From: a virus
Virus record (IMG/VR): IMGVR_UViG_3300037843_000157
Location: 1-27,195 of that record
Reading direction: 5' to 3' (one strand)
DNA: 27,195 nt
The notes beneath the pieces are model-generated. The model ran no database searches, was not told the DNA's origin, and saw only the letters and a program-made list of their open reading frames with translations. The translations under genes were made by a program, and so were the position numbers. Shown piece by piece: positions 1-27,195 of the stretch (positions within the stretch are counted from its first letter, which is position 1; every line of letters starts with the position of its first letter).

Positions 1-457
1 TGTCCACGTCCACGTCCTCGAGCGCCAGCGGCTGCGCCAGATCATTGTGGCCTTTGAGAATGATGATTCCGAGTGCGCCGCCGAATAGCCGGCCCCATTT
101 GCGGCCTTCGATGTACTTCTGGAGCGTAGCCGTATCCGCAATCACTTTGTCGAAGGCTGCAATATCCTCTGGTGTGACCTGCGATGTAAGTGTTGGAAAT
201 GCTTTCAGTTGGTCTTGAGGTTTCGTATCCACGACCGAGCGGATGATCCACGAGCCGCGGTACATGAAAACGAGCTTCTGATAGTCAAGCGAAATCCGGA
301 ACGGAACGTGCCGGCCGCCATTGGCAAGACTCGTTGAGCCCCAACCCACGTTCGCAGCAGGATTGGAATACATATCAACCGCGCCTCTCAGTTGCGGCGC
401 CGGCTTGATCTTCAGCTTTTCGGCGGCGCGCGCCTTAGCAACGGTCAGCGAGTCCAT
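1..457 (-). CDS. Phage portal protein, N-terminal part (DUF1073-like), cut by window edge
   Basis: This is the first 152 codons of a portal protein, the dodecameric ring through which DNA enters and leaves the head. The N-terminus has a short linker, then YRGSWIIRSVVDTKPQDQ at about residues 56-73. GRLFGGALGIIIL at about 118-130 matches the W-I-x-R-x-x-V-D and R-L-[FY]-G-G-A pattern of DUF1073 portals. The reading frame is open to base 1, so the rest lies outside the window. The ATG at 455-457 is the first in-frame start after a 99-base gap from the large terminase gene. A GATGAG stretch lies just upstream as a weak ribosome site. The gene order small terminase, large terminase, portal is classical and supports the call. 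The family name is from motif memory, not from a search. Confidence 0.78.
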   Translation of the reverse strand, partial: MDSLTVAKARAAEKLKIKPAPQLRGAVDMYSNPAANVGWGSTSLANGGRHVPFRISLDYQKLVFMYRGSWIIRSVVDTKPQDQLKAFPTLTSQVTPEDIAAFDKVIADTATLQKYIEGRKWGRLFGGALGIIILKGHNDLAQPLALEDVDVD

Positions 458-556
458 GCGCTCATCTTACAATAGTGCTTGAATAGGAATACGAATCGTG
501 ATACGCTTCCATATTGTCGCTGAATTAAGAATGAAGAGTTTGCAATCTCAAGTAGA

Positions 557-1786
557 TTAACCGACACGCCACTTCGGGATCATCTTGCTCACGCACATGC
601 GAATCACGTCACAACTATGATCGTTTTCCTTGATTGGCTCCTCCTCTCCGCGTTTGGCTGCTTTCTCGCTCCAGGAATAGCCCTCAAGCTCCTGCCTGGT
701 CTTGGGGTTGTTCCGCGCGTGGATCCGGTACATCCCGGCCTTGAGCGCTACCGAGACACGCCTGATACCCTCCAGCACCTCATTCTCGCCGTTCATCACC
801 TGATAGCCGCGCTTGACGAGCTCCAGCTTGAAACTGGCTGCGCTCGGATCAGCGATGACCACGAGCCCGCGGCGTTCGCGGCCCACGAAGGCATCAAAAT
901 CATCGGCGTATTCCGAATCGGTCTTCTGGCGCCGCTTTTCCTGAGAGTCCCAGTAATACTCGCGTTCTTGCCAGAGCGTCTTGCCATCGTCGAAAATCTC
1001 CAGAAAGACACATGGGTTGATCGTTCCATAGTCCACGCCGATGTAACGAGCCGCAAAACTGGTCAGTAGGGCTTGCGGCCGATCAGCGTCCGTGTAATAG
1101 CAGGCGTTGCCCAGCACATCGCGATAGATCGCTGCCTCGGCCACAACCCATTTGCCGAGAATATAGCGTTCGTAAAACACGCCCGTATAGAGCTGCTTCT
1201 GACTTTCGATGTATTCGGTGCTGAGATTTGGGTTGTCATCCATCGTGTAGTGGCCATACGAAAGCATCCCGAGATTGCGCAGCTTTTCGTTGTCGATGAA
1301 CTCTGTTTTGAGCCAATGCAACGGATTCGCAGGATTCAACGTGCCATAGAATCTAGATCCTTCAGGAGACATGCGCGTGAGCAGCATTTGAAAGAACTCT
1401 TGGGGCATCAGCTCGATTTGATCACCAATCACCACGCCCACAGTGAGCCCGCGGATGTATTTCTCGCTGCCCTCATCCTTGGCGCCCATGACGAGCCAGG
1501 AAGACTCACAAAGCCGTAGCAGCCCAGATTGATGGTTATAGGTGTAGTTTGAGGGCCCAACAAGGTTGAAAAGGTCGTTCAGCACATTGTTGAAGATGGT
1601 CTGCTTCGATACGCCTGTAATGACCCGCCAGCCATTCACCGGATAGCGACAGGCGTAGAGGGTTTTGGGGTGCAGAGCCCACGTTTTGCCGCTGCGAACG
1701 GCGCCATCGAGCAGATTGATGCGAGCATCGAGTTCGATCGGGCGATAAGCGAAGCGGCGCAACCTTTCACCATAATTCAACATCAT
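557..1786 (-). CDS. terL: Terminase large subunit (packaging ATPase-nuclease)
   Basis: This 409-residue protein is the DNA-packaging motor, which docks on the portal, pumps DNA by ATP hydrolysis and cuts concatemers. The N-terminal ATPase has a Walker A, GAVRSGKT, at residues 28-35. It has a Walker B-like strand, VVIGDQIE, at 118-125, and a coupling segment, YGTLNPANP, around 147-155. The C-terminal RNase H-like nuclease shows the expected acidic residues: D252 in GVDYG, D313 in IADPS, and D389/D393 in NDHSCD. Length and the GAVRSGKT motif fit the PBSX/Terminase_3-type group. It lies 56 bases downstream of the small subunit and 99 bases upstream of the portal. Two ATGs are adjacent at the start and I took the first; no strong ribosome site decides between them. 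Confidence 0.95.
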   Translation of the reverse strand: MMLNYGERLRRFAYRPIELDARINLLDGAVRSGKTWALHPKTLYACRYPVNGWRVITGVSKQTIFNNVLNDLFNLVGPSNYTYNHQSGLLRLCESSWLVMGAKDEGSEKYIRGLTVGVVIGDQIELMPQEFFQMLLTRMSPEGSRFYGTLNPANPLHWLKTEFIDNEKLRNLGMLSYGHYTMDDNPNLSTEYIESQKQLYTGVFYERYILGKWVVAEAAIYRDVLGNACYYTDADRPQALLTSFAARYIGVDYGTINPCVFLEIFDDGKTLWQEREYYWDSQEKRRQKTDSEYADDFDAFVGRERRGLVVIADPSAASFKLELVKRGYQVMNGENEVLEGIRRVSVALKAGMYRIHARNNPKTRQELEGYSWSEKAAKRGEEEPIKENDHSCDVIRMCVSKMIPKWRVG

Positions 1787-1842
1787 AATGTTCTCGGTTT
1801 TCTGGGTTTACCGAGTTTAGCAAGTCGCATTTTCTGCATGGC

Positions 1843-2307
1843 TTATTCATCTGGCGCTTTTGGCAATGCCTCATATTGCTGACGAAATTCGGCGAGCAGT
1901 TCAGCGAGCGGATCACCTGAGACTTTCAGTTCTGTCTTATCGCGCCATTCTTCCGGTTTGCGATTCTTCAACCAGAAGATCATGGAAGTTGGATCAGGCG
2001 GCACATGCTCAACGTATTCGACTTTCACCGCTTCGCTAGCCCCAGCCGGCATGAAGATCTTCACCGCATCAAACGAATAGCCGGTTGCTCGCTCATATAG
2101 CGATCGCTCGACTTGAGCATCAGCAATCTCTTTCCCTGTTTTTAAGGCGGCTAGGAATTCCGGATATTTTGCGCGCCAGTTGCGCAGTGTTTGTAAGCTA
2201 ACCCCAAATTCGTGAGATAGATCGAGATTGGTAGCACCCGCCAAGCACATTTCTTTTGTGCGCTCGACATATTCAGGCTTGTATTCGGTTGGGCGTCCAG
2301 CGGGCAT
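1843..2307 (-). CDS. terS: Terminase small subunit
   Basis: This 154-residue protein recognises phage DNA and recruits the large subunit. It opens with GRPTEYKPEYVERTKEMC, followed by a helix-turn-helix at residues 25-47 (NLDLSHEFGVSLQTLRNWRA). The middle contains ERATGYSFDAVKIF and the end contains MIFWLKNRKPEEWRDK. This is the standard pattern of a large group of small terminases. Its position just ahead of the large subunit supports the call. The first ATG follows the stop of the preceding short gene by about ten bases. The ribosome site is poor, so translation may depend on coupling to that gene. Confidence 0.92.
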   Translation of the reverse strand: MPAGRPTEYKPEYVERTKEMCLAGATNLDLSHEFGVSLQTLRNWRAKYPEFLAALKTGKEIADAQVERSLYERATGYSFDAVKIFMPAGASEAVKVEYVEHVPPDPTSMIFWLKNRKPEEWRDKTELKVSGDPLAELLAEFRQQYEALPKAPDE

Positions 2308-2316
2308 GAATGAATT

Positions 2317-2517
2317 CTACGCCGCCTTCGCCCACTTGCCGGGGCTGATTTCTGTGAATGTGGGGATCAGTTGCGGGAATACTTCGACAATCCGCAGTTG
2401 CGCGATGCGCACGGTGGTGATGACGGCAACGGGCTGGGTCTGCGGTTTGGGCATTGCAATCACGAGACCATGATACCGCAGGTTGTCAAATTTCGTACGG
2501 CCGATTCGCAGAGGCAT
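2317..2517 (-). CDS. Small hypothetical protein upstream of terS
   Basis: This 66-residue frame ends ten bases before the small terminase and lies in the same direction. I recognise no family. The sequence is basic and then hydrophobic, with a proline/threonine-rich centre (MPKPQTQPVAVITT at residues 22-35). A start at that internal ATG (2454) would give 45 residues and is equally possible. No good ribosome site is visible for either start. The upstream ATG lies within a perfect palindrome (2516-2525) and only 15 bases from the start of the divergent nuclease gene. Its position in the packaging operon favours a real gene, but it could be a chance frame. Confidence 0.45.
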   Translation of the reverse strand: MPLRIGRTKFDNLRYHGLVIAMPKPQTQPVAVITTVRIAQLRIVEVFPQLIPTFTEISPGKWAKAA

Positions 2518-2532
2518 GATATCATATTGTCG

Positions 2533-2997
2533 ATGGATTCGCGCAACGTTAACTACGCCAATCAGTTACGTCGTTCATTAACACACGCGGAAGAACGGCT
2601 TTATTCGGAGTTGCTGGTCGCTTTCAAGAATTCCTCGATCATAGTGGCTTGCCAGGAGCCGATAAGCTACTACATCGCAGATTTCATGCTCTACCCGCAA
2701 CGCATTGCGATTGAGTGTGATGGCGGATACCATCTCACGCCCAAGGCTCAAGCCTATGATCGGCGACGCACTACCGCAATGAATCAGCTTGGGATCCGCG
2801 TTCTGCGCTTTACAAATCGACGGGTGCTTTATGAAACGACCGCAGTGATTCAAGAGATTCTAGCCGCTTGTGGACCGTTAGAGCCAAAGTCCGACGGAGG
2901 CCCGCATGTGACGATTTGTCCACCTCATCGCGCTAACGCCTCTGGCCGCAAGGCTAAGCGCAAATGGTCTGAGCTCTTGTTTTATCGGCTCCGTTAG
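2533..2997 (+). CDS. DUF559 / Vsr-like endonuclease
   Basis: This 154-residue protein has the DUF559 fold, a PD-(D/E)XK relative of the Vsr repair nuclease. The N-terminal LRRSLTHAEERLY carries the family glutamate (E20). YYIADFML gives D50 and AIECDGGYH gives E61-x-D63 with H67. QLGIRVLRFTNRRVL (about 85-99) is the usual closing strand-helix. The frame stays open upstream to 2371, but that extension would overlap the opposite-strand gene and lacks family sequence. I therefore chose the ATG just before LRRSLTH; a TTG two codons earlier is an alternative. It is the only plus-strand gene among the packaging genes, which suggests an independently acquired nuclease. Its role (repair, mobility or host-DNA attack) cannot be read from sequence. 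Confidence 0.85.
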   Translation: MDSRNVNYANQLRRSLTHAEERLYSELLVAFKNSSIIVACQEPISYYIADFMLYPQRIAIECDGGYHLTPKAQAYDRRRTTAMNQLGIRVLRFTNRRVLYETTAVIQEILAACGPLEPKSDGGPHVTICPPHRANASGRKAKRKWSELLFYRLR

Positions 2998-3098
2998 AGG
3001 TATCTCGGTTTCCCGCGCAGCCAGTCGTAGACCCACAGGTAGGCAGCTGCAGCGAGCACGGCTAACTCAGGCAACGAAAGGACGATCAGGAGTTTCAT
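2994..3098 (-). CDS. 34-residue putative membrane peptide
   Basis: This short frame encodes MKLLIVLSLPELAVLAAAAY followed by LWVYDWLRGKPRYL. It is a single hydrophobic helix of about 18-20 residues with a basic, aromatic C-terminal tail, as expected for a one-span membrane peptide with a cytoplasmic end. The stop overlaps the end of the convergent DUF559 gene by three bases. Its ribosome site is weak. Support comes from a repeated 63-base element ending about 54 bases upstream; the same element lies at a similar distance upstream of the SLATT-like gene. Function unknown. Confidence 0.5.
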   Translation of the reverse strand: MKLLIVLSLPELAVLAAAAYLWVYDWLRGKPRYL

Positions 3099-3151
3099 GG
3101 CGTTCAGGCTTTCTAGGGGAAGCGCCCACGCCGCCCCGTAAGACGGCGCAA

Positions 3152-3214
3152 GCGTGCTCTAATGCGGCTGCATCCCAGTCCCCCTTACTACCGCGCGAGC
3201 CGCTGCGCGATGCT
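3152..3214 (-). repeat. Upstream repeat element, copy 1
   Basis: This is an imperfect copy of the element at 3922-3987. Shared blocks in the same order are GCGTGCTCT, ATGCGGCTG, a 19-base identical core (3179-3197) and CTGCGCGATGCT. Relative to minus-strand transcription it lies 5' of the 34-residue gene. It is directly repeated and flanks the SLATT-like/71-residue gene pair together with copy 2. Confidence 0.75.
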
Positions 3215-3428
3215 AGCTTGTGGGTGGTGTCAATGGGGTTGGATTGGGCAATAGCGCCGTCAGTGATGCGACTGTGACCGGCTGGCCTGTTGCCGTGCTC
3301 CAGGCGTTGATTGCCGCCGTTACCAGCCCTTCAAGCGCTTCGATGGCTGTTACGGGCAGCGCAAGAGCAGGATCGAGCGCCTGGATCTCAGCCAGAACCT
3401 CATTCGATACCTGCTCGATTTCCTGCAC
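3213..3428 (-). CDS. 71-residue hypothetical, related to the lysis-region gene at 13743-14117
   Basis: A GTG at 3426-3428 is preceded at ideal spacing by GGAGG, so I prefer it to the longer ATG frame that reads back through the upstream gene. The product runs VQEIEQVSNEVLAEIQALDP, then a hydrophobic middle, and ends in a Pro/Thr tail. The segment VTAAINAWSTATGQPVTVAS and its continuation align with ITTDFEAYCTAAGIPFTTAT in the 124-residue protein at 13743-14117. About 10 of 25 positions are identical and many others are conservative, and both proteins end in a Pro/Ala/Ser or Pro/Thr tail. The gene overlaps the end of the SLATT-like gene by 29 bases. Function unknown. Confidence 0.68.
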   Translation of the reverse strand: MQEIEQVSNEVLAEIQALDPALALPVTAIEALEGLVTAAINAWSTATGQPVTVASLTALLPNPTPLTPPTS

Positions 3429-3876
3429 AACGGTCCTCCCACCGCTCCATCCGCTTCGGATCGTTCGGAGCGTCGGTAGTCGCCAGTTCGGAGAGTTCCG
3501 CTTCGCGACGTTGCAAATCCTCAAGCTCGGCTGCTGCTTCATCACTATAGGTGTGATTCCATAGCCTCTTGTAACCACTCTCGATCAGGCTCCAGCCGTA
3601 ATGCAATTTCGCCATTATCCTGATTTTGGAGTCCAGATTGACTGCGACAGCATACGCATTCATCAATGCCACAAGAACAGAAAGCCAAATGGGGACGCCA
3701 ATTGGTAACTTGGCAACCAGAGCGAAGACGGCACCGGAGGCCAGAAAAAACGAGAGGCCAGTAATCCACTGTTTTCGCAGGGAATAAAGGCTTGCAAGAT
3801 CGCCGAAATACAGTGAATACACTTCGGCGGAAATCCGCCTTTTCCATACTTCGTTGATTTGATCGGACGTCAGCAT
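3400..3876 (-). CDS. Two-helix membrane protein, SLATT-like
   Basis: This 158-residue protein has two adjacent membrane helices, about residues 38-56 and 60-80, joined by a tight LPIGVP turn. A charged N-terminal segment (VWKRRISAEVYSLYFG) precedes them. A C-terminal helical region follows (MAKLHYGWSLIESGYKRLW, then DEAAAELEDLQRREAELSEL). This layout, with basic/aromatic positions before the first helix and a Y-x-x-L-type helix after the second, is that of SLATT domains. Those are membrane effectors often found with nucleotide-signalling defence genes. I see no cyclase, SLOG or SMODS partner nearby. Start at the ATG; upstream lies copy 2 of the repeat element. The assignment rests on topology rather than a decisive motif. 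Confidence 0.62.
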   Translation of the reverse strand: MLTSDQINEVWKRRISAEVYSLYFGDLASLYSLRKQWITGLSFFLASGAVFALVAKLPIGVPIWLSVLVALMNAYAVAVNLDSKIRIMAKLHYGWSLIESGYKRLWNHTYSDEAAAELEDLQRREAELSELATTDAPNDPKRMERWEDRCAGNRAGIE

Positions 3877-3921
3877 TGCAGACCTACTTTCAAACGCTCC
3901 CGGCCCCTTGCGAGGCCGGAG

Positions 3922-3987
3922 GCGTGCTCTTGCACTATGCGGCTGTATGGATCCCCCTTACTACCGCGCGGGGTACTGCGCGATGCT
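3922..3987 (-). repeat. Upstream repeat element, copy 2
   Basis: This is the partner of 3152-3214, with the same four conserved blocks (19-base core at 3952-3970). It ends about 45 bases before the start of the SLATT-like gene. Next to it, 3900-3919 can form a six-base-pair hairpin (CCGGCC/GGCCGG). The position suggests a promoter, leader or recombination site; the sequence alone does not say which. Confidence 0.75.
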
Positions 3988-4057
3988 GCCTAAACCGGAG
4001 GCGGAACAGGTAGCGTGCCAGGGTCAGCGCCGTCGGCGGCTTCCTAATAGCCCTCAA

Positions 4058-4123
4058 TCAGCCTGTTCCCCCTGTCCGACCGCTCGCTGCTACGACGTCA
4101 ATGTTTGCCTCTTCTTCGGTCAT
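4058..4123 (-). CDS. 21-residue micro-ORF with good ribosome site
   Basis: MTEEEANIDVVAASGRTGGT plus a final glycine, preceded by AAAGGA at good spacing before the ATG. It lies 28 bases after the VRR-NUC stop in the same direction. It could be a tiny real gene or the start of a decayed one; nothing in the peptide is recognisable. Confidence 0.35.
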   Translation of the reverse strand: MTEEEANIDVVAASGRTGGTG

Positions 4124-4151
4124 AACGTCCTTTCCTGCGATCATATCTCCC

Positions 4152-4508
4152 TCATTTCAAAGCCTGTTCTACATCCTCAATGCTGCGGGCGACGATGTAC
4201 CGATGGCCCTCGCGCTCAACCTGCTCTTGAAAACTCTTTTGCAGCTCGCTCTGCTTGCCCTTGGCGGCTTTGCACTCGATCCAGAGTGGCACGATAGAAC
4301 GACCGTAGCATCTATGGTCTTCATCAATAGGCTCACCGCACTGCTCGAATGAAAACGCCAGCACGTCAGCCATCCCAGGCACACCCGCTTTGATGAACCG
4401 CTTGCCGTCCGGCGTGGGCATGGCCAGCGTGTTCATGCGGAACGCTAGAATGTGCCGCGCCGCCAGATAGTCCAGAACCGCCTTCAAAACCTGTCCTTCC
4501 GGTGTCAT
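4152..4508 (-). CDS. VRR-NUC domain nuclease
   Basis: This 118-residue, single-domain protein has the VRR-NUC version of the PD-(D/E)XK fold. E4 lies in the first helix. GVPGMADVLAF at about 42-52 supplies the G-x-x-D motif (D48). PLWIECKAAKGKQSELQ at 74-90 gives E78-x-K80 with the trailing Q90. YIVARSIEDVEQAL is the usual end. Stand-alone VRR-NUC proteins occur in many phages and act on branched or single-stranded DNA during replication and recombination. The start overlaps the stop of the preceding winged-helix gene in an ATGA, indicating translational coupling. Confidence 0.9.
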   Translation of the reverse strand: MTPEGQVLKAVLDYLAARHILAFRMNTLAMPTPDGKRFIKAGVPGMADVLAFSFEQCGEPIDEDHRCYGRSIVPLWIECKAAKGKQSELQKSFQEQVEREGHRYIVARSIEDVEQALK

Positions 4509-4780
4509 TGCTTTTTGCCTGTAATCCGGTACTCGAACGAATCTGTGCCCTCTTTGCGCCGGCGCTCCACGATGTAGCCGCCATAGCGTGCCTTGCGAAG
4601 GTCCCTGATACGCGCCGACATGGTGCTGTCACAGTAAAACTCGCCCGTTTTGCGCTCGATTTCGCGCTGCACGAAGTAGGGCGTGACCCACTCGTGGATC
4701 AGCAATACATCCTTCACTGCGTCGATCAGCCGCGGCCTGCGCGCGCGCGGCGGCTCCAGGTCGAGTGAAAGCTGGACCAT
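4505..4780 (-). CDS. Putative winged-helix DNA-binding protein
   Basis: This 91-residue protein begins MVQLSLDLEPPRARRPRLID. Its body, VKDVLLIHEWVTPYFVQREI, then a helix with TMSARIRDLRKARYGGYIVE and RRRKEGTDSFEYRITGK, reads as a winged helix. The STMSARIRDLRK helix would be the recognition helix and the IVERRRKEG...FEYRI part the wing. The start codon overlaps the stop of the upstream gene (ATGA at 4777-4780), so I reject the longer frame reading back to 4975. The stop overlaps the VRR-NUC start, so the three genes form a coupled set. It is probably a phage replication or regulatory protein; the target is unknown. Confidence 0.75.
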   Translation of the reverse strand: MVQLSLDLEPPRARRPRLIDAVKDVLLIHEWVTPYFVQREIERKTGEFYCDSTMSARIRDLRKARYGGYIVERRRKEGTDSFEYRITGKKQ

Positions 4781-5154
4781 CACTTGCCCGCTTTCTGGCC
4801 GCGACGGAAGGCTTCGATGATTGGCTTGTTGTGCTCGCACGGCCACGGCTTGAGCAGGTCCGCAATCTCCGGCGGCACTTCCGGCTCCGGCTCGCCGTAT
4901 ATCACTCTCAGAATGGCCGCTAACCTTGTCCTCGTCGCATCTCCGTTGAGGTTCGGCGGCGGTGTGACTGAGCATATTTCAGCAACACGCCTGATCACTT
5001 CGTCTGTCAGCAATTTCCGCGCGTTCTCCCGCTGCCAGAGCAGGGCGGCTTCGCCAGCAATCCTCGCCACGCCATAAGGCAAATACAGAAACGGCCCAAT
5101 CGCGTCGCCAATTGCTTCCTGCATTCCCTCCGGCAACTTCACCTTTGCGCTCAT
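4780..5154 (-). CDS. Hypothetical phage protein, 124 residues
   Basis: No family is recognised. The protein starts MSAKVKLPEGMQEAIGDAIG, has a hydrophobic stretch (GPFLYLPYGVARIAGEAALL, about 20-39) and a helical middle (LTDEVIRRVAEICS). The C-terminus includes LLKPWPCEHNKPIIEAFRRG. The start is well defined by GGAGG just ahead of the ATG. The end overlaps the winged-helix gene start by one base pair of codons (TGA/ATG), placing it in the same operon. It could be a replication accessory protein by position only. Confidence 0.75.
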   Translation of the reverse strand: MSAKVKLPEGMQEAIGDAIGPFLYLPYGVARIAGEAALLWQRENARKLLTDEVIRRVAEICSVTPPPNLNGDATRTRLAAILRVIYGEPEPEVPPEIADLLKPWPCEHNKPIIEAFRRGQKAGK

Positions 5155-5162
5155 ACGCCCTC

Positions 5163-5552
5163 CTATCGGCCGCCTGCGCGGTCATGCTGCGCGTTACTCT
5201 CCAGCCACCTGTCCGTGGCCTCGTCCGCCTCGTGCGCCGCCTTGTCGTAGCGCGCCTGCCGCTCTGCCGTGAGCGGGGCCGTGCCTGTCCGCGCTCCAAA
5301 TCGCATCCCCTTGGCGAACTTGCGGTCCTTGAAATAGAAAACATTGATCGTCTCGCCGCGTGCCTCGTCTGCCCGTGCACAAACCAGCAGCGTCTTGCTC
5401 ACGGCCTCCACGTCCGCGCCTGAGTCCCGAGCGGCGTATGCGATGACCTGGGCCAGCATCTGCACATCGTAGGGACCGGCAGCGAGGCCCAGCTCCTCAA
5501 GAAGCCATGATGCGGCCATGAATTCGCCGTTTGCTGCGTGCTTGACGGTCAT
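5163..5552 (-). CDS. Hypothetical phage protein, 129 residues
   Basis: The start is taken as the ATG at 5550-5552 because it overlaps the stop of the Lar-like gene in an ATGA, although the frame remains open upstream. The product begins MTVKHAANGEFMAASWLLEE. A helical domain follows (YDVQMLAQVIAYAARDSG, VEAVSKTLLVCARADEARGE), then NVFYFKDRKFAKGMRFG and a charged helical tail (TAERQARYDKAAHEADEATD). I do not recognise a family. It is followed eight bases later by the next gene's start, whose ribosome site lies between them, so it is part of the same transcription unit. Confidence 0.75.
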   Translation of the reverse strand: MTVKHAANGEFMAASWLLEELGLAAGPYDVQMLAQVIAYAARDSGADVEAVSKTLLVCARADEARGETINVFYFKDRKFAKGMRFGARTGTAPLTAERQARYDKAAHEADEATDRWLESNAQHDRAGGR

Positions 5553-5770
5553 TCGCGATTGTTCCATGCAGAAACCGCTGAAGTTGCGCTCGACGTCGCC
5601 GCCGGACTTACCCCACATTTGGGATTCTGGCATTTCACCCAGTAATACGCATACTTCGGATCATTGTTGGGAAAAACGCTACTTGGCCACCCGTCGCACT
5701 TCAAAAGAGCTTTTGACCCACAGAATGGGCATGGGTCAAGAACAACTCCAGATTCCAATTCGACTAACAT
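5549..5770 (-). CDS. Lar-like restriction alleviation zinc-ribbon protein
   Basis: This 73-residue protein contains a four-cysteine zinc ribbon. CPFC is at 14-17 in the context LDPCPFCGSKALL, and a second pair in WVKCQNPKC is at 47 and 52. It ends SAVSAWNNRE. The pattern [LP]-x-P-C-P-F-C-G, a central aromatic W-V-x-C, and a closing W-N-x-R is that of the Lar family. Rac-prophage Lar in that family dampens type I restriction by modulating host methylation. An AAGGAG site lies eight bases before the ATG. The stop is coupled to the next gene. The anti-restriction role is inferred from the family; some phage zinc ribbons of this shape have unknown jobs. Confidence 0.82.
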   Translation of the reverse strand: MLVELESGVVLDPCPFCGSKALLKCDGWPSSVFPNNDPKYAYYWVKCQNPKCGVSPAATSSATSAVSAWNNRE

Positions 5771-6015
5771 TTGAATCTCCTTTTCCTGAAAGTTTTGCGC
5801 GTGAATTCGTGCGAGAATTTCAAAACCCCGCAAATCATACAGGTTACTGCTTTTGAATGATCCACGTTCGCGTTCACAAACAACCATCCTGCGGTCCGTA
5901 AAGGGCCGTGCGTTTCTGTTCCCTCTGACAAACCAAAAGAACCTGGGGCCGCATAGGATTCCCCGTGTTCTGGGCCGAAGAGCACTAATCCCGGCCAAAC
6001 CCGCCCTGCGGTCAA
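5764..6015 (-). CDS. Doubtful Cys-containing ORF just upstream of the Lar-like gene
   Basis: An 83-codon frame with a TTG start, ending seven bases inside the Lar-like gene. Its C-terminal half has a CMICG pair, a following HEF and a basic tail (TRKTFRKRRFKC). No ATG is available upstream of the CMIC region and there is no ribosome site. It is listed because its end is closely coupled to the next start and the composition is not absurd, but it may be noncoding. Confidence 0.22.
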   Translation of the reverse strand: MTAGRVWPGLVLFGPEHGESYAAPGSFGLSEGTETHGPLRTAGWLFVNANVDHSKAVTCMICGVLKFSHEFTRKTFRKRRFKC

Positions 6016-6507
6016 GGGCGGAAGTCCCTACAGCGTCAGAAGTGCAAAAGTCAGGCCGTTCAAGTGCGCTCATCCTGTATGCGCGGCCTACTCTGCGGAT
6101 GAAGTCACCATGACAGAGCACAGCCAGGCGCAAAGAAGGCGCAAAGTGTCGATTTTTCGAGAAATTGGGTCATTCTCAAGCAACCTGGCGATTCCACTAT
6201 TGCATAAATAGGCCAAAGAGTGCAAGAATAAACTTGCGGGGTTGATCCTAACCTCGTTGGTTCCGTTCTCGCGCCTGGCAGTGTGTAGAATTGGGATCAT
6301 CCCCGCACCCTCCGTCAAAACTTATGCACCGAACGAGGATTAAAGGAGTTGCAGTGTCTCTGTGTCTGCGTCCTGCGATGCGCGGGTCAAAGGCCCTTAG
6401 CATCCTCGTCTTCACGTCGTTGGTTTCCCCGGTGCAATTCGCGGACGGAATTGACTCCCTCTCGTTTAAGGCTGTCGCTGGATCTGCCTGAGCCTCCGCG
6501 AACTTGT
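5771..6507. other. 737-base stretch without a well-supported gene
   Basis: Between the Lar-like and receiver-like genes no frame on either strand carries a recognisable domain. Three weak candidates exist. One is the TTG frame listed at 5764-6015. The second is a minus-strand 70-codon frame at 6088-6300 with a good GGAGG before its ATG (MIPILHTARRENGTNEVRIN). The third is a plus-strand GTG frame at 6354-6491 preceded by AAAGGAG. A TAGAAT hexamer at 6286-6291 on the plus strand could be a -10 element, without a good -35. The stretch may be leader/regulatory DNA or decayed genes. Confidence 0.5.
6088..6300 (-). CDS. Doubtful 70-residue ORF
   Basis: The only argument for coding is the strong GGAGG eight bases upstream of the ATG at 6298-6300. 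The peptide (MIPILHTARRENGTNEVRIN, then a moderately hydrophobic middle and SVMVTSSAE at the end) resembles no family I know, and no gene is coupled to it. Confidence 0.22.
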   Translation of the reverse strand: MIPILHTARRENGTNEVRINPASLFLHSLAYLCNSGIARLLENDPISRKIDTLRLLCAWLCSVMVTSSAE

Positions 6508-6981
6508 TCAAATTCCTACCGCCCGTTTGCCAAACATAGCCTCGTAATCCTCATCCACGTAGCGCGCCACAAGCGCCCCGCCCACGACCGCGACCGGGGG
6601 CAGCGGCGGCTTTGGCCCGCGCTTGCGCTGCGCGTGCACTGCCAGCGTATTGAGCAGCTCCGCCATCGTTGGCTTTGACAGCACTGCGTCGGCGCCTATG
6701 TCATTTGCGCTCGCGTCATCCCTGACCACGATGGTGTGAATCTCGCGGTTCATCCTTCTGGCCGTTTGCAGGAGCGCGCCCTCGCCGGCGAAAGGAGCGA
6801 AGATCAGCACGACGGCGGGCAAGTCCAGAATCAGTGAAAGCGCCTGCGTGAGCGTGTCTGCCTTAGTCACGCCGTAGAATGGCCCATTGCAGGACACTCG
6901 CGCCTTGGACAGCGTGTAGGCCATCACGCCCAGGCGGTCCTCGTCGGAGCAGCAAAGCAGGATGCGGCGTGCGGGTTTCAT
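6508..6981 (-). CDS. Degenerate response-regulator receiver (pseudo-receiver) protein
   Basis: This 157-residue protein has the alternating strand-helix order of a receiver domain. RRILLCCSDEDRLG (acidic cluster 13-15) is strand 1, LPAVVLIFAPFAGEG is strand 3, IHTIVVRDD is strand 4 and ADAVLSKPTMAELL is strand 5 with the conserved lysine at 103. The aspartate normally phosphorylated at the end of strand 3 is missing: the sequence there is VVLIFAPF. It is therefore probably not phosphorylated. The C-terminal part (QRKRGPKPPLPPVAVVGGAL) is basic and proline-rich. GGAGAG precedes the ATG. It follows the XRE regulator by 15 bases, so it may take part in phage control. No output DNA-binding domain is evident. 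Confidence 0.7.
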   Translation of the reverse strand: MKPARRILLCCSDEDRLGVMAYTLSKARVSCNGPFYGVTKADTLTQALSLILDLPAVVLIFAPFAGEGALLQTARRMNREIHTIVVRDDASANDIGADAVLSKPTMAELLNTLAVHAQRKRGPKPPLPPVAVVGGALVARYVDEDYEAMFGKRAVGI

Positions 6982-6996
6982 GGCAGGCTCTCCGTG

Positions 6997-7173
6997 TCAC
7001 TTACTTTTACCGATAAGCCATAACAGGATTACCGCTAAGGTTCCAGAATCGCAGGCTTTACCCTGCTCAATACGGAAGAATGTTGCCGAAGAGATGCCAA
7101 GTTCCTTCGCGACATCCCGCACGGTTCTTTCTTCCATAGTCCGCCATTTGCGAAGAACAGTGCCGAGTCTCAT
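6997..7173 (-). CDS. XRE-family helix-turn-helix regulator
   Basis: This 58-residue protein consists almost only of a Cro/cI-type helix-turn-helix. MRLGTVLRKWRTMEERTVRD is followed by VAKELGISSATFFRIEQGKA, in which the second helix and S-S-A-T-F-F-R-I-E-x-G recognition helix are clear. I chose the ATG at 7171-7173, which has AAGGA about ten bases upstream; a GTG six codons earlier is possible. The gene is first in the leftward unit and sits beside the divergent control region (7174-7362). It is therefore the natural candidate to repress or time the two early operons. Confidence 0.88.
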   Translation of the reverse strand: MRLGTVLRKWRTMEERTVRDVAKELGISSATFFRIEQGKACDSGTLAVILLWLIGKSK

Positions 7174-7212
7174 AGAGAAACATCCTTGCACAAGCGGAAT
7201 GAAAAGTAAAGG

Positions 7213-7241
7213 AAAATAATTTTGTCTTACCTACTTGACAG
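7213..7241 (-). promoter_or_regulatory. Candidate leftward promoter for the XRE gene
   Basis: Reading the minus strand, CTGTCA (7241-7236) and TATTTT (7218-7213) are separated by 17 bases, each matching four of six sigma-70 consensus bases. Initiation would fall about 30 bases before the XRE start. It overlaps the rightward -35 on the other strand, so the two promoters would compete. Confidence 0.4.
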
Positions 7242-7264
7242 GAATCCTCGCTTGGCCTTACTGT
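7235..7264 (+). promoter_or_regulatory. Candidate rightward early promoter
   Basis: A perfect TTGACA lies at 7235-7240 with TACTGT 18 bases downstream (7259-7264; three of six consensus matches). It faces the early plus-strand operon that begins at 7363. The -10 is weak, so activation or an alternative sigma factor is possible. Confidence 0.4.
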
Positions 7265-7281
7265 GTAAAAGTCACAGGGGC

Positions 7282-7317
7282 CGCAGCCGGGTTCGTGGCA
7301 GTCGGGCGGCCCGAGCG
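7282..7317 (+). repeat. 36-base exact direct repeat, noncoding copy
   Basis: It is identical to 8036-8071, which lies inside the 3' end of the next-but-one gene. The copy here follows the candidate promoter and precedes the first early gene. In the same frame it would encode AAGFVAVGRPER and then stop, as if a gene tail were left in the leader. It contains a perfect inverted repeat, TCGGGC/GCCCGA, around one base (7302-7314). Confidence 0.9.
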
Positions 7318-7362
7318 GTAAGGCTGATCTAAATCCCAGCATGTACGAAAAGATCAATCCGA

Positions 7363-7584
7363 ATGAATTACGATGACTGGAAACTCGAAACTCCTGAAGA
7401 GGAAGAATATCGCCTCTCCAACCGCCTTCGCCGGAAGAAATCTCGCGCCGAATGGATGGAAGAGCACGCTGATTACCTCCTCGAAGAGCGCCGCGAAGCC
7501 GAAAGCGATCACGACCGCGACTGGTATCAAGAGCATGATCCGCAATCGCTGGTCGATTCGGATAATGAGCACAATCGGCCTTAA
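7363..7584 (+). CDS. Highly charged hypothetical protein, first early gene
   Basis: A 73-residue, very charged and probably helical protein (MNYDDWKLETPEEEEYRLSN, then RLRRKKSRAEWMEEHADYLL and an acidic DSDNEHNRP end). No domain is recognised. A second open frame shifted by one base covers the same DNA. I prefer this one for its phage-like charged composition and earlier start. The ribosome site is weak. It is the first gene after the control region. Confidence 0.6.
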   Translation: MNYDDWKLETPEEEEYRLSNRLRRKKSRAEWMEEHADYLLEERREAESDHDRDWYQEHDPQSLVDSDNEHNRP

Positions 7585-7646
7585 CCTTCGCCGCGCCTGA
7601 TCCCCTGATGAGTGGCGCGCGAAGTCAAGTTTTGGGAGAGGGAACC

Positions 7647-8093
7647 ATGAATAAGCCTTTTGTAATCAGAGCAACACGCGGAGACTCTTCGCTTGTTTAT
7701 TGGACAGGGAAGGAATACTCGCCTTTTTCAACAAACAAGCATAATGCTTTCCGGTGCGATTCGTTTGACTTCGCGCAAGTCACGATCTCGCTACTGCAAC
7801 TGGATCGCCGTGACTGGCTTTTCTCTGTTCTTCCCTTCGACCAGGAGCATATCGATCTAACCGCCGAGCAATGGGGCGACATCGTAGCTTTCATGCGCAA
7901 AATTGGACCAGAGGCCGTCTTCCACGCAATGCGTGGAGAATACTATGACGCATTTAATGGCTGGAAACACGTTGGCACGACGAAGCCTAAGGAATACACC
8001 CTGGAAGACCTTCACGCTGATATGCCGATGTTTCGCGCAGCCGGGTTCGTGGCAGTCGGGCGGCCCGAGCGCAAATGGAGACGCAAATCTTAA
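7647..8093 (+). CDS. Hypothetical early protein, 148 residues
   Basis: The ATG at 7647 follows GAGGG at good spacing, so I reject the longer in-frame start. The protein begins MNKPFVIRATRGDSSLVYWT, has a conserved-looking SFDFAQVTISLLQLDRRDWL segment, and ends FRAAGFVAVGRPERKWRRKS. No family is recognised. Its final segment (AAGFVAVGRPER) is encoded by the 36-base sequence duplicated in the leader at 7282-7317. Confidence 0.75.
   Translation: MNKPFVIRATRGDSSLVYWTGKEYSPFSTNKHNAFRCDSFDFAQVTISLLQLDRRDWLFSVLPFDQEHIDLTAEQWGDIVAFMRKIGPEAVFHAMRGEYYDAFNGWKHVGTTKPKEYTLEDLHADMPMFRAAGFVAVGRPERKWRRKS
8036..8071 (+). repeat. 36-base exact direct repeat, coding copy
   Basis: It is identical to 7282-7317 and lies 754 bases downstream in the same direction, within the last 20 codons of the gene at 7647-8093. 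Recombination between the copies would delete the first early gene and most of the second. Confidence 0.9.
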
Positions 8094-8104
8094 GGAGACA
8101 AAGC

Positions 8105-8350
8105 ATGTATACCATCGAAAAGGACGTGCCGCTACCAAGAAGCCAAGGGAACACGCCTAGCGGATCAACCATAGAGCGCCGCGAGACAATGCAGGCACTG
8201 GAGGTCATGGAGTCGTTTGTGATACCGCTTATGGGGCGGGGAGTCGGAACCTTGGTGGCATATACAAGTGCGGATGCCAAGAGATTTCTGCCGAAACGGT
8301 TCAAAACGGCACGCGTCGCCGACGGTGTACGCGTGTGGAGAATCGAGTAA
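8105..8350 (+). CDS. Small phage protein with GVRVWRI end
   Basis: This 81-residue protein begins MYTIEKDVPLPRSQGNTPSG. It contains METMQALEVM-like helical and hydrophobic segments (MESFVIPLMGRGVGTLVAYT) and ends KRFKTARVADGVRVWRIE. The closing [KR]F-x-[TS]-R-x-x-x-G-V-R-V-W-R-I is common in short phage proteins whose function is unknown. AAGGAG twelve bases before the ATG sets the start eleven bases after the previous gene. I give no function. Confidence 0.75.
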   Translation: MYTIEKDVPLPRSQGNTPSGSTIERRETMQALEVMESFVIPLMGRGVGTLVAYTSADAKRFLPKRFKTARVADGVRVWRIE

Positions 8351-8355
8351 GGGAC

Positions 8356-8547
8356 ATGAGCAGCGATTACAAGTACGCCACGCAGATAAGGGCAGAGGAG
8401 CTAGCTGAAGAAGAGTTCGGCGCCGACTTCTACTCCCTGCCGGCGGCAACGCAGGACAAGCTCTTTAGCCGCGCGGAAGCAAGCTATTGGGACGACCTGT
8501 TTGACGCCGCCGACAATGCGCGTAAGGCTGCAAGGGAGCGCGAATGA
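8356..8547 (+). CDS. Small acidic hypothetical protein
   Basis: A 63-residue helical, acidic protein (MSSDYKYATQIRAEELAEEE, then FSRAEASYWDDLFDAADNAR). The start at 8356 follows AAGGG closely, five bases after the preceding stop. The end overlaps the next gene in an ATGA. No family recognised. Confidence 0.7.
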   Translation: MSSDYKYATQIRAEELAEEEFGADFYSLPAATQDKLFSRAEASYWDDLFDAADNARKAARERE

Positions 8548-8737
8548 CCCGCCGTCACGAGCACCTGCCGATGCGCTCGCTGTACTGGTGCCAGGACTGC
8601 GACGAGTGCGGCACGAACCCGCGCACATGCTGTTGCTGCGGCTCCGTATCGTTGCTGGGACTGGCCGCGATCCTGAACCGCCCCCAGCAGGGCGAGATTG
8701 AACGGATGATCGAAGCATACGAGAGGATGGAGAAACG

Positions 8738-8741
<4 letters not shown>
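8544..8741 (+). CDS. Cys-rich small protein (zinc-knuckle-like)
   Basis: This 65-residue protein has a tight cysteine cluster, YWCQDCDECGTNPRTCCCCGS at about residues 14-34, which could bind one or two zinc ions. A hydrophobic/helical tail follows (LLGLAAILNRPQQGEIERMI). It is joined to both neighbours by ATGA overlaps, so it is part of a tightly coupled run of early genes. The function is unknown; small zinc-ribbon proteins of phages are often regulators or inhibitors. Confidence 0.7.
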
Positions 8742-9357
<616 letters not shown>

Positions 9358-9361
<4 letters not shown>

Positions 9362-9534
9362 CCGACCCCGACGTTGACTGGCGCGAACTGTGTGAGCGTA
9401 ACGACTACTACCCGCTGGCGAACATGGTTGAGCGCGACTGGCTGGCGGACAGCTTGGATATAGCCGCGCGGGTGTTCGTGGTGCTGATCTGCGCGCTCGC
9501 GGCAATCGAGGTAGCAGCACACATTTTCAGGTGA
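9358..9534 (+). CDS. Small protein with C-terminal membrane helix
   Basis: A 58-residue protein beginning MTDPDVDWRELCERNDYYPL and ending in one hydrophobic helix (AARVFVVLICALAAIEVAAH). This looks like a tail-anchored inner-membrane protein with its acidic part in the cytoplasm. Its start overlaps the stop of the alanine-repeat gene (ATGA), supporting this start over an earlier ATG. Function unknown. Confidence 0.68.
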
Positions 9535-9544
9535 AGGAAGAAGC

Positions 9545-9787
9545 ATGAAACTCTACATCGTAGTGAAGCAGCTTGGCGACTATCCATGGACCGCCGCTGA
9601 AGTGTTTACTGAGCGGCGGTTGGCGGAGAATTACATCGAGTGTAAGGAATCCCTCGATTATCAGCCGAAGTGGAGTTATCGGATCGTGGCGGGTGAAATT
9701 GAAACAGTGCGCGAACTGCCTTCTGCCGCCGACCTAGACGCCGTAGCCGCCGAGCAAGAGGCGTGCGCTAAGACGGGAAGCGAGTGA
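9545..9787 (+). CDS. Hypothetical early protein, 80 residues
   Basis: This 80-residue protein begins MKLYIVVKQLGDYPWTAAEV and contains FTERRLAENYIECKESLDYQ and YRIVAGEIETVREL. The pattern suggests a small mixed alpha/beta fold. AAGGAAGAAG lies just before the ATG. Its stop shares a base with the next possible start. No family recognised. Confidence 0.72.
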   Translation: MKLYIVVKQLGDYPWTAAEVFTERRLAENYIECKESLDYQPKWSYRIVAGEIETVRELPSAADLDAVAAEQEACAKTGSE

Positions 9788-10029
9788 TGGGCCTCGGCTG
9801 GGGTGGATCACATGACGGCTTTGGATTCTCCGACCCGGATTATCCCGAGCCGGAGCGCGAATACGAGCCGGAGTACGACCCCGGGCAGAACAGATTTGGG
9901 GAGATGGAGGAGCACCATGAGCGAGCAACTGGCATTAGTGGAAACGCAGGAAGTCAAGCCGCAGTTGAGCGGTCTGGAGTTGATGAACGTCGCCTTGCAG
10001 CAGGCCATCGCGCAGGGCAACGCGGTTGA
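9787..10029 (+). CDS. Possible acidic protein overlapping the Erf gene
   Basis: This frame starts at the ATG overlapping the previous stop (TGATG) and runs 80 codons. Its first 45 residues (MGLGWGGSHDGFGFSDPDYP, then EPEREYEPEYDPGQNRFGEM) fill the gap before Erf. The remainder overlaps Erf out of frame by 113 bases. The N-terminal half looks designed rather than random. The long overlap makes the C-terminal half doubtful, unless a frameshift or true overlapping gene is present. Confidence 0.42.
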   Translation: MGLGWGGSHDGFGFSDPDYPEPEREYEPEYDPGQNRFGEMEEHHERATGISGNAGSQAAVERSGVDERRLAAGHRAGQRG

Positions 10030-10678
10030 GGTCGTGCGTGAACTGGTGCGGGCGCGGGCAGAGGCGCAAGAATACCACGACCGCGAGATGTTCAATGCGG
10101 CCCTCCAGCGCATCCAGTCTAAGCTGAAGCCCATCGCCAAGACTGGGAAGAACCCGGAAACAAACAGCAAGTTCGCTACGGCTGGAGCCATCGACCGCGC
10201 CATCGAATCGCATCTCCGCGAGGAGCGCATGACGCTCTCCTTTGAGCCGGAACCGCACCCGCAGCCCGACATGGTGCGAATCGTGGGCGTTCTGAGCCTG
10301 GGCGCCTACGGACGCCGCTATCCGCTGGACATTCCCGCCGACGGCAAAGGGCCGAAGGGCGGCGGGGTCATGTCACGAACCCACGCGACGGGCAGCGCCA
10401 TTACCTATGGCAAGCGGTATCTCAAAAACATGATCTTCAATCTGAGCTTTGAGGAAAGGGACGACGACGGGAACAAGGCCGCCGGCAAAGGATTGCCGGA
10501 TGCGGAATACACGCAGCACGAAGATAACATCAAGAACGCAGCCAACGATGAGGAGTTGAGGCGCGTCTACAAGCTAGCCCAAGATGCAGCGTGGGCGGCG
10601 AACGATAAGGCGTCCGCCGACTCATTCTCGACGGCCAAGAACGCGCGTTACCGCGATCTGCACAGGGGGGCGCGATGA
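9917..10678 (+). CDS. erf: Erf-family single-strand annealing protein
   Basis: This 253-residue protein belongs to the Erf recombinase family, which anneals complementary single strands in phage homologous recombination. Diagnostic parts are LQRIQSKLKPIAKTGKNPET (about 64-83), SKFATAGAIDRAIESHLREE and RTHATGSAITYGKRY (about 154-168). DDDGN at 182-186 completes the family pattern H-x-x-G/T...G-S-A-x-T-Y-x-x-R-Y...D-D-D-G-N. GGAGGAG precedes the ATG at 9917, so the longer frame is rejected. The stop overlaps the exonuclease start in an ATGA. The pair would work as annealase and exonuclease. Confidence 0.93.
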   Translation: MSEQLALVETQEVKPQLSGLELMNVALQQAIAQGNAVEVVRELVRARAEAQEYHDREMFNAALQRIQSKLKPIAKTGKNPETNSKFATAGAIDRAIESHLREERMTLSFEPEPHPQPDMVRIVGVLSLGAYGRRYPLDIPADGKGPKGGGVMSRTHATGSAITYGKRYLKNMIFNLSFEERDDDGNKAAGKGLPDAEYTQHEDNIKNAANDEELRRVYKLAQDAAWAANDKASADSFSTAKNARYRDLHRGAR

Positions 10679-11391
10679 AAGCACTTTACTGCGAGCAGCG
10701 CACACAGGAATGGTATGAGGCCCGCTGTGGCCGAGTGACCGGCTCTAACATCGGCGCCGTTATGTCGATGCTTAAGAAGGGCGGCCAGACGCGGGAGCGC
10801 TGGGCCTACAAGGTAGACGTGCTGACGGAGCAGCTTACAGGCGAACCAGTCAAGCACTACGTTTCGCCCTACATGCAGAAAGGCATTGACGATGAACCTT
10901 TAGCAATCCGCGAGTATGAGCGGCGCAGCGGGGAGATGGTCATCCCGGTGGGCTTCGTGTTCCACCCTACAATCGAAATGGCCGGATGCTCGCCGGATGG
11001 TCTGATTGGCGATGACCGCATCCTTGAGGCTAAAAATCTTGAGGCCAGCAACCATATTGCCGCGATCCTGCACGGCCAGGTGCCGAGCAAGTATTACGAC
11101 CAGATTCAGTTCGGCCTGCGCTGCACCGAGCGCAAGGGGCCGGGAATCTACCTGCTCAACTGCGAGGAGCAGCCGATGCGGTACCGCCAGTTCGTTATCG
11201 AGGTTCCGCGCGACGAGGCCCGGATAGCCGAGATTGACGATGGCGTGCGCATGTTCCTGGGCGAAGTGGACAGACTCAGAGAATCGCTCGATCAGCGCTG
11301 CCCGTTGCTGCCAGAGGAGCTGGCAGAGGATGTGGGCGAGCTTGGGCTGACTGAGGATGATTTAGCTATCCTCGATCGGGCGCGCCCATGA
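10675..11391 (+). CDS. YqaJ-type lambda-exonuclease-like recombination nuclease
   Basis: This 238-residue PD-(D/E)XK exonuclease is of the YqaJ / lambda Exo family and would generate single-stranded tails for Erf. Visible landmarks are RTQEWYEARCGRVTGSNIG (9-27) and the E74 region GIDDEPLAIREYE. CSPDGLIGDDRILEAKN carries D108 and the E118-x-K120 motif. YYDQIQFGLRC (140-150) carries the conserved Q-x-Q. The start is coupled to Erf by ATGA and the stop to the next small gene by ATGA. Length is normal. Confidence 0.93.
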   Translation: MKALYCEQRTQEWYEARCGRVTGSNIGAVMSMLKKGGQTRERWAYKVDVLTEQLTGEPVKHYVSPYMQKGIDDEPLAIREYERRSGEMVIPVGFVFHPTIEMAGCSPDGLIGDDRILEAKNLEASNHIAAILHGQVPSKYYDQIQFGLRCTERKGPGIYLLNCEEQPMRYRQFVIEVPRDEARIAEIDDGVRMFLGEVDRLRESLDQRCPLLPEELAEDVGELGLTEDDLAILDRARP

Positions 11392-11555
11392 TCCGCGTGA
11401 TCGTCCATCGGCAAGACGACCCGCCAGTAGTGAGCGCGAATCTGCGGCGCATCATCATGTGGGCGCTCCTGATCGAGCTTGCGCTGCTGGGTGTCGTGTT
11501 GGGCGTGTGGTGGGCGATGGACGAGGCGATCAAGTGGATGAGGGGGATGCAGTGA
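11388..11555 (+). CDS. Small single-span membrane protein
   Basis: A 55-residue protein starting in an ATGA overlap with the exonuclease stop. MIRVIVHRQDDPPVVSANLR is followed by a membrane helix (IIMWALLIELALLGVVLGVW) and a short amphipathic end (AMDEAIKWMRGMQ). No family recognised; its position in the recombination operon is the main support. Confidence 0.68.
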   Translation: MIRVIVHRQDDPPVVSANLRRIIMWALLIELALLGVVLGVWWAMDEAIKWMRGMQ

Positions 11556-11560
11556 GGAAA

Positions 11561-12073
11561 ATGAAAGCTAAAGCGGAATGGGTAGTCGCCGGTGGCAAGA
11601 TTGGCGAGATAGCACATTGCACGCGATGCGGTAGGGGATTATCCCTCGGCGGTTCGCAGCCACTCCCCATCGTGGTTGCAGCGATGGATGCATTTGTAAA
11701 GATGCACTTACATTGCAAAGCGGGGATGTTTCAGGAACCGGAGACGAACACGCCAGATGAATGGCTGAGGGGCCGCGACACCGGAACGTCATCGCTGACT
11801 ATCTTTTCGGTCATGAATAATCAGGTAGTCACAAAGCACTACGATCTTCCGCATGATCCTGATGACTTTGGGCGATGCTACCGGCTGCTCAAGCTGTTCC
11901 CGTCGTGGAAGAATCGATTGAGTGAAGTTGTAAAGCGATTCCCTGAATGGGGTCCGATGGTCCGCGAGTGGGACACAATCACGAAACTCTACGAACAGGA
12001 GCTTCCGACGGGCCTCGCGCCAAGATGTTACGAATTGATGCAGCAACTACGCGCAGAGGCAAAAGCAACTTAG
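11561..12073 (+). CDS. Phage protein with Cys4-like N-terminus and conserved C-terminal domain
   Basis: The start at 11561 follows GAGG closely; a GTG three codons earlier is also possible. The 170-residue product opens MKAKAEWVVAGGKIGEIAHC. It has a CTRC pair and a later HLHC, a probable zinc-binding segment within about residues 20-50. The C-terminal half begins RGRDTGTSSLTIFSVM, continues HDPDDFGRCYRLLKLFPSWK and ends WGPMVREWDTITKLYEQE. The motif set D-T-G-x-S-S, D-x-x-D-F-x-R-C-x-x-L-L, and W...L recurs in many phage proteins without assigned function. I see no catalytic signature. Confidence 0.75.
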   Translation: MKAKAEWVVAGGKIGEIAHCTRCGRGLSLGGSQPLPIVVAAMDAFVKMHLHCKAGMFQEPETNTPDEWLRGRDTGTSSLTIFSVMNNQVVTKHYDLPHDPDDFGRCYRLLKLFPSWKNRLSEVVKRFPEWGPMVREWDTITKLYEQELPTGLAPRCYELMQQLRAEAKAT

Positions 12074-12151
12074 AGGAGCACAGTAGCCGCCGCGATTGCG
12101 CTGTGGCTTCTCTGGAGCATGAAGTAACCGCGCTACTGCGCAGGGGAGGGG

Positions 12152-12223
12152 GTGAGCATAGTGGGCAGCGGATACTACGACCAAGAGGGACGTTATCATG
12201 CACCAGCGATGCGCTCGGTCTAG
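12152..12223 (+). CDS. Possible 23-residue micro-ORF
   Basis: The GTG at 12152 lies immediately after a GGGGAGGGG purine tract. The peptide VSIVGSGYYDQEGRYHAPAM plus RSV looks compositionally plausible. The region 12074-12280 otherwise contains no gene. A short inverted repeat, GGCT/AGCC, follows at about 12223-12235. Spacing of the ribosome site is too tight to be convincing. Confidence 0.28.
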   Translation: MSIVGSGYYDQEGRYHAPAMRSV

Positions 12224-12280
12224 GCTCCGTAAGCCGAGGCACATCACACGGGGCACCGCGCTAGGGCGCAGGAGGGCAGT

Positions 12281-12571
12281 ATGGATGAGTTGACGCAGAA
12301 GCAGAAGAAGAGGGCGATAGACGCTTACTTTGCAATCAAATTGATTGCAGGGAACCCCAATAATGATACGCGCATCTTTGCCGTCTACGCAGCGGGCATG
12401 GCCGACGCGCGGGCCGCACTCGCTGAGCCGCAGGGCGAGCCGGAACCCGCCAAGCAAGACGCGGCGGTGGAAGCTCTTAAGCGCGTTATCAAGCAACAAG
12501 GGCTGCACGGGATACAGGAATGCGAATACGAGATGATCGTCGCCGCCGTTCGCAAGGCAGACGCCAAGTAG
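12281..12571 (+). CDS. Hypothetical early protein, 96 residues
   Basis: MDELTQKQKKRAIDAYFAIK opens this helical, alanine-rich protein. Its middle has a Glu/Pro linker (EPQGEPEPAKQDAAVEALK) and its end is ECEYEMIVAAVRKADAK. GGAGGG is well placed before the ATG. No family is recognised. The linker divides two small helical parts. Confidence 0.7.
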   Translation: MDELTQKQKKRAIDAYFAIKLIAGNPNNDTRIFAVYAAGMADARAALAEPQGEPEPAKQDAAVEALKRVIKQQGLHGIQECEYEMIVAAVRKADAK

Positions 12572-12584
12572 CGGGAGGATGAAG

Positions 12585-12824
12585 ATGGACACACGAAAAT
12601 GGGAAGTGATTGAAGATAGCTACTGGAAAAAGAGTCGTTACATCCAGTATCCAAGCGGCCTGATTATCGGGCATGTGCGCGGAAGCAACTGCGATTCCAG
12701 CCAACCGTGGACAGCCTCTACGGATGGTAGGGATGGTAGGGGCGGCGGGGAGCGCGTCGGTGATTACGTGACCGAGAGACTGGCTAAGAAGGCTGTGGAA
12801 GTGGCCATAGCCAAGCGGAAGTAG
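12585..12824 (+). CDS. Hypothetical early protein, 79 residues
   Basis: MDTRKWEVIEDSYWKKSRYI is followed by QYPSGLIIGHVRGSNCDSSQ, a Gly-rich segment encoded by short GATGGTAGG repeats (12724-12741), and a helical end (TERLAKKAVEVAIAKRK). GGGAGG before the second of two nearby ATGs decides this start. No family recognised. Confidence 0.65.
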   Translation: MDTRKWEVIEDSYWKKSRYIQYPSGLIIGHVRGSNCDSSQPWTASTDGRDGRGGGERVGDYVTERLAKKAVEVAIAKRK

Positions 12825-12865
12825 CAGGAACAGGGGCGCGGCCTGACCGCGAAGGAAGCGAGAAA

Positions 12866-13198
12866 ATGCAAGGACACGAATACATTCCCGGCAATGAGCC
12901 TATTCCGAATGACTTGAAGGATTCGCAAGTGACCGAGGGAGCGCCGATACCGGAACGTTATGCGGATGCCTATGCTCGATTGAAACAGCGCAGAAAGAGC
13001 GGAAGTTTTGTGATTCGCTTAGATTGGAGCGATTCACAAATCATGGAATTTATCGAGGAAATATCTAACCTTGAAAATCAACTGAGACTTTCCGAGGAGC
13101 AGGCTGATTCGTTTTTAACTACCATCGCCAACGATAACGAGCGCATCGCCCGCCTCGAAGCCGAGAACCGCACGCTGCGAGAGCAGGTGGGCGGTTGA
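12866..13198 (+). CDS. Coiled-coil hypothetical protein, last early gene
   Basis: This 110-residue protein begins MQGHEYIPGNEPIPNDLKDS. Its C-terminal 50 residues are a strong coiled-coil candidate (FIEEISNLENQLRLSEEQAD, then NDNERIARLEAENRTLREQV, with leucine/isoleucine at heptad spacing). AAGGAAG precedes the ATG. It ends the rightward operon, 97 bases from the convergent lysis operon end. Function unknown. Confidence 0.72.
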   Translation: MQGHEYIPGNEPIPNDLKDSQVTEGAPIPERYADAYARLKQRRKSGSFVIRLDWSDSQIMEFIEEISNLENQLRLSEEQADSFLTTIANDNERIARLEAENRTLREQVGG

Positions 13199-13217
13199 AC
13201 AGGCCGAACCGTACGGA

Positions 13218-13254
13218 GCCGGAGCATCGCCCCGGCCCCGTGTCGCTCTGACAC
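13218..13254. terminator. Two short hairpins between convergent operons
   Basis: GCCGG/CCGGC (13218-13222 with 13232-13236) and GTGTC/GACAC (13240-13244 with 13250-13254) can each form a five-pair stem. No T-run follows on either strand, so factor-independent termination is doubtful. Position between converging genes is the main argument. Confidence 0.25.
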
Positions 13255-13295
13255 CAGTATGGGCCTATCCGCCACCTCCTCTCTGCCTGAAGCGG

Positions 13296-13739
13296 CTATG
13301 GATTCACTTCAACGTTCTCATACGGTCCCGCGCCGTTCGTCTCGCCGGTCATAGCCTCTCTGCGCTGCTGCGCTAATCCGCCGTTGTAGGAGATGTGGAT
13401 GCAGGCTGGCAGGCTGTGCGAGAACTCAAGAATACACTGGTCAAACTGGAGATGGCTTTGCAGCCGTATCCAGTCGAATACTACCTGCAAGCCCGCCGCC
13501 ATCGGGCGAATATCCGCCGCCGCGTTCTGGCCGATGTAGAGGTGCTGCGAGTCAGGCGCTCCGCCTACCGCTGCGTTGTGCTGCGGATTGCGGTAACCGT
13601 CATCAATTGCCAGAGGACCAAACTGCTCGCGGATCGGCTCAAGCAGAATTAGGCACAAGTGCGTGGCGTTGGCAACGATCTGGGCATCCTGCCCCGCTAC
13701 GCCAAGCTCAGTGTCGGCGAAGTGGTCGGTGAGTTGCAT
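13296..13739 (-). CDS. M15-family peptidase, endolysin
   Basis: This 147-residue protein matches the M15 D-Ala-D-Ala peptidase group used as endolysins, which cut peptidoglycan cross-bridges. It begins MQLTDHFADTELG. LEPIREQFGPLAIDDGYRNP (33-52) has the typical L-E-P-[IL]-R and G-Y-R. SQH (64-66) and D76 supply the first zinc ligands, with AVGGAPDSQHLYIG as context. FDQCILEF and CIHISY (H115) give the catalytic Glu/His part. The small size and lack of a signal peptide imply release through the holin-like protein encoded just upstream. Its ribosome site is weak and the preceding stop lies three bases away, suggesting coupled translation. Confidence 0.9.
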   Translation of the reverse strand: MQLTDHFADTELGVAGQDAQIVANATHLCLILLEPIREQFGPLAIDDGYRNPQHNAAVGGAPDSQHLYIGQNAAADIRPMAAGLQVVFDWIRLQSHLQFDQCILEFSHSLPACIHISYNGGLAQQRREAMTGETNGAGPYENVEVNP

Positions 13740-13742
13740 GGT

Positions 13743-14117
13743 CTAGCTCGCGGCTGGCGGGGCCGTTGACGGTGCAGGCAACGCATTCAGCGTAGCGACC
13801 ACGGCATTGACCCAAGCGGTAATCGTTGCCGTGGTGAATGGAATCCCGGCAGCGGTGCAATAGGCCTCAAAGTCGGTTGTGATCGCAGCGATGACCGTTG
13901 CGAGCTTTTGCGCTCCAGTCCCGCTTTGCTGACCAGCCGCAATTGCGTCTGTCTCCGCATTGGCGGCGGCAGTTACCGTCAGGTTGTAAAGCGAAGCTAC
14001 GCCCGGAAAGGCGATGTCGATGATCGGCTCCGCAATCTCCGCTACCTTGACGCCCACGCCGAAAACCTTCTTGAGCGCGTTGCCGATGTCAGAAAGAATT
14101 GTTGTGAAACTTGCCAT
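13743..14117 (-). CDS. Lysis-region hypothetical, 124 residues, paralogue of 3213-3428
   Basis: The protein begins MASFTTILSDIGNALKKVFG and has a hydrophobic/alanine-rich middle (YNLTVTAAANAETDAIAAGQ). It ends FTTATITAWVNAVVATLNAL followed by a Pro/Ala/Ser tail. AGGAGAA precedes the ATG. The segment ITTDFEAYCTAAGIPFTTAT resembles VTAAINAWSTATGQPVTVAS of the 71-residue protein at 3213-3428. No family is known to me. Its position between the holin-like and peptidase genes suggests a lysis or late structural role. Confidence 0.75.
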   Translation of the reverse strand: MASFTTILSDIGNALKKVFGVGVKVAEIAEPIIDIAFPGVASLYNLTVTAAANAETDAIAAGQQSGTGAQKLATVIAAITTDFEAYCTAAGIPFTTATITAWVNAVVATLNALPAPSTAPPAAS

Positions 14118-14135
14118 AGTGTTCTCCTATTCCTT

Positions 14136-14375
14136 TCATGCTGCGGGTGGTGCGGGCGGCGTCTGAATCGGCGATTGCTTCAGGTGCGCGGCCATGATTG
14201 CCAACGCTACTGCGACCACGGTAGCTGCGGCGCTATGCCATTGAGCGGGGGTCGCGGGAATCACGCCGCCACTTTGCAAATATTGGGATGCCGATGCGAT
14301 CAGAGCACCACCAGCGAGCGAGATTGCGGCATGGACCCAGACTGCCAGTGAAGTAAGGTAGGCTTTCCAGTTCAT
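14136..14375 (-). CDS. Holin-like protein with two membrane helices
   Basis: This 79-residue protein has two predicted membrane helices, about 7-29 (LTSLAVWVHAAISLAGGALI) and 48-64 (HSAAATVVAVALAIMAAHL), and a Pro-rich C-terminal tail (SPIQTPPAPPAA). Size, topology and position one gene upstream of the M15 peptidase fit a two-span holin that permeabilises the inner membrane. AAAGGA precedes the ATG. Holins are called by topology and context, so another small membrane role is possible. Confidence 0.75.
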   Translation of the reverse strand: MNWKAYLTSLAVWVHAAISLAGGALIASASQYLQSGGVIPATPAQWHSAAATVVAVALAIMAAHLKQSPIQTPPAPPAA

Positions 14376-14475
14376 CGTGCGTTCCTTTCGTGCGCGGGAC
14401 CGTAGCCCTTAATCGTCCACAGAACTCGCCGAAGCGCCCAGACTTTACAGAACGGTTGCCCGCGCACTTGCCATG

Positions 14476-14503
14476 ATTGTAGCGCTGCGCGGCCCGGTTG
14501 CAA
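14476..14503 (-). promoter_or_regulatory. Candidate sigma-70 promoter of the lysis genes
   Basis: Reading the minus strand, TTGCAA (14503-14498) and TACAAT (14481-14476) are separated by 16 bases. This is one of the better promoter matches in the window. It lies in the 129-base gap between the proline-rich gene and the holin-like gene, so holin, 124-residue protein and peptidase could be expressed separately. Confidence 0.5.
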
Positions 14504-14504
14504 G

Positions 14505-14612
14505 CTATTTCTGCGGGGCAGGCTTGGCGGGTTCGTCGCAAGGTACTGGCGGCGGTTCTTTTGGCGGTCGCGGATCTCCGGGTTGCGGGTTCGGCGGCGG
14601 ATAGGTTCCCAT
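14505..14612 (-). CDS. 35-residue proline-rich protein
   Basis: A GAGGAGG site five bases before the ATG defines this tiny gene. The product, MGTYPPPNPQPGDPRPPKEP and then PPVPCDEPAKPAPQK, contains 15 prolines and one cysteine and would be an extended polyproline chain. It has no signal peptide or lipobox, so it is not a standard outer-membrane spanin, though Pro-rich chains are typical of spanins. It lies between a coiled-coil membrane protein and the lysis promoter. Confidence 0.65.
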   Translation of the reverse strand: MGTYPPPNPQPGDPRPPKEPPPVPCDEPAKPAPQK

Positions 14613-14622
14613 AAATTCCTCC

Positions 14623-15066
14623 TCAGTACGCGAAGTTGTTCGCGCTTTGTTGCGGTTGGACTTGCTGCGAGATTCCCGGTACTTTGAGCATCCCCTTCTG
14701 CGCGCTGTCTCGTACGACGACAAAAGTGAGGATCGCAACGAGCAGCATAAGGGCGGCGACGACTATGGTCAGGAGATTGAACCTAAATGCAATCTTGCTA
14801 TTGTGCGCATCTAACGCCGCCTTCACTGCGGTCTCGTGAGTCTCCAGCGCGGCTTTGCGCTCTTCCTCTCGCGTATTGAAGGCGGTGACAAATTCAATAA
14901 GCGTATCGCGCACCCCTTTCTGGCCGTCGCCGCCATAAAGGTCTTTCCAAACCGAGTTCTGTCTCACGGTTATCGTTGCCATGTCGGACCTTAGCTGCGC
15001 AATTGCGCCTTCAGCTTTCTGGATACGATCAACGTGTTCGCGGACCATCTGCGCATCATGTGCCAT
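14623..15066 (-). CDS. Coiled-coil protein with C-terminal membrane helix
   Basis: This 147-residue protein starts MAHDAQMVREHVDRIQKAEG, a coiled-coil region, and continues VWKDLYGGDGQKGVRDTLIE. It has a second helical stretch (REEERKAALETHETAVKAAL), one membrane helix at about 98-118 (NLLTIVVAALMLLVAILTFV) and a short C-terminal tail. The pattern of D-L-Y-G followed by coiled coil and a membrane helix recurs in phage lysis/tail regions. I chose the ATG at 15064-15066 over an upstream TTG. A role with the holin or in the cell envelope is inferred from topology only. Confidence 0.7.
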   Translation of the reverse strand: MAHDAQMVREHVDRIQKAEGAIAQLRSDMATITVRQNSVWKDLYGGDGQKGVRDTLIEFVTAFNTREEERKAALETHETAVKAALDAHNSKIAFRFNLLTIVVAALMLLVAILTFVVVRDSAQKGMLKVPGISQQVQPQQSANNFAY

Positions 15067-15102
15067 CCTGTTTCGGCCCTTTCCGTTCAAGAGTCGGAGG
15101 TA

Positions 15103-15579
15103 CTACCGCTTCTCCAGCTTGGCCGTGAGCGTGGCCGTGGGCACATCCTTGGATACCGGCAGCGCAGGCTTGACCACTTCCGAAGTTGTCGGCGCTCCCA
15201 TTGTCGGAATACCGGGAGCCGTCTGAACCACAGCCGGTGCGCTCTGGAATACCCATGAGACGGTGCAGGTCTGCCCTGTGCCAGCCGTGCAGGTCACCGA
15301 GAGCGATACCTTTTCCGTTGCGCCGCCGAGAATCGGCCCGACGATATTCGACGGTGTTCCGTACTGGCCGTTCAGGTAGCCCTGCGCCTCGAAGCACGTC
15401 TGCGAGGTCACGTTGGACACGGTGTAGCTAGTCGAGGTTGAGCCTGTCGCGCCGTTCAGGTCCGCGTAGGAACCGGCGGGCGGGCAGGTGTAGGTTGGCG
15501 GGCTGACCGGGTGCTGGGCGCATCCCTCTGTGATTCCGAGAAGTGCGATTGAGGCAAGAAGTGCGATTGCGCGTTTCAT
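15103..15579 (-). CDS. Secreted or lipoprotein-like hypothetical protein
   Basis: This 158-residue protein opens with a clear export signal, MKRAIALLASIALLGITEGC. The cysteine could be a lipidation site, although T-E-G-C is a poor lipobox. The mature part is Thr/Ser/Val-rich with repeated beta-like segments (STSTSYTVSNVTSQTCFEAQ, KVSLSVTCTAGTGQTCTVSW) and four further cysteines. It ends in a Pro-rich then basic tail. AAGGAG precedes the ATG. It directly follows the beta-helix protein gene and may be an accessory of it or an o-spanin-like lipoprotein; neither is proven. Confidence 0.72.
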   Translation of the reverse strand: MKRAIALLASIALLGITEGCAQHPVSPPTYTCPPAGSYADLNGATGSTSTSYTVSNVTSQTCFEAQGYLNGQYGTPSNIVGPILGGATEKVSLSVTCTAGTGQTCTVSWVFQSAPAVVQTAPGIPTMGAPTTSEVVKPALPVSKDVPTATLTAKLEKR

Positions 15580-15588
15580 AGAGTCTCC

Positions 15589-17583
15589 TTAAAGCGGGGT
15601 TGCGATGAGAAATGGATTGCCGGGTGTGGGCGAACTGCTCGTTGCATAGCAAGTGGCTGCATTGAACGCCCCGCCCGTAGACGGCCCGTTGACCCAGCAC
15701 GTTTCTGCCGGGTTTGCGTGAATGGTCGGGCTACCCTCCGGCCCCTCTAAGGGCCATGCGTAGCCGCTCAGGAATGTGGGCTGGCTGGAATAGTAGATCG
15801 AGTTTGCCAGCGTGTGATTCGATCCTCCCTGCCAGTAGGCTACCCCATTCGTCAGATAATCCCAATTTCCGTGATTCAGCGAAGTCGTGCTTGAACTTGG
15901 GATCGTCGAGTCTACAATGTCGTCGCAGGTTCCGTTCCCGGCTCCCACCGCCCCGCCGTAGCTGTAGACAACCGGCGCGGTTCTGGTCCCGTAAGCGTTG
16001 TTCGTGGGTCCGAGTGTGGCTCCCGACCATGTTGTATGAAGGCCCGTGTGCCCAAGGACGTTCCCGACAAACGAGTAGTAGACCTGGCCGGTGTAGACAT
16101 CGATGGCGTCGAAACCGTTGTTGGGGTTGGTCCCGCTTGGGGCCGTCGCTCCGCCTGACGGAATGAAGTTCCAGTTCATCGTCTCATCGCCCCAGAACCA
16201 GTTGCGGAAGAATACCTGATGTGACGAGCTTCCCCAACAATCGTCCGAGGTCAGGTGGCTCATCACATTGCCTTCCCACAGCACCATGTAATTGTGCGCC
16301 CCGTGGTTCGCTCTGGCAGAGGCGAGATAGGTCAGATCGTCCGTGTAGCCGTCGTCCGTGTAGTTGTAGAGGATGGCCGATCCATCCGTTCCGCCTTGGA
16401 AACTGATTGAGTGGCGGGTATGCCGGACGATGTTGTTCTCGACTTTCTCGTCGCCGCTGATGAACTGGAAATAGATTCCGTACCCAGCCCCGCTCGCTCC
16501 CGATCTTTCATCGTGAATGTAGGAGTCCCGAATCTCGAACCCGTAGCACCAATCGCACTCGACCAACGCCGAAAGCTGATTCGCGCCGGACAGGATGACT
16601 TCAATCCCCTTGGCCCAGCAGTAGAGGCATCCTTGGTAGAGCACGTTCTGGTTCGCGCCCAGGTCGGCAGTCGCATTGACCTTCAGGTATTCGAGTCCTG
16701 CCTGCGTTGTCTGAAACTGGATGACGTTGTACTTCGCGCCTGCAGGTTCCGTGACCGCCGAACCGCTGGTGTTGTGAACCGTTGTCGCGGTCGTGTAAGG
16801 CGGATAGTAAAGTGGGCGGCTAAGACTGACGGTTGACCCGCTGACTCCAGTTACCTGCTCATATTGCTGCATCAGGTAGTATCCGGTATTGTCGGCGCAC
16901 ATATCGCATTTGTAATAGGAGCCGGAATCCTGCATCGAGTCTGAAATCAGCGCGGGATTGTCATTGCCGAAGACCTTGATCCAAGTTCCCGTCGATACAT
17001 TGCAACTGGAGTCTGCGGTCGTGCTACCGTTCGGGTCTTGGCGGTTTCCCGTGACCGTGATTGAGGTGTCGCCTTTTGCCGGTGTCCCGCTCAACAGGCA
17101 TTCCGAGGGCTGAACGGTATAACTGGTCGCGGGATAGAGATTGACCGAATGAGAGAAGTTGTTGGTCGTGATCTGCGCGTTGGCGTTGCCTTCGGTGATG
17201 ATCGTTGTGGGTCCGGCCCCTCGAAGGACTACGTTGCTTTTCAGCACTACTGACCCATCAATCAATACATTGCCAGCCGGAATAAAGACTGCGCACCCTC
17301 CCGCCGCATGACAAGTCGAGTACGATCCAGTTCCCGCGTTCGCAGCCGTGATGCAGGTGTTTAGGTCTGCGGTATCATCAGTCGATCCGTTTTCGTGCAG
17401 CGGGGTGCAAGTCACTTGCGAATAGACTGGCAGTGTTCCGCTATTCCAGAGGTCCGATCCGGTATCCCACGGGATCACGAGACACTGGCTCGGGCATCCG
17501 GCGTTGTTGTTGGGCAGGGAGTAGGTCTGCGCACACACCTGAGCGGCACAGCAGAGCAGAATCGATATGGACAGGCTCTTCAT
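15589..17583 (-). CDS. Secreted right-handed beta-helix (pectate-lyase-like) protein
   Basis: This 664-residue protein begins with a signal peptide, MKSLSISILLCCAAQVCAQ. DDTADLNTCITAANAG and AVFIPAGNVLIDGSVVLKSN then give the D-D-T...A-V-F-I-P-A-G entry of pectate-lyase-superfamily tailspikes. Parallel beta-helix rungs follow for about 400 residues (for example GFEIRDSYIHDE, VENNIVRHTRHSISFQGG, HNYMVLWEGNVM). Many paired cysteines (CDMC, CLYC, CDWC, CHAAGGC) suggest folding in an oxidising compartment. The start overlaps the upstream stop in an ATGA, so the longer frame to 17682 is rejected. The fold implies polysaccharide binding or cleavage; catalytic residues cannot be assigned by eye. Confidence 0.82.
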   Translation of the reverse strand: MKSLSISILLCCAAQVCAQTYSLPNNNAGCPSQCLVIPWDTGSDLWNSGTLPVYSQVTCTPLHENGSTDDTADLNTCITAANAGTGSYSTCHAAGGCAVFIPAGNVLIDGSVVLKSNVVLRGAGPTTIITEGNANAQITTNNFSHSVNLYPATSYTVQPSECLLSGTPAKGDTSITVTGNRQDPNGSTTADSSCNVSTGTWIKVFGNDNPALISDSMQDSGSYYKCDMCADNTGYYLMQQYEQVTGVSGSTVSLSRPLYYPPYTTATTVHNTSGSAVTEPAGAKYNVIQFQTTQAGLEYLKVNATADLGANQNVLYQGCLYCWAKGIEVILSGANQLSALVECDWCYGFEIRDSYIHDERSGASGAGYGIYFQFISGDEKVENNIVRHTRHSISFQGGTDGSAILYNYTDDGYTDDLTYLASARANHGAHNYMVLWEGNVMSHLTSDDCWGSSSHQVFFRNWFWGDETMNWNFIPSGGATAPSGTNPNNGFDAIDVYTGQVYYSFVGNVLGHTGLHTTWSGATLGPTNNAYGTRTAPVVYSYGGAVGAGNGTCDDIVDSTIPSSSTTSLNHGNWDYLTNGVAYWQGGSNHTLANSIYYSSQPTFLSGYAWPLEGPEGSPTIHANPAETCWVNGPSTGGAFNAATCYATSSSPTPGNPFLIATPL

Positions 17584-17828
17584 GGCTGAATCATCCAAAC
17601 TGGCGGCGTTGCGGTCGAAGCCGTCGCCGTGCCTGCGGAGTTCGTGGTCACTGCTGAGGCGATGTCTGTGCCATTTGTCCAATTAAGTTGCGCAAATGCT
17701 GGTTGCCCAGAGGTGTAATAGGAAGGCACGATGACTGAGGCGGGAACAGGGCAGACAGGCGGCGCGGTCTGGGCGAAGGCGCTAACGCTGAAAACCAGAA
17801 GCGTGATTGCTGCGAGCTGCTTTCTCAT
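17580..17828 (-). CDS. Small secreted protein, 82 residues
   Basis: AAGGAG before the ATG at 17826-17828 sets the start. A clear signal peptide (MRKQLAAITLLVFSVSAFAQ) is followed by TAPPVCPVPASVIVPSYYTS, GQPAFAQLNWTNGTDIASAV and a Thr/Ala-rich end. The mature part of about 62 residues looks like a small beta domain or the start of a fibre-like module. It is coupled by ATGA to the beta-helix gene, suggesting the two are made together. Confidence 0.75.
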   Translation of the reverse strand: MRKQLAAITLLVFSVSAFAQTAPPVCPVPASVIVPSYYTSGQPAFAQLNWTNGTDIASAVTTNSAGTATASTATPPVWMIQP

Positions 17829-17841
17829 GCGTGTCTCCTTG

Positions 17842-17919
17842 CTACGATATCGTCCACCAGAACGGGCTGATGCCGCCCAGAAGCCCCAGAAATCCAAGCG
17901 CGATGATAATTCTTTTCAT
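17842..17919 (-). CDS. 25-residue hydrophobic micro-ORF with strong ribosome site
   Basis: MKRIIIALGFLGLLGGISPF followed by WWTIS, with AAGGAG at good spacing before the ATG. The peptide is a basic start plus one hydrophobic helix. It lies between the propeller fibre and the 82-residue secreted protein. It may be a genuine membrane micropeptide or the stranded signal peptide of a lost secreted gene. Confidence 0.5.
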   Translation of the reverse strand: MKRIIIALGFLGLLGGISPFWWTIS

Positions 17920-17927
17920 AAGGCTCC

Positions 17928-20198
17928 TTATTTCGTCCTCAATCCTGTATCCGTCCACGTGCCGCCGGAACATGAGCATCCTGTTCCACGGCACAGATTT
18001 CCCGCCGATGCTCCGGCGCTGCAATAGTAGATCGTGTTTCCGCCGCCTGCTGCGGTCACGTTTCCCGAGGCCACTACATCTCCCGCCGGATCGATGTTTA
18101 CAACGGGCGTGCCGAATTTCGATGCTGCAAAAGATGCCAAACTATTCCCTCCTGAATAGTTGCCGCTGAATTGGATGTTTCCGCCTCCGGTCGCAGCATC
18201 AATCAGCAGAAACGTGGCCGGCGTTCCATAGCCCAAAATGCAGGCAGGCGTCGTCGATCCCCAGCAGATATTTCGTTGCGGAGGAACCGTTAATGCTACT
18301 GACCCGTTCGCCGACAGATTCATATTCCCTCCGCCGTCGTCCAGTACACTGCCGCTGGCAGTCATAATCGCGTGGCTAAAACTATCCATCGAGAGCAGTG
18401 TTGTCCCACCCTGATTGTTGAAGAAATATCCTTCGCTAGAAATCGTGCGCGGAAGCGTAAACGTCATACCTCCACCACCTGCTGGACTAGCCGCTATCGA
18501 CCCTTGGTACAAGGTTCCACCGTCCGCCGTTCCGAAATTGAGCGTCGTTGGGTACCCGTTATTGCAGCCCTGCGCCGGAAAGCAGCCGAAGTTGATTGTC
18601 GGATTTCCATTCGTGTAGATATTCAACCCCGATACGTTAATAGGTCCCGCGTTCTCAATCGGGTAGCTGCCAAAATTGAGTGCCTGATTTGCGTAATCCA
18701 TGCTGATAGGCAGGTTGCTCGGCAGGTCAAGCTGGCTTACATCGTCTCCGCCGCTTGTCTGCACTACGCTCGATATGGGCATATCGGCAATGGCCAACTT
18801 CAGAACTTGAAACCATGTCGGCCCACCAAGGTCTTGTGTGGAGGTATAATACAGAAAAGTCTTTGGCCCTGCGGCGGTTTGTACCTCAAGAACGTAAGGG
18901 TCCGCTACCTGCCCGACACCGCTCTGGTTGTCGCCTGCGCCTTCATTGGCTGTCTCAATGGATAGGTCAGGCTTACCCCCGAGCGCATCGGTGTAAGGAG
19001 CGGAGCCGATGGCCGATCCTGGTGAGACATAGCGGTGAATCTGATTATCGCCGCAGTGGAGCCACGTATACCATTTCCCCGCTTCCTGATAAAAGGGGCT
19101 GCGAACCGAGCAACCTGGAATGATGAGCGAAACGGGCGTGAATGTGTGGTAGTCGGTTGAGGAAAAAAGTCCTGAATGAAATCCGAAATCGACCGCAAGG
19201 TACATGGTGGAACCGGCCAGGTAGACGCTCGTATTATCGGTATACGAAAACGTCCCCCACCCGACAGGAGCAGATGCAGGGGTGATGACCGCAGAGTGAG
19301 CTAGCGTATACTGCTGGTTGTAGCCAGCCGTGAATTCGTCGATTTCCGTTTCTGCGTTGTTCGCCGCGTACATGATGAAACTGCCGGGGGAAATCTCGAT
19401 TACCCTTGATGGTCTTTGTCCAACGTGTGTGTCGATTCCAGGCGAGGCACTCCACACGATGCCGTCAGCGGACTCCTGATATTCAATCTCAGTGTTATTA
19501 GAATAGGTCCGCTTAAAGCAGGTTGCTTGGATCGTCAATATCTGGCAGTTTCCTTCTGGACCCCATACAGTCTGCTCTTGAGCTACAACGTCTCCAGGCT
19601 GGCCCCACCATGTGACGCCCATCCGACGCCAAGTGCCACCACCTGCGCCGTTATAGATGTTGCTGAGTGCGCTCGCTGGGGTGATTCCCCCGGTACCGCC
19701 ATCTGAAATTGTGCAAGTGCCTCCGCATCCGATGGCGACCTCGACGCTGCTAGAAGTATCGAGAGACCCGAAGCTTCCGCCCGATGTGTAGGCCGTGGTA
19801 ACGATGTAACCGTTGCCGCCCTCGACGTAGCCGTCATTCTTCGCGTAGGCAGTGTCTGCCGCCCATGCACCGGTCCAGTTAATCATCTGAGTCGAAACCG
19901 TGATCCACTGCGATCCGAATCCTGTTGATGCGAGAACCTGCCCAGAAATGCCGAAGTTCCCGTTGATCTGAAAGCCGCGCGTCACATTGAATTTAGGAGC
20001 AGTCAATCCGTTGGGAAGCGGCATAACATTGCCTAGATACTTGTCGAGCAGTGTGAAGTTGTTATTGAGCGAAATCCCCCAGTTCGTAGTTCCCTGGATC
20101 GGGAGTTGCAGCCCGATATTCGGAGTAACCGTTTGTGCGCAAAGCGGCAGTGAGCCAATGAGTATGAGCCGTGCAAATATCTGTTTCGCTGTGCGCAT
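17928..20198 (-). CDS. Tail-fibre-like protein with signal peptide and beta-propeller-like middle
   Basis: This 756-residue protein has an apparent signal peptide, MRTAKQIFARLILIGSLPLC ending in AQ. Next comes TPNIGLQLPIQGTTNWGISL and NNNFTLLDKYLG, the T-P-N-x-G-L...N-W-x...L-N-x-N-F-x-x-[LI]-D pattern at the start of many tail fibres. About residues 210-490 read as repeated blades of a glycosidase-type propeller (SADGIVWSASPG, SGLFSSTDYHTFTP, VADPYVLEVQTAAGPKTFLY). The C-terminal 250 residues are glycine/asparagine-rich fibre-like repeats. AGGAG precedes the ATG at 20196-20198, so the longer frame is rejected. A carbohydrate-binding or -degrading role is inferred; no catalytic acids are assigned. 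Confidence 0.78.
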   Translation of the reverse strand: MRTAKQIFARLILIGSLPLCAQTVTPNIGLQLPIQGTTNWGISLNNNFTLLDKYLGNVMPLPNGLTAPKFNVTRGFQINGNFGISGQVLASTGFGSQWITVSTQMINWTGAWAADTAYAKNDGYVEGGNGYIVTTAYTSGGSFGSLDTSSSVEVAIGCGGTCTISDGGTGGITPASALSNIYNGAGGGTWRRMGVTWWGQPGDVVAQEQTVWGPEGNCQILTIQATCFKRTYSNNTEIEYQESADGIVWSASPGIDTHVGQRPSRVIEISPGSFIMYAANNAETEIDEFTAGYNQQYTLAHSAVITPASAPVGWGTFSYTDNTSVYLAGSTMYLAVDFGFHSGLFSSTDYHTFTPVSLIIPGCSVRSPFYQEAGKWYTWLHCGDNQIHRYVSPGSAIGSAPYTDALGGKPDLSIETANEGAGDNQSGVGQVADPYVLEVQTAAGPKTFLYYTSTQDLGGPTWFQVLKLAIADMPISSVVQTSGGDDVSQLDLPSNLPISMDYANQALNFGSYPIENAGPINVSGLNIYTNGNPTINFGCFPAQGCNNGYPTTLNFGTADGGTLYQGSIAASPAGGGGMTFTLPRTISSEGYFFNNQGGTTLLSMDSFSHAIMTASGSVLDDGGGNMNLSANGSVALTVPPQRNICWGSTTPACILGYGTPATFLLIDAATGGGNIQFSGNYSGGNSLASFAASKFGTPVVNIDPAGDVVASGNVTAAGGGNTIYYCSAGASAGNLCRGTGCSCSGGTWTDTGLRTK

Positions 20199-20208
20199 TC
20201 CTATTCTC

Positions 20209-21171
20209 CTAATATCCGATTGCAAACCATTGAAAATCCTGCGGACTTCCGACGCCCAATGCCACTTCAAATTGTGTTGTGCTGATTGAGTTTTTAGTCG
20301 CGATCACAAAACAGATGCTGTTTCCTGGCCCGTACCACAGACTGGTCGTGTTCACCGCAATGCTGGAGCTATTCGTGAATGCGATCGGAAAATCAACAAT
20401 AGTCCCCGTTGAAGCTCCTGCTACAGTTCCCCATTGACGAATAAGGCCGCTTGGATCTTTCGCCCATCGCCCATTCGCATTCGATCCCGATGTGAATCCT
20501 GATGCAATAGCGCTTTGAACAAAAGCAGTAGTAGCGGCATTGGTCGTATTGTCACCACTTGTGCGTGTAGGACATACAAGTCCATTTGTGGCGAATAGAC
20601 CATTGTTGCTGAATGGAGGTCCGGAGGCATGCAAATTCGCGCTCAGATCTGCTTTGAAAAGAATCAGGCTTACGGCATTCGGCGTCGGATCGGGTTGCAC
20701 AGCGCCGACAAATGAAGATGGCCAAGCCACAGTCCTTCCGCCCGTCGCATCCTGAATAAAGAAGAATCCGACTACCTGGCCGGCCACAACTCCAGAGATG
20801 GTTGAAGATGTGACGTTGCCGGTGAGCGTCATCTGGAAGCCGTTGGCAGCGGCGGCATTGAATGCTGGAGTAGGAGAATAAGCAACCGAAATGAGATTTG
20901 AGAGCAGATCAGCTTCGGTGATGATATTTGCGAGCACTGCGGCCAGGACTGCGACATCCGCATCGCTCGTCGAATATCCCTTTGCGGCCATCATCTGACC
21001 GAACGCAGCACAGAATGTTGTGGGCTGATAAGTGGCCTTATTCAGAAGTGCAGAAGGAACGATATTGTCAACTCCATAGCCGCCAGAGCGTTGCGAATCG
21101 GCTGCGTATTCGGCATCAGTTTCCTGATTGACCGCGCCCGGATTGAAAACTAAGAAATTTGTTGTCGCCAT
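20209..21171 (-). CDS. Tail fibre protein with gp53-like C-terminal domain
   Basis: This 320-residue protein lacks a signal peptide. The N-terminus (MATTNFLVFNPGAVNQETDA, then YAADSQRSGGYGVDNIVPSA) is the usual region that joins the tail. GDNTTNAATTAFVQSAIASG (about 207-226) is the common fibre motif ending N-T-T-x-A-A-T-T-A-F-V. The C-terminus, RWAKDPSGLIRQWGT, DFPIAFTNS and finally QWFAIGY, matches the gp53-like fibre tip domain (G-x-I-x-Q-W-G ... F-P-x-x-F ... A-I-G-Y). It follows DUF2612 by eight bases, as expected for the receptor-binding fibre of this tail. Confidence 0.88.
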   Translation of the reverse strand: MATTNFLVFNPGAVNQETDAEYAADSQRSGGYGVDNIVPSALLNKATYQPTTFCAAFGQMMAAKGYSTSDADVAVLAAVLANIITEADLLSNLISVAYSPTPAFNAAAANGFQMTLTGNVTSSTISGVVAGQVVGFFFIQDATGGRTVAWPSSFVGAVQPDPTPNAVSLILFKADLSANLHASGPPFSNNGLFATNGLVCPTRTSGDNTTNAATTAFVQSAIASGFTSGSNANGRWAKDPSGLIRQWGTVAGASTGTIVDFPIAFTNSSSIAVNTTSLWYGPGNSICFVIATKNSISTTQFEVALGVGSPQDFQWFAIGY

Positions 21172-21178
21172 GATGCTC

Positions 21179-21811
21179 CTATGCCAGATGTCCCAAGTCT
21201 ACGCCCGCAATGAAACTGTTCGATTCGTCCGTTCCGAAGATCGGGAAATCGCCAAACACATACTCATACTCGACGCCTTCAGGCCTCGGCACAATATAGC
21301 CATTGACAATCAAATCCTGAATGATCGACGTAAAGCTGCCTGATAGGACGATCGTACATGACATGTTCTGATTGTCCGTGATGATGATCGATCCGCCGGG
21401 AAACAACTGCGCCCAGATCGGATAAAGAGATTCTTCGGTGCCGTCCCATTGATTTGCGGCGATCGTCGCTTTGATGAGCAGGCGATAAGTGGCATCATCG
21501 AGAATCGGACTCACGCTGTCGGATGGTTGAAACCCAACTGTCTTACTTATCCCCGCAATCTGACCGGCCACATCAAGCTGGACGCCCGAAGCCTCATCGA
21601 GATCGAATGCCCCTGTCATGCCGGCCAGCATATTTGTTGTGTCGTTGAGCGGAGAAAGCAAGTCCTGAAGCCACGCATTGAGATTGGACGCAAGGCGGTA
21701 CTCCGAAGTAAGAAGGCCAAGATAGTACGAGATCGGAAGAATATAAATGGGGCCATTGTCGGCAATCCCATATCGTCCCGATCCGTATCCGCTTTGGTTA
21801 TAGAGCGGCAA
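21179..21811 (-). CDS. DUF2612 baseplate protein
   Basis: This 210-residue protein fits the DUF2612 group that closes the baseplate in contractile-tailed phages, at the position of P2 gpI. Recognisable parts are YYLGLLTSEYRLASNLNAWL, LLSPLNDTTNMLAG and FDLDEASGVQLDVAGQIAGI. WDGTEESLYPIWAQLFPGGS and EGVEYEYVFG follow. The start is TTG, directly after the baseplate J stop (TGATTG). A GGAGG five bases ahead makes this non-ATG start convincing. It acts in the cytoplasm during tail assembly. Confidence 0.85.
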   Translation of the reverse strand: MPLYNQSGYGSGRYGIADNGPIYILPISYYLGLLTSEYRLASNLNAWLQDLLSPLNDTTNMLAGMTGAFDLDEASGVQLDVAGQIAGISKTVGFQPSDSVSPILDDATYRLLIKATIAANQWDGTEESLYPIWAQLFPGGSIIITDNQNMSCTIVLSGSFTSIIQDLIVNGYIVPRPEGVEYEYVFGDFPIFGTDESNSFIAGVDLGHLA

Positions 21812-23056
21812 TCAAGCCTCCGTCACAATGATGTTGGCTGAAATCCCCTGCGCGACCTGATAGTAGTCGAGCGTAATGTCCGTTGTTCCCGAGGGCGATG
21901 CTGAAAGTCCGGTATGCAGGGATGTGATCGAAAACTGCGGCGTCACAAGCGAAGGCATCACCGATTGAGCGACGGAATAGAACGAAGAATAAGTTACTGT
22001 TTCTCCGATTTGAAGGCTATTGAGATACAGCACAATTGCAGCCTGTACTGCCGTCAAGACAGCGCTCGTGTATCCAGCCAGTCCATGAATGACTATCGTC
22101 GCGTAGATTGGCGCGTATGTCGGGCGCTGGAATCCGATGGTAGTAATGGTTCCGGTATTGGGATCAGTCACGGGAACGCTGGTTGAGCCCGCGGTTGAAT
22201 CGGGATTCGTGTAAACTCCGAGACCGCGCTTCTGGTAGATTGCCGTTGCGACTGCCAGATTTGAGCCGCCTTCTACAACCATTGAAATCGAGTGTGGGGG
22301 ATTGCCCCAGAAGTCGATAGATCCAGTTGGATTCTCAATGGAGCTTCCGGGACCGGAATCGGGTGTCGGCGTGCCTGTAGCGTACCGCGTGACGCCAGGG
22401 ACGGCTGCAATGGCTGCGATGGTCGAAGCAAGGCGTGTAAGGGCTGGGGAGGCCACAGAAAGCGCTTGACGAGCCCTGAGCTCGGAATCGCTCTCAGTGG
22501 GCAAGCCCGGAAGCGCCGGAGACGGATTTGTGGCACCTGTCCATCCAGCCGTGGCGCCTCCTGAGATCGTGTTGATCGCTCCTGCGCTTGCCTGTATTGG
22601 GCCGGCTGTTTGGCAGGTAATGCCCACCGTGACGCTTCCACCGCTCGGAATAGTTACGCTGATAGGAAGCGCCCAGACGTATCCCTGAGTATCGGTCACT
22701 TGGCCGAGATTGATGACCGTTCCGCCAGCTCCGGTCACAGTCAATGGCGCTGTGGAATACGAGGCCGGCAACCGCGCAATGCCGTTCATCTTCACGATGC
22801 TGTCAAGATCGGCCCCAATTGCAGTTGATGGAGACCGGGCGTTATAGGCCAACTGTGAAGCGAGATTCGAGTCATAGCATTTCAGGGCGAAGATGGAGAT
22901 TTCCTGGTATTTGGCCGTATCTGTTCCCAAATAAACAACTTGTGGATAAATGGCCTGATATCCGGAGATGAGGCTATTGATGATCGACTGATAGGAAGGA
23001 ATGACGAGGCCCGCTGTTGGGGAGATGAAAGGCGCGATATAGGCAGGTACGGGCAT
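21812..23056 (-). CDS. Baseplate J-like protein
   Basis: This 414-residue protein is the baseplate wedge protein of the gpJ/gp6 family. The N-terminal helical region (SIINSLISGYQAIYPQVVYL, then YDSNLASQLAYNARSPSTAI and GADLDSIVKMNGIAR) is typical, as is LPTESDSELRARQALS at about 185-200. The rest is beta-rich with YQKRGLGVYTNPDS and VTYSSFYSVAQSVM. Its ATG overlaps the stop of the upstream gp25-like gene by one base and its stop abuts the DUF2612 start. The three baseplate genes are thus translated as a block. It indicates a contractile (myovirus-type) tail. Confidence 0.9.
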   Translation of the reverse strand: MPVPAYIAPFISPTAGLVIPSYQSIINSLISGYQAIYPQVVYLGTDTAKYQEISIFALKCYDSNLASQLAYNARSPSTAIGADLDSIVKMNGIARLPASYSTAPLTVTGAGGTVINLGQVTDTQGYVWALPISVTIPSGGSVTVGITCQTAGPIQASAGAINTISGGATAGWTGATNPSPALPGLPTESDSELRARQALSVASPALTRLASTIAAIAAVPGVTRYATGTPTPDSGPGSSIENPTGSIDFWGNPPHSISMVVEGGSNLAVATAIYQKRGLGVYTNPDSTAGSTSVPVTDPNTGTITTIGFQRPTYAPIYATIVIHGLAGYTSAVLTAVQAAIVLYLNSLQIGETVTYSSFYSVAQSVMPSLVTPQFSITSLHTGLSASPSGTTDITLDYYQVAQGISANIIVTEA

Positions 23057-23463
23057 TATGGCGTCACCTGGGCGCTCGATCCTGGAGCGTTCGTTACGAC
23101 AAGATTACCAAAGCTCGTTTGAACAGTCGCCGTGAAGGTTGACGCCATCGTTGCCGTATTGAGAGAAAAGTTAAAATTGAGAATTTTGGTCACATAGGGA
23201 CAGCCGAGAATTGTCTGCTGAATGATGAGCATGACACCGGCCTGATTTGCAGGCGCACCCGAGGAGCCAATGAGCGACTGGAAGAGAGGAAATCCAATGA
23301 CTAGATTCTCCCACCATTCTGAAAGCAATAATCTTAATGTAGTATAAATTATCTGAGCAACAGCATCCAAGTCTGTCAAGAAAACTGGGCCATTTTCGCC
23401 TTCGATAGGATCATTTGTGGGTTGGCTGTTCTGTTGCACCATAATTGTAGGAGTTGCCATCAT
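23056..23463 (-). CDS. gp25-like baseplate protein (copy with intact 5' end)
   Basis: This 135-residue protein starts MMATPTIMVQQNSQPTNDPI. The body, LTDLDAVAQIIYTTLRLLLS and EWWENLVIGFPLFQSLIGSS, has the D...I...L.T..GEW..N...G.P pattern of gp25/gpW-like wedge proteins. The C-terminal half is beta-rich (ILNFNFSLNTATMASTFTAT). It lies directly before baseplate J, where this family is found. AAAGGTGG precedes two adjacent ATGs. The first 14 codons have a diverged twin on the far side of the HNH gene (24030-24077), so the current 5' end may have come with that element. The family is inferred from pattern and position. Confidence 0.75.
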   Translation of the reverse strand: MMATPTIMVQQNSQPTNDPIEGENGPVFLTDLDAVAQIIYTTLRLLLSEWWENLVIGFPLFQSLIGSSGAPANQAGVMLIIQQTILGCPYVTKILNFNFSLNTATMASTFTATVQTSFGNLVVTNAPGSSAQVTP

Positions 23464-23489
23464 GCCCACCTTTCCGATACTATAAAGAT

Positions 23490-24029
23490 ATGCCTGCTGG
23501 AATTTACCATCGCAAGATTCGACCTGTAGTGATTCCCATTGGTCCATCGATCGCTTATGTACCTTTGACTCATGGACTTTATGCCCTCATCGATACCAAC
23601 GATGCAGAGCGCGTTGGAATCTTCAATTGGCATGCTAGATGGGACAAGAGCTCTCGTGCTTTTTATGCGTGGACCACAGGCCGTAAACTTCCTTATCAAG
23701 CCGTCTCTATGCATCGATTTATTCTTGGCGAAGGGAAAGAGGGTGAAACTCCGGATCACAGAAAAGTAGAAGCCACGTTGGATAATCGACGTTGCAATCT
23801 TCGATTCGCGGATCATGCGCAACAGAACTGCAATCGACGCATTCATTCGAACAATAAAAGCGGGTATAAAGGAGTTTTCTGGCACAATCGAGATCGCGCT
23901 TGGATTGCAAAAATAACACTTCATGGTCGTCTTCAATGGAGTGGGCGATTCAATGACCCTCTTTCTGCGTACAACGCTCGCTGCGAAGAGGTACGAAGAT
24001 TGCATGGAGAATTCGCACGCATCGCCTAA
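23490..24029 (+). CDS. HNH homing-type endonuclease with AP2-like domain
   Basis: This 179-residue protein has an N-terminal region (IAYVPLTHGLYALIDTNDAE, AFYAWTTGRKLPYQAVSMHR) leading into an HNH nuclease. H75 lies in SMHRFILG, D89-H90 in TPDH, and LDNRRCNLRFADHAQQNCNR carries N99 and N103. An AP2-like DNA-binding domain follows at about 124-177 (SGYKGVFWHNRDRAWIAKIT ... RLHGEFA). This is the standard architecture of free-standing phage homing endonucleases. It runs opposite to the baseplate operon. I chose the ATG at 23490; an upstream TTG would overlap the opposite gene. The insertion lies at the start of the gp25-like gene. Confidence 0.92.
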   Translation: MPAGIYHRKIRPVVIPIGPSIAYVPLTHGLYALIDTNDAERVGIFNWHARWDKSSRAFYAWTTGRKLPYQAVSMHRFILGEGKEGETPDHRKVEATLDNRRCNLRFADHAQQNCNRRIHSNNKSGYKGVFWHNRDRAWIAKITLHGRLQWSGRFNDPLSAYNARCEEVRRLHGEFARIA

Positions 24030-24045
24030 TTTCGGCTGCGAATTC
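24009..24045. repeat. Perfect nine-base inverted repeat at the HNH gene boundary
   Basis: GAATTCGCA (24009-24017) is matched by TGCGAATTC (24037-24045) with a 19-base spacer containing the HNH stop codon. One arm lies in the end of the HNH gene and the other in the remnant baseplate codons, so the repeat straddles the apparent insertion junction. Confidence 0.8.
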
Positions 24046-24077
24046 TGCTGCACGAGAATGGTTGGCGTTGTGCTCAT
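24030..24077 (-). pseudogene. Stranded 5' end of the gp25-like baseplate gene
   Basis: Reading the minus strand from 24077, MSTTPTILVQQNSQPK parallels MATPTIMVQQNSQPT of the intact gene at 23460. Twelve of 14 aligned residues are identical, but 29 of 42 bases match, with most changes at third positions. It keeps a GGCGGAG site and an ATGA coupling to the preceding micro-ORF. The frame beyond it runs antisense through the HNH gene and is not a plausible protein. This appears to be the original start of the gene, cut off by the HNH element. Confidence 0.75.
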
Positions 24078-24124
24078 TTCTCCGCCGCCAGCATTAAGAT
24101 CGTCAGTATCGCAATTCGCTTCAT
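24074..24124 (-). CDS. 16-residue coupled micro-ORF
   Basis: MKRIAILTILMLAAEK, a basic start plus a hydrophobic run. Its ATG overlaps the stop of the 24-residue frame upstream (ATGA). Its TGA overlaps the ATG of the stranded baseplate start (ATGA). The double overlap suggests a translational relay to the original baseplate gene; alone it could also be a decayed signal peptide. Confidence 0.35.
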   Translation of the reverse strand: MKRIAILTILMLAAEK

Positions 24125-24195
24125 GTTCGCCTCATCCCGCCCCGCACGCAGGGGCGCATCAGTGCATCATCGTTGTCACGCCGCAAGCTCCGCAC
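24121..24195 (-). CDS. 24-residue micro-ORF with strong ribosome site
   Basis: A GTG at 24193-24195 follows GGAGG, which itself overlaps the stop codon of the secreted 332-residue gene. The peptide is VRSLRRDNDDALMRPCVRGG plus MRRT and matches nothing known. Its stop is coupled to the 16-residue frame. Listed for its start signals only. Confidence 0.35.
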   Translation of the reverse strand: MRSLRRDNDDALMRPCVRGGMRRT

Positions 24196-24203
24196 AAGTC
24201 CTC

Positions 24204-25202
24204 CTACGGTACAAATGCCGCCATCGAAATCGCATTGTTCCCGACATTGATCACGCCGGAACCATAAGTAATCGTCGGTTGTAGAGCGCTGCTTCCCGAA
24301 TCGATAAGGTAGGCGTCTATGCCTAGCTCTCCGCTTCCGCTTGTCGTATCTAGGACTTGAAAGCCGCTGTCGATAGTGAGATTCGGAGCCGAAAAATTAT
24401 TACTTGCAGAAAACGCAATAATCAGCAACTCGTTTGCTGCCGAAGGGGTCAGAGAAGCAGACGGCTGAATCGACGTCGTGCTTGTGGAGTAATTACCAAC
24501 TACTCCCGCAGTGCTGTCATAGACAGATGAAGTTGTGAGCGTGTTTTTCCATGCACTGACTTCACAACTGATATATCCGCTGGCATCGCCGCAAGTGAAC
24601 TGCTGCGATATCCCGGTTGTGACCGCGTAGGCGTAGCAGATCGAAGCGTAACGATTGCCAGAACTTCCCGAAGCGGTCAGACAATGAAACGTATTCGATG
24701 TTGCGGTCGGAGTGTTAGCGGCAGAATTGTAAGAACTCGTGGCGATGACAAACAAGGTCGCGCCGGTAGTGTTCATGCCGGTCGTGGTGCAGCTCGTCCC
24801 GCTCGACGAACAGAAGGTGTGGGCGGGCGTGCCATTGTTCACGATTGCTATCGGATTGGCGCTGATTGTGTAGGCTGCGCTTGCTATAGCCGAGTCATAG
24901 TAACCTGTGCCGCCTGCCACGGCGTAAAGCGTCTCGGTTGAGGAAACCGAAATCGTGCCAGTGTAGAGCGTTCCCGTCGTGCATCCCGTCGTCCCATTCG
25001 TGGCGGGCGAGCCTGTTGTGTTGTAGCAAATCACGCCACCTGCAACTGTCGAGATCGTCACCGTCTGCGTGCTGCCGTAGCTACCAGCAGCGGGCGAGAA
25101 CGAGGGAGTCCCAGCGGTGAGATGCGTCTTTCCGCCGGTCATCAGCACTTGCGCGGCTGACACAGAAGCGAAGAGGAAAAAAACCGACCCGAGCTTTCGC
25201 AT
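24204..25202 (-). CDS. Secreted protein with chitobiase-type C-terminal repeat domain
   Basis: This 332-residue protein starts with a signal peptide (MRKLGSVFFLFASVSAAQ). Residues about 32-115 resemble the CHB_HEX_C_1 module: PSFSPAAGSYGSTQTVTIST, a VICYNTTGSPAT segment, and TLYAVAGGTGYYDSAIASAA before YTI. This matches P-x-F-x-P-x-x-G-x-Y...V-T-[IL]...I-x-Y-T...L-x-A-x-A. The remainder is Thr/Ser-rich and beta-like (ATLFVIATSSYNSAANTPTA, NELLIIAFSASNNFSAPNLT), ending GVINVGNNAISMAAFVP. A very good GGAGGAG site lies before the ATG. The Ser/Thr-rich C-terminal part looks like a lectin-type beta sandwich. It probably acts outside the cytoplasm, on or near cell-surface glycans. Confidence 0.78.
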   Translation of the reverse strand: MRKLGSVFFLFASVSAAQVLMTGGKTHLTAGTPSFSPAAGSYGSTQTVTISTVAGGVICYNTTGSPATNGTTGCTTGTLYTGTISVSSTETLYAVAGGTGYYDSAIASAAYTISANPIAIVNNGTPAHTFCSSSGTSCTTTGMNTTGATLFVIATSSYNSAANTPTATSNTFHCLTASGSSGNRYASICYAYAVTTGISQQFTCGDASGYISCEVSAWKNTLTTSSVYDSTAGVVGNYSTSTTSIQPSASLTPSAANELLIIAFSASNNFSAPNLTIDSGFQVLDTTSGSGELGIDAYLIDSGSSALQPTITYGSGVINVGNNAISMAAFVP

Positions 25203-25211
25203 TTCTCCTCC

Positions 25212-27195
25212 CTAGCTACTGCTCGATGTTCCAGCTAGCGTCGTGCATTTCATAAAAACCGCATTTGGCGAGACAAAACACGAAAAGCTATTGCCAACGG
25301 CAGGAGCAGCAAAGATGATGTTTGTAACTGCCGATGCCGATCCGTCCAAGTAGATGTTCGCACCTGTCGAATGATACTCAAAATAATTGGATGCCTGGGC
25401 CGTTTCCATCGTAATGACGAAAACCATGCCTGCCGTCAAAGATGGTCCGGTCACGGCGACATTTGTTGCACCCTGCCCGTAATTCGTTAGGACAGCATTC
25501 GACAACTGTGCCGCTGTAGGCGAACATCCGGCATCTGGAGTTCCACCCGTCGAGAGATGACACAACACCGTCTGCGGGACCATCTGAGTGCTGCCCGCAA
25601 GGATAGTCAACGTCGTGCTAGAGTTACCGAGGGTTGTAGTGTTGCTGCCCGCTCCCGTTGCCCCTTCTCCAATCACGATTTCATTTGAGTCTGTAGCAAT
25701 AGCAAGCCCCGTATTGTATCCAATCAAGATAATGTTCGCGGCGGTCGTGGCGTTCTGCGTTCCATTATTACCTGCGCTTTTGCCAATCGCGGTATCGCCG
25801 CTTCCCGTCGTCAGCGATTGCAGGGCTCCTTGGCCAACGGCGACGAGATTGCTGCCGGTCGCCACGTTGAGCGAGTAGGAACCCACTCCAGTATCGCCGC
25901 CGTTTGTTGTAACTGTCTCAAGCGATTCATACCCGACCGCCGTATTATTGTTTCCCGAAGTTTCGGCCTCAAGCGCATTCTGGCCAATTGCCGTATTGTA
26001 GCTGGAATTGCTGGTGTAGAGAGCGCTCGAACCAACGGCGACATTCTGAGTCGCCGTAGTCATCGTATACATTGCATCTTCGCCTACGGCAGTGTTTGCA
26101 CTGCCAGTAGTCATGGTCGCCTCTGCATTTGAACCGAGAGCTGTATTGAGATTGCCTCCCGTGCCCGTCAGTGAATAGAGAGCGTTTTGCCCGAGCGCAG
26201 TGTTGTCATGCGTGACCGTAGCGACGAAAAGAGCTTGCTGACCGATGGCGGTGTTGTTATATCCGCTTGTGTTAGCCGCCAGCGCCGCTTCACCTACCGC
26301 TGTGTTGTAATCTCCCGTGTTCGCGCCGGCGAGTGCGTCCGTTCCTACGGCGGTGTTGTCGAACGCCGTTGTGTTCTGATCGAGGGCATAGGTTCCCACG
26401 GCCACATTGTTGTACCCCGTCGTATTCGCTTTCATCGCCCAGAATCCAACTGCGGTGTCTTCTAAACCACCGCTTGCCGCTTGCGTTGCAGCGCCTAGCG
26501 CATCTTCACCAATTGCAACGTCATACTGGCTAACTGCCGTCTGGCTCCCGTTTGCGCCAACGCCAAGCGAAAGGCTCGTGCTGTCAGCATCCGGGTAGAA
26601 AAGAAGCGGAGAGGTATTGTTCTCAAGAAACGTGTTGACCCCAGAGCCTAAATTCAAAGGCTCTGAAGAGGTCACGAGTGTTCCATTGTCCGTCAGATGA
26701 GGCGTGCTCCATGAACTTGATCCCGAATAGAGCGCATAGCCAGCCGCTCCTGGAGTGCTCAGATTTGCGATGGCTCCGCAGGCGCTTCCGCCGCAGTTTG
26801 AGCCAATCTCGTCAAAGTCGGTTCCGTTTGCGTCAGTAGTAATCGAGGCGCTTCCGCCGATTGGAACAACGCATCCTGGCGGCTCGCAGTGCAGCGTCGG
26901 GCCACCGCTTACGACGGTGACTGCCGCCGTGCCCGCGTTCTGAATTGACGCGATGAATCCCGCTGTAACAGATGCCGGAGTCGTGGCGTTCGACGCGCCG
27001 GATCCAGTGAACCGGAACACGGTATTCGAAGCGAGATTAAAGCTGGTTGTTTCGCTGGTATTGTTGGCAAGCGCCGTTGCCGCGCCCATATCTCCGAGCG
27101 CCTGTGCCGCCGTCCGATATTGCAACACATGCGCCGTTCCCGTGGACTCCGCAAATTCAGGGGTGCTCGTCGTTCCGCTTCCATCGGTCACCGTG
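25212..27195 (-). CDS. YadA-head-repeat fibre or adhesin, 5' end beyond window
   Basis: At least 660 residues, open to the right edge, so the true start is outside; the in-frame GTG at 27189-27191 need not be used. The first 170 residues include QYRTAAQALGDMGAATALAN, a common fibre motif. The centre has about 17 repeats of 14-16 residues with N-T-A-[VI]-G-x-x-[AS]-L (for example NNTAVGYESLETVTTNG), the trimeric left-handed beta-roll of YadA/Hep_Hag heads. The C-terminal 130 residues are beta-rich with few cysteines. A trimeric fibre that binds surfaces is the natural reading. A signal peptide, if any, would be outside the window. Confidence 0.82.
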   Translation of the reverse strand, partial: TVTDGSGTTSTPEFAESTGTAHVLQYRTAAQALGDMGAATALANNTSETTSFNLASNTVFRFTGSGASNATTPASVTAGFIASIQNAGTAAVTVVSGGPTLHCEPPGCVVPIGGSASITTDANGTDFDEIGSNCGGSACGAIANLSTPGAAGYALYSGSSSWSTPHLTDNGTLVTSSEPLNLGSGVNTFLENNTSPLLFYPDADSTSLSLGVGANGSQTAVSQYDVAIGEDALGAATQAASGGLEDTAVGFWAMKANTTGYNNVAVGTYALDQNTTAFDNTAVGTDALAGANTGDYNTAVGEAALAANTSGYNNTAIGQQALFVATVTHDNTALGQNALYSLTGTGGNLNTALGSNAEATMTTGSANTAVGEDAMYTMTTATQNVAVGSSALYTSNSSYNTAIGQNALEAETSGNNNTAVGYESLETVTTNGGDTGVGSYSLNVATGSNLVAVGQGALQSLTTGSGDTAIGKSAGNNGTQNATTAANIILIGYNTGLAIATDSNEIVIGEGATGAGSNTTTLGNSSTTLTILAGSTQMVPQTVLCHLSTGGTPDAGCSPTAAQLSNAVLTNYGQGATNVAVTGPSLTAGMVFVITMETAQASNYFEYHSTGANIYLDGSASAVTNIIFAAPAVGNSFSCFVSPNAVFMKCTTLAGTSSSS
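25770..26535 (-). repeat. Tandem YadA-type head repeats (coding)
   Basis: The frame shows successive units such as YDVAIGEDALGAA, DNTAVGTDALAGAN, YNTAVGEAALAANTSG, NTALGSNAEATMTTG and YNTAIGQNALEAETSG. Unit length is mostly 14-16 residues, with occasional longer units. The units are similar in protein but clearly diverged in DNA, so this is an old repeat rather than a recent expansion. Confidence 0.85.

Follow-up and report, generated by a model that had tools for sequence, protein, structure and literature searches.

The baseplate operon of a tailed, soil-type phage raises the question of how a nuclease gene can lie between two starts of one essential gene. The window, the 27,195-base IMG/VR fragment analysed here, contains a small baseplate-wedge gene that begins twice on the minus strand, with an HNH endonuclease gene on the plus strand between the two beginnings. 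From sequence comparisons, we consider it likely, with a probability of roughly 0.78, that the gene in between is a homing endonuclease gene of the free-standing HNH-AP2 kind and that a diverged version of its target's 5' end travels with it as part of the mobile unit. The locus comprises the following features.

24074..24124, minus strand: micro-ORF of 16 codons (MKRIAILTILMLAAEK), whose TGA overlaps the outer ATG
24033..24077, minus strand: outer stub, native wedge codons 1-15, agreeing up to CAGCCGAA with the native starts of relatives that lack the HNH gene
24029..24030: left junction, where the HNH stop codon (24027-24029) abuts the stub; identity between the two HNH-bearing backgrounds begins between 24051 and this junction
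23490..24029, plus strand: HNH-AP2 endonuclease gene, 179 aa (PHROG phrog_99, E 3e-27), antiparallel to the tail operon
23460..24077, minus strand: outer frame, open for 205 codons through the HNH antisense strand, a possible translational bridge whose TGA overlaps the inner ATG
23464..23473, minus strand: ribosome site of the inner start, AAAGGTGGGC, kept in the L011/L012 scar
23419..23463, minus strand: inner, putative rescue copy, diverged codons 1-15 (MMATPTIMVQQNSQP), identical to the stub at 12/15 aa and 30/45 nt
23056..23463, minus strand: baseplate-wedge gene in full, beginning at the inner start (PHROG phrog_120)
21812-23056, minus strand: baseplate J
21810..21823, minus strand: empty site of a second HNH insertion (HNH2, 611 bases) at the baseplate J / DUF2612 junction
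21179-21811, minus strand: DUF2612 gene
20209-21171, minus strand: gp53-like tail-fibre gene

The wedge gene was identified as a baseplate wedge subunit by its match to PHROG phrog_120 (E 9e-19), which fits the "gp25-like" label given to it in a previous sequence-only reading of this DNA, and the J, DUF2612 and gp53-like genes all lie downstream of it. Its outer start is an ATG at 24077 (minus strand) with the ribosome site GGCGGAG; it opens the peptide MSTTPTILVQQNSQPK and overlaps, as ATGA, the stop of the 16-codon ORF beginning at 24124, which may represent a truncated piece, the signal-peptide end, of an inserted cargo gene. The inner start reads ATGATGG, with the first ATG at 23463 and the second at 23460 (minus strand), and has AAAGGTGGG upstream and the peptide MMATPTIMVQQNSQPT. 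The two starts, each with a ribosome site, and the ATGA coupling of the outer one to the micro-ORF were found where the sequence-only reading had placed them, and its figures of 12 of 14 matching residues and 13 of 42 differing bases describe the same likeness under a slightly different alignment: over 15 codons, 12 residues and 30 of 45 bases were equal, and 8 of the 12 common residues were encoded by different codons. Flank-to-flank similarity at the window reached z = 7.2 against shuffles, and z >= 7 occurred in 2 of 1120 mismatched flank pairs. Since the outer peptide is the native family start and mismatched pairs rarely reach such a score, the likeness of the two starts is not due to chance.

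The HNH gene (HNH1) encodes homing-type catalytic and DNA-binding domains, recognised by phrog_99, by the AP2 chains matched with its profile (A3) and by a weak match to I-HmuI (1u3e), with conserved positions DH, N, NLR and GxKGV. The HNH1 proteins at the wedge site were all identical, and no other HNH1-type gene was found at the wedge operon beyond this identical set; independent invasions by HNH1 are therefore not countable. A search for relatives in host genomes gave a single distant match, in a Bryobacterales MAG. Matches to phrog_99 were present in 18 of 396 genomes of the phylum to which this MAG belongs.

We investigated the relatives of the locus by scanning viral contigs with the wedge protein, which yielded 52 loci. 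The same HNH gene was present in nine of them, from nine metagenomes, and two (L011 and L012) contained both starts without the HNH gene; L050 and L053 begin inside the wedge gene and are uninformative on its start. The remaining loci, to which the wedge gene of the window is mostly 69-85% identical, contained one start, and in most of those examined an upstream spike-like gene ended right there, as at the L045 junction (GGAGGCCCA-ATGAGTACAACG), with other sequence just upstream of the single start in some loci, e.g. L013-L017, L028-L030 and L051. The single start of the HNH-less loci indicates that the outer copy of the window is the native start. The stub agrees with the native start of L030 (GTG CAG CAG AAC TCG CAG CCG AAC AAC GAT CCC) up to CCGAA; after this point, the next triplet after AAA is TTA, the complement of the HNH stop codon, and the inner copy takes up the wedge gene again at the same codon (QQNSQP-TNDPI). 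In six contigs, a pattern search recovered the exact empty site type, GTNCARCARAAYTCGCARCCNAAYAAY, and the native empty wedge start has the sequence CAGCAGAAYTCGCAGCCGAACAAYGATCC. Among the relatives, we found none lacking the HNH gene that is both very close to the window and untouched at its wedge start; the nearest are the L011/L012 scars. The single-start relatives, together with a stub that is native up to the HNH stop codon, support the proposal of the sequence-only reading that the element entered the wedge start and brought another 5' end with it. The comparison with relatives that it had suggested placed the wedge gene, when the HNH gene is absent, mostly directly after the spike-like gene, and the micro-ORF was confined to the window-type upstream background.

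The HNH-bearing loci had two upstream backgrounds. The window, L004 and L005 have cargo genes and the micro-ORF in common, with a complete spike-like gene upstream of this cargo in L005, and L002, L003 and L006-L010 contain other cargo fused to the last spike-like codons. The upstream DNA of the two backgrounds is unrelated and their stubs differ at five positions (24051-24069), whereas from 24050 on they are identical. This identity extended to 21823 in five L006-type contigs, with L010 ending earlier, and L003 diverged again only below about 22660. Because the stub differs at 24051-24069 and identity starts at 24050, the breakpoint lies at most about 21 bases from the element. Such a position is expected of a breakpoint left by break repair at the site of the element, but the two backgrounds could also have arisen if the upstream region alone had recombined.

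The two loci with both starts and no HNH gene contained a conversion-like tract and a deletion. In L011 and L012, the 49 bases before the stub were identical to those of the HNH-bearing phages, and so were the 272 bases that begin at the inner ribosome site (with one mismatch in L012), after which identity was ~88-90%. Exactly 576 bases were missing, in frame, so that the HNH gene was gone, the inner ribosome site was kept and the outer frame was shortened to 13 codons with the same TGA end. This suggests a conversion-like event and then, in this presumed order, loss of the nuclease gene. The sequence-only reading had named HNH-less relatives with both starts as evidence against insertion with replacement; formally, L011 and L012 are such relatives, but the tract and the deletion mark both as descendants of an HNH-bearing state. 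Presence and absence of the gene among close relatives was thus accompanied by conversion of its flanks, as seen in the L011/L012 tract and the two backgrounds, which is characteristic of a free-standing homing endonuclease gene.

A second HNH element, HNH2, was found in the same operon. The HNH2 insert was present in L002, L003, L005, L006 and L008 and absent from the window, L004, L007 and L009, and it segregated in both upstream backgrounds. Located at the end of baseplate J, it carries an HNH_3 gene (PF13392) in antiparallel orientation, alters the last J codons (TEA to SQI) and supplies the next gene with an L018-like start (GAATGTAGATGCCACTT). HNH2 needs no duplicate because it is located in the last codons of J. 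A third nuclease at the wedge operon, of the GIY-YIG type, was observed in L163 and lacks an open antisense frame of the kind described below for HNH1 and HNH2.

The homing mechanism that we propose for HNH1 would begin when the nuclease cuts the wedge gene of HNH-less phages close to codon 15, and the left junction is the putative point of cleavage and insertion. Repair from an HNH-bearing genome would provide the cut gene with the HNH gene and the donor start, comprising the ribosome site and codons 1-15, and the repair tract would recombine back into the wedge gene further downstream, leaving the first 15 codons of the recipient upstream as a stub. The wedge protein would then be made from the inner start, and an essential gene would in this way be occupied without loss. 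The base differences of the inner start may in addition protect the occupied genome from cleavage.

The origin of the inner start was examined by comparison with the native starts, which differed among themselves by 0-59% over the first 45 bases, with a median of 33%; the inner and outer starts differed by 33% over 45 bases. Special recoding is unnecessary because the natives differ from each other just as much, and the part of the sequence-only reading that had called for a recoded 5' end was not borne out (native median divergence 0.33, inner versus outer also 0.33). Most simply, the inner start would be the normal start of another phage. No native stood out as its source in the first 48-base windows, and the windowed comparison revealed no donor boundary inside the wedge gene; past the inner start, this gene shows much the same distance to every native. 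Either a 5' fragment or the whole 5' half of the donor gene may have come in with the element.

We weighed this homing mechanism against other explanations of the locus. Metagenome contigs are the sole material, and a mixed assembly of two strains would be a concern, but the same junctions occur in ten contigs including the window, nine of them (L002-L010) from nine other metagenomes, and the scar occurs in two more; this repetition of the two-start structure argues strongly against an assembly error, which we consider very improbable. A similarly small chance, slightly higher, is given to the outer frame being a separate conserved gene or leader peptide, with the HNH gene in an ordinary intergenic gap. 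Although this frame is open for 205 codons in the window and coupled to a small upstream ORF, the wedge gene of HNH-less relatives itself begins with the outer-type sequence, which also removes the objection, foreseen in the sequence-only reading, that the outer frame might belong to another conserved gene; moreover, the 205-codon product is limited to HNH-bearing loci and matched no protein family above the curated threshold. Least probable, to the point of being negligible, is a group I intron, an intein or a programmed bypass joining the two parts. HNH genes are frequently intronic, but this one is antiparallel to its target gene and to the operon, and an Rfam search at the site, run up to E = 1, matched neither an intron nor any other RNA family, so that the ribozyme core that would flank the ORF of a group I intron endonuclease gene is absent and the gene lies outside a self-splicing intron or intein. 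Nor is any joining needed, since the downstream gene begins with a full start of its own.

A historical accident deserves far more weight than these, and we rate it at somewhat less than even odds. The HNH gene would once have been intergenic, upstream of a divergent wedge gene, and its left end would have been joined illegitimately inside the recipient gene; the donor HNH gene and wedge 5' half would have been copied in, the stub left, and the inner start would be the donor's normal start. This is consistent with an inner start no more diverged from the natives than the natives are mutually, with the usually intergenic position of free-standing phage homing endonuclease genes and co-conversion of their flanks (PMC2988022), and with the 272-base L011/L012 tract, which begins at the inner ribosome site and extends into the gene. 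However, stubs abut HNH genes at a number of unrelated targets, which points to more than a single accident, and the stub-less HNH genes that this account predicts between an upstream gene and a divergent wedge gene were not found. The accident differs from the homing mechanism in origin, not in present anatomy, and both can be true.

The outer frame stays open from one side of the insertion to the other, a feature missed in the sequence-only reading. As a real protein it was rejected, having no family above threshold and an atypical, antisense composition. An addition to the homing mechanism, not an alternative to it, is that the frame is kept open so that ribosomes can traverse the inserted DNA and reinitiate at the inner ATG, which would make the insertion neutral for the coupled operon. 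HNH1 and HNH2 both lack TTA, CTA and TCA codons, the chance of an open frame being 0.15 and 0.05, respectively, under phage codon use; these chances are no test because HNH1 and HNH2 themselves prompted the idea. Both frames are coupled to the upstream gene at their start and end at the next start codon, the scar deletion preserves the frame, and similar frames in L215, L218, L220 and L244 end at or within ~9 bases of the next start. In an independent set, however, 5 of 10 antiparallel HNH genes were open versus 2.67 expected (P = 0.066); the same composition-based test gave 6 open genes among 57 parallel controls (7.4 expected). A cruder gene call by longest ORFs gave 7 of 15 open antiparallel genes versus 2.8 expected, and this survey is weaker because longest ORFs misjudge the strand in GC-rich DNA; the composition-based caller was preferred, and the effect shrank to 5 of 10. 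The Tunturi_2 HNH gene and the L163 GIY-YIG gene, both antiparallel and with 5 stops each, are counterexamples. The antisense bridge is a lead, not a result, and we hold it to be doubtful.

We investigated whether the same architecture occurs at other genes by taking HNH relatives of both types from viral contigs, dereplicated to 140 loci, and comparing the translated flanks across each HNH gene. A score of z >= 7 was reached by 7 of the 140 loci versus 2 of 1120 mismatched pairs (0.25 expected), and z >= 9 by 5 loci versus 0 mismatched pairs; the z-scores shift slightly between runs because of the random shuffles. In the tabulated run, L228, L221, L332, L345, L213 and L318 outscored the window. 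L221 was left out, as its high-scoring flank duplication looks by eye like a group I intron remnant. Five further clear cases were found among the 140 loci, three of the 5' type (one in dnaB) and two of the 3' type, plus one weaker case. L213 contains the stub MTQPSTTEELLASLNKPLP, then the HNH gene, then MDKPASTEEILASLNRALP running into a DnaB helicase, and is replicated over 1,800 bases at 100% in L214, from another metagenome; L228 and L318 are also of the 5' type. In the 3'-type loci L332 and L345, the HNH gene comes after a complete gene whose end is divergent and before the native end. The weaker case, L207, looks like the 3' type, with a z of 5.2 that alone is not significant and an HNH start that is not well placed; apart from this start, the HNH start or stop overlaps or closely abuts the stub or the rescue copy in all these cases. 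At loci other than the window, the labels of stub and rescue copy are putative and rest on analogy. A search for cultured-phage relatives of the L228 and L207 targets found none. The sequence-only reading had held that the locus differs from the usual homing site; this is right, yet the pattern is not unique, as similar duplicates flank several other phage HNH genes.

Among known systems, the closest precedent is the mirror-image, C-terminal case of fungal mitochondria, the mORF gene hybrids of Allomyces macrogynus atp6 and of Glomus atp6, atp9, cox2 and nad3 (PMC3630166). There, an essential gene harbours an endonuclease ORF and, with it, a divergent version of the severed part, the native part is the stub, and the protein is conserved while the DNA has diverged, the C-terminal copies of Glomus atp6 having 63.5% DNA identity and 91% protein identity (PMC3630166). 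At the wedge gene, likewise, the stub beside the nuclease gene is native up to the HNH stop codon, and a divergent copy with a conserved protein (12/15 aa, 30/45 nt) restores a gene that matches phrog_120. In contrast, the hybrids copy the C-terminus, are mitochondrial and mostly carry LAGLIDADG or GIY-YIG nucleases (PMC3630166), whereas here the 5' end is copied, the copy is N-terminal, the genome is that of a phage and the nuclease is an antisense HNH-AP2 protein. The wedge element resembles an mORF hybrid in the way it works, yet falls outside that class as described; the phage 3'-type loci (L332, L345) resemble the fungal hybrids (PMC3630166).

The free-standing seg and mob genes of T4-type phages are similarly stand-alone and intronless, with inferred co-conversion of their flanks, but they are intergenic or split their gene, as mobE does in Aeh1 nrdA and mobA in T4 gene 60 (PMC2988022), whereas here the target is restored whole by a second 5' end. 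HNH genes at phage exchange boundaries also lie exactly at the border of two backgrounds, and the passages of that source that were searched do not report terminal duplications of the target gene (PMC10448857). Engineered HomeR drives place a nuclease in an essential gene with a rescue sequence; they use Cas9 in Drosophila, and the analogy is one of logic only (PMC7968924). We found no prior description of 5' rescue by a phage homing endonuclease, or of phage terminal-rescue duplicates, in the openly licensed papers searched.

These results suggest that a selfish nuclease without an intron or intein could inhabit an essential gene, a situation usually ascribed to introns and inteins. The wedge element appears to be a naturally occurring counterpart to engineered home-and-rescue drives, and the two-start scar is the visible aftermath of nuclease gene loss. 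A tentative generalisation, which we think improbable in its full form, is that phage homing endonucleases commonly are natural home-and-rescue units, at either gene end, and that antiparallel ones are also constrained to form an antisense translational bridge that keeps the operon coupled. Terminal duplicates of this kind were found at 6 of the 140 surveyed viral HNH loci (about 4-5%, counting the weak one), so that stubs may account for many of the short "truncated duplicate" ORFs beside phage HNH genes. Such stubs would mark the cut gene and, roughly, the cut site, and the targets of these nucleases would then be predictable from sequence.

A second HNH element was found in the tail operon of L006, a viral contig with the same HNH-AP2 gene as the window, and other nuclease genes were located in the window and in L163, a contig from a distant relative:

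L006:5642-6252, antiparallel: second HNH element of 611 bases (PF13392 type), placed where the baseplate J and DUF2612 genes meet
Window 2431-2994, plus strand: DUF559-type (Vsr-like) nuclease gene, a short way upstream of the terminase small subunit gene (minus strand)
L163:6398-7057, minus strand: GIY-YIG nuclease gene that runs antiparallel to its neighbours in the distant relatives' version of this tail operon

The left junction of the second HNH element lies at its HNH stop codon. The corresponding window site (21810-21823) is unoccupied, and the element is segregating: both upstream backgrounds of the HNH-AP2 gene include genomes with and without it. The GIY-YIG gene lies between a DUF2612-like gene and a tail-fibre gene, and a locus of the same kind was found in L186, a Bryobacterales MAG. 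The DUF559-type gene is possibly a third mobile nuclease.

At the left junction of the main HNH gene, a 10-base inverted repeat (AGAATTCGCA/TGCGAATTCT, 24008-24017 / 24037-24046) spans the boundary, with one half within the last codons of the HNH gene and the other within the stub, the outer copy of the wedge-gene start. This repeat may be due to chance, since GAATTC is palindromic by itself.

In L221, a viral locus from the survey of 140 HNH loci, the HNH gene is flanked on each side by duplicated non-coding blocks (2600-3600), which look like group I intron sequence. The HNH-positive relative L007 lacks ~2.3 kb of the window's tail-fibre region, joining window position 19922 to 17662. The window also contains a repetitive frame:

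8738-9361, plus strand: ORF with a long stretch of short Ala/Tyr/Asp-rich repeats (YAAADAA)

Its opposite strand is likewise open, reading as Gly/Val repeats.

The junction between the spike-like and wedge genes is a cargo hot spot (window 24078-27195; upstream in L005 and L006). The window cargo comprises adhesin-like repeats and signal-peptide proteins; that of L006 is a different set, including a second wedge-like gene, which is fused to the last codons of the spike gene.
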